64,000 nucleotides of DNA, taken from positions 1-64,000 of the forward strand of contig SBGP01000066.1 in assembly GCA_006226595.1 (NCBI GenBank). The letters are read 5' to 3'. The notes under the pieces were generated by a model. It worked only from the letters and a program-made list of their open reading frames with translations, ran no database searches and was not told where the DNA came from. This DNA is from Deltaproteobacteria bacterium. Its GTDB lineage: Bacteria > Myxococcota_A > UBA796 > GCA-2862545. A program made the translations under genes and the position numbers. Position 1 is the stretch's first letter. Each line of letters begins with the position of its first letter. Positions 1 to 64,000 of this stretch are shown here, one piece after another.

Positions 1-550
1 GCACGAGCTCGTGCACGAGGACGGCCTCGAGCTGTTGCGGCGACAGCCGGGCGAGCAGGGCGGCGGGCAGGAGCACCGTCGGACGCAGGAAGCCGACGGC
101 CACCGGGCTCATCTCGCGCGGCACGAGGCGCAGCGCGGCCATGGCCGGCGCGCCGACCCGATCCTTGAGGCGCTCGAAGCGCGCCTGCAGGTCCGGTGGC
201 GCGGAGATGCCGGTGAAGTGCAGGTGCTCGATGCGGAGCAGCTCGACCAGCGCCTGGGTGCCGGTGAGCACGACGCCGACCGTCCACGCGCCGACCAGCC
301 ACGCGTGCCAGCCCATGCTCGCCTCGGCGACCGCCGTGCCGGGTCCACCCACGGCCCCCGGGGGCTGGGAGAGCAGGAACGCGGTGGTCGCGATGGGGGC
401 CCACGCCATGAGGGACAGGCCGACCACGCCCGTGGCGTAGCGGCGGCGAGGGCACTGCTGCGCGTGGAGGAGCACGGCTGCGCCAGCACCGATGCCGGTG
501 AGCTGCCACAGCGAGTGCAGGAGCGAGGTCGCGAAGGCTTCGAGAATCAC
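1..550 (-). CDS. BlaR1/MecR1-like M56 peptidase, truncated by window edge
   Basis: Partial integral-membrane zinc peptidase of the M56 (BlaR1/MecR1) family, which in known systems senses an envelope signal and relieves repression by the partner BlaI repressor. The visible 183 residues hold hydrophobic segments, then the family stretch SPVAVGFLRPTVLLPAALL and the start of the zinc motif (VHELV). The window ends inside the HExxH motif, and the next partial codon begins with C, which fits the second His. The start is GTG at 550, overlapping the BlaI stop as GTGA, so the two genes are translationally coupled. Whether a periplasmic sensor domain follows cannot be seen. Family assignment is firm; the inducing ligand is unknown. 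Confidence 0.85.
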   Translation of the reverse strand, partial: MILEAFATSLLHSLWQLTGIGAGAAVLLHAQQCPRRRYATGVVGLSLMAWAPIATTAFLLSQPPGAVGGPGTAVAEASMGWHAWLVGAWTVGVVLTGTQALVELLRIEHLHFTGISAPPDLQARFERLKDRVGAPAMAALRLVPREMSPVAVGFLRPTVLLPAALLARLSPQQLEAVLVHELV

Positions 551-918
551 GTGTCCTCCATCTGGTCGAGCAGCGCGCGGATGGCGTCGATTTCTTCGGC
601 CGAGGCCGGCCGCTCGGAGAGGGCCGCGAGCACGAGGCGCGTCGGCGAGCCCGCAAAGGCCCGGTCGACGAGGTCGGCGACGAGGTTTCCCTTCATCGCC
701 TTCTCGCTGTGCGTCGGCGTGTAGATGTGGCTGCGCGAAGAAGTGTCGCGAACGACGAAGCCCTTCTCGAACATCACCTGCAGCATCTTGAGCACGGTGG
801 TGTAGCCAAGGTCTCGCTCGGCGCTCAGGACGTCGTGGACCTGGCGGACCGTGGACGGCCCGTGCTGCCACAGCACGTTGAGGATCTCGAGCTCGGTGTC
901 GGTGGGTTTCTTGCTCAT
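547..918 (-). CDS. blaI: BlaI/MecI-type winged-helix transcriptional repressor
   Basis: A 123-residue protein matching the BlaI/MecI/CopY family in length and sequence. The N-terminal winged helix contains TDTELEILNVLWQHGPSTV and YTTVLKMLQVMFEKG, and a short C-terminal helical dimerisation region follows. The family represses its own operon and target genes until cleaved after activation of the partner M56 peptidase, which is encoded next with a 4-base overlap. ATG at 918 was chosen over an upstream in-frame TTG at 954 because GGTGGGGA precedes it and the family begins at this point. A dyad at 954-967 lies just upstream and may be its operator. No beta-lactamase gene is visible in the window, so the regulated function is unknown. 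Confidence 0.88.
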   Translation of the reverse strand: MSKKPTDTELEILNVLWQHGPSTVRQVHDVLSAERDLGYTTVLKMLQVMFEKGFVVRDTSSRSHIYTPTHSEKAMKGNLVADLVDRAFAGSPTRLVLAALSERPASAEEIDAIRALLDQMEDT

Positions 919-953
919 GGTCCCCACCGTATCGACACCCCTGCGATTGATCA

Positions 954-981
954 ACGAAAAGTTTCGTATGTTTGTTTTCGT
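954..981. promoter_or_regulatory. candidate BlaI operator (dyad plus extra half-site)
   Basis: An AT-rich patch in otherwise GC-rich DNA. Perfect arms ACGAAA and TTTCGT flank two bases at 954-967, and a further half-site TTTTCGTA lies at 974-981. It sits 36 bases upstream of the blaI start codon, where an autoregulatory operator is expected. Its sequence differs from the TACA/TGTA operators of Staphylococcus and Bacillus, so binding by this BlaI is inference. Confidence 0.45.
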
Positions 982-1076
982 AGTTCTTCGAGTGGCTTTT
1001 CAAGCGGGTCGGCAGGCGGTTCGGTCATCGGGGCCGCGTCCGCGGATCGCTCGTCGTGGCCCCCTACGCGGAGGGT

Positions 1077-2597
1077 TCAAGGCGTGAGGTAGAGCTCCCA
1101 ACGGTCGAGTTGCTCGTCCTTGCACACGACCTCGACCCCGACCTCCTGGCCGACCCCCAGGCGCACGGCGCCGCTCGTCTTGCCGCGGAACACCACGCCC
1201 TCGGCCTCGGCCCGCTCGCCCCAGTGCTTCTCGAGGTGAGCGCGGTACACCTTGACCTCGATGGCGGGGTCGTCGAGCTGCACGAAGGCCTTGCCCTGAG
1301 ATACCTCCATCACCGTGCCGCGCCGCGCGCGCCCGGCGGCGAGATCCTCGGCGAACAGCTGGTCGAGCACCAGGCGGTTGGCCTCCTGGTCGAGCTCTCG
1401 CTGCAGGCTACGCGCGGCGTCGCTCGCGTGAATCACCGCCTCGCGTAGCGCCCCGTCCGCCCAGCCCAGGCTCTCGGGGAAGGGGGCACCGCGGAGCTTC
1501 TCGACGGTCTCCTCGTGCAGGAACACACCGACGATCTCGCGCATGGGCGCGGTGAAGCGACCATAGACCTCGGCGCCGACGCCGTGATGGCGTCCGGGTT
1601 CGGCCTGGAACACGGCCCGGCCGCTCGAGCGCATCGCGGCGTGGTGGATGGCCTGGGCCACGCGACCTTCCTCGCCCGCGCGAGGCAGGCGACGAAGCCA
1701 GGCGGCGAGCCCTTCCTCGTCGGGCTTCCACCGCCACTGCTCCATGTGGTGTGCGGCGAGCACCGCATCGGCGTGGCTGACCAGCCGTCGCAGCCGCTCG
1801 TGGCTCGGCGGCTCGTGCACCCGGTAGATCGGGTGCGGGTCGGGGTGGTCCTCCTGGAGGAAGCGGGCGCCCACCTCGTTGGTGAGCAGCGAGATCTGCT
1901 CGTTGTAGCGCTCGACGTCGAGGCGCTCGTCACTGACGGCGACGAAGCTTCCATCGCCGTCGTCGAGGTGCACGACGACCTCCTTGCGACGGAAGTGCAC
2001 GACGTGGCGCGCCTCGGCCAGGGCCAGCCGCTTCTCGCCGACCGCCTTGAGCGCGAGCAGCTCGGCCTCCAGGCCCGGGGCCGGGCTGTCACCGCCGTCG
2101 TAGAAGCCCTGCACCTCGCCCCACGCCAGCTTCGCGCGGCTGTGCACACGGGCGCGCTGAACGCGGGTGTCGCGCACGTGGCCCGAGGCGTCGAGGGTGA
2201 CCGACCACACCAGGGCACGGCGGTCGACGTAGGGGTTGAGCGAGATCAGGTCCTCGGAGAGCACCTTGGGCAGCATCGGGATCACGAGTCCCGGCAGGTA
2301 GAACGAGGCGCCGCGACGCAGGGCCTCGGTGTACAGCGCCGTTCCGGGGCGCACGTAGTACGAGGCGTCGGCGATGGCGTAGTGCACCCGGTGTCCCTCG
2401 CCGAAGGGCTCGATGAACACGGCCTGATCGAGGTCCTTGGACGTCGTCTCGTCGATGGTCACGAACGGCATGGCCGTGAGGTCGACGAGGTCGTCGCTGT
2501 CGATGCCCGGGTGGGCAACCCAGTGCCGGGCCTCGTCCATCACCGCGTCCGGGTGCGCGGGATCGAGGCCGTGTTCGGCGAGCAGGGCGTCGAGCAT
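1077..2597 (-). CDS. RNB-domain (RNase II/R family) protein
   Basis: A 506-residue protein whose core matches the RNB catalytic domain of 3'-5' exoribonucleases. It shows the active-site loop TIDETTSKDLDQAVF (residues 47-61), the DASYYV strand, and the LPGLVIPMLPKVLSEDLISL block. A small OB/S1-like C-terminus begins near GTVMEVSQGKAFV; there are no N-terminal cold-shock domains, so it is shorter than RNase II or R. Aspartates 49, 55 and 57 are present, but the position equivalent to the fourth conserved Asp (E. coli RNase II D210) is Gln58. ATG at 2597 is preferred over GTG at 2609 because GGAGGAG lies just upstream of it. It is probably an RNA-turnover enzyme or RNA-binding relative; activity is uncertain because of the substitution. 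Confidence 0.8.
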   Translation of the reverse strand: MLDALLAEHGLDPAHPDAVMDEARHWVAHPGIDSDDLVDLTAMPFVTIDETTSKDLDQAVFIEPFGEGHRVHYAIADASYYVRPGTALYTEALRRGASFYLPGLVIPMLPKVLSEDLISLNPYVDRRALVWSVTLDASGHVRDTRVQRARVHSRAKLAWGEVQGFYDGGDSPAPGLEAELLALKAVGEKRLALAEARHVVHFRRKEVVVHLDDGDGSFVAVSDERLDVERYNEQISLLTNEVGARFLQEDHPDPHPIYRVHEPPSHERLRRLVSHADAVLAAHHMEQWRWKPDEEGLAAWLRRLPRAGEEGRVAQAIHHAAMRSSGRAVFQAEPGRHHGVGAEVYGRFTAPMREIVGVFLHEETVEKLRGAPFPESLGWADGALREAVIHASDAARSLQRELDQEANRLVLDQLFAEDLAAGRARRGTVMEVSQGKAFVQLDDPAIEVKVYRAHLEKHWGERAEAEGVVFRGKTSGAVRLGVGQEVGVEVVCKDEQLDRWELYLTP

Positions 2598-2640
2598 GAG
2601 CTCCTCCACGGACGCAGCGTATCAGCGGGCGAGGTCGGCT

Positions 2641-2681
2641 CCCCGAAACCGAAGAAGCCCCGCTGGCGGAACCAACGGGGC
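2641..2681 (-). terminator. rho-independent terminator after the MscS gene
   Basis: Read on the minus strand, a 10-base-pair GC stem (arms at 2672-2681 and 2657-2666, one G-U pair, 5-base loop) is followed by the T-rich tail TTCTTCGGTTTC. It lies 21 bases after the MscS stop codon, on the correct strand. Confidence 0.8.
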
Positions 2682-2701
2682 GAAGGGCGATGCGGCGAGG
2701 G

Positions 2702-3532
2702 CTACTCGGCGGGCGCCTGGTGGACGACGATCTGGTCGAACGGGATCTCGATGCCGCGGGCATTGAGCTCGTTGTAGATGTTGCTGCGCACCTGGTGGTT
2801 CACCGCGAGAAGGTCGGCCGCGTTGCACCACGGCATGACGCTGAAGTTCAGTGAGCTCGCAGCCATGTCGACGAAGGCGACGGCGGGGGCCGGCTCCTCG
2901 AGGACGAGATCGCACTTCTTGCACGCGGCGAGCAGGGCCTCCTGCACCGCCTCGAGGTCAGCGCCGTAGGCTACGCCGGCACCAATGCTCGCGCGCAGGG
3001 TGCCCTCGCGGGTGAAGTTCTTGATCACGCCGCCGATCACCGAGCTGTTCGGCAGGATGATCGTGTGGTTCTCGGCGGTCATCAGGGTCGTCGCGAAGAG
3101 GCCGATGTCCTTGACCTTGCCGGTCTCGCCGCCGGCAGTGACGCGGTCACCGATGACGAAGGGCCGGAAGAACAGGATCATCACGCCGCTCGCGAAGCTC
3201 GACAGCGAGCCCTGCAGGGCGAGGCCGACGGCGAGACCAGCGGAGGCGAACACCGCGACAAGCGACGTCGTCTCGATGCCGACCTTGCCGAGGGCGGCGA
3301 TGACGGCGGCGGCGATCACGGTGTACTGGGCGATGCTCGCGAGGAAGCGCTTGAGGGCCTCGTCGAGCTTCGAGCGCTCACCGGCGCGAAGCACCGCGCG
3401 GTTGGCCCACTTGCTCGCGATCCAACCGGCGAACATGATCAGGATCGCCATGAAGAAGCCCGAGAAGAGCGGGAAGGCCATGTCGTAGTAGGCCTTGAGC
3501 TGTTCGGGGGTCATGGATGCAAAATCAGGCAT
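2702..3532 (-). CDS. MscS-family small-conductance mechanosensitive channel
   Basis: A 276-residue inner-membrane channel that in this family opens under membrane tension to release solutes during osmotic downshock. Two N-terminal membrane helices are followed by the pore helix, with the typical small-residue pattern ASAGLAVGLALQGSLSSFASG, and the beta-domain motif RPFVIGDRV. A cytoplasmic domain containing ILPNSSVIGGVIKNFTREG follows. The length equals that of E. coli MscS. ATG at 3532 has GGAG 9 bases upstream; a longer reading from 3568 lacks one. It ends at a strong terminator, so it closes its transcript. The DUF481-like gene lies immediately upstream on the same strand. Confidence 0.92.
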   Translation of the reverse strand: MPDFASMTPEQLKAYYDMAFPLFSGFFMAILIMFAGWIASKWANRAVLRAGERSKLDEALKRFLASIAQYTVIAAAVIAALGKVGIETTSLVAVFASAGLAVGLALQGSLSSFASGVMILFFRPFVIGDRVTAGGETGKVKDIGLFATTLMTAENHTIILPNSSVIGGVIKNFTREGTLRASIGAGVAYGADLEAVQEALLAACKKCDLVLEEPAPAVAFVDMAASSLNFSVMPWCNAADLLAVNHQVRSNIYNELNARGIEIPFDQIVVHQAPAE

Positions 3533-3557
3533 GGGGTGACTCCAGAGTCGGGTCGAT

Positions 3558-3584
3558 GCGCCAGGCACGAAAGGGTGCCGGCGC
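3558..3584 (-). other. stem-loop between the DUF481-like and MscS genes
   Basis: Arms GCGCC/GGCGC and GGCAC/GTGCC form a 10-pair stem with one bulged base and a 6-base loop. It lies 21 bases after the DUF481-like stop and 26 bases before the MscS start. No T-run follows on either strand, so an mRNA-processing or partial-attenuation role is only a guess. Confidence 0.4.
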
Positions 3585-3604
3585 GAGGCAGTCGGGGACG
3601 GAGG

Positions 3605-4405
3605 CTAGAGGATGGAGGCCACGAGGGTCACCGTCGTGGTCTGGTCCAGCTTCCGGAAGCCCTCGACGGGCTTGTTGTCGAAGGTGATCTGGTTGCCGAA
3701 GCGCAGCGAGAACATGTCCGACAGCTTGGTGGTGACGGCGGCCTTGTTGTATAGGCGGAGGTCCGCGGTATCGAGGAAGTTCTCGTAGACCTCGATGCTC
3801 TCCTCGATGCCTACGTTCTCGTTGAACTTGTGGGTGAAGTTCACCATCGCGCGGCCGGCGAAGATGTGGATCATCTCGCCGCGCACGCCGTCGACGAGCT
3901 GCCACTCCTGGGCGTCGTCGACACCGAGCTCGGCGAGCAGGGTGGTCTCGTCCGTGCCGATGAGGGTGCGGCTGTAGCCGACCTGCTCGTGGGTTCGCAG
4001 CGACAGGCCCGCGTAGTAGTCGTGCAGCGCGCCGCCGAGGAAGTACAGCGAGTCGTGGTCGGAGAGGTAGAAGTCGTACCGCGCGTCGATGAAGTACTTC
4101 TGCGCCGTCTGCTTCATGGCGACGCCGCGCTCGGCGTCGTCGAGGGTTCCGCTACCGTCGGCGTCGACGCGGGACCTGCCGATGTTGGCTCCGAGCACGG
4201 TGCCGACCTTGCTCCGGGCCCACTTGTACGAGCCGTTCATGCCGCCCGTGAGCAGGTAGAACTCGGTGTTTCCGGTCGTGTACTGACCTCCGAGCTCCGC
4301 ACCGAGGTGGGCCTCGGGGGCTTCGGCGGCCTCTCCCTCCTTGTCCGTCTCGGAGAAGTCGGTCTCCTGGGCAAAGGCAAACGTGGCGAGCAGCAGTGTG
4401 AACAT
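3605..4405 (-). CDS. DUF481-like outer-membrane beta-barrel protein
   Basis: A 266-residue secreted protein. The signal peptide MFTLLLATFAFAQ is followed by an acidic linker and then alternating amphipathic strands typical of a small outer-membrane barrel. The GNTEF segment near the start and the GYSRTLIGTDETTLLAELG block resemble DUF481 (YdiY-like) salt-stress barrels. A canonical 12-residue EF-hand loop, DADGSGTLDDAE, sits in one extramembrane segment, suggesting calcium binding. ATG at 4405 was chosen because GGAGGT lies 7 bases upstream and the signal peptide then begins at residue 1. A long dyad lies in the leader region (4446-4473). Exact function unknown. Confidence 0.7.
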   Translation of the reverse strand: MFTLLLATFAFAQETDFSETDKEGEAAEAPEAHLGAELGGQYTTGNTEFYLLTGGMNGSYKWARSKVGTVLGANIGRSRVDADGSGTLDDAERGVAMKQTAQKYFIDARYDFYLSDHDSLYFLGGALHDYYAGLSLRTHEQVGYSRTLIGTDETTLLAELGVDDAQEWQLVDGVRGEMIHIFAGRAMVNFTHKFNENVGIEESIEVYENFLDTADLRLYNKAAVTTKLSDMFSLRFGNQITFDNKPVEGFRKLDQTTTVTLVASIL

Positions 4406-4445
4406 GTGACCTCCAATCAGGTGGCGATGCATACGACCGGCATCC

Positions 4446-4473
4446 CTGTCACCCACTTTCAAGTGGCTGACAG
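4446..4473. promoter_or_regulatory. 28-base dyad upstream of the DUF481-like gene
   Basis: Arms CTGTCA-C-CCACTT and AAGTGG-C-TGACAG flank a 2-base centre, giving 12 of 13 paired positions per arm. The symmetry is far beyond chance for this length. The 2-base centre disfavours an RNA hairpin terminator and no T-run follows, so a dimeric repressor or activator site is more likely. It lies 41 bases upstream of the DUF481-like ATG and 45 bases past the stop of the M14 gene. Confidence 0.6.
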
Positions 4474-4517
4474 CCGTCTGTCGTCGAACGGTGCGGTGCG
4501 GGCCTGTGGATCAGCGA

Positions 4518-5198
4518 TTATTGCGGTTCGAGCAAGCCAAGCGTCTCGAGCATGAGCTCGACCACGCGGCGCTGCATGCGGACGCGGCGCGCCTCGTCGA
4601 AGCCCATCCACGTCTCGACGCACACGCCGATGCACCCGAAGGCGTCGACGATGACCTCGGTCGAGCTCGTCGCGACAGGGAAGAAGTGGGTGGCCCAGCG
4701 CTCGGCGTCGTCGGTGAGCTCGGCGTTGAGTCGGTCGACCACGGTGCCGACGAGCGGTGGCATCGGCTTCACGCCGTACACGAGCGTCTGGCCGAAGCTC
4801 GGGTGCACGTTCGGGTCGTAGCGCTTGTGGGACTCGTGGAGGGTCGCGACCAGGGCCGGCGCCTCGTCGCGCACGAGGTCCATGAAGACCGCTGCGAGCC
4901 GTTCCTCGCGCTTGTCGCTGTGGTGGGCGCCGGGAAAGCTCCGGTTCAGGTCGAGGCCTCCCGGCGCGGCACGCTGACGCGCGCGGTAGGCGGGCACGTT
5001 CATCACCGGCACGACGAGCAGGCGACCGCGCGACGGGCGGAGGCCCTCCTCGAGCAGCTCCTGCAGCGCGTGCACGCCGCACACCTCGTCCCCGTGGATG
5101 CCAGCCTGGATCAGCGCGGTGGGACCGGGCTCTTCGGCCTCCATCACCGTGAGGTGCACGTTGGGGGCGAGGACGTAGTGGCCTTCGGGGCGCGGCAT
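4518..5198 (-). CDS. M14-family AstE/aspartoacylase-like zinc deacylase
   Basis: A 226-residue cytoplasmic protein of the succinylglutamate desuccinylase/aspartoacylase group of M14 metallopeptidase folds, which remove acyl or amino-acid groups with one zinc ion. The zinc site is visible as HGDE (first His and Glu) and LHESH (third ligand His), with the substrate motif LDLNRSFPG between them. A catalytic Glu candidate occurs in the C-terminal VCVETWMG. It is shorter than AstE, covering mainly the catalytic core. ATG at 5198 overlaps the stop of the upstream aldolase gene by one base (TGATG), so the two are co-translated and may act in one pathway. The substrate cannot be read from sequence. 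Confidence 0.82.
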   Translation of the reverse strand: MPRPEGHYVLAPNVHLTVMEAEEPGPTALIQAGIHGDEVCGVHALQELLEEGLRPSRGRLLVVPVMNVPAYRARQRAAPGGLDLNRSFPGAHHSDKREERLAAVFMDLVRDEAPALVATLHESHKRYDPNVHPSFGQTLVYGVKPMPPLVGTVVDRLNAELTDDAERWATHFFPVATSSTEVIVDAFGCIGVCVETWMGFDEARRVRMQRRVVELMLETLGLLEPQ

Positions 5199-6211
5199 CA
5201 GGGCTCCGTGAGGGGGAGGTGAGGGGTGTTCTCGCGGTGCTCGGCGAGCTCCTCGTAGAACGAGCGGGCCTCGTTGCGGAGGTCGGAGGCCATGCGCGCG
5301 ATGGCGGTGCGGGGGTGCTGGTTGAGCCAGCCGGTGATCCCGTACGGCGCGGAGTAGCCCCAGCGGAGCGTGTCCTTGAGCGGGGCGTAGCGCGGGATCA
5401 GGTCGAGGACCGGGCGCACGTCGTGCCGCGGGTCGTCGAGGTACATGAGCAGCAGCTCGAGCGGGCAGTTGCCGGCGCCTCGGCCCATGCCGTAGACGGT
5501 GGCATCGATGATGTCGACGCCCTCGTCGATCGCGGCGATGGCGTTCGCGAATGCGGTCTGCTGGTTGTTGTGCAGGTGGGCACCGACGAGCTGGTCCGGT
5601 CGCAGCCAGTTCTTGTACTTGCGCACGAGGTAGCGGAGGTGGTGCGGGTACATCGCGCCGAAGCTGTCGACGATGGACACCGCGGCGACCTGGCTGTCGC
5701 GCAGCCGCGCCAGGAAGGCATCGACCTCCTGCGGCGTGTTGCGGGTCACCGCCATCACGTTGAGGTGCACCTCGTAGCCCAGCTCGATCGCCTGGTGGGC
5801 GAGGGTGACGGCATCGGGCACGTCGTGGGCGTAGGTCGCGATGCGGAGGACGTCGATCAGGCTGTCCTCGGCGGGGCGCAGGTCCTCGATGTCGAGGCGG
5901 CCCATGTCGGCCATCACCGACAGGCGCATGTCGCTCTCGCGCGCCACGCGGCGGAGCAGCTCCTCGGGCACGTTGCGCCAGGGCCCGTCGTGCTCGCCGC
6001 GCGCATGGGCCGACGTGAAGTAGCCGATCTCCATGATGTCCACGCCCGCCCCGAGCAGGCCCTCGAAGGTCGAGGCGACGAGGTCCTCGGGGAACTGCCA
6101 GGCATTGGTGCAGCCGCCGTCGCGGATCGTGCAGTCGAGTACGGCCACGTCCCGGCGTCGGTCGGTCATCAGGCCGTCCGGGCAGCAGCTGACGCGGTAG
6201 TCGAGCCCCAT
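5198..6211 (-). CDS. DRE-TIM metallolyase/aldolase (HMGL-like)
   Basis: A 337-residue TIM-barrel protein of the HMG-CoA lyase / isopropylmalate synthase / 4-hydroxy-2-oxovalerate aldolase superfamily, divalent-metal enzymes acting on 2-oxo or acyl-CoA substrates. The N-terminal metal/catalytic motif reads DCTIRDGG, the metal-binding HLHNN lies mid-barrel, and VYGMGRGAGNCPLE matches the C-terminal aldolase signature. No C-terminal regulatory or DmpG communication domain is present. ATG at 6211 has a perfect AGGAGG 6 bases upstream; a longer reading from 6295 does not. It is co-translated with the M14 deacylase gene. Closest type may be 4-hydroxy-2-oxovalerate aldolase-like; the exact substrate is open. 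Confidence 0.82.
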   Translation of the reverse strand: MGLDYRVSCCPDGLMTDRRRDVAVLDCTIRDGGCTNAWQFPEDLVASTFEGLLGAGVDIMEIGYFTSAHARGEHDGPWRNVPEELLRRVARESDMRLSVMADMGRLDIEDLRPAEDSLIDVLRIATYAHDVPDAVTLAHQAIELGYEVHLNVMAVTRNTPQEVDAFLARLRDSQVAAVSIVDSFGAMYPHHLRYLVRKYKNWLRPDQLVGAHLHNNQQTAFANAIAAIDEGVDIIDATVYGMGRGAGNCPLELLLMYLDDPRHDVRPVLDLIPRYAPLKDTLRWGYSAPYGITGWLNQHPRTAIARMASDLRNEARSFYEELAEHRENTPHLPLTEP

Positions 6212-6359
6212 GGGAGCCTCCTGGGAAGTGAGTGCCGTATCTACGCGGGCCCATGCGTGCACGCCGCGGAATCGACGCGCGGCTGAAGTGTTCATTCCCG
6301 TGCCGGGGAGGCTGGGCTACAGTGCGTGGCGACGCCCCGACCCGTGGCCAGGAGGAACG

Positions 6360-7001
6360 TTGCTCGCGCTGTGGCTGTCGCTCGCACAGGCTGGACCGCT
6401 GCCCATCGTGGCGGTGGGGGACGGGCTGGTCGCCGGACCGGCCGCGTCCGAAGCGGGCGCGGAGCCCGCGAGCAGCTGGGTTGCCGGCCTCGGGGACTGC
6501 CTGAGTGAAGGCGCACCCGGGCGCTACGCGGTGGTGGATCGGGTGCGGGCCCGCGAGACCGCGGTGACCGCGATGCAGGTGGTGGACAAGGCGCGTGCGG
6601 CCAAGCCGAAGCTGGTCGTCGTCGGTGTCGGCGCCCAGGAAGCGATTGCTGGCGGTGACGTGGCGCAGTTCTCTGCCGAGCTCGGTCAGCTCGTCGAGGC
6701 GCTCAAGGACAGCCGCAAGCCCGCGGGCCTCGTGCTCGTCGGGGTCGTGCCCGCCAGTGCCGAGGACCAGGATGCGCTCGATGCGCGCATCGCCTCGTGG
6801 AACGAAGCGATCGCGACCACCGCGACCTCGCATGGTGCGGTGCACGTCGACCTGTGGAAGGACTGGCCGCGGGAAGCGGCTGAGCGCAGTGCGCTCACCG
6901 GCCCGGGATACAGCCTCACCGACCAGGGTCACGCGCGCGTGGCCGCGGCGGTTTGCGACGCCGTGCTCTCGTGGAAAGATGGCCCCGAGGAGACTCCATG
7001 A
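6360..7001 (+). CDS. secreted SGNH/GDSL-like protein lacking the nucleophile
   Basis: A 213-residue exported protein with an N-terminal signal sequence LLALWLSLAQAG and an SGNH-hydrolase-like layout. Block I reads AVGDGLVAG, where the canonical GDS serine is Gly; a block III-like VVVGVGAQEAI and a block V-like LTDQGHA (Asp and His) are present. With the serine gone, ordinary esterase activity is unlikely, so it may be a binding or scaffolding derivative. TTG at 6360 was chosen because AGGAGG lies just upstream and the signal peptide then starts at residue 1. It overlaps the next gene as ATGA. Confidence 0.6.
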   Translation: MLALWLSLAQAGPLPIVAVGDGLVAGPAASEAGAEPASSWVAGLGDCLSEGAPGRYAVVDRVRARETAVTAMQVVDKARAAKPKLVVVGVGAQEAIAGGDVAQFSAELGQLVEALKDSRKPAGLVLVGVVPASAEDQDALDARIASWNEAIATTATSHGAVHVDLWKDWPREAAERSALTGPGYSLTDQGHARVAAAVCDAVLSWKDGPEETP

Positions 7002-7669
7002 CTCACGCCAAGGCGCACCTCGCCGCTGCGCTGCTCACCGTCGGACTCGCGTCCGCCGCGCCCCGGGCCGAGGCGCTCGACCCGTTCATGTGGGGTGTGG
7101 GGCCGCGAATCGGCACCAACGCCATCCCGGCGGCCTACCCGCTGACCCTGCCGCCGTACCTCCGCGATCCGGACAATGGCAGCACCATCGAGCGCACCAG
7201 CGGCGACCTGTTCGTGGGCGTCGACGCCGTGTACTACGCGACCGGCCACACGCGGGTCGGACTGCTCGGTGGCATCGGCTTCGGGCTCGGCTCGCCGTTC
7301 TTCGATGGGCACGTGATCTTCCGCTACAACTACGTCTCGCAGACCGGCGCCATGGACTTCCTGCTCGGTGGCGGCGCTGGCTTCGGCACGTCGAAGTGGT
7401 CGGGTGAGCGCTCCGAGTCCCTGCGCGTTCCGTACTACCCGCTGCGCGCCGAGGCTTCCGCACTCGTGCGCGACAACAGCCGCGGCTACCAGGGCACGGT
7501 GTTCTTCCAGTACAACCTGCCCGCGAACCACTTCTACACGAACGCCGACGGCGTCGATGTCGACATCGGCACCGGTATCTACCCGACACTCGGCATCGAG
7601 TTCAGCGTGCTGTTCGGCGACTTCACGCCGCCGCGTCCCCGCCGTCGCACCGAGAGCCCGAGCAAGTAG
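6998..7669 (+). CDS. predicted outer-membrane protein, unknown function
   Basis: A 223-residue protein I do not recognise by family. A signal peptide ending near APRAEA precedes a Gly- and aromatic-rich sequence with alternating strands such as HTRVGLLGGIGFGLG and MDFLLGGGAGFGT, and it ends in LGIEFSVLFGDF plus a short basic tail. This pattern is typical of small 8-stranded outer-membrane barrels. ATG at 6998 overlaps the stop of the SGNH-like gene (ATGA), so the two are co-translated and both are exported. Its stop codon abuts the stop of the convergent phosphotransferase gene with no spacing. Confidence 0.65.
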   Translation: MTHAKAHLAAALLTVGLASAAPRAEALDPFMWGVGPRIGTNAIPAAYPLTLPPYLRDPDNGSTIERTSGDLFVGVDAVYYATGHTRVGLLGGIGFGLGSPFFDGHVIFRYNYVSQTGAMDFLLGGGAGFGTSKWSGERSESLRVPYYPLRAEASALVRDNSRGYQGTVFFQYNLPANHFYTNADGVDVDIGTGIYPTLGIEFSVLFGDFTPPRPRRRTESPSK

Positions 7670-8659
7670 TCAGGCGGCGACGAAGGTCCGGCACCGGGTG
7701 ATCACGCGCTCGGTGACCGGGGCGCGATGCTCCACGAGGTCGGCCACGTCGATGCGATCGGCGAGCCACGCGAGGATGGTCATCTCGCGGACCATCGCCC
7801 ACACGGCGATGCGCTCGTCGAGGTGGTCCGGCAGCGAGCCGACGCTGGCGTAGCCGTCGAGGAAGGCCGCGCACAGTGCGCCGGGCTCCCCCTCGGTGGC
7901 TTCCCGGAAGCGCAGGGAGTTCCAGGTCGTCGCGATGTCGAGGGCTGGCGTGCCCACGCCCATGTCGTCGAAGTCGATGGCCTTGGCGCGCCCGTCCTCG
8001 AACAGGATGTTCCCGAGGTGGAGGTCCGCGTGGATGACACGCGGGGCGAGGGGAGGAAGGCTGGCGAGCTGCCCGCGCAGCGTCGCCTCGGTCGCGGCGA
8101 TGAGCTGTCGCTGCTCGTCGGTCAACCAGGGGATGGCGTCGATGTTGCCAAAGCCGCCGCGGAGGATGTGGTCGAGGTCGAGCGGAGGTCGCTCGAAGCC
8201 CGCGGGAGGCTCGAACAGTTCGCCCGCCGCGTGGAGGCCGGCCATGAGCACGCCGACGCGACGCGCCTGTGGCGGCTTCGGACGGTTGTAGTGCATGCGA
8301 CCGGTCTGCCAGCGGAGCAGGGTCACCCGCCGCGTGTGCGGTACGTCCTCGCGGCCGTGGTGCACCAGAAGGTCGCCGTTCCGCGTGGGGATCGGGGTGG
8401 GCACGTCGTGGCCGAGGTCGCGGAGGAAGCCGAGGAACGCGAGCTCGGAGCGAATCGCGGCATCGCTGTGGTAGCCGTGGCGGTGCACCCGGAGCAGAAA
8501 GCGCCCCTCGCGGGCATCCACGCGGAAGGTGGCGTTCTCACCGTGTCCGAGGGGCTTCAGCGTCGGTTGGGTGAGGGCCCACGACCCGAGGGCTTCCCGG
8601 GCGAGGCGAGCGAGCCGAGCGACCTGCGTGCGCTGGGCGAGCTCGGTCCAGGGCTTCAT
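7670..8659 (-). CDS. aminoglycoside-phosphotransferase-fold kinase (SrkA-like)
   Basis: A 329-residue cytoplasmic kinase of the APH/choline-kinase/SrkA group. Visible motifs are the nucleotide loop GHGENATFRV, the catalytic loop VIHADLHLGNILF (HxDxHxxN) and the metal motif AIDFDDMGVG. The N-terminal lobe resembles the stress-response Ser/Thr kinase SrkA (YihE). Homoserine kinase II is an alternative, and the neighbouring Cys/Met-metabolism gene makes amino-acid chemistry conceivable, but nothing in the sequence fixes the substrate. ATG at 8659 overlaps the upstream gene stop by 4 bases, so it is translationally coupled to the PLP enzyme. Confidence 0.78.
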   Translation of the reverse strand: MKPWTELAQRTQVARLARLAREALGSWALTQPTLKPLGHGENATFRVDAREGRFLLRVHRHGYHSDAAIRSELAFLGFLRDLGHDVPTPIPTRNGDLLVHHGREDVPHTRRVTLLRWQTGRMHYNRPKPPQARRVGVLMAGLHAAGELFEPPAGFERPPLDLDHILRGGFGNIDAIPWLTDEQRQLIAATEATLRGQLASLPPLAPRVIHADLHLGNILFEDGRAKAIDFDDMGVGTPALDIATTWNSLRFREATEGEPGALCAAFLDGYASVGSLPDHLDERIAVWAMVREMTILAWLADRIDVADLVEHRAPVTERVITRCRTFVAA

Positions 8660-9798
8660 GCCCGCTCCAGCGCCTGCAGGAAGTCCGCCGCCAGGTCTTC
8701 GGGGTCCTCGATGCCCACGGCGACCCGCACGAGGCCGTCGGCGATGCCGGTGGCCCGGCGCCACTCGGCCGGCATGCTCGCGTGCGACGACTGAGCGGGC
8801 AGCGTGATCAGCGTCTCCACGCCACCGAGGCTGGGGGCGAGGATGGGGATCTCGAGAGCCGAGACCACGGCCATCGCCGCTTCGGCGCCGCCGACCAGCT
8901 CGAAGGCCAGCATTGCGCCGGTGTCGTCGAACCACTCCGCGCAGCGCTCGTGGCTCGGGTGCTCGGTGAGCGAGGGGTAGTAGACCCGAGCGACCTCGGG
9001 ATGATCGGCGAGGAGCTCCGCGAGCTTGCGGGCGCCCGCACTTGCCGCGCGCACCCGCAGCGGCAGCGTCTTCATGCCGCGCTCGAGCAGCCAGGCGGCG
9101 TGCGGGTCGAGCGAACCGCCGAGAAGGTTCAGCGTCCGCCGCGCCTCGAGCACGTGCGCAGCGTCTCCGGCGACGACGCCGGCGCACAGGTCGGAGTGGC
9201 CATTGAGTGACTTGGTGGCGCTGTGGACCTCGAGATCGAACCCGAGCTCGGCCGGACGGAAGATCGCGGGACCGGCGAAGGTGTTGTCGATCACCGAAAC
9301 GAGCCCGTTCTCGCGCGCGAACGCGGCGATGCCGGGCAGATCCGCGATCGAGAGCAGCGGGTTGGTCAGCGCTTCGCAGTAGAAGGCCTTCGTCTTGTCG
9401 GTGAGCGCCTCGCGCCACGCCTCCTCGTGGTCGTCGACGAAGTGCACCTGGATGCCGAGTCGCGGGAACAGCTTCGTGAACAGGCTGTGGGTGCCGCCAT
9501 AGAGCCCCCGCTGCGCGAGCAGCTCGTCGCCCGCGGAGAGCACCGAGAGCAGGGCGGCGCTGATCGCGGCCATGCCGCTCGCGGTGACGAGGGCGTCGTC
9601 GTAGCCGGTGGCGGCGGCCAGCTTCTTGTGCAAACCCGTGTGGGTCGGCGTGTTGGACAGGCGGGCGTAGCGGATGTCGTCGTAGCTCCGCCCCTCTTCC
9701 TCGGCGAAGGTCGCGGACTGGAAGATCGGCGGGACGACGGCGCCTTCGACCAGGGGCTCGCCGGAGTGAAGCAGGCGGGTGGACAGGCGTCGCGACAT
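8656..9798 (-). CDS. cystathionine gamma-synthase/lyase family PLP enzyme
   Basis: A 380-residue fold-type I PLP enzyme of the Cys/Met metabolism family, which catalyses gamma- or beta-replacement/elimination in transsulfuration or direct sulfhydrylation. Visible features are YARLSNTPTH near the substrate loop, the PLP-stacking Tyr in LYGGTHS, DNTFAGP, and the Schiff-base lysine in HSATKSLNGHSD. The C-terminal arginine motif SLGGVETLITLPAQSSHA is intact. Synthase, gamma-lyase and methionine gamma-lyase cannot be told apart here. ATG at 9798 has GGAGGAG upstream. It is the first gene of a two-gene unit with the APH-fold kinase. Confidence 0.88.
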   Translation of the reverse strand: MSRRLSTRLLHSGEPLVEGAVVPPIFQSATFAEEEGRSYDDIRYARLSNTPTHTGLHKKLAAATGYDDALVTASGMAAISAALLSVLSAGDELLAQRGLYGGTHSLFTKLFPRLGIQVHFVDDHEEAWREALTDKTKAFYCEALTNPLLSIADLPGIAAFARENGLVSVIDNTFAGPAIFRPAELGFDLEVHSATKSLNGHSDLCAGVVAGDAAHVLEARRTLNLLGGSLDPHAAWLLERGMKTLPLRVRAASAGARKLAELLADHPEVARVYYPSLTEHPSHERCAEWFDDTGAMLAFELVGGAEAAMAVVSALEIPILAPSLGGVETLITLPAQSSHASMPAEWRRATGIADGLVRVAVGIEDPEDLAADFLQALERA

Positions 9799-9890
9799 GG
9801 CTCCTCCACGCGCAGGACACGTGGACGGTGCCACCGCGCGGATGGGAGGCTACCCCTTCGGTGCCGACCTTGTCGGCGAGGAGGAGACGC

Positions 9891-11003
9891 GTGTCCGAAC
9901 TCATCCCCCGGGCGGCGGCGGTAAGCCGCTGGGAGAGCGCATCGAGCGAGGTGGCCCAGGCCCTGTCGCAGAACCTCGTGCTCGCGTTCCTGGGATCCGC
10001 ATCGAGCGGCAAGGACTCGGCGATCCGCGCGCTGTTCGGCGTCGACTTCGGAGAGGTCTCGCCGATCCCCGGATCGACGGCCGAGGTGCGCGTGGCACCC
10101 CTCGACGAGGAGGGGCGGGTGATGATCTGCAACGCTCCGGGCTTTGGCGACGTGCGGGAACGCGTCGATGCGCAGGCGCGCTCGGTGCTCCAGCACATGG
10201 ACCTCGCGGTGTACGTGCTCAACTGCGAAGGCGGCGCGACGATCGACGAGAAGCGCGATCTGGACGCGATCCGCGCCCTCGGCCGCCCGGTCCTCGTGGC
10301 CCTGAACAAGATCGATCTCATTCGGCCGCACCAGCGCGAGGCCTTCGTCGCCGCGACCCTCGATCAGCTCGGCGTCGATGCCAGGGACGCAGTGGTCACC
10401 GCCTTCGACCCGCTTCCGGCGCTGTCCCCGGATCCGCTGGGTATCGAGGAGGTCTCGGAGTGGATCTTCCGGACCCTGGACAAGCAGGGCAAGGCGCTGC
10501 TGTTCGCGAAGCAGCTACGGAACAAGGCCGCGGCGTGCGAGCCGCTGATCCGCTCGGCGGCGCGCGCCGCGATGGCTGCCGGCGCCATCCCCGTGCCCGG
10601 GGCCGACATGACCGCGGTGACCGCGGTGCAGGTGAAGCTGATCACCGACATCGCCGCCGTGCACAACAAGGACATGGGCCGCGACCTCGTGCTGTTCATC
10701 CTCGGCGAGGCGCTGGCGGGCACGAGCAAGGGCTTCATCCGCTGGGCGGTGCGGGCGCTGAAGGGCGCCGGGTGGATTCCGGGAGCGCAGCTTGCCCACT
10801 TCGCGACCAGCGCCCTCGGCGCGAGCATTGCGGGGGCGACGACCTATGGGGTCGGCAAGGCGGCGATCGCGTTCATGCAGCGCGGACCCGACATGACCCC
10901 GGATCAGCTGCGCGAGGTCTTCGACGCGGCGGCTCACGTGTACCGCGAGAAGCTGGCCGCCGAGGATGCGCAGTACGTCGATGTCGAGGTCATCGAGGAG
11001 TGA
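9891..11003 (+). CDS. GTPase with DUF697-like C-terminal region, noncanonical P-loop
   Basis: A 370-residue TRAFAC-type GTPase. G1 reads GSASSGKDS (residues 35-43), where the usual Mg-coordinating Ser/Thr is Asp42. The switch-II G3 motif is NAPG (80-83) instead of DxxG. G4 NKID (138-141) is canonical. The C-terminal half carries small-residue-rich hydrophobic segments (AAMAAGAIPVPGADM and a later Ala/Gly stretch), resembling the DUF697 region of YcjF-type membrane-associated GTPases. GTG at 9891 follows GGAGGAG. The stop overlaps the start of a second GTPase gene as GTGA. The pair shares the odd P-loop and may form a heterodimer or sequential switch; the process is unknown. Confidence 0.75.
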   Translation: MSELIPRAAAVSRWESASSEVAQALSQNLVLAFLGSASSGKDSAIRALFGVDFGEVSPIPGSTAEVRVAPLDEEGRVMICNAPGFGDVRERVDAQARSVLQHMDLAVYVLNCEGGATIDEKRDLDAIRALGRPVLVALNKIDLIRPHQREAFVAATLDQLGVDARDAVVTAFDPLPALSPDPLGIEEVSEWIFRTLDKQGKALLFAKQLRNKAAACEPLIRSAARAAMAAGAIPVPGADMTAVTAVQVKLITDIAAVHNKDMGRDLVLFILGEALAGTSKGFIRWAVRALKGAGWIPGAQLAHFATSALGASIAGATTYGVGKAAIAFMQRGPDMTPDQLREVFDAAAHVYREKLAAEDAQYVDVEVIEE

Positions 11004-12181
11004 CCCAGCTCACCGAGACACGCACCGACCTCGCCCGCCACGACGCCGACTCGCTCGCCGAGCTCTTGCGTCGCTGCCATCGCGAAGAGCTGCTCCCGCT
11101 GGCCCGGCGGCTGGGCGTGAATCCGCATGGGCTGGGGCTCGACCACCTGGCGACGAACATCGGCCGCACCCTGAGACGCAAGGGGTCGAGCGGCTTCGCG
11201 AACCTGTTCCGCGGGGGCCAGGGGCCGACCTACGAGGCTGTGCTCGAGCGGCTCGTCCGCAAGGCGGGCATGGTCCCGGGGGCCGATGCCGAGCGCATGG
11301 AGCGCGCGCTCATGGAGTGGGTGCTCCGCAAGAGCTGGGAGGCCATGGAAGACGAGGAACGCCAGGTCGTGTGGGCGGACCTCGAGCTCGTTGGTCCGGT
11401 TCCCGACGACGGCACCGAGGCCCTCGAGACCGCGCGCCAGTCGCTCGGTGGCCGGTTTGCGTGGAACCTGGCGCGGCTCACCGGCTTCGGTGCGGCCTCC
11501 GTCGCGGGCTTCGCGCTCCCACTGCTCATGCCCATCGCCGGCTGCGCGACCCTGTTCTACCTCTCCCGCCCCAACGACGCCGAGGTCCTGCCGGCCGTGC
11601 TCGAGGTCGGGCGCCTGCGTCAGCAGCTGCGGCACCGCGTCACGGTCGGAGTCGTGGGCTCGCCCTCGTCGGGCAAGGATGCGGCCATCGGTGCGATCTT
11701 TGGCCTCGACACGGGCAACGTGAACCCCGTGGCCGGCTCGACCAAGGAGGTCGCCATTCTCCGCCTGCCGGAGGCGACGTCGCTGTGGGTGGTGAACACG
11801 CCGGGCATGGGCGACATCATCGAGTCGGTCACCGAGGAGGCGCGCCAGGTGCTCGCGTTCATCGATGTGTTCGTCTACGTGGTCAATGCGCAGGGCGGTG
11901 TGCAGGCGCGCGAGCAGGCCGACTATGCGATGTGTCAGCGCTCGGGCCGGCCCGTCCTCGCCGTGGTGAACAAGATCGACACCCTGCGCGAGGACCAGCG
12001 CGACAGCTACCTCGCGGACGCCCGGACCAAGCTCGACGCACCCGAGGAGGACTTCCTCGCTGCCGCCTTCGATCCGCTGCCACAGCTGTCCGAGACGCCC
12101 ATCGGCGTGGACGAGGTTCGGGCGTGGCTCACGACGCACCTCGACGAGCTCGGCAAGGACACCCGCGAGCTGCCCTGGTAG
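11000..12181 (+). CDS. UPF0174 (YaaW)-like domain fused to a GTPase
   Basis: A 393-residue protein. Residues about 15-145 (AELLRRCHREELLPLARRL, a GGQG turn, long helices) resemble the UPF0174/YaaW family. A hydrophobic hairpin at about 160-190 probably enters the membrane. The C-terminal GTPase domain has G1 GSPSSGKDA (220-228), again with Asp after the P-loop Lys, G3 NTPG (266-269) and G4 NKID. G domain and partner domains are in the opposite order to the upstream gene. GTG at 11000 overlaps the previous stop (GTGA), giving tight coupling. Function unknown; a membrane-associated GTPase pair is the simplest reading. Confidence 0.7.
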   Translation: MTQLTETRTDLARHDADSLAELLRRCHREELLPLARRLGVNPHGLGLDHLATNIGRTLRRKGSSGFANLFRGGQGPTYEAVLERLVRKAGMVPGADAERMERALMEWVLRKSWEAMEDEERQVVWADLELVGPVPDDGTEALETARQSLGGRFAWNLARLTGFGAASVAGFALPLLMPIAGCATLFYLSRPNDAEVLPAVLEVGRLRQQLRHRVTVGVVGSPSSGKDAAIGAIFGLDTGNVNPVAGSTKEVAILRLPEATSLWVVNTPGMGDIIESVTEEARQVLAFIDVFVYVVNAQGGVQAREQADYAMCQRSGRPVLAVVNKIDTLREDQRDSYLADARTKLDAPEEDFLAAAFDPLPQLSETPIGVDEVRAWLTTHLDELGKDTRELPW

Positions 12182-12193
12182 GGGACGGCCAAG

Positions 12194-12219
12194 AAAAAAG
12201 GGACCGCCGAGGCAGTCCC
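12194..12219 (-). terminator. rho-independent terminator between convergent genes
   Basis: On the minus strand, a 9-base stem (arms 12211-12219 and 12200-12208, 2-base loop, one mismatch) is followed directly by six T residues. It terminates the acyl-CoA synthetase transcript. The plus-strand tail is not T-rich, so it may be weak for the GTPase pair. Confidence 0.8.
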
Positions 12220-12241
12220 TTCACGTTCCAGCAAGCAGCGC

Positions 12242-14077
12242 CTAGGACGGCTTCTTCTTGTTGTACATCGCCTCGATCTCGTCGGCGTAGCGCTCGTGCA
12301 CGACCTTGCGCTTCACCTTGAGCGAGGCGGTGAGCAGCCCGCTGTCGGTCGTCATCGGCTCGACGAGGTGGAAGTACTTGATGCTCTCGTACGAGGCGAG
12401 GGTGCTGTTCACCTCGTCGACGTGCGCCTGCACCGCCTGCTTCACCGCATCTCCGAACGGATCGGGCTCGACGCCGTTCTGCGCGGCCCAGTCGGGGATC
12501 TCCTCGGTGTCGACCGCGATGAGGGCGGTGACGTAGTTGCGGTGGTCCGCGATGGTCACCGCCTCCTGGATGATCGGCAGGTTCTTGAGGCGACCCTCGA
12601 GCTTGGCCGGCGCGATGTACTTGCCGCCGGAGGTCTTCATGAGCTCCTTCTTGCGGCCGGTGATCTTCACGAAGCCATCGCTGTCGACGGAGCCGAGGTC
12701 ACCGGTGCAGAACCAGCCTTCGTCGTCGAACGCGTCCTTGGTCGCGTCTTCGCGGTTGAGGTAGCCCGGGGTGATGTTCGGGCCCTTGGCGAGGATCTCG
12801 CCGTCGTCGGCGATCTTGATCGTCACGCCGGGAAGCGCGGGACCGACGGTGCCGATGCGGATGCGGCCCGGCAGGTTCGCGGTCAGGCCCGGGCAGGTCT
12901 CGGTGAGGCCGTAGGCCTCGAGCAGGTCGAGGCCCATGGCCATGAAGAACTCGTGCACCTCGGAGTTGAGCGGTGCGGAGCCCGAGAGCAGCACGAACGA
13001 GCGCGTGAAGCCGAGGGCGTCACGAAGCTTGGAGAGCACCACCTTGTCGGCGATGCGGAACTTGAGCTTGGTGAACAGCGGCAGCGGCTGACCGGTGCAG
13101 CGGTACGGAATCGTCGCCTTGCCGGCGTTGAGCGCGCTGTGGAACAGCTTCTGGCGAAGCGGCGGTGCACCCGCGACCTTGCCCTCGATCTTCGCCTTCA
13201 TCTTCTCGAAGACGCGCGGAGCGGCGGGGAAGAAGCCCGGCTTGGTCGCGACCAGGTCGTCGACCAGCGTCGGCACCGACGAGATCACGATCGGCGAGTC
13301 GAAGAACGGGCCACCGAACTCGATGAGCCGGCCGAAGGAGTGGGCGAGGGGCAGGAACAGGAACAGGCCGCCCTCGCGCACTTCGTCGCGGAACAGGCCG
13401 GTGGTGCCGATGTTCTCGATCATCGACAGCATGTTCTCGTTGGTCTGGATGACCGCCTTCGGCGGACCCGTGGTACCCGAGGTGTACGTGTAGGTGCACG
13501 TCTCGTTGCGGTCGCGGGCGCCGCTGCGCTTGGCGCGCTCGGCGGCGGTCTCCTGGAGCTTCTCGCGGCCGCGGGCCTCGAGGTCGGCCAGCGACTCCCA
13601 GTCGTCCGCGGGCTCGACGCCCTCGGGGTTCATGACGACGATGTGCTGGAGCTTCACCGCCTCGGGGCCGTACGGGTGATCGAAGAAGGTGAAGCCCTTG
13701 CGCATCTCGCGGACCTTCGCGAGCTGGGCGGCATCCTCGACGATCGAGATCACGCTGTCGGTGTCGGCGTGCATGTAGCCGACCTCTTCGGGGAGCAGCG
13801 TGGCGTACACGGGCACGGTGCGCAGTCCGACGGACAGGGCCGCGAAGTCGCAGGCGATCCAGTCCTCGGAGGTGTTGCCGAGGATGGCGATGGCCGCGTG
13901 GTCGGCGAGGTCGTCGATCGCGGTGAGCAGGCCCGAGGCGATGGCCTCCATGCGCTCGCCGAGCTCGGCGTAGCTGATGTCGGTCCAGGTGTCGCCGCGC
14001 TTGGTGCGCATGGCCGCGGCGCTGGGGCTCTCAGCGATACGACGCAGGATCATCCCGCCAATCGACGAGTCAGGCAT
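12242..14077 (-). CDS. long-chain acyl-CoA synthetase (AMP-forming)
   Basis: A 611-residue ANL-superfamily ligase that activates fatty acids to acyl-AMP and then acyl-CoA for degradation or lipid synthesis. Visible motifs are the P-loop-like YTYTSGTTGPPKAV, the A5 motif EAYGLTETCPGLTANLPG, the A7 motif GWFCTGDLG, and KITGRKKELMKTSGGKYI with the catalytic-Lys region downstream. Length and order match FadD15/long-chain Acs enzymes. ATG at 14077 is preceded by GGAGGG. It stands as a single-gene transcript ending in a terminator; the unknown gene at 14198 is upstream on the same strand. Confidence 0.93.
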   Translation of the reverse strand: MPDSSIGGMILRRIAESPSAAAMRTKRGDTWTDISYAELGERMEAIASGLLTAIDDLADHAAIAILGNTSEDWIACDFAALSVGLRTVPVYATLLPEEVGYMHADTDSVISIVEDAAQLAKVREMRKGFTFFDHPYGPEAVKLQHIVVMNPEGVEPADDWESLADLEARGREKLQETAAERAKRSGARDRNETCTYTYTSGTTGPPKAVIQTNENMLSMIENIGTTGLFRDEVREGGLFLFLPLAHSFGRLIEFGGPFFDSPIVISSVPTLVDDLVATKPGFFPAAPRVFEKMKAKIEGKVAGAPPLRQKLFHSALNAGKATIPYRCTGQPLPLFTKLKFRIADKVVLSKLRDALGFTRSFVLLSGSAPLNSEVHEFFMAMGLDLLEAYGLTETCPGLTANLPGRIRIGTVGPALPGVTIKIADDGEILAKGPNITPGYLNREDATKDAFDDEGWFCTGDLGSVDSDGFVKITGRKKELMKTSGGKYIAPAKLEGRLKNLPIIQEAVTIADHRNYVTALIAVDTEEIPDWAAQNGVEPDPFGDAVKQAVQAHVDEVNSTLASYESIKYFHLVEPMTTDSGLLTASLKVKRKVVHERYADEIEAMYNKKKPS

Positions 14078-14197
14078 GCAGTCCCTCCGTGTGCGACGGG
14101 GAGCCTAACGCATGCTTCGCGCGAATCCACGGTGTTCGCGTTCCACTGACGCGTGTTCGCGGATCACGTGCAGCGATGTGCTGCCGGGGACGGCTCG

Positions 14198-14848
14198 TCA
14201 GTCGTCGTGGCGGATGAGCAGGCCGCTGTCGGTGCACCGCGCCGCCAGGGTCTTCCACGCTCCACCGAGTCCGGCGAAGCGCGCGCGCACGACCTCGGCG
14301 GGAATCGCGATGCCATCGAGCGGATCGACGCCGGTGACGTCGGTGCCGGAGAGTCCGAGCAGCTCGGCGACCGACGGTCCCTCGAAGGGCAGGGGACCGG
14401 GCAGCTCCTCGGGAAGCTCGGCGCCGAGACCGATGAGTGCGGGCAGAGCGACGTACAGCGCCGCGTCCTCGGCGGAGACGCCGGGGAAGTCGAGGCCGTC
14501 GGCGAAGTCCTCGAAGGACCCGCCGAGCTCGTAGCGCTCGGAGGCCGCGAGCCACGCGAAGCCTCGGAAGCGGAACGGGTCGGTGATCGACGCGCCGACG
14601 GTGACGATGCCTTCCCACTCGTCGGCGACGCGACCCGCCGCGCGGATGGCGGCCTTGTCGTTCCGGCCGGCCTTGGCGTGCTCGCGCTCGATGTCCTCGA
14701 CCTCGTCGGGATCCGCCTCGCGCAGGGCCTCACGGGCCTGCACGAACAGGGCCTGGAGCGGCTCGAGGTCGCCCTCGGTCGCCGCCTGCAGCGCCGCACG
14801 CGCGCCGGCGAGCTCGGCGACGGGGTACGGGCGGACGAGGAAGGTCAT
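14198..14848 (-). CDS. hypothetical protein co-translated with a Ser/Thr kinase
   Basis: A 216-residue acidic, probably cytosolic protein that I do not recognise. It has no signal peptide or membrane segment. Helical stretches rich in Ala/Glu (residues about 10-65) precede a more hydrophobic middle (RFRGFAWLAASERYELGG) and a C-terminal part with ALPALIGLGAELPEELPG. Its ATG overlaps the stop of the upstream kinase gene (ATGA), so it is probably made with the kinase and could be its substrate or modulator. It resembles immunity- or adaptor-like small proteins only in length; no function is claimed. Confidence 0.6.
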   Translation of the reverse strand: MTFLVRPYPVAELAGARAALQAATEGDLEPLQALFVQAREALREADPDEVEDIEREHAKAGRNDKAAIRAAGRVADEWEGIVTVGASITDPFRFRGFAWLAASERYELGGSFEDFADGLDFPGVSAEDAALYVALPALIGLGAELPEELPGPLPFEGPSVAELLGLSGTDVTGVDPLDGIAIPAEVVRARFAGLGGAWKTLAARCTDSGLLIRHDD

Positions 14849-16314
14849 CGCCCGCTGATCTCGTAGAGGTTGATGAACCGGTTGCCCTGGATCGAGATGC
14901 GGCCGAGCAGCTCGGTCTTCAGGTCCTTCACGTGGCGGGCGCCGACCTCGGTCATCAGCACGCGACCGCGGTGGGCGGAGAGGTTCATCAGCCAGCGCGC
15001 CAGGTAGAAGGGGCCAGAGAGCTCCCAGCCAGTGGGAGGACGACTGGTCTGCTTGGCGATGCGGGCCACACCCGGCGCGAGGCCCGCGCTGGCCCGATAG
15101 CCGCAGCGCTGGGCGGCCTTGGCGAGATCACGGGCGGCCCCGACGGCGCGGGCGACCTGGTCTGCCACGCCTTCATCGGCCGTCCACACGACGAGCAGCG
15201 AGCCGTCTTCCTGCTCCCAGATCTCGCCACCCGCCTCGGTCACGATGCCACTCCACTCCTGGGTGAGGGCGGCGAGCGACGCGCGCGGGGCGGCGAGGGA
15301 GCGCGGGGGCGGGTTCGCCTCGCTGGCGAGGACCACGACACCCGTGGGCTTGGCCTCGGTGTCGGTGAGGCGCCGGTCGGCCTTGCCGCGGCCGGCGGCC
15401 TCGATCACGTCCTTGACGTAGATCGCGAGGTCGTTGTTCGTGGCTCGGTGACCCTCGCGCACCATGAGGGTGCCGATGGCTTCGAGCATCTCGCCGGCGC
15501 TCTGGTAGCGATCGCCGCGCTTGCGGGCGAGGCTCTTGAGCAGGATGCCTTCGAGGTCTTCGCTGATCTCGGGCCGGAAGGCACGCGGGGGCGGCACCTC
15601 GGCGCGGCGGACGCGGGCGAGGGTCTCGTCCTTGGTCTTGGACTTGAACAGGCGCCGACCGGTGAGCAGCTCGTAGAGCACGATGCCGGTCGAGAACACG
15701 TCGGAGCGACCGTCGAGCTCCTTGCCGTCGACCTGCTCGGGGCTCATGTACGCGTACTTGCCACGGATGACGCCGTCGCTGCCGGCCTGGAATGCCGCGC
15801 GCGAGATGCCGAAGTCGGTGATCTTCACCTCGCCGGCGTACGAGATGAGGATGTTCTGCGGGCTCATGTCGCAGTGGACGATGCGCAGCGGCACGCCATC
15901 CTCGTCGGTGCGCTCGTGGGCGAACTGCAGCGCCTTGAGGACCTCGCCGATGACGAACAGGGCCAGCGGCAGCGGGAAAGGGCCGCTGTTCTTGCCGCGG
16001 GAGATGAGCCGCGACAGGTCCAGCCCGTGCACGTACTCCATCGCCATGTAGTAGGAGCCCTCGACCTCGCCGAGATCGAAGACCTGCACGATGTTCACGT
16101 GCAGCAGCTGGACCGCGATGCGCGCCTCGTCGATGAACAGGCGGATGAACTCGTCGTCGCGGGCCAGGGTGTCGAGGACGCGCTTGATGACGAGGATCTT
16201 CTCGAAGCCGGCCATGCCGTACGCACGTGCGCGCCAGACCTCGGCCATGCCGCCGGTCGCGATCTTTTCGAGCAGGTGATACTCGCCAAACTGCTGCGGG
16301 GCCTGCCTCGCCAA
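14845..16314 (-). CDS. Ser/Thr protein kinase with C-terminal nucleotide-cyclase-like domain
   Basis: A 489-residue protein. Residues about 10-275 form a Hanks-type kinase with an intact glycine loop (IATGGMAEVW), beta-3 Lys (ILVIKR), metal motif DFG and SPEQ. The catalytic loop reads HCDMSPQNIL, a non-RD variant with Cys replacing the usual Arg. Residues about 345-489 resemble a class III cyclase homology domain (EAGGEIWEQEDGSLLVVW, then a helix and ASAGLAPG) but appear to lack a full catalytic set, suggesting a regulatory role. No transmembrane helix is present, so it is cytosolic. The start is TTG at 16314 after GAGAGGA. It is co-translated with the unknown 216-residue protein. Confidence 0.82.
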   Translation of the reverse strand: MARQAPQQFGEYHLLEKIATGGMAEVWRARAYGMAGFEKILVIKRVLDTLARDDEFIRLFIDEARIAVQLLHVNIVQVFDLGEVEGSYYMAMEYVHGLDLSRLISRGKNSGPFPLPLALFVIGEVLKALQFAHERTDEDGVPLRIVHCDMSPQNILISYAGEVKITDFGISRAAFQAGSDGVIRGKYAYMSPEQVDGKELDGRSDVFSTGIVLYELLTGRRLFKSKTKDETLARVRRAEVPPPRAFRPEISEDLEGILLKSLARKRGDRYQSAGEMLEAIGTLMVREGHRATNNDLAIYVKDVIEAAGRGKADRRLTDTEAKPTGVVVLASEANPPPRSLAAPRASLAALTQEWSGIVTEAGGEIWEQEDGSLLVVWTADEGVADQVARAVGAARDLAKAAQRCGYRASAGLAPGVARIAKQTSRPPTGWELSGPFYLARWLMNLSAHRGRVLMTEVGARHVKDLKTELLGRISIQGNRFINLYEISGR

Positions 16315-16391
16315 CGGTCCTCTCGTCCAGGGGGGCCCAGGATAACCCCGTGGGCGGAACTGCCGACAACCGCCCGCGAAAAAGGAATGTC

Positions 16392-17177
16392 GTGAGCGAC
16401 TTTCACGAGCTGGTTCGCATCGTCGCGCGCTTGCGCGGAGAGGACGGCTGCCCCTGGGACAAGGCGCAGACGCCCGCTTCGATGCGCCCGTACATCCTCG
16501 AAGAGACCTACGAGGTGCTCGACGCCATCGACCAGGGCGACGACGAAGAACTGCGCAAGGAGCTCGGCGACGCCCTGTTTCACGTGGTGATGCTCGCGCA
16601 GATGGCGAGCGAGCGCGGCGCGTTCACGATCGACGACGTGGCTCGTGGCGTCGCCGAGAAGATGGTGAGCCGACATCCCCACGTGTTCGACCCGAACCAC
16701 GTCCACGAGGCCGACGCGGGGGGCTCGTCGGCCTGGGAGGCGCGAAAGGCCAAGGAGCGCGCGACCGAAGCCTCCGCGCTCGACGGCGTGCCGCGCGCAC
16801 TTCCCTCGGTGCTTCGCGCCCACCGCGTGAGCGACAAGGCGAGTGCCGTGGGCTTCGACTGGCCCGATCTCGGCGGTGTGCGCGACAAGGTGAGCGAGGA
16901 ACTCGGCGAGCTCGACGAGGCGCTCGCTTCCGGCGAGTCCGACGCCATCACCGAAGAGCTCGGCGACGTCCTGTTCTCGCTCGTCAACCTCGGCCGCTTC
17001 CTCGACGTGGGGGCCGACGACGCGCTTCGCCTCGCCACCTCGCGCTTCGAGACGCGCTTTCGTCGCCTCGAGCAGCACCTCTCCGCGCGCGGAGCGAGCG
17101 TGCACGATACGGATCCAGACGAGCTCGAGCGCATCTGGCGCGCGGTGAAGCACACCTCCGAGGTGACGTCGTGCTGA
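16392..17177 (+). CDS. mazG: nucleoside triphosphate pyrophosphohydrolase MazG
   Basis: A 261-residue protein with two tandem MazG folds, the standard layout of E. coli-type MazG, which hydrolyses (d)NTPs to NMPs and pyrophosphate and can lower ppGpp. The first domain has LRGEDGCPWDKAQT and EETYEVLDAI with KELGDALFHVV. The second has EELGELDEAL and TEELGDVLFSLVN, each carrying the metal-binding ExxE and ExxD pairs. GTG at 16392 follows AAGGA. The gene overlaps fxsA by 7 bases and starts a three-gene plus-strand unit divergent from the kinase. Confidence 0.93.
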   Translation: MSDFHELVRIVARLRGEDGCPWDKAQTPASMRPYILEETYEVLDAIDQGDDEELRKELGDALFHVVMLAQMASERGAFTIDDVARGVAEKMVSRHPHVFDPNHVHEADAGGSSAWEARKAKERATEASALDGVPRALPSVLRAHRVSDKASAVGFDWPDLGGVRDKVSEELGELDEALASGESDAITEELGDVLFSLVNLGRFLDVGADDALRLATSRFETRFRRLEQHLSARGASVHDTDPDELERIWRAVKHTSEVTSC

Positions 17178-17647
17178 GGCTGTTCCTCCTCTTCACTCTG
17201 CTCCCGGCGCTGGAGCTGTACCTGCTGCTCAAGATCGGCGCCGCGTTCGGACCCCTGAACACCGTGCTGATCATCCTCGTCACGGGCATGGTCGGCGCGT
17301 GGCTCGCCAAGCGTGAGGGGCTCGCCGTGGTCACGCAGCTCGCGCGCGAGGTCGAGACCGGCATGCCCCCGGCGTCGCGCGTGGTGGAGGGCTTCCTGGT
17401 GCTCGCGGGTGGCCTGCTGCTCGTCACGCCGGGCGTGATCACCGACATCGCGGGTTTCTCGCTGATCTTCCCGGTGACGCGACGCGCGCTGGCACCCATC
17501 GTGCTGGAGGCCGTGAAGAGCCGGGTTACCGTGCGCAGCTTCGACCCGCGCGGGCCTGGATTTGGCCAGGACCCGTCGCCGTCCGGGTGGGAAGCGTCCG
17601 ACGAGGAACGCCACGCCCGCCTTCCCTTCGATCATCCGGTGAAGTGA
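17171..17647 (+). CDS. fxsA: FxsA family membrane protein
   Basis: A 158-residue inner-membrane protein matching FxsA (formerly YtfB-linked F-exclusion suppressor). It has an N-terminal helix LFLLFTLLPALELYLLLKIG, a second helix with VTGMVGAWLAKREG, and a later hydrophobic pair LVLAGGLLLVTPGVITD-IAGFSLIF, followed by a charged cytoplasmic tail. The family alters phage F exclusion when overexpressed; its normal role is unclear. GTG at 17171 overlaps mazG by 7 bases, and its stop overlaps the next ATG (TGATG), so the three genes are coupled. Confidence 0.9.
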   Translation: MLRLFLLFTLLPALELYLLLKIGAAFGPLNTVLIILVTGMVGAWLAKREGLAVVTQLAREVETGMPPASRVVEGFLVLAGGLLLVTPGVITDIAGFSLIFPVTRRALAPIVLEAVKSRVTVRSFDPRGPGFGQDPSPSGWEASDEERHARLPFDHPVK

Positions 17648-18150
17648 TGTCCACTCCTGACGACCGCGAGCAGCAGCTGCTCATCGAGCTCGAGCCCCGG
17701 TTCATGAAGGCCATCGAGGCCAAGGACGCCGGGAAGCTCGACCTGGCCGAGGACGAGCTTCGCGGCATCCTCCGCGTCGAGCCTCGTCTCGCCGAGCCCC
17801 GCATGGAGCTCGCCCGCATCCTCCTCGACACGGACCGTATCGAAGAGGCCGAAGAGCATGCGCGCGAGGCGCTCTCGCAGCTCGAGGCTGGCGGTCAGTG
17901 GACCGACGAGCTCCCCGAGAACGTCGTGCTCGGGCTGTCGCACGCGCTGCTCGCCGAGGTCCTGCGGCGCCGCATCGAGGACGACGACGTCGTGTTCGGC
18001 TCGGCCGAGCGCTACCAGGCACTGCTCGACGAGAGCCGCAAGCACTTCGAAGAAGCCGCGCGTCTGGATCCCAGCGACGAGTACGCGAGCTACCACGCGT
18101 TCTTCCTCGGCGTCCCGGGCAAGGGCGCCGACACGGACACCGACGCCTAG
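17647..18150 (+). CDS. small TPR-like cytosolic protein
   Basis: A 167-residue acidic protein made almost entirely of helix pairs with TPR-like spacing: FMKAIEAKDAGKLDLAEDEL, then RILLDTDRIEEAEEHAREAL, then a last pair near the C-terminus with SRKHFEEAARLDPSDEYASY. There is no signal peptide or membrane segment. It is probably a protein-protein interaction module. It starts one base inside the fxsA stop (TGATG). The stop codon directly abuts the stop of the convergent histidine kinase gene at 18151. No specific function can be assigned. Confidence 0.75.
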   Translation: MSTPDDREQQLLIELEPRFMKAIEAKDAGKLDLAEDELRGILRVEPRLAEPRMELARILLDTDRIEEAEEHAREALSQLEAGGQWTDELPENVVLGLSHALLAEVLRRRIEDDDVVFGSAERYQALLDESRKHFEEAARLDPSDEYASYHAFFLGVPGKGADTDTDA

Positions 18151-18837
18151 CTAGGTCCGGGGCAGGGCGACCCGCACGAGGGTGCCTCCGCGCTCCGGCG
18201 TCGGGAACGACAGGTCTCCGCCGTGCTCGCGCACGAGCTTCTGGGCGATGTACAGGCCGAGGCCGGTGCCGCGCCCGGGGGGCTTGGTGGTCACGAAGGG
18301 GCGGCCGAGCTTCTGGCGGACCTCGAGGGGCAAGCCGGGGCCCGTGTCCTCGACCTCGATGACCGCGTTGTCCCCGTCGACGAAGCTCCGCACGACGACG
18401 ATGCGCCCCGCATCGCCTTCCTCGACGGCATCGAGCGCGTTGTGCAGCAGGTTCACGACGACCTGGAGCGCCGCGCTGCTGCGGCCGTTCACGCGGAGCG
18501 GCGCGTCGGCGGGCTCGTGGCGGAGCTCGGCGTGGAGCGCCCGAGCGCGGTGGCCCATCATGTCCACCGCCTCGCGCACGGGTACGCGCAGGTCGAAGGT
18601 GGCCTCGGCGAGGGACGCGCCGAACCCCCCGTAGTGGGCGATGAGGTCTTCGACGTGGTCCACGTGCTCGAGCAGCGCCGCGAGTCGCGGGTCGGCGCCC
18701 TCGCTGCGAAGGATCTGCGCGAGTGCCTTGATCGCGAACACCGGCTGGCGGAGCTCGTGCATGAGTGAGGCGGTGAGCAGGCCGAGCTCGGCCAGTCGCG
18801 CCGTCTCGTCCAGCTGTTCCTCGTTGGCATCGCTCAC
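18151..18837 (-). CDS. soluble sensor histidine kinase
   Basis: A 228-residue cytosolic histidine kinase without sensor or membrane regions. The dimerisation helix carries the phosphoacceptor in SLMHELRQPVFAIKAL. The ATPase domain is complete: N-box VVNLLHNALDAVE, G1 DTGPGLP and G2 GTGLGLYIAQ. GTG at 18837 overlaps the stop of the giant lipoprotein gene (GTGA) and follows GGAGAAG. It is the last gene of a six-gene unit that also encodes a receiver-kinase hybrid and a degenerate kinase, so cross-phosphorylation within that set is plausible. No dedicated DNA-binding response regulator is adjacent. Confidence 0.85.
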   Translation of the reverse strand: MSDANEEQLDETARLAELGLLTASLMHELRQPVFAIKALAQILRSEGADPRLAALLEHVDHVEDLIAHYGGFGASLAEATFDLRVPVREAVDMMGHRARALHAELRHEPADAPLRVNGRSSAALQVVVNLLHNALDAVEEGDAGRIVVVRSFVDGDNAVIEVEDTGPGLPLEVRQKLGRPFVTTKPPGRGTGLGLYIAQKLVREHGGDLSFPTPERGGTLVRVALPRT

Positions 18838-21800
18838 GGGGCTTCTCCATTGGCAAGGGTCACAGTCACGCTGCACGCCCCACCGAGGTTGTCCTCGGTA
18901 TCCCTGGCGTCAATTTCGACGGTCCAATCGCCGTCGTCTACGATCTTTCCGCTCTGATCGCGTCCATCCCACGTGAGGGAGGGACTGGCGCCGTCCACGC
19001 GCTCGCGTCGGACGAGGGCTGCGTCGCTCGCGTACACCGAGAGCATCCACGTGTCAGGCGTGCTCGCGGAGCTCGGGACGAGGGTCACCTGGTCGGCTTG
19101 CTCGCCGACCCCGTCGTCGCCGTCGGGACGGAAGCGGCTCACGTCCGCGGTGCACGACACCGCCGACACGGCGGGGGTGCTCGCGCCGAAGCGGACGATC
19201 AGCGGGCTGCTGCCGCCGTCGAAACCGCCGTCGAGTGGATTGCCGGCCAGATCGGTGAGCGCGGGACTCACGGTCAGCGTCCACAGCCCGGCATCGGCGT
19301 TCACCGCGGACTGCAGGCGCAGCTCCACGGTGCGCCCGTCGGCCTGCAGCGTCGCGAACTGCACGCGCGCCTGGCTCGGTCCGGTGAGCGAGAAGGCGCT
19401 CGTGGCGACGGTCCCCGGGTCGAGCGCCTCGCTGAACGTGAGGATGGCGGTGTCGACGCTGCCGGTGGTGTCTCCGGCGGGGCTGGCACTGAACAGGGTC
19501 GGTGCCAGCAGGTCCCCGGTGATGGGGATGGCGAGGCTGCCCGCCACCGCGCCGCTGTCGACGTTCGCGCGAACCGTGGCGGTGGGGCCCTCGACGATGG
19601 TCGCGGCGTCCAGGCTCGCGCCGCTCGCGCCACTGGAGTCGATGGTGGCGAACAGCCCGTCTCCGAGGGCCGAGAGCTGTCCGAGCTCGCCGCGGTCGCT
19701 CCGGAGCCGCACGGCAGCGCCGTTGGCGGGGGTGCCATCGCAGGTCCGGGCGTCGGAGAGCGTGAGCACGGCGCGATCGACGCCGGCCTCGAGCGGCTGG
19801 AGATCGGCGGTGAGGGTCACGGGGCCGACCACGGAGCCGTCGTCCGGGCCGAGCCAGGTCGTGGCGGCGATCTCCGCGCCGCAGCCGTCGCTGGCAACGG
19901 CGAGACCGGTGAGGTCGTGGGGACCCCATCCGGAGAGAGGGACGGTAAGCAGCCCGGGGGCTCCCTGGGCGACACCCACGTCGGAGGCGAGGCCGACGAC
20001 GGTGACACCCCCGGTGGAGCCGCTGAGGTCCGCGGTGACGTCCCCGGTCTGGGCGGTGCCACAGGTACGGGTGGCGACGTCGAGCGCCGCGGTGGGCCCC
20101 CCGGTGCCGCAGTCCTCGACGACCAGCAGGCCATCGAGGGCTCCGGTGAGGCCGACGCCGCTCGCGACGACGCGCTCGTCGAACTGGGGCGCGCTCCACG
20201 TCAGCGTGCCGATGCCTTCACCCGCGACGAGCGGGAGGGAGCTGCTGGTGGCGCTGCCCGAGGCGGAGTTCAGGGTGACGACGCCATCGGCGACGGCCGG
20301 ATTGCCGAAGGCGTCGATGGCGCGGACCGCGATCGGCACGGGGATGGTGGTCCACACCCACGGGTCGGCGAGCGCGAGGTCGAGCTCTGCGGGGCCCGCG
20401 GCGTCGACGGTGATCGGCACCGAGCTGCCGAGCAGGGTCTGGCCCTGGGAGACGTCGATCTGCGTCACGCCGGCCACCGTGGGGGCGACGCTACCCGCGG
20501 CGACGCCGGCGCCATCCAGGGTGAGGGCCGTTCCGCCGAAGCCCCCGAGGGCATCGGTGACGGTGAGGACCGGGTCGCTCTGCACGACGTAGGGGTTGCC
20601 CCACGCGTCGAAGGCCCGCACGTCGAGGCCCACGCTCTCGCCGGCGGTGATGGCGTTGCGGTCGACGCCGACCGTGGCGGTGGCGAGCACGCCGTTGATC
20701 ACCTGGACCGGGGGGGCGGTGGCCGACAGGGAGAAGCCGGCGAGCTCGGCGCGCACGACCACGGCGGGTGCGGCGTCGCGGATCGCGCAGCCGTACAGGA
20801 TGCGGTCGTCCGGAGACACGAGCTCGGTGCAGCCGATGGGGACGCCGTCCTTGAAGAACGCGAACGCGGTGGTCGCGAAGGCCGACCCGGGCACGAGGTT
20901 GCCGAAGGCGTCACGCACGCTGAGGCGCACGATGGCGCGGTTGTCGGCGATGATGGGCGCGCTGAGCACCTCGATGCCGAGGGTGGTCGGAGCGCCGGGG
21001 AGGACCTCGTACGGATCCGAGGTGCCGGTGACACCGTCCTGCCCGTCGACGGTGAGGCGGATGCCCGAACCGGCGACCTGCGGAGAGGCGTCGCACACGA
21101 CGAGCTCGTCGACGTTGCAGGTGAACGCGCCGATGCCGCCGACGGTGTCGTCGATGACTGGCGTGCCCGTCCACGCCGCGCGGTTGCCAAAGGCATCGGT
21201 GGGCGTGGCGACGACCTGCATCGGCGTCTCGCCGGCGGTGAGCGTGTCGGGGGTGGCGACGACGTCGAAGCGGGCCGCGGGGCCAGGGTCGACGAGGAAG
21301 GTCGCCGACGAACCGCTCGCCCCGGAGGCGGACACGATCTGCTCCGACTCGCACGAGGTCTGGGGGGCGGTCGCCTGCGTCACCGTCGGGGAGACGGTCG
21401 CTCGGCCGATGACGTCCACGACCTCGACCCACGCCGAGCAGCTGCTGCGGAGCACGATGCTCGTGCTCGCTTCCGGGGCCTCGTTCCCGAACTGGTCGAC
21501 GAGCACGACCTGGAGCGGGAAGGGCTCGCCAGCCGTGGCGCGGAAGTCCGTGGAGGGCAGCTCGAGCCGTGCGCTGATGTCGTCGCCGGGCTCGAAGAGC
21601 ACCACGAGCTGGCCATCGGCGAGCGGTGAGCTCGTGCTCGACGGCGTGACGACGACCGTGAGCTGGTCGGGGGTGGTCGAGGTGAGGCCGATGGTCGCCG
21701 CACCGTCGGGACCCAGGGAGCCCTGGATCGCGAGATCGCCGACCGGCAGCTGGTCGTTGAGGGAGCCGTTGGTGAACACCGGGCTCGCTTCGCCATCCTC

Positions 21801-22370
21801 GGCCTCGACGTACACGACGACCTGTTCGTCGGCGAACACCCGGTTGCCGTCGCGATCCTGCAGCTCGATGCGGATCTGCGCCTCTTCGCGGACCTCGTAG
21901 ACAATGAGGTCGCTGTCGAGCGCGAGGTGGTCGGCCTGAGTGGCCGAGGCGGTGAACCCGTTGATCAGGCGGCCCGAGGCGCCGGTCGGCCCCGTGACGA
22001 TCACGTCGTAGGTGCCTGGGTCGAGCCCCGCGGGCACGACGGCCTCGAGGTTCTCGTAGGAGCGAAGCACGGCGCCGGGCAGGCTCTCGTCGAAAGCCTC
22101 GCCCTCGTCGGCGGGACGAACGAGTCGGATGTCGAAGTCCGCGTCGAAGTCCGGATCCGCGCCCGTGGCGTCCACACCCACCGCCGGGAGGAAGTGCTGG
22201 CCGTAGATCTGGATCACCGTCTCGCTGCCGATGTACCCGACCGGCGGGTCCACGCGCTCCACGACCGGATCCGGCAGCGACAGCGCGCAGCCGGTGGCGA
22301 GAGGTAGCAGCGGAAGGAAGCGGAGAATCGTCGAGGTCCTCGTCAGTAGATTAGCCGGTAGCCGACCCAC
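18834..22370 (-). CDS. giant lipoprotein with repeated Ig-like domains
   Basis: A 1178-residue envelope lipoprotein. A basic n-region, hydrophobic core and lipobox-like LATGC (Cys28) give a type II signal. The rest is a string of beta-sandwich modules: an IPT/TIG-like domain at about 38-140, several invasin/Big_1-like repeats marked by phrases such as AVDAFGNPAVADG, RDAFGNLVPG and TDAFGNRAAW, a Big_5-like domain (PTLFSASPAGDTTGS), and a final FlgD-like Ig module with LTWDGRDQSGKIVDDGDW. It is probably cell-surface or periplasmic and extended. The GTG start overlaps the previous gene by 28 bases without a clear ribosome site, so coupling is likely; the exact start is less certain. Confidence 0.75.
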   Translation of the reverse strand: MGRLPANLLTRTSTILRFLPLLPLATGCALSLPDPVVERVDPPVGYIGSETVIQIYGQHFLPAVGVDATGADPDFDADFDIRLVRPADEGEAFDESLPGAVLRSYENLEAVVPAGLDPGTYDVIVTGPTGASGRLINGFTASATQADHLALDSDLIVYEVREEAQIRIELQDRDGNRVFADEQVVVYVEAEDGEASPVFTNGSLNDQLPVGDLAIQGSLGPDGAATIGLTSTTPDQLTVVVTPSSTSSPLADGQLVVLFEPGDDISARLELPSTDFRATAGEPFPLQVVLVDQFGNEAPEASTSIVLRSSCSAWVEVVDVIGRATVSPTVTQATAPQTSCESEQIVSASGASGSSATFLVDPGPAARFDVVATPDTLTAGETPMQVVATPTDAFGNRAAWTGTPVIDDTVGGIGAFTCNVDELVVCDASPQVAGSGIRLTVDGQDGVTGTSDPYEVLPGAPTTLGIEVLSAPIIADNRAIVRLSVRDAFGNLVPGSAFATTAFAFFKDGVPIGCTELVSPDDRILYGCAIRDAAPAVVVRAELAGFSLSATAPPVQVINGVLATATVGVDRNAITAGESVGLDVRAFDAWGNPYVVQSDPVLTVTDALGGFGGTALTLDGAGVAAGSVAPTVAGVTQIDVSQGQTLLGSSVPITVDAAGPAELDLALADPWVWTTIPVPIAVRAIDAFGNPAVADGVVTLNSASGSATSSSLPLVAGEGIGTLTWSAPQFDERVVASGVGLTGALDGLLVVEDCGTGGPTAALDVATRTCGTAQTGDVTADLSGSTGGVTVVGLASDVGVAQGAPGLLTVPLSGWGPHDLTGLAVASDGCGAEIAATTWLGPDDGSVVGPVTLTADLQPLEAGVDRAVLTLSDARTCDGTPANGAAVRLRSDRGELGQLSALGDGLFATIDSSGASGASLDAATIVEGPTATVRANVDSGAVAGSLAIPITGDLLAPTLFSASPAGDTTGSVDTAILTFSEALDPGTVATSAFSLTGPSQARVQFATLQADGRTVELRLQSAVNADAGLWTLTVSPALTDLAGNPLDGGFDGGSSPLIVRFGASTPAVSAVSCTADVSRFRPDGDDGVGEQADQVTLVPSSASTPDTWMLSVYASDAALVRRERVDGASPSLTWDGRDQSGKIVDDGDWTVEIDARDTEDNLGGACSVTVTLANGEAP

Positions 22371-24784
22371 AGGCCGATGCCGCCGACCTGCTTGGTGAAC
22401 GAGATGTCGCCCGCCGGACCGTTGATGGCCGTGAACCGGCCTTCCGCCATGAGCTCACCGCCGCTGAAGCGCTGGCCGGCGCCGACGAGCACGGTCGGGC
22501 CGGGGGTGAGCACGCCGTACCCATTGCCGAAGCGCTCGGGGCCGTAGCTCGCAGTGATGCTGTATCCGGTGACGACGCCGCCGAGTCCGAGCCAGAACGC
22601 ACGTCCACCGGCCTCGCGGCGCGCGGCGAGGGCCACGGTGATCGGCACGAGCCTGAGGCTAACGAGCACGTCGTCGTCGTTGGTGGGCTCGCTTGCCGGC
22701 ACCAGCTCGTCCGCGCCGTACAGGGCGAAGCCCACGCGCAGCAGGGTGGAGCGGTTGAAGAACGGCAGGCGCTGGTCCACGTCGAGCGAGAGGGCCGGAG
22801 AGGTCACGCGCCGAAGGTTGGTCTGGATCCCCGCGGCGAGCGAGATCGCGCGGTCCACGGGGCGAGGCTCGAGCAGCAGGGTCGCCGTGGCCGAGGCCCC
22901 CTCGACGGTCGCGGTGATCTGCACCTCGCGCTGACGGTCGCCCGGGTCCGGCCGCAGCTCGACGCGATAGCGGCCATCGGGCTCGGCACTGACCTCGGAG
23001 AGCGTGCCCTCGCTGGCGGTGACGGCGATCTCCACGTCCTGAACGCCCTGTCCCGCGCGGTCGAGGACCTCGAACAGCACCGAGGCCGACGCACGGGGAC
23101 CGGTGTAGAGCACGGCGGGATCGACGGTCGGGCGGATCGAGGCGATGCGACCCGCGCTGATCGTGACCGAGGCGTCGTCGAAGAGCAGGGGCGTGCCGGG
23201 TGCCCGCCACGCGGAGGCCTCGGGCAAGCGGAGCTCGCGGCGGACGACGCCGGCGGCGCGCGCCTCGATGGCGACCGGGCCGGTGCGTCCGAGCCAGGGC
23301 ACGAACGTGCTCGCCCATCCCTCGCTGTTCGTGCGCAGGGTGAGCTCGGTGTCGCCGACGACCAGGCCGACCTCGGCGCCGACTCTGGGCAGGCCGGCAT
23401 CGTCGAGGGCCCGCACGTGCACTTCGAGGGCGTCCGACTCGATCTCGCCCCAGCCGATCTGGAGGTCCTCGACCCTGCCGAGGCCACCCTTCGGGTCCCA
23501 GCGGGCGGACACGGTGTCGCCGCCGACCCCGACGGCCTCTTCGCCGCGGTACTCGCCCTCGAGCACGAAGCCGCCGGCAGGCTCGATGCGGACGGCCCCG
23601 ATCTCGGCGCGCAGCCCGATCTCGGCGCTCGGCAGCCGCTCGCCGCGGCTGTTCTCCAGTGCGGCGCTGACCTGCGCGATGGGCCGGTCCGTGGACAGAT
23701 CCTCGGGCCACACGTGCACCCGCAGTCGGGCCGGCACTTCCTCGTTGGCAAGCACCCGCGCCGCGGCCTCCACCCCGTCCGGCAGGGTGCACACGAAGCG
23801 CGAGCCGAGCAGCTCCACCTGGTGGTCGAGGGGCACGGTGGTCAGCCAGGTTCCCGGAGCCAGCGTCGTCAGCGGCACCTCGCGGGCGCCCGGCGTACGA
23901 CAGAAGGGGGCGCCGCCATCCCAGGGCCGGCCATCGGCGCGCAGACCGTGCAGGTACACCAGGGGGGCGCGGCGGCCTGGCGCGAGCTCTCCAGCGACGA
24001 CGGCGAGCAGGCGGGACTCGGCACGGGTGCGGAGCGGCAAGGCCCCGGTGGTCTCGTTGCCGAGGTCGTCCTCGAGCAGCACGCGCACGGTGGTCTCGCC
24101 GGGGTATTGGTCGACGGTGGCGCGGACCACGCCGTCATCGCCGGCGGTGAACGGACCGTAGATCCGGCCGCCGACCTCGAAGGTGGCCTGGGTCTTCGGC
24201 TCGGTGTCGAGGGCCACCGAGGCGCGCGCACGCAGCCGGACTCGTGTGAACGCCGGTGCGGTATCGCTTCGCAGGTCGCGCACCGCCACCGGCAAGTAGC
24301 GGGCATACTCGGCGGGACCGGGCTCGATGCGGATCTGCAGCGTGTCTTTGCTGCGCTCGATGCCGAGCACGCGACCCTCGGGCACCTCGACGGCAAGGTC
24401 GTCGGCGGCGGGCAGGTCCTTGCCCTTGAGCTCGAGCGTGAACGCGCGGCCGACCAGGCCATCGACCTGGCGCGGCAGCTCCAGCGGCCCCGGCCCGGGG
24501 ACGGCGACATCGAGGACGTGGGTCTTGCCGCCGAGGGTGAGCGTGACCGGCCCGGCCTTCGCTGGGGGGTGCCATAGCCACGCCTGCACGCCATCCGGCG
24601 TCGGGCTGCGACTCTCGCGGAGTGTGCCCGCTTCGACGCGCATCGGGGGCGGCTCCGTGAGCTGGCCGGCATCGTCGGTCGCGGCGACGAGCAGGGTGGT
24701 CGCGACGCCGGGGCGAATGGCGCCCTCCCGAGCGACGACCGCGATCTCGCCGCCGAGGGCGAGTCCGGCGAGCAGCCAGATCAC
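22343..24784 (-). CDS. exported protein with Ig-like modules and C-terminal beta-barrel
   Basis: An 813-residue protein I cannot match to a named family. The signal peptide MIWLLAGLALGGE is followed by about 600 residues of beta-sandwich-like segments (for example LRVEAGTLRESR-type and ALDDAGLPRVGAEVGL repeats). From about residue 640 amphipathic strands occur (LSLAAGIQTNLRRV, LLRVGFALYGADEL, FWLGLGGVVTGYS), ending in an aromatic residue (GYRLIY), as in outer-membrane barrels. It is likely an outer-membrane anchor with a large soluble part. GTG at 24784 overlaps the FecR-like stop (GTGA). The pairing with the Ig-repeat lipoprotein suggests a surface assembly. Confidence 0.65.
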   Translation of the reverse strand: MIWLLAGLALGGEIAVVAREGAIRPGVATTLLVAATDDAGQLTEPPPMRVEAGTLRESRSPTPDGVQAWLWHPPAKAGPVTLTLGGKTHVLDVAVPGPGPLELPRQVDGLVGRAFTLELKGKDLPAADDLAVEVPEGRVLGIERSKDTLQIRIEPGPAEYARYLPVAVRDLRSDTAPAFTRVRLRARASVALDTEPKTQATFEVGGRIYGPFTAGDDGVVRATVDQYPGETTVRVLLEDDLGNETTGALPLRTRAESRLLAVVAGELAPGRRAPLVYLHGLRADGRPWDGGAPFCRTPGAREVPLTTLAPGTWLTTVPLDHQVELLGSRFVCTLPDGVEAAARVLANEEVPARLRVHVWPEDLSTDRPIAQVSAALENSRGERLPSAEIGLRAEIGAVRIEPAGGFVLEGEYRGEEAVGVGGDTVSARWDPKGGLGRVEDLQIGWGEIESDALEVHVRALDDAGLPRVGAEVGLVVGDTELTLRTNSEGWASTFVPWLGRTGPVAIEARAAGVVRRELRLPEASAWRAPGTPLLFDDASVTISAGRIASIRPTVDPAVLYTGPRASASVLFEVLDRAGQGVQDVEIAVTASEGTLSEVSAEPDGRYRVELRPDPGDRQREVQITATVEGASATATLLLEPRPVDRAISLAAGIQTNLRRVTSPALSLDVDQRLPFFNRSTLLRVGFALYGADELVPASEPTNDDDVLVSLRLVPITVALAARREAGGRAFWLGLGGVVTGYSITASYGPERFGNGYGVLTPGPTVLVGAGQRFSGGELMAEGRFTAINGPAGDISFTKQVGGIGLWVGYRLIY

Positions 24785-25629
24785 TGGACCCCGCCTCGGA
24801 ACACCGGGCCCTGGGTGTCGCGCACGAGCACGACCTCGACGGCAACCTTCTCGCCGAACAGGTCGGTCGCTTCCACGGTCACCGGGTTCTTGCCCTCGAC
24901 GAGGGACAGGTGGGCGACGAAGCTGCCGTCGAGCGAGGCCTCGGCACGTACTTCCTCGCTGCCGCCGCGGACGACGACCCTGGCACCGGGAGCGGTCGTG
25001 CCGCGCACCTCCGTGCTCGCGGCACGGGTGCGCTTGTCGGTGGGCCAGTCCACGTCGAGCAGCAGGTCCTCGGGGATCGGCATCACCTCGGCGCCGCCCA
25101 TGCCGACGACCACTCGGGCACCTTCCTTGAGCGCGCCCACGCCGGGCAGGCCCTGGGTCATCAGGTCGCCGCGTCGGCTCTCGACGAGCATGGCCTCACC
25201 CTGCACGGCGACCGCGAACTCGGCGTCGGTCGCCTGGACCTCGCGTCCGCGGCTTCCGATGCGAACCGGGGAGGCGGTCGGACGCACGGTCGCCTGGACC
25301 GCGCCGCCCTCGAGCTCGATGTCCACGCCATCCGGGCCGACGGCCACCACCTCGAGCGATGCGGACTCACCGACGCGAATGCGGGTCTCGTCGCCGAACG
25401 AGAGCACGGCGCGGCTGCGCTCGCCGGTCTGGATCTGCTCGGCACCGGTGAGCGCCTGGCCCACGGTCGACGGCAGCGCGTCGCCGTCGCGGGCGAGCAG
25501 CACCTTGCCCTCGACCTCGGTCAACACCAGCTTCTGTCGGCCCGCGCCTCCCGGCATGCCAGTGCCCACCGCGGCGAGCACGCCGAGCAGCACGAGTGCC
25601 GCGACGAGGAGGAGGACACCGCGCCTCAC
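24781..25629 (-). CDS. FecR-domain membrane-anchored protein
   Basis: A 282-residue protein with one N-terminal membrane helix (residues about 5-24) and a periplasmic FecR-type domain: EVEGKVLLARDGDALPSTVG, then QIQTGERSRAVLSFGDETRI and a Gly/Val-rich beta region. A C-terminal Ig-like module (TEVRGTTAPGARVVVRGG and VEGKNPVTVEATDLFG) resembles the glucodextranase-B/bacterial Ig fold. FecR domains usually relay envelope state to sigma factors or sense ligands; no ECF sigma gene lies nearby. GTG at 25629 overlaps the stop of the degenerate histidine kinase gene (GTGA), so the kinase and this protein are co-translated. Confidence 0.8.
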   Translation of the reverse strand: MRRGVLLLVAALVLLGVLAAVGTGMPGGAGRQKLVLTEVEGKVLLARDGDALPSTVGQALTGAEQIQTGERSRAVLSFGDETRIRVGESASLEVVAVGPDGVDIELEGGAVQATVRPTASPVRIGSRGREVQATDAEFAVAVQGEAMLVESRRGDLMTQGLPGVGALKEGARVVVGMGGAEVMPIPEDLLLDVDWPTDKRTRAASTEVRGTTAPGARVVVRGGSEEVRAEASLDGSFVAHLSLVEGKNPVTVEATDLFGEKVAVEVVLVRDTQGPVFRGGVQ

Positions 25630-27413
25630 GCGGCCTCCGGGAGCTCGAGCACCCACGGCTCGCCTGCCACGGGCCGGCGCACGGTACCGCCCAGGCGGTC
25701 GACCAGCTGACGCGCGACCCACAGGGACACGCCAGCGGCGAGGAAGTCGTCCCGACGTGCGCCCTCGTCCACGGGCCGGTCGGGAGCGAGGCTCACCAGG
25801 ACCTTGCCGTCGGCGACGCGAGCGCCGATGGTCAGCGTGCGTCCGCTTCCCAGGCCAGCCGACAGCGCGTGGATGAGCTGGACCACCGCGCGACCCGCGA
25901 GAGCGGGGTCGACTCGGACTCGGAGTGGCTCGGGCAACGCGTCGAGCGTGACGGCGACACCTCGCTGACGGGCGGTCGCGCGCACGGGCGGGAGCACCTC
26001 GTGCAGGACCTCGGTCAAGTCTATCACGTCGGCCTCTCCGGCCCCTTCGGGCGAGGACAGGCGGGTCATGACCTCGACCACGTTCCGGCAGCGCTCGGCC
26101 TCGGCGACGAGCTGCGCGACGAGGGCGTCCCCGGACTTCGCCTGGAGCACCTGCGCGATGCCGAGCACGCTCGACAGCGGGTTGTTGAGCTCGTGCGCGA
26201 GCCCGGCGCCGATCTCCGCGACTGCGGCGAGCTGGCCGCTTCGGACGAGCTCTTCCTGGGCGCGCTCGAGCTGTGCGGTGCGCTCGTCCACCCGTGCCTG
26301 CAGCTCGCGGTTGAAGGCCTCGATCTCGTCGCGCTGCGCCGTGATCTCCTCCTGGTTGGCTGCGAGGCGCCGGCTCATCAGGTTGAACGCCTCGGCGAGC
26401 TGGGCGAGCTCGTCCTGGCCCTGGACCGGCACGGTGTGGCCGAGGTCGCCCTCGGAGACGGCGAGGGCCGAGGTGGTGAGGTCGGCGATGGGCTCGGACA
26501 TCGTGCGCGCGAGCAGGAACGCGGTGATCAGCGCGAGCACGACCGCGGCGAGCATGAACTCGAGCGAGCGCTGGCGGATCTCGTCTGCCCCGCGGGAGGC
26601 GATGGCCGAGGGCTCGGCGACCAGGGCGCTCCAGCCGAGCTCGCCGATCGGGGAGAGTGCTCCGCGTACCGGCAGGTTCCGGGTGACGTAGCCGACGGTG
26701 GCGGCGTTTCCGAGCAGGCCGTGCACGGGCGACGGGTCGATGAGCGGGTGTGTGCCGCCGAGGAACGGCGCGCCGGAGGGATCGAGCAGGGCCACACCGC
26801 GTGCGCCGCTGGAGCGGGCGCGTACCACCTCGGAGAGCACGGTGAGCTCGATCTCGGCACCGAGCACGATGCCCTCGCCGTAGCGGCCGACCGCCGCAAT
26901 GGGTACGACAGGCACGGCGCTGGTCGGAGGACGGTAGGGCGAGCCGACCGCGGGGACACCTGGAGCGGCGAGCGCTTCGCTGATCGGCAGCCGGCGGACG
27001 AGCTCGGCGCTGCGCGAGGGCGAGCCCAGCGTGCGGGCGGCGAGCGGGTCGTCCGGCTCCGGCTCGCGGTCGAGGAACACAGCCGGCTGCAGCGGCTGCC
27101 CGTCGGCGTCGACGAGCACTACGCTCACCACGGAGGGCACGGCGCGGTGGACGGCGCGCAGCAGGCCCTGGCGCTGGGCTTCGGACTGCGCCTCGAGCGG
27201 GTACAGCTGCATCCAGCCGGACACGGCCTGGCCCTGGTCCTGCATCCACGTGTCCACGAAGGTCGCGATCGCCGTCGCATCGCGTTGGAGCAGCTCCGCG
27301 CTGGAGCGCTCGGCCTTCGACGCTGCGGTGCGCGTGGCGAGGATGGTGGCGAGCAGCAGCGGCAGGATGGACACCACCGCCATGGCCGCCGCGAGGCGCA
27401 GCCACAGCCTCAT
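25626..27413 (-). CDS. membrane histidine kinase with degenerate ATPase domain
   Basis: A 595-residue protein. An N-terminal membrane helix, a large extracytoplasmic dCACHE-like sensor (about 30-290), a second helix (about 297-317), a HAMP-like linker (SEPIADLTTSALAVSEGDLG), a coiled coil and a dimerisation helix with an intact H-box (GLAHELNNPLSSVLG) are visible. The ATPase domain is not intact: the N-box position reads LIHALSAGL, and the G1/G2 glycine motifs are absent (LAPDRPVDEG, then VSLWVARQLV). It probably cannot autophosphorylate alone but could be phosphorylated in trans or act as a sensory scaffold. It overlaps both neighbours by 4 bases. Confidence 0.78.
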   Translation of the reverse strand: MRLWLRLAAAMAVVSILPLLLATILATRTAASKAERSSAELLQRDATAIATFVDTWMQDQGQAVSGWMQLYPLEAQSEAQRQGLLRAVHRAVPSVVSVVLVDADGQPLQPAVFLDREPEPDDPLAARTLGSPSRSAELVRRLPISEALAAPGVPAVGSPYRPPTSAVPVVPIAAVGRYGEGIVLGAEIELTVLSEVVRARSSGARGVALLDPSGAPFLGGTHPLIDPSPVHGLLGNAATVGYVTRNLPVRGALSPIGELGWSALVAEPSAIASRGADEIRQRSLEFMLAAVVLALITAFLLARTMSEPIADLTTSALAVSEGDLGHTVPVQGQDELAQLAEAFNLMSRRLAANQEEITAQRDEIEAFNRELQARVDERTAQLERAQEELVRSGQLAAVAEIGAGLAHELNNPLSSVLGIAQVLQAKSGDALVAQLVAEAERCRNVVEVMTRLSSPEGAGEADVIDLTEVLHEVLPPVRATARQRGVAVTLDALPEPLRVRVDPALAGRAVVQLIHALSAGLGSGRTLTIGARVADGKVLVSLAPDRPVDEGARRDDFLAAGVSLWVARQLVDRLGGTVRRPVAGEPWVLELPEAA

Positions 27414-28561
27414 GGCGCCTCGGTCGCCGGCAGTCTCACCGTGAACACCGCGCCGCCCTCGGGCCGATTGCCCGCGGTGATCGCGCCGCGGTAGCGGGTG
27501 ACCAGGCGGTACACGATGTTCAGGCCCAGGCCGGTGCCCTGGCCGGGCGCCTTGGTGGTGAAGAACGGGTCGAAGACCTGGGACACCGCGTCCTCGGGAA
27601 GTCCGGGGCCGTCATCGGCCACCGTCGCGACCACTGTGTCGCCGTCGAACGCGATGTTCACCCACACGTGCCCCGCGGGCCCCGCGGCCTCGGCGGCGTT
27701 TCGCACGAGGTTGACGAAGATTTGCTGAAGCTCGCCGCTGCGGGCCTGCACCCAGGCCTCTGCGGCATCCACCGAGATCGCCTGCTCGGAGGCCGCGCCG
27801 GAGCGGACTACGAGCCGCACCGCATCGCGGGCGGCGGCGGTGAGGTCGACCGGGGTGTCGCTGTCGCCCTTCGCGTCTCGCGCGTAGCCCGTGAGGCCGA
27901 CCACGATCTCCTTGATCGCTCTCGAGTACGAGACGATCTCGCCGGCGTACTCGTGGATATCGGCGAGGTTGTCCTCGTCGACGATGGCCTCGGCGAGGCC
28001 CATCACTCCGAACAGCGGTGAGCTGATCTCGTGGGCGACACCGGCGGCGAGGGTGCCGATGCCCGCGAGCTTCTCGGACTGAATCAGCTCGGACTGCGTG
28101 CGCCTGAGCTCGCTCAGCGCCGTCTCGAGCGCCTCGTTTCGCTCCGACAGCTCGCGCAACAGGCGGCGATTCTCGCGACGAATGTGCTGGCGTTCGAAGG
28201 CCGCCCGCACCTTCTTTGGGATCTCGAACACGTCCCGGGGCGGCTTGACGATGTAGTCGAAGGCCTCGAGCTTGAGCGCCTCGAGGGCGGTGTCGAGGCT
28301 CGCGTAGCCGGTGAGCACGATCGCCTCGGCATCTTCGGTGCACTCACGCGCGTAGCGAATCAGCTCCAGACCGTTGATGTCCGGCAGGTTCTTGTCGGTG
28401 AGGAGCACGTCCACACCCGCGTCCATGGCCGCCTTGGCCTCGGCGCCATTCGCGGCGAAAGCCACGTCCCAAGGCTCGTCCGCGAGCACGGAACGAAGCA
28501 CGTTGAGGATCACGGGCTCGTCGTCCACAACGACCAGCCGGCCGCCTGGCTGCGCCTTCAC
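27410..28561 (-). CDS. receiver-histidine kinase hybrid
   Basis: A 383-residue cytosolic protein: an N-terminal receiver domain with acidic pair Asp13-Asp14, phosphoacceptor Asp56 (LLTDKNLPD), Thr in IVLTGYA and Lys in IVKPP. A coiled coil and histidine-kinase core follow, with [16 protein letters not shown]-box [13 protein letters not shown]1 DDGPGLP and G2 [12 protein letters not shown], all intact. Receiver-first kinases typically have their activity gated by an upstream kinase. The GTG start follows GGAGGG. It is the first gene of the six-gene unit and could receive phosphate from, or signal to, the soluble kinase at the far end. The final output is not encoded here. Confidence 0.87.
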
Positions 28562-28599
28562 GGTTCCCTCCGAGGAGGGGACCCTACCACGCCGAACGC

Positions 28600-28627
28600 T
28601 TGCGAATGACGCCCAGCGCGGTAGGAT
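28600..28627 (+). promoter_or_regulatory. candidate sigma70-like promoter for the calcium-loop lipoprotein
   Basis: TTGCGA (28600-28605) and TAGGAT (28622-28627) are separated by 16 bases, each matching 4 of 6 consensus positions. A start near 28634 would give a leader of about 25 bases carrying the GGAGG site at 28651-28655. It lies in the divergent region shared with the receiver-kinase gene. Confidence 0.4.
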
Positions 28628-28659
28628 GCGACGGTCTGGCCCGCCCTGCCGGAGGTTTC

Positions 28660-29238
28660 GTGAAGAACAGTGCGCTCATCCTCATCATGCTCGTGGCCTG
28701 TGGGCCCACCAAGACCACGGAGCAGGTCGAGTCTGCGGCCGCCAAGGTGGATCGCATCACCGCGCATCAGTACACCGAGCGCCCGACCGGCGACGGTCTC
28801 ATCCAGCAGGAGATCGATCTCAACCGGGACGGAAAGCCCGAGATCGTGAACTACCTCCGCGAGCGCGCGGCGGCGGCTCGCCTGCTGGTGCGCAAGGAAG
28901 TCGACCTGAACTACGACGGTCGCATCGACGTGGTCACGCTGTTCTCCGAGACCGGCGACATCGACCGCGAAGAGATGGACAGCGACTTCGACGGCAAGTT
29001 CGACTGGGTCGACCACTACCGCGAGGGCAACCGCGTCATGACCGAGGTCGACACCGACTTCGACGGCAAGATGAACGTCTTCTCGTACTACGAAGAGGGC
29101 AAGATCAGCCGCAAGGAGCGCGACACCAACGGTGACGGCCTCATCGACATGTGGGAGAAGTTCGACCGCGACGGCAAGGTCGTGCGTACCGGACTCGACA
29201 CCGACGGCGACGGCAAGATGGACGAGCGCGACGACTAG
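28660..29238 (+). CDS. lipoprotein with six DxDxDG calcium-binding-like loops
   Basis: A 192-residue lipoprotein (ILIMLVAC lipobox). The mature part contains six loops of D-x-D/N-x-D-G type: DLNRDGKPE, DLNYDGRID, DSDFDGKFD, DTDFDGKMN, DTNGDGLID and DTDGDGKMD, separated by short charged strands. This resembles the calcium-loop repeats of dockerin, thrombospondin type 3 and related bacterial surface proteins. GTG at 28660 follows GGAGG. It is a single-gene transcript divergent from the histidine-kinase operon and ends at a strong terminator. A role in calcium-dependent envelope stability or signalling to the neighbouring kinases is possible but not shown. Confidence 0.75.
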   Translation: MKNSALILIMLVACGPTKTTEQVESAAAKVDRITAHQYTERPTGDGLIQQEIDLNRDGKPEIVNYLRERAAAARLLVRKEVDLNYDGRIDVVTLFSETGDIDREEMDSDFDGKFDWVDHYREGNRVMTEVDTDFDGKMNVFSYYEEGKISRKERDTNGDGLIDMWEKFDRDGKVVRTGLDTDGDGKMDERDD

Positions 29239-29261
29239 TCCCGCCTCGTTCGAGAGAAGAA

Positions 29262-29290
29262 GCCCGCGGCATCTGCTGCGGGCTCTTTCG
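29262..29290. terminator. bidirectional rho-independent terminator
   Basis: A 10-pair stem (arms 29262-29271 and 29274-29283, one non-Watson-Crick pair, 2-base centre). The plus-strand tail reads CTCTTTCG; the minus-strand tail reads TTCTTCTC. It separates the convergent calcium-loop lipoprotein and TolB-like genes and can serve both. A smaller 7-pair hairpin lies at 29344-29362. Confidence 0.7.
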
Positions 29291-29369
29291 TATGCGGCGC
29301 CCGCCGTCCCAACGATGTCCGCGGAGTGAGCCCGCTCTCGTTTCACCCGCCGTGCGCGGGTGCTTCCGC

Positions 29370-30383
29370 TCAGTCGAGCTCGACCAGGTACAGCTTGCGC
29401 CAGTCGCGGCGCGCGTCTCCCTCGCGGCCCTGGGCGACGTACGCGAGCTTGCCGCCGGATACCGCGAGATCCGTGTGGCCGACGGTCGGCAGGTCCAGCG
29501 CACGCGTGGTGTCCGGGCTGCTCACGTCGACGACGGCGATCGGGTCGAAGGCTTCGTCGTTGTCGAGCACGAACACCACCTCGCTCGGCGAGAGCCAGCT
29601 CGGTCCGCTGCTGTCCGGGACGACGCGCTCCGCGAGCGCGAAGGGCTTGGAGCCCGGCTCGACGGCCATGAGGTCGAGTCCGCCGTCGGCCCGGGACTGG
29701 TAGTAGGCGAGCCAGCGTCCATCGGGCGAGAAGCGCGGCCGCGTCTGCGAGCCCTTGTCCTCGGTGACCTGTAGCGGGTCGTCCCCGAGCGAGGGGGCCC
29801 AGTAGATGTGGTCGCCGTCGTCGGCGTGCTGGACCCACGCCAGGCCCTTGCCGCCAGGGTGCCAGGTCGCGTAGACCTCGGCAGTCTGCGTGGACGTGGT
29901 CAGGCGACGAGGCGGCGCGGCGAGGTCCGCCGCCGCCAGCAGGTACAGGTCGCCCTCGCCGGTGCGGGCCGAGGTGAACACGAGCTGGCTGCCGTCGGGC
30001 GAGAAGGCCGCGCCGCCGTCGGTACCTGGGCCCGGCGCAATGGGGGTGCCGCCCTCGAGGTACAGGTCATAGTCGCGCTCGCTGCCCGTCGAGGAGAACG
30101 CGTAGGTGCCGGTCGGGGACCACGCGAGCTCGTGGGTCGCGGCGACTGCGGTGCGCGTCGCGAAGCCCGCGGTCAGGCTCGTGGAGGCGCTTCGCGGCGC
30201 GATGGGAGTGAAGCTTCCGGGCTTGCCGACCCACGTCTCGACCACGCCCTTGTCCTGGAAGTTCGCCTCGTAGGACAGCCGGCTGCCGTCTGCGGAGAAC
30301 TGCGGACGCTGGAGGTGGGCGCCGTCCCTCGACGCGATCTGCGCGGGCTCGGCGGCCAGGGCGAGGGTGAAGAGGAGGAGCAC
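29370..30383 (-). CDS. secreted TolB-like (PD40) beta-propeller protein
   Basis: A 337-residue exported protein with signal peptide MLLLFTLALAAEP and repeated PD40/WD40-like blades marked by FSADGSRLSYE, WSPTGTYAF, FSPDGSQLVFTSARTG, WHPGGKGLAW and FSPDGRWLAYYQSR. The fold is a six-bladed propeller like the C-terminal part of TolB. It lacks the TolB N-terminal domain, so it is not TolB itself. It could bind peptides or envelope partners. The GTG start lies one base after the stop of the TPR protein gene, placing it last in a long operon containing an oligopeptide-type importer. Confidence 0.75.
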   Translation of the reverse strand: MLLLFTLALAAEPAQIASRDGAHLQRPQFSADGSRLSYEANFQDKGVVETWVGKPGSFTPIAPRSASTSLTAGFATRTAVAATHELAWSPTGTYAFSSTGSERDYDLYLEGGTPIAPGPGTDGGAAFSPDGSQLVFTSARTGEGDLYLLAAADLAAPPRRLTTSTQTAEVYATWHPGGKGLAWVQHADDGDHIYWAPSLGDDPLQVTEDKGSQTRPRFSPDGRWLAYYQSRADGGLDLMAVEPGSKPFALAERVVPDSSGPSWLSPSEVVFVLDNDEAFDPIAVVDVSSPDTTRALDLPTVGHTDLAVSGGKLAYVAQGREGDARRDWRKLYLVELD

Positions 30384-30384
30384 T

Positions 30385-31554
30385 TCACAGGCCGTGGGAG
30401 AGGGTGAGCGAGAGTCCGAAGGTCGGGGCGATGCCGCCGCGATCGGCCGATTCCACGGTGTAGTCGACGGAGCTTCCGCCGACCACCTGTGCGCTGCCCG
30501 CGGCCGCGAGGCTGTGCATCACCAGACCCCCGTGTGCCCGGACACCCGGAGCCCACACGCTCTTCCGTCGCGCGTCGCCGAGCTCGAGCCACACGCTGCC
30601 CACTGGCCCGTGCACGAGCTGCGGCGCGTACACATAGAGGTCGCTGGGGCCGTCCGTCGCGCAGCTCCAGTCCGTCGAGCTGCACGCAAGCTCCGCGCCC
30701 GCCACCGAGCCCACGCGATAGCCGAGTGCGGGCGTCCACACGCCGAATGGCGCACGTAGCGACGCGCCTACCGAGGCGTCGAGACTCGCGCTGGCCGCGC
30801 CGTACACCGGGTTCTTGTCGACGCGCGCAAACGGCTGGGGGTGCCAGGTCGCGGTGACCGCGAGGGACAGCGGACCCGCGAGGCGGCGCAGACCGAGCGC
30901 CGCGGAGGGTGCGACGGGGCCCAGCGAGGGCGACACCCCGACCCAGGACTGCGCACCGAGGGCCACATCGATGCGCCAGAGCTGCGACCCGGCGGGGGCG
31001 AGCAGCTGTGCGGGCGTGAGGGTCACCGTGTGGACCTCGTTCGCGGCGACCTCCGCGGCAATGCCGTTGACCGCGAACGCGCCGACCGGCAGCTCGAGGT
31101 CCACCGGCAGGCGGGTTCCCTGCTCGGCGGAGGTGGCGACGACCCGCGCGACATACGCCGCGACCGCCGGATCCGCGAAGCTGGCCTCGGTTGCGAGCTC
31201 GAGGCGGGTGGTGAGTCCTCCCGGGTCCGAGTCGATACGCAGGGTGCCGAAGGACTCGCGCAGGAAGGTGGCGAGCGCACTCGCGGCGTGGAGCAGCTCT
31301 TCGTCGCGGGCGTAGGTCTGGGCCTTCTCGGCGGCGGCCTCGGCTCCGGCCAGGTCTCCGAGCTCGAGGCGCACACTGGCGAGCAGCCACCACACGTCCG
31401 GGTCGACCCGGCCATCCTCGCTCGTGATGGCCTTGTCGAGCTCTTCGCGGGCATCCTCCATCCACCCGCGCTTGGCGAAGAACTTCGCCTGGTCGAGGTG
31501 GCTGCGGAAGTCCGGATCCTGAGCGAAGGCGACGAGCAGGGTGAGCCAGATCAC
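30385..31554 (-). CDS. exported TPR-containing envelope protein
   Basis: A 389-residue protein with signal peptide ending at AFAQ, N-terminal TPR-like helices (about 18-100, including FFAKRGWMEDAREELDKAI and LELGDLAGAEAAAEKAQTYA), and a beta-rich C-terminal region. Strand-like segments (LSLAVTATWHPQPFA, TPALGYRVGSVAGAELA) and the end FGLSLTLSHGL suggest an outer-membrane barrel or periplasmic beta domain. GTG at 31554 overlaps the ABC ATPase stop (GTGA). Its place between the transporter and the propeller suggests it serves the same envelope process. The family is not recognised. Confidence 0.6.
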   Translation of the reverse strand: MIWLTLLVAFAQDPDFRSHLDQAKFFAKRGWMEDAREELDKAITSEDGRVDPDVWWLLASVRLELGDLAGAEAAAEKAQTYARDEELLHAASALATFLRESFGTLRIDSDPGGLTTRLELATEASFADPAVAAYVARVVATSAEQGTRLPVDLELPVGAFAVNGIAAEVAANEVHTVTLTPAQLLAPAGSQLWRIDVALGAQSWVGVSPSLGPVAPSAALGLRRLAGPLSLAVTATWHPQPFARVDKNPVYGAASASLDASVGASLRAPFGVWTPALGYRVGSVAGAELACSSTDWSCATDGPSDLYVYAPQLVHGPVGSVWLELGDARRKSVWAPGVRAHGGLVMHSLAAAGSAQVVGGSSVDYTVESADRGGIAPTFGLSLTLSHGL

Positions 31555-32318
31555 GCGTCCTCCAGGCCGGCGTCTCGCGCGAGCTTGCGGGTGGCGGGGT
31601 GGCGGTCGGCACTCGCGAGGGCCGCGGGATCGCAGCTCTCGACGACCTGTCCGCCGTCGACCACGGCGATCCGGTCCACGGACCAGGTGAGCAGGGGCAG
31701 ATCGTGGGACACGAGCACCACGGCGCACTCGGGGCCGACGCGATCGAGGAGAAGCTCGACGATCTCGGCCTTCAGTGACGCATCGAGGCCCGCGGTGAGC
31801 TCGTCGGCGACGACCAGGCGCGGCTTGGCGAGCAGCAGACGGGCGATGCCCGCGCGTCGCCGCTCGCCGCCGGAGAGCTCGTGAGCCCGGGCGTGATCGC
31901 GACCGCGAAGTCCCACCGCCTCGAGCACCTCGGCGACCGCCTTGCCAGCACTCTCCTCGGGCCGGTGCAGGCGCGCGGACTCGCGCAGCAGTCGCGCGAG
32001 GGGCATGGTCGGGTGCAGCATGGCCCGCGGGCTCTGGAACAGCAGCTGGGCGTGGTGGCGCGAGGCGCGCCAGCGGCGGGCGGACCAGCCCGCGGTGTCT
32101 TCGCCGAGCAGGTGGACCTGGCCGCGGTCGTGGGGCACGAGGCCCAGCCCCGCGCGGATCAGGGTCGTCTTGCCGGCTCCAGAGGCGCCGATCAGGCCGA
32201 TGCGCTCGCCGGCCGCGACCGAGAGGCTGGCCCCGCGGAGCACGTCGTGCTGCGTAGGCCGCCAGGGAGGGCCGCTGCGGTAGGCGACGTGGAGATTGGC
32301 CAGCTGCCAGGCGCTCAT
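31551..32318 (-). CDS. oligopeptide-type ABC transporter ATPase (DppF/OppF-like)
   Basis: A 255-residue ATPase with Walker A GASGAGKTT, Q-loop LLFQSP, signature LSGGERRRAGIA, Walker B LVVADE followed by LTAGLD, and switch His in VSHD. The short adenine-recognition N-terminus and the gene order identify it as the second ATPase of an Opp/Dpp-type importer. It lacks an obvious C-terminal oligopeptide/dipeptide extension. ATG at 32318 overlaps the first ATPase stop (ATGA). It powers import across the inner membrane with the other ATPase and two permeases. Nickel or peptide substrates cannot be distinguished. Confidence 0.9.
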   Translation of the reverse strand: MSAWQLANLHVAYRSGPPWRPTQHDVLRGASLSVAAGERIGLIGASGAGKTTLIRAGLGLVPHDRGQVHLLGEDTAGWSARRWRASRHHAQLLFQSPRAMLHPTMPLARLLRESARLHRPEESAGKAVAEVLEAVGLRGRDHARAHELSGGERRRAGIARLLLAKPRLVVADELTAGLDASLKAEIVELLLDRVGPECAVVLVSHDLPLLTWSVDRIAVVDGGQVVESCDPAALASADRHPATRKLARDAGLEDA

Positions 32319-33109
32319 CGCACTCTCCCACCAGCGATGCGACGGGTGGCGTCGACCAGCTTTCGGGCAGCAGGGCTCGAGACCTCGCCGGAGTCGAGCA
32401 CATCCGGCGTCGTGCTCTCGACCACCCGTCCTTCCGACATCACCAGCACCCGATCGGCAAGGCCTCGGGTGGCGCGCAGGTCGTGGGTGATCCACAGGAT
32501 GCCCACGCCCTCGTCGGCGAGGTGACGCAGCTCGCGCAGCAGCGGGCGACGAACCGCGGGGTCGAGGCCAGTGGTCGGCTCATCAGCGAGGAGGAAGCGG
32601 CTGCCGCGGGCCAGGGCTTGCGCGATGACCACCCGCTGGGCCATGCCTCCAGACAGCTCGTGCGGGTATCGCCCGGCCACGCTCGGCTGGAGCCCGGCCT
32701 TGTCGAGCCAGGGCAGGGGGCCGTCGTCCCGCCCGGCCAGGCGTGCGGTGTGGCCGACCTGGCGTCCGACCGTGCGCAGCGGGTCGAGCGCGCGGCCCGC
32801 GTCCTGGGGCAGGTAGCCGACGACCGCGCCGCGAATGCCCTCGAACGCGCGCTTCCGGGCACGGAAGTCTCCGGACATCGGCGGCTGGTACGACCGGTCG
32901 CCCACCGTGATCTCCAGCGTGCCTCGGGTGACTCCCGGGTCGATCTCGACGAGTCCGAGCATCGCGCGGGCGGTCAGGCTCTTGCCCGAACCCGAAGCGC
33001 CGACCAGCGCGCAGATCTCGCCCGCGGCGAGCAGCAGGTCGACGCTATGCACGAGTACCTCGGCGCCGGCGCGGACCTCGAGCCCCGAGAGCGTGAGCAC
33101 GTCACCCAT
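32315..33109 (-). CDS. oligopeptide-type ABC transporter ATPase (DppD/OppD-like)
   Basis: A 264-residue ATPase: Walker A GASGSGKSL, a Q-loop region with GYLPQDAG, signature ELSGGMAQRVVIAQAL, Walker B FLLADEPTTGLD and ITHD. The helical domain after the Q-loop (ALDPLRTVGRQVGH) matches DppD/OppD. ATG at 33109 lies 8 bases inside the end of the permease gene, so translation is coupled. Both nucleotide-binding sites of the heterodimer appear intact. Confidence 0.9.
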   Translation of the reverse strand: MGDVLTLSGLEVRAGAEVLVHSVDLLLAAGEICALVGASGSGKSLTARAMLGLVEIDPGVTRGTLEITVGDRSYQPPMSGDFRARKRAFEGIRGAVVGYLPQDAGRALDPLRTVGRQVGHTARLAGRDDGPLPWLDKAGLQPSVAGRYPHELSGGMAQRVVIAQALARGSRFLLADEPTTGLDPAVRRPLLRELRHLADEGVGILWITHDLRATRGLADRVLVMSEGRVVESTTPDVLDSGEVSSPAARKLVDATRRIAGGRVR

Positions 33110-33890
33110 GCTCAACCTCCCCGAGGCTCTCGCTCGCCCAGTCGGTGAGCGCCAGCGTGGCCCACAGCGCGATGCCGGGCGCGAGCAGGCCGGGATCGAC
33201 CAGCGAGCGACGGCCCCACTCGAAGACGAGCATGTTGCCCCACGAAGGGTGAGGCTCCTGCACGCCGAAGCCGCCGATGTAGGACAGCGTGGTCTCGAGC
33301 ACGAGGTAGAAGCCGAACAGCGCGAGCAGGTGTCGGCCGATGAGTCGCCCGCACGCGAACCACACGAGGTGCACCCACAGGATGCGACCGCCGGCGAGTC
33401 CGTGAGCCTGGCTCGCGAGGACGTACTCTTCGCCGCGAAGCCGCTCGATGCGCTCATACACGGCCTCTCCGAGCAGGGGCACGTAGGAGGCACCCACCGC
33501 CAGGGCCAGCGTGGTCGGGCTGTCTCCGTAGATCGAGAGCACGAGCAACACGAGCACGAAGCGAGGGATGGCGGCCAGCGAAGTGAACGCGAAGCGCGTC
33601 GCGGACCCGAGCACGCCGCCCCGGTACGCGCTGACCGCGGCGGTGGGCACGGCGAGCACGAGGGCGACGGCGCAGGCGAGCAGGCCGGGACCCGCGAAGG
33701 CAGAGGTCGCGAGCTGCAGGCGGGCGAGCACGTCGCGACCCAGGTGATCGGTCCCCAGCGGATGCCCGGGAGATGGCCCGAGCCCCGCCTCGGTCGGGAT
33801 CACGGTCATCGCGCGCTCCCAGTCGCCGAAAGGGGCGACGAGGCCGATGCACACGACCACGGCGAGCAGGACCCAGGCGACGCGGCTCAT
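33102..33890 (-). CDS. oligopeptide-type ABC transporter permease (DppC-like)
   Basis: A 262-residue inner-membrane permease. The start has one membrane helix, then HPLGTDHLGRDVLARL, the family's hallmark before the transmembrane domain. The EAA-type coupling loop is visible around ASQAHGLAGGRILWVHLV, and about five further helices follow. It is somewhat shorter than E. coli DppC. ATG at 33890 overlaps the previous permease stop (ATGA). Confidence 0.9.
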   Translation of the reverse strand: MSRVAWVLLAVVVCIGLVAPFGDWERAMTVIPTEAGLGPSPGHPLGTDHLGRDVLARLQLATSAFAGPGLLACAVALVLAVPTAAVSAYRGGVLGSATRFAFTSLAAIPRFVLVLLVLSIYGDSPTTLALAVGASYVPLLGEAVYERIERLRGEEYVLASQAHGLAGGRILWVHLVWFACGRLIGRHLLALFGFYLVLETTLSYIGGFGVQEPHPSWGNMLVFEWGRRSLVDPGLLAPGIALWATLALTDWASESLGEVEHG

Positions 33891-34822
33891 GCCTGGCTCC
33901 GCAGGCGAGGATCGATGCCGACGCGAAGGGCGTCCGCGGCGAGTCGCGCCGCGCACACGGTGGTGGCGGCCATGAGCGTGATGCCGAGGGCGACCGGGAC
34001 GTCGCGGAGCAGGGCTGCCTGCCACAGGATGGCGCCCGCGCCGTTGATGAGCAGGACCTTCTCGACCACCACGAGCCCGCCGAGCAGAAAGCCGGTCCGG
34101 GCCGCGGCGAGGCTCGCGAGCGGCAGGGTCAGGTGACGCGCCACGAGCAGGAAGGTCGGCTCGCCGCGTGCGCGCGCCGCATCGACGAAGCCTGAGCGCC
34201 GGATGGAGATCAGCGCCTGCTCAGCTTCTCGGTGCATGTCGGCCAGCGCGCCGGATCCGACTGCGAGCAGCACGACCGCGAGTGCGGTGCGCATGGCCGA
34301 GGCCTCACCAGGAAGCGCGAACCACGCTGGGCGCGCGATGGTGCCCGCCTCCATGAGGCTCCACGTCACCTCGTTCAGCCCGTGGATGCACAGGTGAGCG
34401 AGCAGGAACACGGGTGCGACGGACAGGGTGCGCACGAGCCGGGAGGTGTGCTGGCGGCGCCCACGGGTGAACGCCGCGAGTCCCGCACTCCACGCGAGAG
34501 CGAGCACGAGCGAGGCAATGAGCAGCGCGAAGGAGTTGAGCGCCGGCTGCGCGAGCACCTCGGTGACCGGCGTGCCCGGGCGGTAGGAGAGCGAGGTGCC
34601 GAGCTCGCCGGTCGCCGCGCGCCCGAGGTTGGTGACGACCCGCATCCACACGGGCTGATCGAGACCCCACTCCGCTTCGAGCTGTGGTCGCAGCTCCGCC
34701 CCGTTGGGCAGCAGGTCGATGGGATCGCCCGGCGCCGCCCACAGCAGCAGCTGGACAGCCGTGGCCGCCGCGACGAGGCTGCTGACGGTGAGCACCGCCC
34801 GTCCGAGCAGCGTGCGGAGCAT
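33887..34822 (-). CDS. oligopeptide-type ABC transporter permease (DppB-like)
   Basis: A 311-residue inner-membrane permease of the DppB/OppB group. It opens with an N-terminal helix (RAVLTVSSLVAAATAVQLLLW), then the periplasmic segment with WGLDQPVWMRV and GELGTSLSYRPGTPV, typical of DppB. Several helices and the coupling loop RGEPTFLLVARHLTLPLA follow. ATG at 34822 starts 29 bases after the binding-protein stop codon; the ribosome site is weak. With DppC it forms the membrane channel. Confidence 0.9.
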   Translation of the reverse strand: MLRTLLGRAVLTVSSLVAAATAVQLLLWAAPGDPIDLLPNGAELRPQLEAEWGLDQPVWMRVVTNLGRAATGELGTSLSYRPGTPVTEVLAQPALNSFALLIASLVLALAWSAGLAAFTRGRRQHTSRLVRTLSVAPVFLLAHLCIHGLNEVTWSLMEAGTIARPAWFALPGEASAMRTALAVVLLAVGSGALADMHREAEQALISIRRSGFVDAARARGEPTFLLVARHLTLPLASLAAARTGFLLGGLVVVEKVLLINGAGAILWQAALLRDVPVALGITLMAATTVCAARLAADALRVGIDPRLRSQA

Positions 34823-34851
34823 GCCCCGCAGCGCCGAGCCCTTGGTGTTGG

Positions 34852-36369
34852 CTACTTGAGCTCCCACTCCCTCGACCAGGTGAAGAAGTAGAAGGGATGG
34901 ATGACGACCTTGCGAACCCGCCGGGAGATGGCGGAGTAGCTGTCGAGGGTCCACAGGAAGATCATCGGGTGGTCGTCGGCGACCTTGGCGTGCACCTCGC
35001 GGAGCAGCGCCTTCTTCGCCTGGGGATCCGAGGTGTCCTTGGCCTGGTCGAGCAGCGCGTCGACCTCGGCGTTGGCGTAGTGGCCGAAGTTGAACTTGCC
35101 CTCGGAGTGGAACTGCTCGGTCACGTCCTCGCTGCGGTCGAAGGACCACTGGGAGAGCACCGCGTCGAAGTCGCGCTCGCGCCACACCTTGGCCTTCCAC
35201 TCGGCGGTGCCGAGGAAGGTGGGCTCGACCTTGATGCCCTGGCTCTGGAGCTGCGACTGCAGGGCGATGACGACGTCCTGGGCCGTCTCCAGGTTCTCCT
35301 GGGCGGTGAGCTTGAGGGTCAGCGGCTTTCCGTCCCGACTCCAGTAGTCTCCGCTCTTCGCGAAGCCCGCGGCGGTGAGCAGCTCGGCCGCCTTGCGCGC
35401 ATCCGGCTTCGGCCGCTTGACCTCGTGGTTGTAGTACGGGGACGAGGTGACGAACGGGCCGCTGACGACCTCGCCGGTACCGATCGGAGCCAGCAGGGCG
35501 TCGATGTCGACGAGCAGGGTCAGGGCCTCGCGCACGCGCTCGTCATCGAAGGGGGCGCGGTTGTTCTGGAAGCCGACGTACCACCACGAGTTCGTCTGGT
35601 AGGGGTACAGCTCGACCTTGCGGTCTGCCTGCAGCGTGGCGAGGTCGCGGGGAAGCACGCGAACGAGCGCCTCGAGGCTCTCGTAGAGCAGGAGCTTCGA
35701 CTGGTAGTTCTTGTCGGCGACCTCACGCATGGTGATCTCGTCGATGCGCGTGCTGTCGTGGTACTGGTCGAACTTCGCGAGCGTGATCGAGTTGTCGTCG
35801 TTGAAGCGCTTCACCCGGTACGGTCCCGTGCCGATGGGCTGGGTGCGGAACGCATCCGACCGCTTCACCGCGGTGCCTTCGAAGCGATGGGCAGGCAGCA
35901 CCTTGAAGTGCAGCTTGTCCTCGGGGGCGTACTCCTCGCGCTCGAAGGTGAGCTTCACGGTGAGGTCGTCGATGACCTCGACCTCCTGGATGAACTGCAC
36001 ACGTCCGCGCTCGGTGGAGGCGGTGGACTCCTCCTTCATCGCGGCGACGGTGAACGCGACGTCCTCCGCGGTGAACGACTCGCCGTCCTGCCACGTCACC
36101 CCAGGCTTGAGGCGAACGACGGCGGACATGCGGTCCTCGGCGAGGTCGAGGCCGGTCGCGAGGCGTGGAGTGCTCGACAGCTTGGCGTCGTCGGTGAACA
36201 GCCCCTCGAACACGAGCTCGGCAAGGCGTGCCTCGCTCATCGTCGTGGTGAACAGCGGGTTCACGATCGGCGGCGCGCGGTCCTCGGCGTAGCGCAGGGG
36301 CTCGGCGGTGGTGGCACCTGCGAGGAGCAGGGCACCACCGAGCATCCAGGGCATGAGGTGACGACGCAT
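34852..36369 (-). CDS. oligopeptide-type substrate-binding protein
   Basis: A 505-residue periplasmic family 5 solute-binding protein (OppA/DppA type). A signal peptide (MRRHLMPWMLGGALLLAGA) precedes motifs typical of the family: PLRYAEDRAPPIVNPLF, FEGLFTDD, VTWQDGESFTAEDVAFT, then IGTGPYRV and NSWWYVGFQNNRAPFDD. No lipobox Cys is visible, so it is likely soluble or tethered by the signal peptide. It starts 3 bases after the lipoprotein stop. The pocket residues that would tell peptide from nickel or opine cannot be read by eye. Confidence 0.92.
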   Translation of the reverse strand: MRRHLMPWMLGGALLLAGATTAEPLRYAEDRAPPIVNPLFTTTMSEARLAELVFEGLFTDDAKLSSTPRLATGLDLAEDRMSAVVRLKPGVTWQDGESFTAEDVAFTVAAMKEESTASTERGRVQFIQEVEVIDDLTVKLTFEREEYAPEDKLHFKVLPAHRFEGTAVKRSDAFRTQPIGTGPYRVKRFNDDNSITLAKFDQYHDSTRIDEITMREVADKNYQSKLLLYESLEALVRVLPRDLATLQADRKVELYPYQTNSWWYVGFQNNRAPFDDERVREALTLLVDIDALLAPIGTGEVVSGPFVTSSPYYNHEVKRPKPDARKAAELLTAAGFAKSGDYWSRDGKPLTLKLTAQENLETAQDVVIALQSQLQSQGIKVEPTFLGTAEWKAKVWRERDFDAVLSQWSFDRSEDVTEQFHSEGKFNFGHYANAEVDALLDQAKDTSDPQAKKALLREVHAKVADDHPMIFLWTLDSYSAISRRVRKVVIHPFYFFTWSREWELK

Positions 36370-36372
36370 CGG

Positions 36373-37572
36373 TCAGTTCTCCTTGCTGTCGCCCGTCCGC
36401 GTCAAGCCGCGGAGGACCGTGAGATCACCGAGCCGCTCGCGCAGGCCGAGAATCTCGGGAAAGGGTTCGGACAGCGGGTGAAGGGCATCGAGTGCTTCGC
36501 GCTCGCGGCCGGCGCCGAAGCGGGCGGCGGCGAGCAGGGCGAACAGGCGAGGGGAGTTGGCCGGGCCGACGTCGCGGGCGGTGACGTCGCGGGCTGCCTC
36601 GAGCAGGGCGAGGGCTTCGAGGGCCTCGCCTTCTTCGAGGGCCCATGTGGCGCGTGCGAGCAACCACTCCTGGCGAAAGCGGGCGAACAAGCCGAGCTCA
36701 CCCTGCAGGGTGGCGCCTTCGGCGGGGGCTTCGATGGCCAGGCGTTCTCGCCAGGTGTCGAGGGCCTCGTCGAGCGCGCGGACCTCGGCGCGGGCGGCAT
36801 CGGGGTCGCCCGGCACACGGTCGGGAAGGCCCAGCGCCCGCGTGGCCGGGGACATCGCGGCAAACGAGCCGGGGGAGCGCTCGGCGTCGAGGGTGCGACG
36901 CAAGTCGGTGCGATCGAGCCAGGCGGCGAACAGGGTCGACTCGAGCTCGCCGTCGGCCCAGGCGCTCGCCTCGGACCAGCGTGTGGCGTCGAGGTCCACG
37001 AGGGCTCGCTGGTCCCAGACGTGGGCGAGGCTCGTGTGCAGGCACGGGTCGAACCAGGTGTGTGCCGCTGGTTCGCTGCTTCGCTGAACGGGGCGGCTGG
37101 CCTGCTCGAGCAGGGCCGTCGGGTCCGCCGACTCCCGGGCAGCGCGGTGTGCGGACAAGCGCTCGCCGAGAGCATCGGCACCGGCGAGGTCCTCGCAGGC
37201 GTTCGCGGCGGCGAGGTGCGCCGGCGCCTCGGCATCCGCACCGCCCGGGCGCTTGGCAGACTCGGTGTGGTACGCGCGCTCGACCTCGACGTGCAGGCTG
37301 CCGAGCACCTCGTGGACGCGTCCCAGCTCCCATGCGGCGCGGGCGCGGGCACGTCGTACCGCCGGGTTGGGGCCGTCGAAGGCGTCGTACGCGGTGGTTG
37401 CGTCGTGGGCGTGCAGGGCGACCCAGCCCTCGCGCGGCGTCTGCACGAGGAGCTGCTCGAAGCGGGCTGGCTCGCGGATCACGGCCTCGAGCCAGCTCTC
37501 GGGCAGCGTCGGACCCGTGGCCTCGGGGGCGCTACCGCACCCGACGAGAAGCAGGACGGCGAGAAGGCGCAT
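36373..37572 (-). CDS. helical lipoprotein, unknown function
   Basis: A 399-residue lipoprotein with lipobox LLLVGCG and a long Ala/Glu/Leu-rich helical body resembling TPR/SEL1-type solenoids (for example ARARAAWELGRVHEVLGSL and WALEEGEALEALALLEAARD). No catalytic motif is seen. ATG at 37572 overlaps the previous stop by one base (TGATG) with GAAGG upstream; GTG at 37575 is the alternative. It sits between a carboxypeptidase-regulatory-like protein and the ABC binding protein, so it may be an accessory of the transporter. Confidence 0.7.
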   Translation of the reverse strand: MRLLAVLLLVGCGSAPEATGPTLPESWLEAVIREPARFEQLLVQTPREGWVALHAHDATTAYDAFDGPNPAVRRARARAAWELGRVHEVLGSLHVEVERAYHTESAKRPGGADAEAPAHLAAANACEDLAGADALGERLSAHRAARESADPTALLEQASRPVQRSSEPAAHTWFDPCLHTSLAHVWDQRALVDLDATRWSEASAWADGELESTLFAAWLDRTDLRRTLDAERSPGSFAAMSPATRALGLPDRVPGDPDAARAEVRALDEALDTWRERLAIEAPAEGATLQGELGLFARFRQEWLLARATWALEEGEALEALALLEAARDVTARDVGPANSPRLFALLAAARFGAGREREALDALHPLSEPFPEILGLRERLGDLTVLRGLTRTGDSKEN

Positions 37573-38000
37573 CACTGCCCTTCGTAGGAGACACCGGTGG
37601 AGTCGGCACGGTCCGTGTACAGGTTCGGATCGAGCGGGGTCTCGTCCTCGCGCAGCTCGACGCTCTCTTCGACCAGAGGCGTGAGGTCGAGCACGAGCGG
37701 GCCCTTGCGGTAGTCGATGGTCAGCGTGTGCACGTGGTAGCCGGGCTTGTAGATCTCCAGCGTGTACACGGTCTTCTTCGACATCTTCGTGCGCGAGCCG
37801 TCTTCCTTGCGCAGGTAGTCGATGAGGAAGCGCCCCTCACGGTCGGTGACCAGCTCGACGAAGCCGGGCTCGAGGCTGACGATGGCGCGGTCGACGGGCT
37901 CGCCGTTCCGCGTGAGCACCTGGCCTTCGATGAAGTGGCGCCCAGCGAGGGCGGGCGTCGCGAGGAACAGGAACAGCGATGCGATGGCGGTCGTGCGCAT
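37572..38000 (-). CDS. secreted carboxypeptidase-regulatory-like (CarboxypepD_reg) protein
   Basis: A 142-residue exported protein. The signal peptide ends at ATPALA, followed by a beta-sandwich with the pattern of the carboxypeptidase regulatory-like family: IEGQVLTRNGEPVDRAIVSL, then TDREGRFLIDYL and YKPGYHVHTLTIDY. Such domains occur as N-terminal modules of TonB receptors and as free periplasmic proteins; they bind or stabilise partners. The start overlaps the pseudokinase stop by one base (TAATG), so it is co-translated with that membrane protein. Confidence 0.78.
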   Translation of the reverse strand: MRTTAIASLFLFLATPALAGRHFIEGQVLTRNGEPVDRAIVSLEPGFVELVTDREGRFLIDYLRKEDGSRTKMSKKTVYTLEIYKPGYHVHTLTIDYRKGPLVLDLTPLVEESVELREDETPLDPNLYTDRADSTGVSYEGQ

Positions 38001-40645
38001 TACTCGAGCCTCGCGCGGGCGTCGGTGAGCTTGGCGAGCTCCTCGTCGGCGTAGGCCACGAGGTCCGCGCGGGTCTCGGTCTCGACGTGGCGACGGTAGC
38101 GGTCCCAGGCGTCGATGGCCCGAGTGAGGTGATCGAGCTCGTCGGGCTCGGCGTAGAACAGCCCCTGGTGGGCACGGGCCTGCGCCTCGTAGATCATCGC
38201 CTTCTTCGCGAAGATCAGCTCGGAGGGGATGCGAGCCCAGTACCGCTCGGCGCGGTTGGCCTGCTCCAGGGCCCGGAGGTAGTCCTTCGACCGGATGGCG
38301 AGCTCGGCGTCCTCGATGAGGTACACGGGGTTGTAGGTGTTCTCGGTGAGCGCGAACAGCGCATCGAGCTGCGCGCGGCGCTCCCGCGTGTCGCCCTTGG
38401 CGCGGGCGTTGTCGTAGAGCAGCGTGCGCGCCCGGGTGTAGTCCTGGGAAGACGCCGGGACCGAGCTCAGCGCGGCGCGCTGCCCGGCGTCGAGATCGCC
38501 GCGGGCGGCCAGGGTGGAGGCCCGGTCCCAGCTCGTCGGATCGTCGAGGGTGAACGGCGCGCTGATCGCGGCGGCCTCAGCGACGGTCGGCTCCTCGTCA
38601 CGGGGCTCGGGCTCCGGCGGCGCGAGCTCCATCGGCTCGGGCTCGCTGATCGCGATCGGCTCGGGCTCGTAGCTTGGCTCGGGCTCGTAGCTCGGCTCGG
38701 GCTCGTAGCTCGGTTCCGGGGCGACGTAGGTGGGCTCGGGACGCGGGGATGGCGCAGGCCGTGGCGCGGTCGCGAACGACGGGGCCGGCGACGGGCGCGG
38801 CGCGGGACGCGGAGCGGCAGCCGCCGGACGCGGAGAGGGCGCGGGACGCGGGGAGGGCTTTGTGGCCGCCGGCTTCGGGGCCGGGGCTGGCTCGTCCACC
38901 CGGCGAAGCGGGGGCTCTTCATCGACCACCGGCTCGGGGTCGAGGACGACCTCGGCGACCGTGGGTGCAGGCTGGTCGCCACCGGAGAGCAGGAAGGCGC
39001 CGAGACCGCCGCCACCGCACACCACCAGCAGCACGACCACCGCCAGACCGGCACCGATCATCGCGCCCATGCCGGCGTTGCTGCCGGGATCGGTGAATTC
39101 CTGGTTCGGATCGAAGTCGGGCTTCGGCGGCGGAGTGGGCTTGTTCGCAGAGCGCGACACCGGCTTCGGCGTGCGCTGGGCCAGCGACGTCGGCTTCGCG
39201 GGGGTCTGCGGCGGGTCGGGCGGGACGACGGCACCCGGCTTCGGTAGCGGCGGGTAGGGCTCCTGGTCGGGGGCATCCCCCGGAAGCGGAGCGGCGCGCA
39301 GCGAGGACTTGAGGGCCGGCTCGGGCATCGACCGGTCCGAGCCCGCGTCCGGTCGCTGGATCCAGCCGGTGTCGTCGGCGGCGGGGGGCGTGTTGCGCTC
39401 CCACTGCGTGCCCGTGGGTTCTTCGCCGATCGGCGGGGTGGGGCCGTTGCGCTCCCACGCGGTGGCGTCGGTCGTGTCGGTGTGCCGCTCGGGCTCTCCG
39501 AAGTCGCCGCCGAAGTCGTCGGGCAGACCGGTCGCCGGGGTCGGGCCGTTGCGCTCCCAGCGGGTCTGGTCGCCGGTGCGGTTGGCGTTCCAGTCGGTCT
39601 CTTCGGTCGACTCGCGGGGGACCTCTGGCGGCAGGTCGAGCAGGTCGCTGCGAACCACGGTCTCTTCTTCGTCGGGGTTCTCCGAGAAGCCCGAGTACGG
39701 GAAGTCCGCGGTCGCGAGGCGGGGCGTGTCGCTGTCGTCGAGGTCCAGCGGGATGTACGCCAGCGCCTGGCGCGCGTCTTCCTCGATGTCCGCGAAGCTG
39801 TATCCGGACATCAGGCCGCGCAGGTCCTCACGGAGCACGAAGGCGCGCTGATAGCGATGCTTCGGGTCGGCGGACAGCGTGCGGGCGAGCACCTTCTCGA
39901 GGCCCGGGATCAGGGCCTTCACCTCGGCGAGACGGTCGGCGACGTCGGCGCTGCGTACCGCCTGGAGCGTGGCGAGGGTCGAGCCCCGTGCGAACAGGCG
40001 GTGTCCCGTAAGGACCTCGAAGAGCAGGGTGCCGAGTGCGAAGAGGTCAGTCGCCGGCGTGCACGCGGCGTTCGCGTCGGTCTGCTCGGGAGCGAGGCCG
40101 CCGACGTCGAGGTCCTTGACCCCGGGGACCTGGGTCGGATGGGCGAGCAGTCCGTAGCCGCCGAGCCGCGCGCGCCCGCGATCGTCCACGCGGATCGACT
40201 CGGCGCGAAGCGCGAGGTGCAGGACGTTGGCGGCGCCGCTCTGCTTGCCCGGGCGTCCGTGCAGGGCCTCGAGCCCGTTGCACAGCTGGGTCGCGATGTG
40301 CAGGTACACGTTGGCGGGCAGCCGATGGCCCGTGGCCGCCCGGTCCCGCAGCTCGGCGAGGTCCGTGCCCTGGACGGACTCCTCGACCAGGAAACGCTCG
40401 TCGCCCTCGCGCTCGATGCCCACCACAGGCACCAGGGCCGGGTGCCGCAGCCCCTCGAGGTCGCCGAGGCGCGCATCGAGGTCGGCCGCACGTCGCGGGT
40501 CTCGCGTCAGGGCAGCTGGGATGCTGCGGGCGAGGATCTGCTTACCCGCCGGCTCGTCGAGGATGCCGGCGTAGAGTTCGCTGATGCCGTCTCCCCCGAG
40601 CTTGCGCATCAGGGTGAGGGGACCAATCTTGCGCGGGAGATGCAT
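38000..40645 (-). CDS. transmembrane pseudokinase with Pro-rich repeats and C-terminal helical domain
   Basis: An 881-residue protein. Residues about 7-290 have the Hanks-kinase fold but lack catalytic residues. The beta-3 Lys position appears as Arg40, HRD is replaced by HLA (143-145, catalytic Asp absent), and DFG by GYG (163-165). A long acidic/Pro-rich linker holds three copies of a WERN-containing repeat. One membrane helix lies at about 525-552. Outside it are PRPAP runs and four tandem PEPSYE-like units, then a helical, TPR-like C-terminal domain. It is likely a scaffold or signal-relay protein linking cytoplasm and periplasm. It heads the transporter operon; ATG at 40645 is 58 bases past the methyltransferase stop. 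Confidence 0.8.
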   Translation of the reverse strand: MHLPRKIGPLTLMRKLGGDGISELYAGILDEPAGKQILARSIPAALTRDPRRAADLDARLGDLEGLRHPALVPVVGIEREGDERFLVEESVQGTDLAELRDRAATGHRLPANVYLHIATQLCNGLEALHGRPGKQSGAANVLHLALRAESIRVDDRGRARLGGYGLLAHPTQVPGVKDLDVGGLAPEQTDANAACTPATDLFALGTLLFEVLTGHRLFARGSTLATLQAVRSADVADRLAEVKALIPGLEKVLARTLSADPKHRYQRAFVLREDLRGLMSGYSFADIEEDARQALAYIPLDLDDSDTPRLATADFPYSGFSENPDEEETVVRSDLLDLPPEVPRESTEETDWNANRTGDQTRWERNGPTPATGLPDDFGGDFGEPERHTDTTDATAWERNGPTPPIGEEPTGTQWERNTPPAADDTGWIQRPDAGSDRSMPEPALKSSLRAAPLPGDAPDQEPYPPLPKPGAVVPPDPPQTPAKPTSLAQRTPKPVSRSANKPTPPPKPDFDPNQEFTDPGSNAGMGAMIGAGLAVVVLLVVCGGGGLGAFLLSGGDQPAPTVAEVVLDPEPVVDEEPPLRRVDEPAPAPKPAATKPSPRPAPSPRPAAAAPRPAPRPSPAPSFATAPRPAPSPRPEPTYVAPEPSYEPEPSYEPEPSYEPEPIAISEPEPMELAPPEPEPRDEEPTVAEAAAISAPFTLDDPTSWDRASTLAARGDLDAGQRAALSSVPASSQDYTRARTLLYDNARAKGDTRERRAQLDALFALTENTYNPVYLIEDAELAIRSKDYLRALEQANRAERYWARIPSELIFAKKAMIYEAQARAHQGLFYAEPDELDHLTRAIDAWDRYRRHVETETRADLVAYADEELAKLTDARARLE

Positions 40646-40703
40646 GACCGGCGCATCCTAACGCAGCGGAGAGGTCGGTGACTGCTCGCTTGTCGCCTGT
40701 TTG

Positions 40704-41357
40704 TCAGGTCCCGCGTGCGAGCGCGTACAGGCTGGTGACCTCGTCGGCCTGCTCGTCGTGTGCCACGACGTCACAAGGGCCGGCCTCCGCCCGCAGAACC
40801 ACCAGGCTCCGGCGCCGACCGATGCGCCAGATCTCGCGCGCGTGCAGGCCCGAACCCGCGACTTCTGCCTCGCGCTCCCGAGGGACGACGAAGCACGCGC
40901 GTCCGCCGGGGCGCAGGTGGCGTGCGGCGCAGGCGACGAACGCATCGAGCGTGGCGGTGGACTCCGTACGCGCCGCGGCCTTCAGGGGGTCGGGCGCGAC
41001 GGGACCGCTGCCGGCCGGGAAGTAGGGCGGGTTGCAGGTGATCAAGTCGACGGGCGCGACCTCGAGCACACCGACGTCCGCGACGCGAAGGCTCGGGGGC
41101 GTCTCGCTCTCGGCGAGGCTGCGCGACCACATGGGTCGCCACTCCTCGCGCAGGTCGACCCCGAGAGTCTCGACCCCGGCACGTGCGAGCAGGAACGCGA
41201 CCACACCGGAGCCGGTACCCAGATCGAGCGCGCTCGCCGCCGGCTCGGACAGCGCCAGTCCGGCGAGCCAGAAGGCATCGGCGCTGTAGCGAAAGCCGCG
41301 GGCGGGCTGGTACACGACCACGCCCGGCGCCGGGGTCTCGCGCGTCGCGTCGGTCAC
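40704..41357 (-). CDS. TrmN6-like N6-adenine methyltransferase
   Basis: A 217-residue SAM-dependent methyltransferase resembling TrmN6/YfiC, which methylates A37 of tRNA1(Val). The N-terminal YQPARGFRYSADAFWLA motif, SAM-binding LDLGTGSGVVAFLLA and the catalytic CNPPYFP all match. The C-terminal half is short but in range for the family. GTG at 41357 overlaps the purD stop (GTGA), so it is co-translated with purine synthesis genes. Alternative RNA or protein substrates are possible within the NPPY methyltransferases. Confidence 0.78.
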   Translation of the reverse strand: MTDATRETPAPGVVVYQPARGFRYSADAFWLAGLALSEPAASALDLGTGSGVVAFLLARAGVETLGVDLREEWRPMWSRSLAESETPPSLRVADVGVLEVAPVDLITCNPPYFPAGSGPVAPDPLKAAARTESTATLDAFVACAARHLRPGGRACFVVPREREAEVAGSGLHAREIWRIGRRRSLVVLRAEAGPCDVVAHDEQADEVTSLYALARGT

Positions 41358-42613
41358 AGGGCCTGGTGCGCGATGTCCGTGCGGTGCTGGCTGCCCTCGA
41401 AGGACCAGGCTTCGACTCCGGCGTACGCCTTGTCGCGGGCCTCGGCGACGGACGACGCCCGAGCCGTGACGCCGAGCACCCGGCCTCCGTTCGTGCGCAG
41501 CACTCCGGCCTCGTCGCGGCGGGTTCCCGCGTGGAACACGGTCACGCCGTCGGGCACCTCGCCCTCGGGAATGGCCACGCCCTTGGTGCTCGTCTCGGGG
41601 TAGCCCGCGGAGGCGAGCACCACGCACAGCGCAACCTCGTCGGCGAAGGCCGGCTGACCGTCGGGCAGCTCGCCGCTGGCGGCGCCGTACAGCCAGGGGA
41701 GCACGTCCTCGTCCCACAGGCTCATCAGCGGCTGGGTCTCGGGGTCGCCGAAGCGCACGTTGAACTCGAGCACGCGCGCGCCTTCGGGCGTCATCATGAT
41801 GCCGGCGAAGAGCACGCCGCGGAACGGCATGCCGCGCCGGGCCATCTCGGCAACGACAGGGCGGTGCACGCGCTCGAGGATCTCCTCCACCTGGTCGCGG
41901 TCGAGCAGGGGACACGGCACGTAGGCACCCATGCCGCCCGTGTTCGGGCCCTGGTCGCCATCGAAGATGCGCTTGTGGTCCTGGGCCGAGGGCAGTCCGA
42001 CGACCGACTCGCCGTCGGAGAGGCCGAACACGCTGACCTCGGGGCCGCTCATCAGGTCCTCGAGCACGAGGAAGCGTGCGGCCTCGCCAAAGCGACCCGA
42101 CCACGCCTCGTCGAGGGCGGCGAGCGCCTCGTCGGCGGTGACACACACGAACACGCCCTTGCCGGCGGCGAGACCGTCGACCTTGACCGCGACGCGACCT
42201 TCGGCGCATCGCGCCTTCGCCGCCTGGACGTCGGCGGGATCATCGCGGTCCACCCGCAGGAAGCCCGCGGTGGGCACGCCCGCGGCATCCATGATCTCCT
42301 TGGCGAAGGCCTTGGAGGTCTCGAGTCGCGCGGCCGCGGCCTGTGGTCCGAAGGTCGGGATGCCGGCGGCGATCAGCGCGTCGGCGAGGCCGTCGGCGAG
42401 CGGTGCCTCGGGGCCGACGACGACGAGATCGACGTGGTTGGCCTTCGCCACGGCCACGGTCTCGTCGACCGTGGACGCCGCGGCGAGCGTCGCGCTTGCC
42501 GGAAAGCCCGGGTTGACGTGGGTCACGTACAGCGCGGAGAGGGTGGGGGACTGCGCGATGCGCCACGCGAGCGCGTGCTCGCGACCGCCGCCACCGACGA
42601 GAAGGACGTTCAT
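41354..42613 (-). CDS. purD: phosphoribosylamine-glycine ligase
   Basis: A 419-residue ATP-grasp ligase that joins glycine to phosphoribosylamine, the second step of purine synthesis. Visible marks are the N-terminal VLLVGGGGREHALAW, the linker HVDLVVVGPEAPL, the ATP-grasp core FAKEIMDAAGVPTAGF and KVDGLAAGKGVFV, DHKRIFDGDQGPNTGGMGA, and FNVRFGDPETQPLM. Length is standard. ATG at 42613 lies 10 bases after purH. The standard chemistry is expected. Confidence 0.97.
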   Translation of the reverse strand: MNVLLVGGGGREHALAWRIAQSPTLSALYVTHVNPGFPASATLAAASTVDETVAVAKANHVDLVVVGPEAPLADGLADALIAAGIPTFGPQAAAARLETSKAFAKEIMDAAGVPTAGFLRVDRDDPADVQAAKARCAEGRVAVKVDGLAAGKGVFVCVTADEALAALDEAWSGRFGEAARFLVLEDLMSGPEVSVFGLSDGESVVGLPSAQDHKRIFDGDQGPNTGGMGAYVPCPLLDRDQVEEILERVHRPVVAEMARRGMPFRGVLFAGIMMTPEGARVLEFNVRFGDPETQPLMSLWDEDVLPWLYGAASGELPDGQPAFADEVALCVVLASAGYPETSTKGVAIPEGEVPDGVTVFHAGTRRDEAGVLRTNGGRVLGVTARASSVAEARDKAYAGVEAWSFEGSQHRTDIAHQAL

Positions 42614-42623
42614 GGGGCGACCT

Positions 42624-44171
42624 CTAGTGACGGAAGTGGCGGTGACCGGTGAGCACCATGGCGATGCCCGCCTCGTTGGCCGCGGCCACGACCTCGTCGT
42701 CGCGGATGCTGCCGCCGGGCTGGATGACCGCGGTCACGCCGGCGTCGATGGCGGCCTTGATGCCGTCGGCGAACGGGAAGAACGCGTCGGAGGCGAGCAC
42801 GGAGCCCGCGACCTCCATCGTCGCCTTGCGGATCGCGAGGTGAACGCTGTCGACGCGGCTCATCTGGCCAGCACCCACGCCGTTGAGACGGCAGCCGTCC
42901 TCGAGCGAGCGCGCGAGCACGATGGCGTTGGATTTCACCGCGCGGCAGGCGTGCCAGGCGAACTTGAGGGCGCGCGCCTCGTCCTCGGTGGGCTGGCGCT
43001 CGGTGGCGACGTTCCACTCGTAGTCGCAGTTCACGTCCCAGTCCTGGAGCAGCCAGCCGCCCTGGACCCGGCGGGCGTCCATGCCCGGGGGCACGCTGTC
43101 GAGCCAGTCGCCGGGAAGCTCGAGCACGCGCAGGTTCTGGCGGGTGGACAGGCGCTCGAGGCTGATCTCGTCGAAGCCGGGAGCGGCGAGCACCTCGAAG
43201 AAGGTCTTCGAGGTCTTGATGGCGCGCACGGTGGCGGGGTCGACCGGGCGGTTGAACACCACGATGCCGCCGTAGGCGCTGACGGGGTCACCGGCCAGGG
43301 CGCGCTCGAAGGCGACGGGCAGCTCGGTGGCGGTGGCCATGCCGGCGGGGTTCATGTGCTTGATGATCGCGCAGGCGGGCTCGGTGTACTCGAACACTGC
43401 GCGCAGGGCGCCGTCGAGGTCCGCGAGGTTGTTGAACGACAGCTCCTTGCCCTGGTGCTGCACGGCGCGGGCGAGGCTGCGACCGCGCGGGTCCGGGTCC
43501 GCGTAGAACGCTGCGGTCTGGTGCGGGTTCTCGCCGTAGCGGAGGTCCTGCACCTTCTTCAGGCCGGCGGAGCCCTCCTCGAACAGCGGCGGGAGCTCGG
43601 CGTTGCGGGCGAGCCAGTCGCTGATCACCGCGTCGTAGCGGGCAGTGTGACGGAAGGCCTTCACTGCGAGCTCGGTGCGAAGGGCGTGATCGGTGCCACC
43701 GCCGGCAATCGCCTCGGCGACGCGCCCGTAGTCCGAGGGGTCGGTGACGATGGTCACGTACTTGTGGTTCTTGGCGCTCGCCCGGACCATGGTCGGGCCG
43801 CCGATGTCGATGTTCTCGACCGCGTCGGCGAGCGTGGCGCCACCCTCGATGGTCTTCTCGAAGGGGTAGAGGTTCACCGCGACGACGTCGATCCACTCGA
43901 TGTCGTTGATCTCGGCCTCGGCCGCATGCACGTCGCGGTCTCCGAGGATGCCGCCGTGGATGCGCGGGTGGAGCGTCTTCACGCGGCCGTTGAAGATCTC
44001 GGGGGCGCCGGTGTGGGCGCTGACCTTGGTGACCGGCAGGCCCGCCTCGGTGAGCACCTTGGCCGTGCCTCCGGTGGAGAGCAGGGTGTAGCCGGCGTCG
44101 ACCAGGGCCTTGCCGAAGTCGGCGAGCCCGGTCTTGTCCGAGGTGGAGAGCAGGGCGAAGCGAGCGGTCAC
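42624..44171 (-). CDS. purH: bifunctional AICAR transformylase/IMP cyclohydrolase
   Basis: A 515-residue bifunctional enzyme for the last two purine steps. The N-terminal IMP cyclohydrolase domain shows [29 protein letters not shown] and [15 protein letters not shown]. The C-terminal transformylase domain has [12 protein letters not shown], the [10 protein letters not shown] stretch, [20 protein letters not shown], and the near-terminal [10 protein letters not shown] and [12 protein letters not shown]. Length matches the family. Upstream on the same strand is a small lipoprotein gene (35-base gap); downstream is purD. Confidence 0.97.
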
Positions 44172-44206
44172 GGAAGCCTCCTCCTCGCGCTGAAGCCCGA
44201 CGCCAC

Positions 44207-44671
44207 CTAGCTCGGCGGGTCCTCCGGGTCGGCGAGGACGCGGAAGTATGCGACCTTCACGCGCCGCGCATCCTGCACCCAGCCTTCGAGGAGCACCACA
44301 TCGCCGAAGTAGGGGTCGAGACTCCGCGCGGATGCCGGATCCAGGTAGTAGAAGACGCCACTGTTACGATCTTGAATCCCCAGTTCACCGGCATGCGACA
44401 CAAGCGGGCCGACCCACACGGGAAGCCCGTGCAGACCGTCGTGAACGCGCCAATCCTCGACGTGGATCCGACCGAGCGCCTTCTTGCCCTCGATCTCGGT
44501 GGTGTGACCCTCGAGGAAGTGCAGGGGAGCCGAGTCCTCGGCCAGCACGAGTCGCTCGACCTTGCCGTCGAGCAGGCGCAGCTCGGCGCCCGTCTCGGTG
44601 CCGTAGCAGAAGCCGGTGTGACGCACGGCGCAACCCGTGAGCAGGAGCGCGGAGAGGGAGAGGATTCGCAT
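44207..44671 (-). CDS. small lipoprotein of unknown function
   Basis: A 154-residue lipoprotein (ALLLTGCA lipobox). The mature part is beta-rich with TGAELRLLDGKVERLVLAED, a HVEDWRVHDGLHGLPVWVGP segment, and VVLLEGWVQDARRVKVAYFR, which looks like an OB- or SH3-type barrel. The family is not recognised. It is the most upstream gene of the minus-strand purine/transporter run and is divergent from the unknown plus-strand gene at 44734. Confidence 0.68.
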   Translation of the reverse strand: MRILSLSALLLTGCAVRHTGFCYGTETGAELRLLDGKVERLVLAEDSAPLHFLEGHTTEIEGKKALGRIHVEDWRVHDGLHGLPVWVGPLVSHAGELGIQDRNSGVFYYLDPASARSLDPYFGDVVLLEGWVQDARRVKVAYFRVLADPEDPPS

Positions 44672-44733
44672 GGGCGCGGGGTATCACCCGGGGCTGCGTG
44701 CGTCAGAGGGGCGTGGCGAGATAGGACAGGAAG

Positions 44734-45246
44734 ATGCAGTTCCAGCTGAAGATCCAGAGCCTCCGGCCGCGCGACGCCCGCGACGACGATGCCGTCGGCG
44801 CCCAGCTCGTGGCGGCGGTCCAGCGCGCGATGGCGCGCGGCGTGCCCCCTTCGGCGGCGGTCAGCGTCCGCGACGAGCGCATCGACATCTTCCTCGGTGG
44901 GGACGTGAAGCAGGCGGCGGTGCCGCTGAACCTGTTTCTTGCGAGCCTCACCCGGGCCGAGGCTCCTGGCGGCGAGCTCCACTGCGTCGGACTCATCGGT
45001 GCGCTCACCCATCGGGGCAGCGAGGTGCAGCAGGCGACGGTGTACCTGGAGTGGGCGGACTGCCGGTGGTGGTTGTGGCGAGGGCTGATCGGCACGGACG
45101 GCAAGCTCCGCGACGGCACCGAGTCGCTGCTGCGCGCAGTGGACGGCGACACCAAGCCCATGCTGATCGGCGGCTGGTGGAGCCTCGGGCGGCGCTCGCA
45201 GCTGTCCGCACGCTTCGACCCCCACGCACCGAACCGGGTTCACTGA
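44734..45246 (+). CDS. hypothetical cytosolic protein
   Basis: A 170-residue protein without signal peptide or membrane segment and without a recognised domain. It begins MQFQLKIQSLRPRD and contains a basic/acidic first half (AVQRAMARGVPPSAAVSVRD), VDIFLGGDV-like strands, and a Trp-rich segment YLEWADCRWWLWRG. The start ATG follows AGGACAGGAAG. It is preceded by the divergent lipoprotein gene and followed by the MopE-fibrinogen gene on the same strand. Codon use resembles its neighbours. Confidence 0.55.
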   Translation: MQFQLKIQSLRPRDARDDDAVGAQLVAAVQRAMARGVPPSAAVSVRDERIDIFLGGDVKQAAVPLNLFLASLTRAEAPGGELHCVGLIGALTHRGSEVQQATVYLEWADCRWWLWRGLIGTDGKLRDGTESLLRAVDGDTKPMLIGGWWSLGRRSQLSARFDPHAPNRVH

Positions 45247-45318
45247 CAGGCGGCGGCCACGTGGCGCGCGGCGATGGGGGGTCGCGACGTGTATGCTCCC
45301 CGTGATGGGAGATCCCGC

Positions 45319-47487
45319 ATGCCGCGTCCGGCCTGTACAGCCTTTCTCGTACCGCTTGTCCTCTTCGCTTGCGGAGCCCCTGATCGCTCCGTTGATGCCT
45401 ACGCCGACCCGGTCTCCGTCGACCTGGGGTCGCTGCCCGTCGATGGCGGGGTGCTCACCTTCGAGGTGACCATCGCCAACACGGGCACCGGGGATGGCGA
45501 GATCGCGGATCTGCGCCTCATGGGCGACGATCTGACCTATGTGGCCCTCCCCGAGGACCTGGTCCTGCCGATTGCCGTGCCCGCGGGCGAGGTCACGCGG
45601 GTGCCGCTGACCGTCACTGCGCTCGACCAGCTGCCCGCCGGCTACTTCGAGCAGGCCATGAGCCTCGAAGTGGTCATGGACAGCACGTGGGCCTCCGGCG
45701 GATGCAACGGCAGCGCGCCGGCGACCGACCAGCTCTCGGTCCCGATTACCTTTGCCGTGCCCGACGGTTGCGACGCCGATGACGACGGCTTCCGCAGCAC
45801 GCTGTGTGGCGGCAACGACTGCGACGACACCCTCGCGTCCGTGTACCCGGGTGCGCCCGAGGTGTGCGACTTCGAGGACAACAACTGCGACGGTTCCGTC
45901 GATGGCGCCGACGCGATCGACGCGAGCGAGTGGTTCGCGGACGGCGACGGCGATGGCTATGGCACGGGGGCCGCCACTCTGTCCTGCCTGGCTCCGGGGC
46001 CGGCATTCGCCGCGGCGGATGGCGACTGCGACGACACGGACGCCAGTGTGTCGCCAGGCGCGCGCGAAGTGTGCAACGACATCGACGACGACTGCGACGA
46101 GCTCGTCGACGACCGCGACCCCACCGTCGACCTGTCCACGGGCTCCACGTTCTTCGCGGACCGCGACGGCGACACCTACGGCGACCCGGCCTCGACGCGG
46201 ATCGCCTGCGACGCGCCCGTCGGTTTCGTGGCGCGGACCGGCGACTGCGACGACGGCAAGACCTACGTGAACGCCGGCGCCGACGAGAGCTGCGAGGCGG
46301 TGGCGGGGCAGGCCCTCGACGAGGACTGCGACGGCCGTACCGACGAGTCGACCGCGACCGACGCGCCACTGTGGTACGCGGATCGCGACGGCGACGACTA
46401 CGGTGACGCCACCAGCCGGCAGCGTGCGTGCGCCCGTCCCAACGGCTTCGTCGGCAACGCCGGCGACTGCAACGACGGCAGCACCGACATCCACCCGGGC
46501 GTGCCCGAGCAGTGCGATGGCGTCAACCAGGACTGCGACGGCAGCATCGACGAGGAAGCGGGCTCGTTCTACTACCCGGACCGCGATGGTGACGGCTACG
46601 GCGACATGACCCAGGGCGTGCAGTCCTGCGATCCGGTGCCGAACCACACGACCATCGGGGGCGACTGCAACGACCGGAGCTTCCTGCACAACCCCGAGCA
46701 GCCCGACACCTGCGCGGATCTCGAGGACTACAACTGTGACGGCGAGCCGGAGGACGGCTGCTCTTCCTGCGAGGAGCTGCTTGCCGACGGCGTGGCGAGC
46801 GCCGACGGCATCTACACGCTCGACGTCGACAGCAACGGCGACGGTACCGCCGACGGCACCCTCGACGCCTACTGTGACATGAGCACCGATGGCGGTGGGT
46901 GGACGCTGATCCAGCGCACCCTGTGGGACTGGGCCGACAACTCCGCGATGGTCACCGGCTTCGACAGCTGGGCCAACGTCGAGGTCAACGGTCCCGACGG
47001 AGATCAGTCCTACCGCATGCCGGGACGCCTGCTTCCCGTGATGGGGCCCGGCGGCGAGATGATGGTCATGCATCGCGCGCGGACCACGGCCGGCGGACGC
47101 TGCCAGCCGATGTACTACACGGCCACGGGTGGCAGCTTCACGGTGGACGCGGCCGCGAAGACCGCGTCGCTGGGCAACCTCTCGTCGCCGGCGATTCTCG
47201 CGTACACCAACCTGACGACCGCGGACAGCGGCTCCTCCTCGCAGTGCATCGATCGCGGTGGCGTGCCGGGCTTCTACCAGTCCTGCTGCAAGACCTGCCC
47301 GAGCTTCCAGGGCCCGTCGACGAACCTGTATTGGACCGACGAGCCACATCCGATGGCGAACTACCTCGACGACACGCCCGACATCTTCGGAAACGTGCTC
47401 TCCGACCGCTGCATCCAGACCCCGCTCGAGGCCGACAACAGCTCGGGATACTGGGGCATCGACACCATGGAGTTCTACGTGCGCTGA
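45319..47487 (+). CDS. lipoprotein with MopE-like metal-binding repeats and fibrinogen-like domain
   Basis: A 722-residue lipoprotein (LVLFACG lipobox). An N-terminal Ig-like module (about 25-135) is followed by five MopE-type Asp/Cys repeats, each combining GDCDDxxxxVxPGxxE, CDxxxxNCDGxxD and YADRDGDxYGD patterns. These resemble Methylococcus MopE and related calcium/copper-binding surface repeats. From about residue 490, a fibrinogen C-terminal-like domain begins with SCEELLADGVASADGIY and CDMSTDGGGWTLIQ, a eukaryote-like carbohydrate- or glycan-binding fold. ATG at 45319 follows GGGAG and begins the signal peptide. It is probably a surface adhesin or metal-dependent lectin; the ligand is unknown. 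Confidence 0.85.
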   Translation: MPRPACTAFLVPLVLFACGAPDRSVDAYADPVSVDLGSLPVDGGVLTFEVTIANTGTGDGEIADLRLMGDDLTYVALPEDLVLPIAVPAGEVTRVPLTVTALDQLPAGYFEQAMSLEVVMDSTWASGGCNGSAPATDQLSVPITFAVPDGCDADDDGFRSTLCGGNDCDDTLASVYPGAPEVCDFEDNNCDGSVDGADAIDASEWFADGDGDGYGTGAATLSCLAPGPAFAAADGDCDDTDASVSPGAREVCNDIDDDCDELVDDRDPTVDLSTGSTFFADRDGDTYGDPASTRIACDAPVGFVARTGDCDDGKTYVNAGADESCEAVAGQALDEDCDGRTDESTATDAPLWYADRDGDDYGDATSRQRACARPNGFVGNAGDCNDGSTDIHPGVPEQCDGVNQDCDGSIDEEAGSFYYPDRDGDGYGDMTQGVQSCDPVPNHTTIGGDCNDRSFLHNPEQPDTCADLEDYNCDGEPEDGCSSCEELLADGVASADGIYTLDVDSNGDGTADGTLDAYCDMSTDGGGWTLIQRTLWDWADNSAMVTGFDSWANVEVNGPDGDQSYRMPGRLLPVMGPGGEMMVMHRARTTAGGRCQPMYYTATGGSFTVDAAAKTASLGNLSSPAILAYTNLTTADSGSSSQCIDRGGVPGFYQSCCKTCPSFQGPSTNLYWTDEPHPMANYLDDTPDIFGNVLSDRCIQTPLEADNSSGYWGIDTMEFYVR

Positions 47488-47547
47488 CGCCGGTGGCCCG
47501 AGCGCAGCCCGGCGGATAGAGGCTGCGTTCCCCAGCGGAGGATACGC

Positions 47548-50500
47548 ATGTTCGAGCGCCTGAAGTCTCCTGTCGACCTGGAAGAGGAAGTCCTCGAGTT
47601 CTGGGAGAAGGAGCGAATCTTCGAGCGCAGCATCGAGCAGGCCAAGGACCGGCCTCCGTTCGTGTTCTTCGAGGGTCCGCCGACCGCCAATGGCACGCCG
47701 CACAACGGCCACGTGCTCACCCGCGTGATCAAGGACGTGTACCCGCGCTACCGCACGATGCGCGGCTACCGCGTCGACCGTCGCGCCGGCTGGGACACCC
47801 ATGGACTTCCGGTCGAGGTCGAGGTCGAGAAGGCGCTCGACATCCACGGCAAGGAAGCCATCGAGGCCTACGGACTCGAGCAGTTCTCCCGGAAGTGCAT
47901 CGACAGCGTGTTCACCTACATCGGTGAGTGGGAGCGCCTCACGAAGCAGATCGGCTTCTGGGTCGATCTCGACGACGCGTACGTGACCTTCCACCGCCAC
48001 TACGTCGAGAGTGTGTGGTGGGCGCTGGCCCGCCTGTTCGAGAAGGGCCTGCTGTACCAGGGCCACAAGGTCGTGTGGTGGTGGCCGCAGGGCGGAACCA
48101 CGCTCTCCGCCGGCGAGGTCGGCATGGGCTACAAGACCGTCGACGACCCGGCGGTCACCGTGCGCTTCCGCGACGCCGAGGATGCCAGCGTCTCCTACCT
48201 CGCGTGGACGACGACCCCGTGGACGCTGCCGTCCAACGTGGCGCTCGCCGTTGGCGCGGACATCACCTACGCGTACTGCGCCGACCCCGAGGGCGGTACG
48301 GTGGTGCTCGCCGAGGCCCTCGCCGAGGCCTTCGGGCTCGAGGTTCAGCGCACGGTGAAGGGCAGCGAGCTCGTCGGCAAGCGCTACACGCCGCTGTACG
48401 CCTTCGAGGGCGAGCCGGCCGCGCCGGGCGAGCAGTACGTCATCGTCACTGGCGGTCACGTGACGACCAGCGCGGGCACGGGCATCGTCCACACCGCGCC
48501 TGCCTTCGGCGAGGACGACATGCTCGTCGCCAAGGAGCATGGCCTCGCGATCCTGCAGTGGATCGACCCCGCCGGGCGCTTCACGCCGAACGCCGGTGAG
48601 TTCGCGGGCATGTTCTGCAAGGAAGCCGATGTGCACGTCATCCGCGACCTGAAGGAGCGCGGGCTGATGTTCAAGCGGGACACGGTGCGCCACGAGTACC
48701 CGTTCTGCTGGCGTGCCGACAGCGACCCGCTCATCCAGTACGCGCGGCCCGCGTGGTTCATCCGCACCACCGCGAAGAACGCCGAGGCGCTCGAGAACAA
48801 CCAGGCGGTGAGCTGGCTGCCCGAGCACATCCAGGAGGGCCGCTTCGGCGACTTCCTGCGCAACAACGTCGACTGGGCCCTGTCCCGCGAGCGCTTCTGG
48901 GGCACGCCGCTCCCGATCTGGGAGTGCCCCGAGTGCGAGGCCCGCTGGGCCGCCGAGAGCACCGAGGCCATCCTCGCCAAGAACCCGGATGCGTTCTCGG
49001 ACGACGTCGACATCCACCTTCAGGTGCACAAGCCCTGGATCGACGGGGTCACCGTTCCCTGTGACTGCGGCGCTCAGATGAACCGCGTCTCCGAGGTCAT
49101 CGACTGCTGGTTCGACAGCGGGTGCATGCCCTTCGCGCAGTGGGGCTTCCCGCACAAGAACCGCGAGGAGTTCGCCCAGGCCTTCCCCGCGGACTTCATC
49201 TCCGAGGCGGTGGATCAGACGCGCGGCTGGTTCTACAGCCTGCTGATGATCTCGACCCTCGTGTTCGACGACGAGACCTGCCAGGAGTACGGCCTCGACC
49301 CCGTGGGCATGCCGCGCCCCTACAAGAACTGCATCGTGCTCGGCCACGTGTGCGACATCGACGGCCGAAAGGAGTCGAAGTCCAAGGGCAACTACACCTC
49401 GCCCGACCTCGTGCTGCGCGGGTTCACGCACCAGGTGGCGCTGCCCGACCCGCAGCTCAAGCCCGGTCAGGTGGGCCTCAAGTCCGAGCAGGTGAAGAGT
49501 CTCGACCTCGCCAAGCACGAGCTCATCCGCCTCGCGGCGGAGGGGGAGAGCGACGAGGTGTCGTGCCGCGTCGTCGCCGCCGACGTCGATCCCCGCGTGA
49601 AGGATACGGTGCACATGCACCCGGACGACCTCGCGGCCATCGGGCTTCCGCCGGAGGGTGGGCGCGTGCGGTTCACGATGCCGATCGACCCGCCGGGTGC
49701 GGATGCCTTCCGCTGGCTGTTCTGCGCATCCACGCCGCCGTGGAGCAACACGCGCCTCTCGCTGCGCGCCATCCGCGACGGGCAGCGTGAGTTCCTCATG
49801 CGCCTGCGGAACGTCGTCCAGTTCTTCAGCATCTACGCGAACATCGCCGCAGAGCAGGGGACCTTCGACCCGAAGGCCGGTGCGCCGCGGTCGCTGGACC
49901 AGCGCTCCGAGCTCGACCGGTGGATCGGGGGCCGCGTGTCGGCGACCGTCAAGTCCGTCGAGTCCTACATGGACGACTACCGTCTGTACGAGGCGGCCCG
50001 CGAGATCAGCGCCCTCGTCGACGGCCTGTCCAACTGGTACGTGCGCCGCTCGCGCGCGCGCTTCTGGGGAGAAGGCGACGACTCTCAGGATGCGCTGTGG
50101 ACCCTGTACGAGGTGCTTCGCAGCGTCACCCGGCTCATCGGGCCGTTCGTGCCATTCACCGCCGAGGCCATGTGGGGTGTGCTCGAGCGCGCGCCGTTCG
50201 GCGATGCGGTGGAGCCGTCCGTGCACCTCGCGTCCTGGCCCGAGGCTGGCGAGGTCGACGAGCAGCTCGACGCGCACATGGATCTCGTTCGCGAGATCGC
50301 CTCGCTCGGACTTTCCGCGCGCGCGGCCACCGGCATCAAGGTGCGCCAGCCGCTCGCAGCGGTGACCGTGGTGCTCGCCGACCCCAGCCAGCAGGCGGCG
50401 GTCGAGCGCCTCGCGTCGCTGATCACCGACGAACTCAACGTGCGCGAGGTTCGCTTCGCGACCGAAGCCCAGGAGTTCGTGGACTTTGCGGTCAAGCCGA

Positions 50501-51009
50501 ACTTCAAGGCCCTGGGTCCGAAGCTCGGCAAGGGCGTGAAGGAAGTCGCCAAGGCGCTCTCGGGACGTGACGGCGCGGAGATCAAGCGCGCGCTCGACGG
50601 CGGCGGCCTCGAGCTCGAGATCGCCGGCAACCGGGTGACGATCACCAGCGCCGAGTGCGACGTGCGGGTCAGCGCGAAGGCCGACTACGAAGCCGCCAGC
50701 TCCGCGCGCGCCGTGGTCGTGCTCCACACTCAGCTCGATGACGACCTGCGCGCCGAAGGCTTCGTGCGCGAACTCACCAATCGCGTCCAGAACCTCCGGA
50801 AGGAAATGGATCTCGGCTACACGCAGCGGATCGCGCTTCAGCTCGACGGAGACGACGTCGTTCGGCAGGCGCTCGCCTCGTTCGGCGATGCGCTGGCCCG
50901 CGAGACTCTCGCAAAGACCTGGCAGATCGGCGAGCCGGAAGGCGACGGCGAGCGCCGCGAGTGGGACGTCGAGGGCCGCGTCGTGACCGCCGGTGTGCAA
51001 GCGCTGTAG
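47548..51009 (+). CDS. ileS: isoleucyl-tRNA synthetase with an insert
   Basis: An 1153-residue class I synthetase that charges tRNA-Ile and edits valine. HIGH appears as PHNGH (51-55) after GPPTANG; GWDTHGLPVEVEVEK and the CP1 editing domain follow, and KMSKS appears as KESKS (608-612). The protein is about 100 residues longer than typical IleS2-type enzymes. The extra segment lies at about 620-710 between the KMSKS loop and GADAFRWLF, where normal enzymes have only a few residues. The architecture (no C-terminal zinc motif) fits the eukaryote-like IleS2 branch. The start ATG follows GGAGGA. Confidence 0.96.
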   Translation: MFERLKSPVDLEEEVLEFWEKERIFERSIEQAKDRPPFVFFEGPPTANGTPHNGHVLTRVIKDVYPRYRTMRGYRVDRRAGWDTHGLPVEVEVEKALDIHGKEAIEAYGLEQFSRKCIDSVFTYIGEWERLTKQIGFWVDLDDAYVTFHRHYVESVWWALARLFEKGLLYQGHKVVWWWPQGGTTLSAGEVGMGYKTVDDPAVTVRFRDAEDASVSYLAWTTTPWTLPSNVALAVGADITYAYCADPEGGTVVLAEALAEAFGLEVQRTVKGSELVGKRYTPLYAFEGEPAAPGEQYVIVTGGHVTTSAGTGIVHTAPAFGEDDMLVAKEHGLAILQWIDPAGRFTPNAGEFAGMFCKEADVHVIRDLKERGLMFKRDTVRHEYPFCWRADSDPLIQYARPAWFIRTTAKNAEALENNQAVSWLPEHIQEGRFGDFLRNNVDWALSRERFWGTPLPIWECPECEARWAAESTEAILAKNPDAFSDDVDIHLQVHKPWIDGVTVPCDCGAQMNRVSEVIDCWFDSGCMPFAQWGFPHKNREEFAQAFPADFISEAVDQTRGWFYSLLMISTLVFDDETCQEYGLDPVGMPRPYKNCIVLGHVCDIDGRKESKSKGNYTSPDLVLRGFTHQVALPDPQLKPGQVGLKSEQVKSLDLAKHELIRLAAEGESDEVSCRVVAADVDPRVKDTVHMHPDDLAAIGLPPEGGRVRFTMPIDPPGADAFRWLFCASTPPWSNTRLSLRAIRDGQREFLMRLRNVVQFFSIYANIAAEQGTFDPKAGAPRSLDQRSELDRWIGGRVSATVKSVESYMDDYRLYEAAREISALVDGLSNWYVRRSRARFWGEGDDSQDALWTLYEVLRSVTRLIGPFVPFTAEAMWGVLERAPFGDAVEPSVHLASWPEAGEVDEQLDAHMDLVREIASLGLSARAATGIKVRQPLAAVTVVLADPSQQAAVERLASLITDELNVREVRFATEAQEFVDFAVKPNFKALGPKLGKGVKEVAKALSGRDGAEIKRALDGGGLELEIAGNRVTITSAECDVRVSAKADYEAASSARAVVVLHTQLDDDLRAEGFVRELTNRVQNLRKEMDLGYTQRIALQLDGDDVVRQALASFGDALARETLAKTWQIGEPEGDGERREWDVEGRVVTAGVQAL

Positions 51010-51081
51010 TACTTGGGCATCGCCCGACGCTTCCGTCTCACATCCTCCTGACGTAGGATGACCCTGATCCAGGGGAAGAGC

Positions 51082-53790
51082 ATGCGTCTCGTCGGTCGTA
51101 TCGGAGTGCTCGCGCTTGCGGCGCTCCTCCCAAGTCTCGCCTTCGCCGACCCGAAGGACGACGCCCGTCGCCACTTCGTGGCCGGGCTCGAGGCAGCCAA
51201 GGCAGAGCAGTTCGAGGTGGCGCTGCAGCACTTCCTCGCTGCGCAGGATGCGTTTCCGCACCCAGCCACCCTCTACAACATCGCCCGAACCTATACGGAC
51301 CTCGGCGATTACCAGAACGCGCTGACCTACTACCGTTTGTTCCGCGACCTCGACCCGAGTCGTGCGGACGAGGTGGACCCGGTCATCGATGCGATTCAGA
51401 TGCGTCTGGCTCAGCGCACCGCGCCGACGACGGTCACCCAGGGCACGCCCACCCAGACCACCGGTGGTGGCGGTGGTGGCGAGGGCCTGGGCACGATCGT
51501 GGTCAGCGGCGCCACCGACGAGGAGATGGCGCGCATCGACGCGCTCACCGCCGAGCTCGAGGCGCTCTCCACGTCGATCAAGGAGCGCATGGCGAACCCG
51601 CCGATTCCGGAGCCGATTCCGGGTGATCCGACCACGGGTGGTGAGCTGCCCGACGTCGACCCCGAAGAGCTTCCGCCGTCGGCCGGCGGCGAGGGGTCCG
51701 AGATCCCGAACCTGCCGGGCGGTGGCTACGCGGAGGCCGCGTACGAGCGTCAGGTCGTCACCGCGTCTCGCTATGGTCAGGATCCGCTCGACTCGCCGTC
51801 CACGCTGACCGTGGTCACGGGCGAGGACATCCGCATCATGGGCGCCACCTCGCTCCGCGAGATCTTCCGCCGGGTGCCGGGCTTCGAGGTCGCCGAGTTC
51901 ACCGTGGGCAACGCGCCGACGTCGATCCGCGGCTTCAACGACGAGCTGTCGAACAAGATTCTCATCCTCATCGACGGTCGGTCGACCTACGAGGACTACC
52001 TCGGCACCACCTTCAAGGAGACGTTCCCGGTCGCTCTCGACGAGATCGAGCGCATCGAGATCATCCGTGGTCCGGGTTCCGCGGTCTATGGCGCCAACGC
52101 CGTGACCGGCGTCGTCAACATCATCACCCGCACCCCGGGTGAGGGTGGCAGCAGCGTGCGCATCGAGGCGGGCAACTCCGCGCGACTCGATCCGCAGGGC
52201 TTTGGCGGCTACACCCGCGGCGAAGGCGTGACCAGCGGCCGCAGCGGCGACACCGCCTACCGCCTGAGCGCCGGGTTCAAGACCTACGGACGCTGGGAGA
52301 AGGACTTCGAGGCGGGCGACTTCGCGTCGCACGACCTGTACCAGCAGGACCAGGACATCGGCCTGGTGAACCTCAAGGCGCACGGTCGCATCGACCGGAC
52401 CTTCCTGGCGGGCGATGGCTTTGCGAGTGTGTCTGGCGGGTTCTCCGACACGGACCTCGAGTTCCAGAACCAGGGCGTTCTCAACACCTACGGCGCGCGG
52501 TTCAAGACCCACTACCTCCGCGGTGACCTCGCCTACGGGCCGGTCCACCTCCGTGCCTTCTGGAACTCCAGCTACAGCAACGACATCGATCGCTGGGCTG
52601 ACCAGGTGGACCACACGTTCCCGGTGGCCTTCGCCGTCGACGCCGATGTCTTCGACGTCGAGCTCGAGGGCAACCAGGAGATCAAGACCGGACCGGTGGT
52701 TCAGCGCGTCAATGCGGGCATCAGCTACCGCATGAAGCAGCTGCAGGACTTCGCGTTCGTGGGGCAGACGCCGGAGCCGCAGACGGCTGCCGAGGTCGCC
52801 GAGTGCACCGCACGCACGCGCTTCGTCGAGATGCCGGACGGCAGCTGCGGGCTGCGCGAACATCACTTCGGTTTCTTCCTCCAGGACGAAGTGACGATGC
52901 GTCGCTTCAAGGTCGTGCTCTCCGGTCGCTTCGACCGCGACCCGAACATCGACCCCAAGAAGACGCTGTCGCCGCGAGCGTCGTTCATCGCGCGCATCGC
53001 GGACCAGACGTCGCTTCGCGCGAACATCGGTAGCTCCTTCCGCGCGCCGAACATGATCGAGAACTACAGCCAGTACGCGCTGCCGACCGGCACCGATGGC
53101 GTGTTCCTGCAGTTCCAGGCGGACCACTTCGAGAAGGTGCAGCCCGAGCGCATCCTCACCGCAGAGCTCGGCGTGCACGACCAGTCGACGCTGTACCACT
53201 CCGCGGACGTGGCCATCTACTACAACCGCCTGGTCGACCGCATCGACATCCGCGACGTAGAGCCGACCCTCGAGTTCTACGACTTCGACATCGGTGGCTA
53301 CCGCGCCGGCTTCTCGGCCTTCGAGAACATCCCGCTCGTCGACGTCGGCTACGGCCTCGAGGCCGAGGCCGAGTTCTACCCGACCGATGGTCTCGACGTG
53401 TACACCAACTTCACGATCGCCCAGCACCTGTGGCTCGAGGACGGTACACGGACCCGGAGCGAGGAGATCTCCACGTTCAAGGGCAACCTCGGCGCGTCCT
53501 ACCGCACGCCGTACCGAACGGACGTCTCCCTCGACGTCAACTACGTCGGTCGCCAGGCCTGGGGCGTGTCCGTCATCGGCTCCGACGGCCTGTTCCGCGA
53601 CACCGTGTACGAGGTACCCGCGCGCCTCTTCCTGAACTCGCGCGTCGGTGTCCGCCCGTTCGAGGACGAGAAGCTCGAGTTCGCGCTCGTCGGCTACAAC
53701 CTCCTGGGCTTCTCCAAGCCGTTCATCGAGCACCCGAAGGGACAACGCGTCGGCGGACGTCTCTTCGGCTCGGTTTCGTACAAGTTCTGA
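51082..53790 (+). CDS. TonB-dependent outer-membrane receptor with N-terminal TPR region
   Basis: A 902-residue outer-membrane receptor. The signal peptide ends ALLPSLAFA. It is followed by a TPR-like region (about 24-110, DARRHFVAGLEAAKAEQFEV and LYNIARTYTDLGDYQNALTY) and a low-complexity Gly/Pro linker. Then come a TonB-box-like QVVTASRY, a plug domain with LREIFRRVPGFEV, ILILIDGRS and IEIIRGPGSAVYGANAVTGV, and a 22-stranded barrel ending in Phe (VSYKF). ATG at 51082 was preferred over 51058 because AGGGGAAG lies just upstream and the signal peptide then starts correctly. It is followed 7 bases later by a lipoprotein gene, a likely partner. The ligand is unknown. Confidence 0.92.
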   Translation: MRLVGRIGVLALAALLPSLAFADPKDDARRHFVAGLEAAKAEQFEVALQHFLAAQDAFPHPATLYNIARTYTDLGDYQNALTYYRLFRDLDPSRADEVDPVIDAIQMRLAQRTAPTTVTQGTPTQTTGGGGGGEGLGTIVVSGATDEEMARIDALTAELEALSTSIKERMANPPIPEPIPGDPTTGGELPDVDPEELPPSAGGEGSEIPNLPGGGYAEAAYERQVVTASRYGQDPLDSPSTLTVVTGEDIRIMGATSLREIFRRVPGFEVAEFTVGNAPTSIRGFNDELSNKILILIDGRSTYEDYLGTTFKETFPVALDEIERIEIIRGPGSAVYGANAVTGVVNIITRTPGEGGSSVRIEAGNSARLDPQGFGGYTRGEGVTSGRSGDTAYRLSAGFKTYGRWEKDFEAGDFASHDLYQQDQDIGLVNLKAHGRIDRTFLAGDGFASVSGGFSDTDLEFQNQGVLNTYGARFKTHYLRGDLAYGPVHLRAFWNSSYSNDIDRWADQVDHTFPVAFAVDADVFDVELEGNQEIKTGPVVQRVNAGISYRMKQLQDFAFVGQTPEPQTAAEVAECTARTRFVEMPDGSCGLREHHFGFFLQDEVTMRRFKVVLSGRFDRDPNIDPKKTLSPRASFIARIADQTSLRANIGSSFRAPNMIENYSQYALPTGTDGVFLQFQADHFEKVQPERILTAELGVHDQSTLYHSADVAIYYNRLVDRIDIRDVEPTLEFYDFDIGGYRAGFSAFENIPLVDVGYGLEAEAEFYPTDGLDVYTNFTIAQHLWLEDGTRTRSEEISTFKGNLGASYRTPYRTDVSLDVNYVGRQAWGVSVIGSDGLFRDTVYEVPARLFLNSRVGVRPFEDEKLEFALVGYNLLGFSKPFIEHPKGQRVGGRLFGSVSYKF

Positions 53791-53797
53791 GGCACAG

Positions 53798-55060
53798 ATG
53801 CTCGCAAACACCTACCGCGCCCTTCTTCTTGCGCTCCCGGCTGGCCTGCTCGCCGTCTCCCTCGGCTGTGACTACGAGGCTCCCCACTCCGAGGACTATC
53901 GCCAGGAGACGCCTCCGAACGTGATCAGCGGCGAGGTCGTCCTCGCGATTCCGATCGAGCAGGAGCTCGGCCACGTCGTGCTCCTCGCCACCGACGCGTC
54001 GAACCCCGGCCCGCCGGAAGGCACGGGCTTCCCGTACACGTTCACGACCGTGCCGCCGAGCGCGTTCACGCGTGGCACCGACGGCCTGCTCTCCGCGAAC
54101 TTCACGATCACCGAACTGTACGACGCAGACTGGCTGATCACCGGGTTCATGGACGTCGACAACGACTTCTCGGCCCTGTTCGGCGAGTTCGGCGGCGCGA
54201 CCTGTGGTGACGTGCTCGGCGCGCACATCGACAGCGTGACCACGCAGAACATCGTGCCGGTGACGGCGACGGGCGGCGACCACGTCGAGAACATCGCGGT
54301 GACCCTCGGCCAGCAGCTCACCGTCGAGCGTCCCGCGTTCACGATCGAGACCGCGCAGCTCGATGGCAGCAGCGGCAACGGTCCGGACATCGATCTCGCG
54401 TACAACGGCCCGTTCCCGCAGGCCTTCGTCGTGCGTGCGACCCCGATCCACGCCGAGGTCCAGGGACTGAACTACGACCTCGACGGGCCCTTCGACCTCA
54501 CCGATCCGCAGGAGTGTCAGACGGGCATCCTCGTCGTCGCCAACGACAAGGATGGGGACGGCGTCATCGACTTCCACCCGCTGTTCGGCGACCCGGTGCT
54601 CGACATCACTCCGCAGGTCTACCTGACCTTCCTCGGTGAGTCTCAGAACGAGGACGGCACGTGGAACTCCAGCCTCGGACCGAACGAGAGCTGGGCGGGT
54701 CTCGCCGCGTACAGCATCCTCGCGCTCCAGCCGCTCCGCGACATGGCGCGTGCGGATGGCCGTGACAACGATGCGGACGGCGTGGTCGACGAGAGCACCG
54801 AGGAGCCCGTGAACACGCCGTTCCTGCTACCCGAGGCGACGCTGATGTGGCTGCCCGCGGGCCTACACACCGATGGCGACGAGGACTGGCTCGAGACCGA
54901 TCCGCTCGCGCTGCCCCGCGGACACTGGGACATCACGCTGATCTCGGACTCCGGCCAGACGTGGACCGTGCCCAACGATCTCGCGTACTTCCCGTCGACG
55001 GACAGCGCCTACGACCCGGCGCGTCAGGCCGAGACGCTGCAGACCTTCGGCCCCGAGTAG
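53798..55060 (+). CDS. lipoprotein partner of the TonB-dependent receptor
   Basis: A 420-residue lipoprotein (signal LPAGLLAVSLGCD, lipobox SLGC) encoded 7 bases after the receptor. Its beta-rich body contains two DxDxDG calcium-loop-like sites (NDKDGDGVIDFH and DNDADGVVDES). The family is not recognised. The tandem TonB receptor-lipoprotein arrangement is common where the lipoprotein captures or presents the substrate (as in SusCD or HemR/HmuY-like systems), though no SusD-type helices are seen. A role in substrate capture at the cell surface is inference. Confidence 0.72.
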   Translation: MLANTYRALLLALPAGLLAVSLGCDYEAPHSEDYRQETPPNVISGEVVLAIPIEQELGHVVLLATDASNPGPPEGTGFPYTFTTVPPSAFTRGTDGLLSANFTITELYDADWLITGFMDVDNDFSALFGEFGGATCGDVLGAHIDSVTTQNIVPVTATGGDHVENIAVTLGQQLTVERPAFTIETAQLDGSSGNGPDIDLAYNGPFPQAFVVRATPIHAEVQGLNYDLDGPFDLTDPQECQTGILVVANDKDGDGVIDFHPLFGDPVLDITPQVYLTFLGESQNEDGTWNSSLGPNESWAGLAAYSILALQPLRDMARADGRDNDADGVVDESTEEPVNTPFLLPEATLMWLPAGLHTDGDEDWLETDPLALPRGHWDITLISDSGQTWTVPNDLAYFPSTDSAYDPARQAETLQTFGPE

Positions 55061-55078
55061 GCCGACCCGAAACGCGAA

Positions 55079-55113
55079 CGTCCCGCGGCCGGCAGGTGCT
55101 GGCTCGCGGGACG
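55079..55113. terminator. candidate hairpin between convergent genes
   Basis: A 9-pair perfect GC stem (arms 55079-55087 and 55105-55113) with a 17-base loop lies between convergent genes. The plus-strand tail lacks a T-run; the minus-strand tail GTTCGCGTTTCGG is partly T-rich. It may act as a weak terminator for the minus transcript. Confidence 0.35.
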
Positions 55114-55149
55114 ACGTGCGTTCGGGGCCTCGAACGAAGCTTCGTGACG

Positions 55150-56214
55150 CTACTGAGGCGGCTCGAGGATATCCGGCCACAGCTCTTCGGCCCGGCGTCG
55201 TCCGCGGCGAACCTGGGTGCAGAACCACGTCCAGTTGCCGATGTGGTCGCCGGGAGGCGTGGCCTCGCAGACCTCGAAGGTCTGGTACTCGGCCTCGGTG
55301 ACGAACTTGCCGCCGAGGAAGCGGTACATCTGGATGAGCTGCCGAAGTGCGTCGCCCTCGCGGTCCACGCCCAGCGCGGCGCGAAGGCCGACGGCCACCG
55401 AGTCTTCGGCGGCGCCCAGGGGCGGGAGGATGCTGTGGGCGGGCAGCTGCACGAGGTGGCTCGCGAGCTCGGCGAGGGCGTGAGCCAAGGGAAGGTCGCG
55501 GCCGTGGTCCTCGCGGGCGAGCGAACGAATCGTCTCGAGCCACTCCTCGGCGTCGTCGCGGATGGCGGTGGAGAGCCCATCGAGGATCCACGCGAGCTCT
55601 GAACCCTCGAGCTGCTCGCGGAAGGCGTCCGCGTCGAGGTCGGCAGGCAGCGGGTCTTCGCTCGAGAACGAGGAGTTCACGTACCGGGTGATCGGCTGAC
55701 CGCGGGTGCCCGACAGGGCGCGACCGGCGCGCAGTGCCAGCGAGATGCGGGTGAGGGGAGGGACCTCGGCGCCGAAGAGCACGTCGAGCACCGCGGGGTC
55801 GGTGGACATGCCCAGGGTCTCCATCGCGCGGCGAAGCTGCTTGGCGGCGCGACGGGCGGGCACGCGAGGGTCCTTGGAGAGGCGGACGTACGCCTGCGTC
55901 GCGGGGTGGGCGCCCTCACCGGAGCGACCCACCTCGAACCAGCCGTCGACGCCGTGGGGCGTGGCGCTGACGATGAGCGGGCGACCCGGAGGACCGGGCA
56001 CGATCACGGTGCCGCCGACGCCCTCTTCGCGGCCTACGCCACATCCCGCAAGGGGCGGCGCGTAGAGGAGCGCGGGGCCCTCGACCGGCACCCAGTCGGT
56101 CTCGTCAGAGAGCACCTGGACGTGCAGGAGCAGTCCGAGCTGACGAGCGCGGGTGAGCAGGAGGATGCCGGCAGTGACGGCGGCGGGCGCACTGCCCGTG
56201 AGCACGATGTCCAT
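55150..56214 (-). CDS. hypothetical protein
   Basis: A 354-residue protein not assigned to a family. The N-terminus MDIVLTGSAPAAVTAGILLLT is hydrophobic and could be a membrane or Rossmann-like first strand/helix rather than a signal. Further segments are DETDWVPVEGPALLY, a helical region RVPARRAAKQLRRAMETLGM, and a C-terminal part ending with EYQTFEVCEATPPGDHIG and QVRRGRRRAEELW. It starts 7 bases after the KptA-NUDIX stop, with GAGG upstream, so it is likely co-transcribed with that fusion gene and may belong to the same pathway. Confidence 0.6.
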   Translation of the reverse strand: MDIVLTGSAPAAVTAGILLLTRARQLGLLLHVQVLSDETDWVPVEGPALLYAPPLAGCGVGREEGVGGTVIVPGPPGRPLIVSATPHGVDGWFEVGRSGEGAHPATQAYVRLSKDPRVPARRAAKQLRRAMETLGMSTDPAVLDVLFGAEVPPLTRISLALRAGRALSGTRGQPITRYVNSSFSSEDPLPADLDADAFREQLEGSELAWILDGLSTAIRDDAEEWLETIRSLAREDHGRDLPLAHALAELASHLVQLPAHSILPPLGAAEDSVAVGLRAALGVDREGDALRQLIQMYRFLGGKFVTEAEYQTFEVCEATPPGDHIGNWTWFCTQVRRGRRRAEELWPDILEPPQ

Positions 56215-56221
56215 CGAGGCC

Positions 56222-57238
56222 TCAGGGTTCGAACAGGGCCGGCAGCGCCCGGTCGCGGAGGAGCTCTCGGGTGCGCTGCATCAGCGGAATCAGGCTGGTG
56301 TGGCGGACAACCCTACACGCCTCGTCCGGCGTGAACCATTTCACGGCGCCGATGCCCTCGCGCGACGACGGATCGAAGGCGTCCATCTGGGCTTCTGGAC
56401 GAACGAGGAAGAGGTACACCCGCTTGAGGCGCGGCAGCCCACCCGGGGCCATGAAGCCGTAGCGAACCTCGCCGAGCGGAGCGAGCACGGTGAACGGCAC
56501 GTCGATGCCCATCTCTTCGCAGATCTCGCGGCATCCTGCGGTCTCGGGAGACTCGCCGGGCTCGAGCTTGCCCTTGGCGACTTCCCAGGTGGCGCGGTTG
56601 CGGCGCTTCACCTTGATCAGGCACAGCTCGGGGGTGCCGTCCGGACGCAGGCGCACGGGAATGCCACCCGCCGAGAGCTGCTCGGCGTAGTTCGGCTGGA
56701 GGTTGAGCACGTGCGCGAGTGGCACCTTCTCGGCGAGGAACAGGCCACTGCGACGGCTGCGGCTGAAGTTCACCCCGCCACGCTTGGCGCGGGACGCGTC
56801 GATCACGAGCAGCCGCGGCTCGCCACGGAAGCGATGCGCGGTCCGCCACGCGCCGACCTCGTCGCCCGAGAACACGAGGGGGCGATTGCCGGCGAACAGC
56901 CCTCCCTTCTCGAGGACTTCGTCGACGCGATCCGCCGTGGTGGCGTGGAACAGGATGTCTGGGTGGGCTGGGGCGCGGCGGCCCCCACCGCGTCGGGCGC
57001 GGGCGCGGATCATCGAGCCGCGAAGCTCGAAGCCACGGCCGTTGGTGGCGATGTCCTGGATGACATCGACCCGCACCTCGCGATGCACGAGGCGGGAGAC
57101 TGCATCCACGAGCTCGACCAGGCCGACCCACCCCTCACTGTCAGGGCACAGGTTGCCGCGGTCAGGCCGGTGGCGCAGCAGAAACGCCATCGTCTTCGAG
57201 AGCCGGACATCGTCCGGCTCAGCGCGATTGTTCGACAT
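56222..57238 (-). CDS. KptA/Tpt1 RNA 2'-phosphotransferase fused to NUDIX hydrolase
   Basis: A 338-residue fusion. Residues about 10-178 match KptA/Tpt1, which removes an internal RNA 2'-phosphate using NAD+, giving ADP-ribose 1'',2''-cyclic phosphate and nicotinamide. Conserved sites are LLRHR (Arg22, His23), Arg78 in the IRA motif, HAT in place of HGT, and Arg119 in NRPLVFSGD. Residues about 190-338 are a NUDIX domain with a complete box GX5EX7REUXEEXGU (223-245), GKLEPGESPETAGCREIC onward. NUDIX enzymes cleave nucleoside diphosphate-X compounds, including ADP-ribose derivatives, so it may process the KptA product. ATG at 57238 is chosen from the KptA N-terminus; there is no clear Shine-Dalgarno site. 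Confidence 0.82.
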   Translation of the reverse strand: MSNNRAEPDDVRLSKTMAFLLRHRPDRGNLCPDSEGWVGLVELVDAVSRLVHREVRVDVIQDIATNGRGFELRGSMIRARARRGGGRRAPAHPDILFHATTADRVDEVLEKGGLFAGNRPLVFSGDEVGAWRTAHRFRGEPRLLVIDASRAKRGGVNFSRSRRSGLFLAEKVPLAHVLNLQPNYAEQLSAGGIPVRLRPDGTPELCLIKVKRRNRATWEVAKGKLEPGESPETAGCREICEEMGIDVPFTVLAPLGEVRYGFMAPGGLPRLKRVYLFLVRPEAQMDAFDPSSREGIGAVKWFTPDEACRVVRHTSLIPLMQRTRELLRDRALPALFEP

Positions 57239-57278
57239 TTTGAAAGAGTGGTCTGGCGGCGAGGGTGCGGGCCCGAGG

Positions 57279-57293
57279 TGGGTGCGGCACCCA
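57279..57293. promoter_or_regulatory. 15-base perfect dyad in the KptA-NUDIX leader
   Basis: Arms TGGGTGC and GCACCCA around one central base, 41-55 bases upstream of the chosen start codon and downstream of the candidate -10 element at 57321. The position suits a repressor site or a short leader hairpin; the sequence alone does not tell which. Confidence 0.35.
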
Positions 57294-57320
57294 TCGCGCG
57301 CACGAAGGGTTCTTGCCCTC

Positions 57321-57329
57321 ATTCTACCA
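57321..57329 (-). promoter_or_regulatory. candidate extended -10 promoter for KptA-NUDIX
   Basis: On the minus strand this reads TGGTAGAAT: a TGn extension followed by TAGAAT, 5 of 6 matches to TATAAT. No good -35 is visible 17 bases upstream, as expected for an extended -10 promoter. A transcript from here would begin about 75 bases before the ATG at 57238 and would exclude the longer reading that starts at 57349. Confidence 0.35.
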
Positions 57330-57361
57330 TCTCGGCCCATGCCGAGCACCGTCCGCGCGCG

Positions 57362-57970
57362 TCAGCGAGACGTGAGCCGGCGCGCGGCTTCGCTCCACGC
57401 TCCGGGGCGGCGCACGAGGACGGCCTCGAGGCCCAGCGCATGCGCGGCGGCGATGTCTTCGACCTCGTGGTCCCCGACGTGGACAGCCCGCGACGCGCCG
57501 AGCTGACGGAGCGCTTCGCGAAACAGGGCGGCGTCGGGCTTGGCGACCCCATGCTCCTCGGCGAGCACGACGGCATCGAGGTCTTCGCGCAGTCCGAACG
57601 CGTCGAGCAGGGCATGGGCGCGCGCATCCATGTTGCTCACGACGGCGGTGGGATGGCCGTCGCGGTGAGCCTGGCGCAGCACGGAGACGCCCTCCTCATC
57701 GACCCGCCACGCTGCCGGCTCGGCGTAGGCGGCGAACAGCTCCTCGAACAGCGCCGGGTCGTCGCTCGCGAACGCTTCGTGGACGACGCGCCGCCAGTAG
57801 CCCTTGCCAAGGGCCTGGTCGTGCGTGCGCATCGCCGCGCGAAGGCGGGCGCCGAGGGCTTCCCGGGAGGGCGACTGCCCGTGGCGCGCCCCGATGCGCA
57901 GGTACACGTCGAGCACCGGCTCGGCGAGGTGGAGCAGGGTCCCGTGCAGATCGACGAGCAGGGCCTTCAC
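57362..57970 (-). CDS. HAD-superfamily hydrolase
   Basis: A 202-residue HAD subfamily IA protein. Motif I reads LLVDLHGTLLH, with the nucleophile Asp but His in place of the usual second Asp. The cap is helical. Motif II is AVVSNMDARA, motif III includes EEHGVAKPDAALF with Lys, and motif IV reads HVGDHEVEDI. The DLHGT variant suggests a non-phosphatase or altered specificity within the HDHD3/dehalogenase-like group. GTG at 57970 overlaps the stop of the SNase gene (GTGA), so the two are co-translated although one is secreted and the other cytosolic. Confidence 0.8.
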   Translation of the reverse strand: MKALLVDLHGTLLHLAEPVLDVYLRIGARHGQSPSREALGARLRAAMRTHDQALGKGYWRRVVHEAFASDDPALFEELFAAYAEPAAWRVDEEGVSVLRQAHRDGHPTAVVSNMDARAHALLDAFGLREDLDAVVLAEEHGVAKPDAALFREALRQLGASRAVHVGDHEVEDIAAAHALGLEAVLVRRPGAWSEAARRLTSR

Positions 57971-58803
57971 GGGGTCGCGGACTTGACCTCGTGGTCGCGC
58001 GCATCGATGACCTTGCCGAAGCGGTCGTAGATGGTCGCGCGGTCGCTCTTGTTGTTCCAGATGGGCGTCGCCGAGCCGAGGTAGATCTCGAGCTGCTCGC
58101 CAGGGCTGGTCTGGTGCTCACCCACGCCGGAGAACACCTTCACCGTGTGTCCGGGAGGAATCGTCAGCGCGGGGAAGGTGTATGACTGGCCGGTGGACTT
58201 GGCGATGCGGTAGCCATCGACGTTGACCGGCTCGTTGGTGACGTTGCACACACGCAGGTACTCGCCGTTCACGTTCTCGCGGTCGTCGCCGGGAGCGTTG
58301 GCGTGGAACGAGGTGATGTGCAAGGCACCCTGGTAGCGGTCCGTGCTCCAGATCCCGCGCTTGGCTGCCTGCGCCTTGGCCTGTGCCTCGAGGAACGGGG
58401 TCAGGTCCGTGTCGTCCGGCGGAATGATGAACAGGTGGGCCAGACCGAGCTCGAGCAGGTGGATGGAGAGGTTGCCGCCGTCCTCGCGCTGCAGGCCCGA
58501 GACGATGCGCCCATAGCCGTCGCGGGGATTCTCGCTGCCGAGGAGCAGGGTGATCTCGCCGGTGAGGAAGGCGACGGCCGCTTCACGCGCCTCGACGCCA
58601 TAGGCCTCTGCGGGCTTGAGCTCCGGCGTGTTCACCCAGCGCAGGCGGATCTTGTCGCCGGTAGCCAAGGTCACGGTGTCGCCGTCGTACACGCTGGCCA
58701 CCGTCGAGGACTTCGGCGGAAGCGGCCATCCACCGGGCGGCGGGCCTCCGGCGAGTGCGATGGACGAGGCGAGGAGCAGGGTGGCGGCGATCAGTGAGCG
58801 CAA
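57967..58803 (-). CDS. secreted SNase-like nuclease with lamin-tail domain
   Basis: A 278-residue exported protein: signal peptide ending SSIALAG, an SNase (thermonuclease) domain (about 30-155) with VYDGDTVTL, IRLRWVNTPELKP, GVEAREA and RDGYGRIVSG, which carry the Asp, Arg and Glu pattern of staphylococcal nuclease. A C-terminal lamin-tail (LTD) domain follows (about 165-278: LHITSFHANAPGDDREN, VNVDGYRIAKSTGQ, YTFPALTIPPGHTVKVFSG). SNase-LTD proteins act on extracellular or periplasmic DNA/RNA. TTG at 58803 is chosen because GGAGG lies 7 bases upstream and the signal peptide then begins at residue 1. Confidence 0.87.
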   Translation of the reverse strand: MRSLIAATLLLASSIALAGGPPPGGWPLPPKSSTVASVYDGDTVTLATGDKIRLRWVNTPELKPAEAYGVEAREAAVAFLTGEITLLLGSENPRDGYGRIVSGLQREDGGNLSIHLLELGLAHLFIIPPDDTDLTPFLEAQAKAQAAKRGIWSTDRYQGALHITSFHANAPGDDRENVNGEYLRVCNVTNEPVNVDGYRIAKSTGQSYTFPALTIPPGHTVKVFSGVGEHQTSPGEQLEIYLGSATPIWNNKSDRATIYDRFGKVIDARDHEVKSATP

Positions 58804-58867
58804 GCGGGCCTCCGGGCAGAGGTTCTAACACCCGGCGCGGGGCAATTGGTCCCCCTTGTTCGCACGG

Positions 58868-60940
58868 CTAGGGCTTCTTCGCCTGGGTCGCGAGTCGCTT
58901 CATCTCGCCGATGCGATCGGCCTGCCACAGCATGTAGATGTCGTCGGGCGACAGGCGGGCGGCCGCGAGCGCGGCGGTGTGTGCCTGCTCGAGCTCCCCG
59001 CGGGACAGGTGGACCATCGCCTTGGTGTCGAGGAAGTCCGGGCGGTCACCGGTCTCGTCGAGTGCGGAGGTGATCAGCGCCAGCGCCTCGTCCGGGTACA
59101 CCTCGGCGAGCGCGTAGTACCAGGCCGTGCAGTTCTGCGAGGTCGGTGAGTCGGGCATCTGCGCGCAGTCGCGGGCAATGCCCTTCTCCATGGCCTCGAG
59201 CGCCGCGTCGCGGTTGCCCATGGCCACCTGGCTCGCGACCAGGAAGTCGAGCGGGCGGTCGCCGGGGTGAAGGCGGTTCACCGTAAGGTCGAGGTCGGCG
59301 AGGAAGGTCTGCCGGCTCGCGTCGTCGTCGGGCAGCTGGCTGTAGAACCACAGGTACATGCCGCTCGCCGGGTAGAGGACGAGCAGCCGCCGCAGGTGGG
59401 CCATGGCGCCGAAGGCGTCTCCGCGCGCCAGGGCGACGCGGGCGCGGCGCACGAGGTGGGCGTCGGGGTTACCGGCGAGGCGCGCCGAGTCGAGCAGGGC
59501 CTGGTTCGCGGCCGTCCACTCCTGGCGGGCATAGAGCACGTCGGCCAGCGCCTGAGGTCCGGCCCACTCGTCCGGGCGGTCGGCCATCGCGGCGCGCGCC
59601 AGAGCCTCGGCCTCGTCGAGGCGCCCCTCGAGGACCAGGCCGTTCACGCTCGCTTCGAGCTCGCCGGTGTCGATGAGCGCGCCGGCCGGCAGCGGCTCGA
59701 GCACCGTCCACGCCGCCGCGAGATCGCCGTTGAAGCGATGCACGTTGGCGAGGAGCACGGTCGCCTCGGCGTACTTCTCCTCGTCCGCGCCATCGAAGGC
59801 CCGGTAGCGCTCCAGCTCGGCCACCGCCTCGTCGAGGCGGTCGAGCGCGATGAGCAGGCGCGCGCGGTACAGCGACTGCTCGGGGATGCCCTCGGCGCCG
59901 TGCTTGGCGATGTCCTGGTCGAGGAACAGCTGGTGCCCGTCGACCAGGCGCTCCTTGCCCTTGCTCTTCGACAGGCCGAAGCGACCGCCCTGGTAGTCGA
60001 ACCACACGACGTGCGAGGCCATGAGCTCGTGACCCACCAGCCCGCGCATGCCGCTGGGTCCGATGAAGCGGTCGCCCTGGTCGTAGTTGAGCCAGCGCGC
60101 TTCGAGGGCAAGGTCGACCTTCTGGCCGCCCAGGCGCATGTGGTCGACGGGAATGCGGCGCGTGGGCTTGAGGAACTCGGAGGCCGGCAGCTGCTCGGGT
60201 GCGCCGAGGCCGAGCACGGGCTCGACGCCCTCGGTGTAGTCCTGCTCGAACGGCTGGCCGCTGTGGCCCGAGAGCAGCAGCCCGCCTGCGCCGGTGTCGA
60301 TCTGGATGATGATCTGGTCGCTGTGCGGCGGGTCGGCGTCGGTGGTGATCGTGAGCGGCGCGAACACGTGGCCGCCGTCGAAGAACATGGGGTCGCTCTT
60401 GCGCGGCAGCTTCGCCGTGCCCGGCCGATGCAGGGTCATCTGGTCGTGCGGGTAGTCGATCTCCAGGGTGAACCGCGCCCACACGTTGTTGCCGAGGATG
60501 CCGTCGAGGGGCAGAGCGCCCGCGTATTCGGGCAGCCCGCGAATGCCGACGGCGACCTCGACGCCGGGGACGACCACGTCGCCGAAGGCCATGGTCGAGA
60601 CCACCGCGCGGTCCATGGGAGCGCGGCCGCCGAGGCCTTCGATGTAGGAGTAGCCGCGCTCGATCTCGAGTCCCAGGCGCTCTGCCGTCTCTTCGGAGAG
60701 CGCGCTGATCGCGGCGCCCGTGTCGACGAGGAACAAGCCCTTCTCGCCGTCCGGCAGCACGGCCTGCACGTAGATCCGGTTTCCGCCGGGGAAGGTGCGG
60801 ACGAGGTCGACGGTCTCGGCGTCGGGGCCTTCGTACACGAGGTTCGACGCATCGAACTCGCTGCCGAAGGACTCGGGCATGCTCGGACGCGCGCAGGCGA
60901 CCAGGGAGGCGGCAAGGAGCAGGACGGGAGAGGTGCGCAT
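58868..60940 (-). CDS. lipoprotein with retropepsin-like aspartyl protease domains and TPR region
   Basis: A 690-residue lipoprotein (SLVACA lipobox). The protease part (about 40-340) has two Asp-Thr-Gly sites, FLVDTGAAISAL and IQIDTGAGGLLLS, separated by LDGILGNNVWARF and DYPHDQMTL as in clan AA single-chain aspartic proteases with paired lobes. It is followed by a TPR-rich helical domain (about 345-690, for example LDRLDEAVAELERYRAF and AWTVLEPLPAGALIDTG). It is probably a periplasmic or surface protease with a partner-binding solenoid. ATG at 60940 starts the signal peptide. Substrate unknown. Confidence 0.82.
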   Translation of the reverse strand: MRTSPVLLLAASLVACARPSMPESFGSEFDASNLVYEGPDAETVDLVRTFPGGNRIYVQAVLPDGEKGLFLVDTGAAISALSEETAERLGLEIERGYSYIEGLGGRAPMDRAVVSTMAFGDVVVPGVEVAVGIRGLPEYAGALPLDGILGNNVWARFTLEIDYPHDQMTLHRPGTAKLPRKSDPMFFDGGHVFAPLTITTDADPPHSDQIIIQIDTGAGGLLLSGHSGQPFEQDYTEGVEPVLGLGAPEQLPASEFLKPTRRIPVDHMRLGGQKVDLALEARWLNYDQGDRFIGPSGMRGLVGHELMASHVVWFDYQGGRFGLSKSKGKERLVDGHQLFLDQDIAKHGAEGIPEQSLYRARLLIALDRLDEAVAELERYRAFDGADEEKYAEATVLLANVHRFNGDLAAAWTVLEPLPAGALIDTGELEASVNGLVLEGRLDEAEALARAAMADRPDEWAGPQALADVLYARQEWTAANQALLDSARLAGNPDAHLVRRARVALARGDAFGAMAHLRRLLVLYPASGMYLWFYSQLPDDDASRQTFLADLDLTVNRLHPGDRPLDFLVASQVAMGNRDAALEAMEKGIARDCAQMPDSPTSQNCTAWYYALAEVYPDEALALITSALDETGDRPDFLDTKAMVHLSRGELEQAHTAALAAARLSPDDIYMLWQADRIGEMKRLATQAKKP

Positions 60941-61083
60941 GCCTGGAGACTAGCGCGAGGGTGGGGCGCGCGGCGCAACTGGCGACAAGCGGTGAAGACT
61001 CCGCGGTGCTCGAGACCGACCGAGATGCGAGGGGATGCTCGGATCGACCGGCCACACCGCCACCTTGTGGTTATGCGTCGCCG

Positions 61084-61959
61084 ATGACGACGCGCGATCC
61101 GCTCATCGAAGCCCTGGTCCGAGGTTTTCCCACGTGGGAGGACCGCAACAAGCTCGCGCGCGCGGCCCAGATCCGCGACCCGCAGCTCACCGGTACCGAC
61201 TACGCCGTGTGGGAGGGCCTGCTCGAAGAGGCGCTGGCACAGGGGCGCACGCATGCCCTGGCCGCTGCCATCGACGCCGCTGGCCGCCCCAAGCTCGCCG
61301 AGGCGGTGAAGAACGGGGGTCTTCCGGACAGCCGGCCACGCTGGGCGGTGCTCGGCGCCGTGCTCATGGGCTCGGCCCTGTTCCTGTTCCTGTTCTACGT
61401 CACCCTCGACCCGGGCAAGAGCAGCGAGTGGCGCGACGAACGCGGTGCCGAGACCGAGTCGCGCATGCCCGTCCAGCCCCGCAAGACGCCCGTCGATCAC
61501 GACCACGAGGAGTGGCCCGACAACGGGGTGATCGACCACGTCCGGGCCGAGCGCCCGCCCGGCCGCGGACGCCCGACCGCCGCCGATCCCGCGGCAGGTT
61601 CGGGCGACGAGCCCGCGCCCTCCGACCCGGAGCCCGACCCAGGCACCGAGGCTCCCGCTCCTGCCGCCGTCACCGCGCCGGCTTCGGGCGAGCCCACGGG
61701 CTGGGGATCGTGCACCGCGCCTCCGGGGCAGCGCATCGGCTACGCGTGGGCCGGCGCCTCGGCCCCGGCGGATCCCTGGCGTCCTGACGGGCGCGTGAAC
61801 GTGCGCGAGGACTACCCCCGCGAAGCCAACGGCTGGGACACCAAGAGCCGCACCGTGTGCATCCTCCCGGAAGGCGTGACCATTCCGCTCGCCGAGGGCA
61901 GCATCGCCGTGGACGGCGGCGCGGTGTACGTTCCTGTCGTGGCCCCGGAGGTTCCTTGA
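61084..61959 (+). CDS. one-pass membrane protein with possible effector-associated domain
   Basis: A 291-residue protein. The N-terminal cytosolic part (about 1-70, DPLIEALVRGFPTWEDRNKL and EEALAQGRTHALAAAI) resembles the helical effector-associated domains (EAD) of bacterial conflict systems, but this is weak by eye. One membrane helix (about 88-110, VLGAVLMGSALFLFLFYVT), a Pro/Glu-rich linker and a C-terminal extracytoplasmic region with CTAPPGQRIGYAW and TKSRTVCILPEG follow. Its stop overlaps the coaX start (TTGA). No effector gene is adjacent that would confirm an EAD role. ATG at 61084 lacks a Shine-Dalgarno site. Confidence 0.5.
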   Translation: MTTRDPLIEALVRGFPTWEDRNKLARAAQIRDPQLTGTDYAVWEGLLEEALAQGRTHALAAAIDAAGRPKLAEAVKNGGLPDSRPRWAVLGAVLMGSALFLFLFYVTLDPGKSSEWRDERGAETESRMPVQPRKTPVDHDHEEWPDNGVIDHVRAERPPGRGRPTAADPAAGSGDEPAPSDPEPDPGTEAPAPAAVTAPASGEPTGWGSCTAPPGQRIGYAWAGASAPADPWRPDGRVNVREDYPREANGWDTKSRTVCILPEGVTIPLAEGSIAVDGGAVYVPVVAPEVP

Positions 61960-62717
61960 TCCTGGTTGCGGACGTCGGCAACAGCAGCACGCACTTCGGC
62001 CTGCTCGATGGCGAGGAGGTCGTCGAGCGGTGGAGCATCAGCACGATCCAGCGCACCACCGACGAGTGCGGCGCCCTCGTACTCCAGCTGCTCGGTATGC
62101 GCGGCCACTCCGCCGCGGACGTCGATGGCGTGATGATCTCGTCGGTCGTGCCGAGCGTGCTCTACAGCCTCGAGAAGGCCTGCCATCGCTACCTCGAGGT
62201 CGAGCCGCTGGTCGTCGGGCGCAAGCTCAAGACCGGACTCAAGCTGCGCACCGACAACCCGCGCGAGGTCGGCTCGGACCGCATCGTCAACGCGGTCGCG
62301 GCGCTGCACCTGTACGGGGGCCCGGTGGTCGTCGTCGACTTCGGCACGGCGATCACCGTCGACTGCGTGAACGAGAAGGGCGAGTACGTCGGTGGTGCCA
62401 TCGCCCCGGGCTTCCGGATCAGCGAGGAAGCGCTGTTCGCGCGCACCGCCAAGCTCCCGCGGGTGGAGCTCGGTCGACCCGAGCGCGCCATCGGCACGAA
62501 CACCATCGCCGCGATGCAGTCGGGGCTCTTCTGGGGCTACGTCGGCCTGGTCGACGGCCTGGTCTCCCGGTGCGTCACCGAGCTCGATGATCGGGCGCGC
62601 GTCGTCGCCACGGGCGGCATGGCCGAACTGATTGGCGGCGCGGCCTCCACGGTGCAGGAGATCGAGCCGGATCTCACGCTGCTCGGCCTCGGGCTGTTGT
62701 TCTCGCGCAATGCGTAG
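61956..62717 (+). CDS. coaX: type III pantothenate kinase
   Basis: A 253-residue ASKHA-fold kinase that phosphorylates pantothenate, the first committed step of CoA synthesis. Family marks are ILVADVGNSSTHFGLLDG, the GSDRIVNAVAALH loop, VVVVDFGTAITVD and GGAIAPGFRIS, and VATGGMAELIG. TTG at 61956 overlaps the previous stop (TTGA) and follows GGAGG. The stop lies 8 bases inside the next gene, so three genes are coupled. No type I or II pantothenate kinase is visible in the window. Confidence 0.95.
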   Translation: MILVADVGNSSTHFGLLDGEEVVERWSISTIQRTTDECGALVLQLLGMRGHSAADVDGVMISSVVPSVLYSLEKACHRYLEVEPLVVGRKLKTGLKLRTDNPREVGSDRIVNAVAALHLYGGPVVVVDFGTAITVDCVNEKGEYVGGAIAPGFRISEEALFARTAKLPRVELGRPERAIGTNTIAAMQSGLFWGYVGLVDGLVSRCVTELDDRARVVATGGMAELIGGAASTVQEIEPDLTLLGLGLLFSRNA

Positions 62718-63420
62718 GCTCGGCGCCGCGCTGTGCCTCGCGCTGCTCGCGTGTGGGCCCGCGGAGAAGACGCTCGCGACCCACGGCGGCATCGAGTGGC
62801 GTGTGTCGCCGGCGAGTGACGAGGCGCGCGCGGTGCTCGAGCGGCGCCTGCACGATGCCGGCGCCTCGGGTGAGGTGCACGTCGACGGGACGGCGCTCGT
62901 CGTCCAGGTCATCGGGCCCGACCCCGCCCTGCGCGAGCACTTGTTCGCGCACCCCGAGTTCTCCGTCCACGAGGTCGATGAGCACTACGACGAGCGCATG
63001 CTCGCCGAGCTCACCGGCACCCACGGTCACGCCGGGGCCTCGCTCGCGGGTGGGGCACGCTTTCTCCCCGGGCCCCCGCCGGTGGTCGTGCGGCCGGCCG
63101 AGCTGCGCACCGCGGACATCGCGTCGCTCGCGCGCGGCCAGGACGCTTCGGGGCAGGACATCGTCACCCTCCAGCTCACGGATCGCGGGCGCGAGCGCTT
63201 CGCGGCGATGACCACGCGCCTGGTCGGCCACCGGGCCGCGCTCGTCGTCGATGGTCGGCCGGTCGCGGTGCCAGTGATCCGCGAGGCGATCTCCGGAGGG
63301 AGGGTCGTGCTCTCCGGACTGCGCGAGGACGAGATCGCCGCGCTGCTTCCGCTCTCGAGCGGTGCGCTTCCCCAGCCGTTGAGCGTGGACGTCGAGCGCG
63401 TGGTCGGCCCTGCGCAGTAG
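62710..63420 (+). CDS. lipoprotein with SecD P1-head-like domain
   Basis: A 236-residue lipoprotein (ALLACG lipobox). The C-terminal half (about 120-236) matches the SecDF P1 head pattern: TLQLTDRGRERFAAMTTRLV, GHRAALVVDGRPVAVPVI and AISGGRVVLSGLR, the beta-alpha fold found periplasmically in SecD. It lacks transmembrane helices, so it is a stand-alone head, not SecD. ATG at 62710 lies 8 bases before the coaX stop. It may assist protein export or folding at the membrane; this is inference from fold alone. Confidence 0.72.
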   Translation: MRRLGAALCLALLACGPAEKTLATHGGIEWRVSPASDEARAVLERRLHDAGASGEVHVDGTALVVQVIGPDPALREHLFAHPEFSVHEVDEHYDERMLAELTGTHGHAGASLAGGARFLPGPPPVVVRPAELRTADIASLARGQDASGQDIVTLQLTDRGRERFAAMTTRLVGHRAALVVDGRPVAVPVIREAISGGRVVLSGLREDEIAALLPLSSGALPQPLSVDVERVVGPAQ

Positions 63421-63429
63421 AGTGCGCGC

Positions 63430-64000
63430 ATGAGCACTCCCGAGATCCGTACCCCTCCCGAGACCCGCTGGACCTGTGGCGGCTGCGGCGCCTGCTGCCG
63501 TGGCTACAGCTTCGGTCCGGTGTCCGAGCGCATCATCAAGGGCCTCGAGGAGGCCGACATCGGCGCCCACTGGCCGCTTGCCGCGTCGCAGCCCTGGTAC
63601 CAGATCCAGGACGGTCCGACCGGCGAGGCCTACTACCTGGCCAAGGTCGACGACCACTGCATCTTCCTCCGCGACGACAACCTGTGCGCGGTGCACGCCG
63701 CGCTCGGCGCGGAGGCCAAGCCCGCGTTCTGCCGCGAGTTCCCGTTCCACCTGGTCGAAGACGAGCGGGGCTTGACCGCGGTGATTCGCGCCGACTGCAA
63801 GTCGTGGCACGAGAGCTTCGACAGCGCGGAGCCCGTGGCGGCCGACGCGGCCGAGGTGGCGGCGATGACGCGGGTCATGCCCATCCGCCAGTTCAAGGGC
63901 GACACCGTGCCCGTGCTCCCCGGCGTGGCCGTGCCGATGGGGCAGTGGCTCGAGCTCGAGGACGTCCTCGCTGCCGGCCTCGTGCGCGAGCGTCAGCCCG
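63430..64000 (+). CDS. YkgJ-family Cys-cluster protein, truncated by window edge
   Basis: Partial, 190 residues visible, open at the right edge. It carries the YkgJ-type (CxxCxxCC) pattern CGGCGACCRGY near residue 16, then HCIFLRDDNLCAVH and FCREFP, matching the CxnCx2CC...HxC...Cx(2)Hx(n)Cx(2)FP zinc or Fe-S binding family. The protein is cytosolic by sequence. ATG at 63430 is 10 bases after the SecD-like stop. Such proteins are poorly characterised; the rest lies outside the window. Confidence 0.82.
   Translation, partial: MSTPEIRTPPETRWTCGGCGACCRGYSFGPVSERIIKGLEEADIGAHWPLAASQPWYQIQDGPTGEAYYLAKVDDHCIFLRDDNLCAVHAALGAEAKPAFCREFPFHLVEDERGLTAVIRADCKSWHESFDSAEPVAADAAEVAAMTRVMPIRQFKGDTVPVLPGVAVPMGQWLELEDVLAAGLVRERQP

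Follow-up and report, generated by a model that had tools for sequence, protein, structure and literature searches.

Enzymes of the KptA/Tpt1 family (PF01885) depend on an essential Arg-His-Arg-Arg tetrad, in CthTpt1 R18, H19, R68 and R121, of which the first three residues lie in the RNA lobe and the last in the NAD lobe; a Lys (Cth K66) is non-essential by mutagenesis (PMC6333775). As a side activity, Tpt1/KptA enzymes also ADP-ribosylate 5'-phosphate RNA (PMC6582358). Among NUDIX enzymes, ApnA hydrolases are marked by a Tyr in a loop that follows the NUDIX box, and ADP-ribose diphosphatases carry Pro (PMC5389931). The substrates of the ApnA hydrolases RppH and NUDT2 include RNA with 5' polyphosphate ends, which they trim (PMC5389931, PMC8616924); these RNA 5' pyrophosphohydrolases have an ApnA-type NUDIX domain without a KptA module. 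Both kinds of domain have been described in a single chain, as Bodo saltans virus encodes a 'tRNA 2'-phosphotransferase/Ap4A hydrolase' (A0A2H4UTN1), listed with tRNA repair genes (PMC5871332), and a coupling of 2'-phosphate removal to product disposal has already been proposed for this protein (PMC9503650). With this precedent, the KptA-NUDIX architecture is already known. The preliminary description of the locus studied here knew of no protein of this design that had been characterised; this may be true of the biochemistry, but the architecture (PMC5871332) and the coupling idea (PMC9503650) are both in print. In the open-access literature searched, we found neither a bacterial KptA-NUDIX fusion nor an order-wide bacterial family with repeated lobe loss and a linked partner.

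The window, meaning the whole stretch of 64,000 nucleotides that was analysed, carries on its minus strand a gene for the same two domains in one chain (56222..57238; its ATG at 57238 gives a protein of 338 aa). The Bodo saltans virus protein is its top viral structural match and aligns over the full length (339 columns, E 6.7e-20). However, the two are 21% identical, and whereas the viral protein belongs to a protist virus, the window fusion is a bacterial core gene with RNA-lobe losses and a linked partner.

A vertically kept fusion gene of one bacterial order

The open frame extends from 57349, past the ATG at 57238, to 56222 with zero frameshifts. Pfam assigns residues 9-163 to PF01885 (PTS_2-RNA, Tpt1/KptA; E 5.6e-12; 46.5 bits, cut-off 26) and residues 198-307 to PF00293 (NUDIX; E 8.8e-14; 52.1 bits, cut-off 21.1). 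In sequence searches of the PDB, the solved structures matched by the first half were KptA/Tpt1 enzymes, and those matched by the second half were Ndx1, the Aquifex Ap4A hydrolase and DIPP. A Tpt1-like domain followed by a full NUDIX box in a single uninterrupted chain, as first described, is thereby confirmed, with the N-terminal half assigned to KptA/Tpt1. All on the minus strand, the protein comprises a winged-helix-like KptA RNA lobe (residues 10-80; 56999..57211), a KptA NAD lobe of ART fold (residues 92-182; 56693..56965) and a NUDIX domain (residues 183-330; 56249..56692), the last identified by Pfam, fold match and invariant catalytic residues. An AF2 model of the whole protein reached a pLDDT of 92.7, with about 58 in the linker. 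TkoKptA was the top Foldseek and best PDB match to the KptA half (181 columns, rmsd 15.1, TMt 0.45); the two lobes of the model do not superpose jointly on KptA structures, and their arrangement is uncertain. As linker confidence is low, the packing of the lobes in a manner unlike Tpt1 is weak evidence.

The fusion was present in all 38 relatives searched, as a single copy in each, and a second, weaker match in one genome (G028) is that genome's separate KptA. Because the frame is open in all 38, a frameshift or assembly artefact behind the fusion is ruled out. In a phylum survey, an even draw of 379 genomes with 63 from the window's order, full-length or NAD-lobe-plus-NUDIX matches were found in 58 of the 63; elsewhere among the 379 genomes there was no fusion, and only separate KptA or NUDIX genes matched. 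Other phyla were covered by a contig scan alone, with the motif TWEVAKGK as its only query. The fusion thus belongs to the core genes of one bacterial order and has been kept there by vertical descent. Viral contigs yielded no relative, and phage and plasmid records matched only through separate KptA or NUDIX genes, none with 80% coverage. A horizontally spread system was considered and rejected, as phages, plasmids and viral contigs lack a full-length relative. The fusion-bearing records are labelled as Deltaproteobacteria, Myxococcota or unclassified Proteobacteria MAGs, and some are evidently mislabelled; those titled Klebsiella pneumoniae or Bifidobacterium breve (L047, L054, L056, L063, L077 and L078) look to be such cases, as the gene is order-specific.

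The same genome encodes a separate canonical KptA (120 bits), a few kilobases from RtcA (RNA 3'-phosphate cyclase) and RtcB (RNA ligase; L082:8188-13572, G000:C8), which makes this region a neighbourhood of RNA repair genes; the genome also has three macrodomain genes and 12 NUDIX matches. Neither the repair of RNA 2'-phosphates nor the processing of ADP-ribose therefore has to rely on the fusion. RtcB occurs in 37 of the order's 63 genomes, which makes RNA repair less widespread there than the fusion. Elsewhere in the window, a protein with SNase and lamin-tail domains (57967-58803) has homologues less than 8 kb from the fusion, on either strand, in about 19 loci, and a clan AA aspartyl protease with TPR repeats (58868-60940) has homologues near it in about 18. 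A 3184-aa open frame on the minus strand (44257-53811), antisense to a TonB-receptor-like gene (51058-53790), is probably a chance frame in GC-rich DNA.

Residue and lobe losses in the KptA half

For residue-level comparison, the fusion of the window and those of 49 non-redundant loci, 50 members in all, were aligned to eight canonical KptA proteins of the same phylum. Both lobes are shared with KptA/Tpt1 enzymes (TkoKptA 9ld4, CthTpt1 6e3a) in sequence and fold, and the tetrad is complete in all eight canonical copies. The window fusion keeps R22, H23 and R78 of the tetrad as well as H98 and T100, the latter two as HAT in place of HGT, but its fourth tetrad Arg stands one residue off register (N118/R119). 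Unlike KptA/Tpt1, it has a NUDIX domain attached, and it lacks the Lys (Cth K66) and the (Q/Y)GHS motif, which are likewise absent from the other lobe-bearing fusions compared, whereas the Lys and GHS are invariant in the eight canonical copies. Across the 50 members, R22 is present in 36, H23 in 32 and R78 in 34, and 30 members carry Arg at either 118 or 119. Even if either register of the fourth Arg is accepted, all four residues occur together in only 12 of 50, and the tetrad with H98 and T100 in 8 of 50, all from the window's own family (the window and seven relatives). Most of the fusion family, unlike KptA/Tpt1, has thus lost the tetrad; among the 22 lobe-bearing members outside the window's family, the fourth Arg is kept in 3 and lost in 19. 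The tetrad that the preliminary description proposed to align is therefore there in the window as far as Arg-His-Arg, and the full set is no family-wide trait. As R22, H23, R78, H98 and T100 are kept, Tpt1 activity is possible in the window's species. The window's family still has these residues and the off-register Arg, and the RNA lobe is under purifying selection where present, so some members of the fusion family may retain Tpt1 chemistry.

The RNA lobe is wholly absent from 11 of the 50 members. In eight of these 11 loci, the partner gene described below ends 38-195 bp before the trimmed NAD-lobe start, leaving no room for an RNA lobe. On a tree of the NAD lobe and NUDIX domain, absence of the lobe maps as three changes, at least two of them forced by well-supported branches; as the lobe is present in all other major branches, we read the absences as losses, and the RNA lobe appears to have been lost at least twice within the order. 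An Arg/Gly-rich stretch lies ahead of the NAD lobe in the window (56963-57007), these genomes being GC-rich, and Arg/Gly-rich N-termini, a short basic tail in members without the RNA lobe, were also seen in L052, L060, L061, L067, L068 and L075.

In the NAD lobe, R136, which aligns with the canonical KptA Arg that cages the NAD phosphates, is present in 49 of 50 members, H98 in 45, and T or S at position 100 in 31; the f3 family has lost the H/T pair of the NAD site. H98, T100 and R136 are all present in each of the 11 members without an RNA lobe. This persistence is what would be expected if the KptA half ADP-ribosylated 5'-monophosphate RNA or DNA ends and the NUDIX half removed the resulting cap, given that Tpt1/KptA enzymes are known to modify 5'-phosphate RNA in this way (PMC6582358) and that NUDIX enzymes decap nucleotide-capped RNA. 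However, other branches have lost the H/T pair, and both activities in one chain would be futile unless regulated, so that we regard such a cycle as markedly improbable.

Mean pairwise identity over the 50 members is 0.38 in the RNA lobe, 0.48 in the NAD lobe and 0.54 in the NUDIX domain, and for most pairs dN is highest in the RNA lobe. Pairwise omega is well below 1 in all three parts wherever calculable; against the window's closest relative, all three regions are under purifying selection, and omega for the RNA lobe between the window and L032 is about 0.2. With low omega on one side and repeated absence on the other, the RNA lobe is expendable but, in the members that have it, constrained. 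The repeated loss of the lobe and the decay of the active site might also suggest that the KptA half is a non-functional passenger, but the omega values that could be calculated for the NAD and RNA lobes (0.03-0.42), the open frame in nearly every genome and a NAD lobe kept in the members compared make this very improbable.

The NUDIX half and its probable substrates

In contrast to the KptA half, the NUDIX half is constant. Its NUDIX box GKLEPGESPETAGCREICEEMGI (residues 223-245; 56504..56572, minus strand) matches GX5EX7REUXEEXGU in full from G223 to I245, and the catalytic residues G223, E229, R237, E238, E241, E242 and G244 are invariant in all 50 members. ADP-ribose diphosphatases have a signature Pro about 15-16 residues past the box. 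At that place the fusion has no Pro; instead, Tyr260 stands at +15, in 48 of 50 members, followed by Gly261 at +16, and the nearest conserved Pro is P265 at +20. When the predicted structure was compared with the PDB, the best fold match of the NUDIX half was the Ap4A hydrolase aq_158 (Z 19.0, rmsd 1.8, 134 aligned); the same fold in ADP-ribose diphosphatases scored Z 15.2. With the Ap4A/Ap6A hydrolases (aq_158, Ndx1, CT771 and NUDT2), the fusion thus has in common the full box, the downstream Tyr and the best fold match, but it carries WEVAKGK for the usual W..PKG and the extra N-terminal KptA module. By sequence and predicted fold, the fusion NUDIX is of Ap4A-hydrolase type, a class assignment that sequence alone cannot turn into a substrate, since NUDIX substrate classes cross over. 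As ApnA hydrolases also trim RNA 5' polyphosphates, an RNA 5' end is a plausible substrate.

These features bear directly on the function first suggested for the locus, in which both halves are active and removal of an RNA 2'-phosphate is coupled to disposal of the NAD-derived product. In favour of this proposal, Arg-His-Arg and the HxT pair are intact in the window fusion and seven relatives, and PMC9503650 put forward the same idea for the viral fusion. Against it, most of the order has lost the catalytic set without any change to the NUDIX domain, and 11 of 50 members are without the RNA lobe; the (Q/Y)GHS motif and the conserved, though non-essential, Lys are absent from the lobe-bearing fusions compared; and the genome has a canonical KptA of its own. 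Moreover, as the NUDIX domain is Ap4A-hydrolase-like, with the ADP-ribosidase Pro missing from its place, its specificity features do not point to disposal of an ADP-ribose product. We therefore consider the coupled pathway unlikely.

The partner gene and what the fusion may do

Only a few bases past the stop codon of the fusion, the window carries a gene for a protein of 354 aa (55150..56214, minus strand), which the preliminary description had thought might belong to the same pathway. A link between the two genes is well supported: in 38 of 49 loci, no more than about 3.2 kb, and mostly less than 200 bp, separates the partner from the fusion. In the window's family the partner is downstream, elsewhere it is upstream, and two loci have it on the opposite strand. 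It was found in 57 of the 379 genomes of the phylum, all inside the window's order. In two f3 genomes (G022 and G031) the partner was undetected and the NAD site is degraded too. As the pair stays together through changes of gene order, comparison of the loci suggests that partner and fusion share a function. The partner gave nothing above cut-offs in Pfam, NCBIfam, PHROGs or PDB sequences. Its AF2 model is of high confidence (pLDDT 95.4, pTM 0.91); Foldseek returned nothing for it at E<=0.001, and VIA-align returned FAD-dependent oxidoreductases and flavoproteins weakly (Z 6-9, best 9.2, about 90-190 residues aligned), so that a flavoprotein-like Rossmann resemblance of the predicted fold is a weak lead only. 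A defence system was considered separately and rejected, as PADLOC had no match for the partner and, for the fusion, nothing beyond a weak and generic NUDIX hit (PDC-S07, E 8e-8).

The partner's faint likeness to a dinucleotide-binding fold, together with an invariant NUDIX domain and a degenerate ART lobe that keeps its phosphate-caging Arg in 49 of 50 members, would fit a NAD lobe that senses NAD+ or ADP-ribose and adjusts the activity of an Ap4A (alarmone) hydrolase; the adjacent protein would then be a regulator or would supply a co-substrate. Loss of the H/T pair in the f3 family and the weakness of the fold match argue against such a sensor, which we hold to be distinctly unlikely.

Comparison across the order establishes the architecture, its spread, the residue losses, the constancy of the NUDIX domain and the linkage; the substrate, the part played by the NAD lobe and joint action with the partner are inferences. 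In the reading we prefer as the most economical, at about an even chance of being right, an Ap4A-hydrolase-like NUDIX enzyme has taken on a KptA module and uses it mainly for binding, next to a partner protein. Its N-terminal half would have been captured from a KptA/Tpt1 enzyme in an ancestor of the order, and the NUDIX domain would be the constant catalytic engine, whose target is most likely a polyphosphate bond, either of a dinucleoside polyphosphate or of an RNA 5' end (triphosphate or nucleotide cap). The NAD lobe may be kept to bind an adenine dinucleotide, an ADP-ribosyl group or an RNA end, and so place or gate the NUDIX substrate. The chemistry of a 2'-phosphotransferase is not what the family conserves, and the RNA lobe is dispensable, having been lost repeatedly. 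Given the conserved linkage and shared phyletic range, the enzyme probably acts with the protein of the adjacent gene. That the stripped NAD lobe, NUDIX domain and partner make up a new NAD- or ADP-ribose-gated hydrolase of nucleotides or RNA 5' ends, as an order-wide core gene, is a doubtful extension.

For the KptA family, this lineage shows which part of the enzyme serves outside RNA repair, as the module is fused to a NUDIX domain, a canonical KptA is found elsewhere in some genomes and the RNA lobe has been shed several times. The RNA-lobe losses form a natural deletion series for assays, and the partner adds a protein family confined to the order, whose fold is predicted with high confidence.
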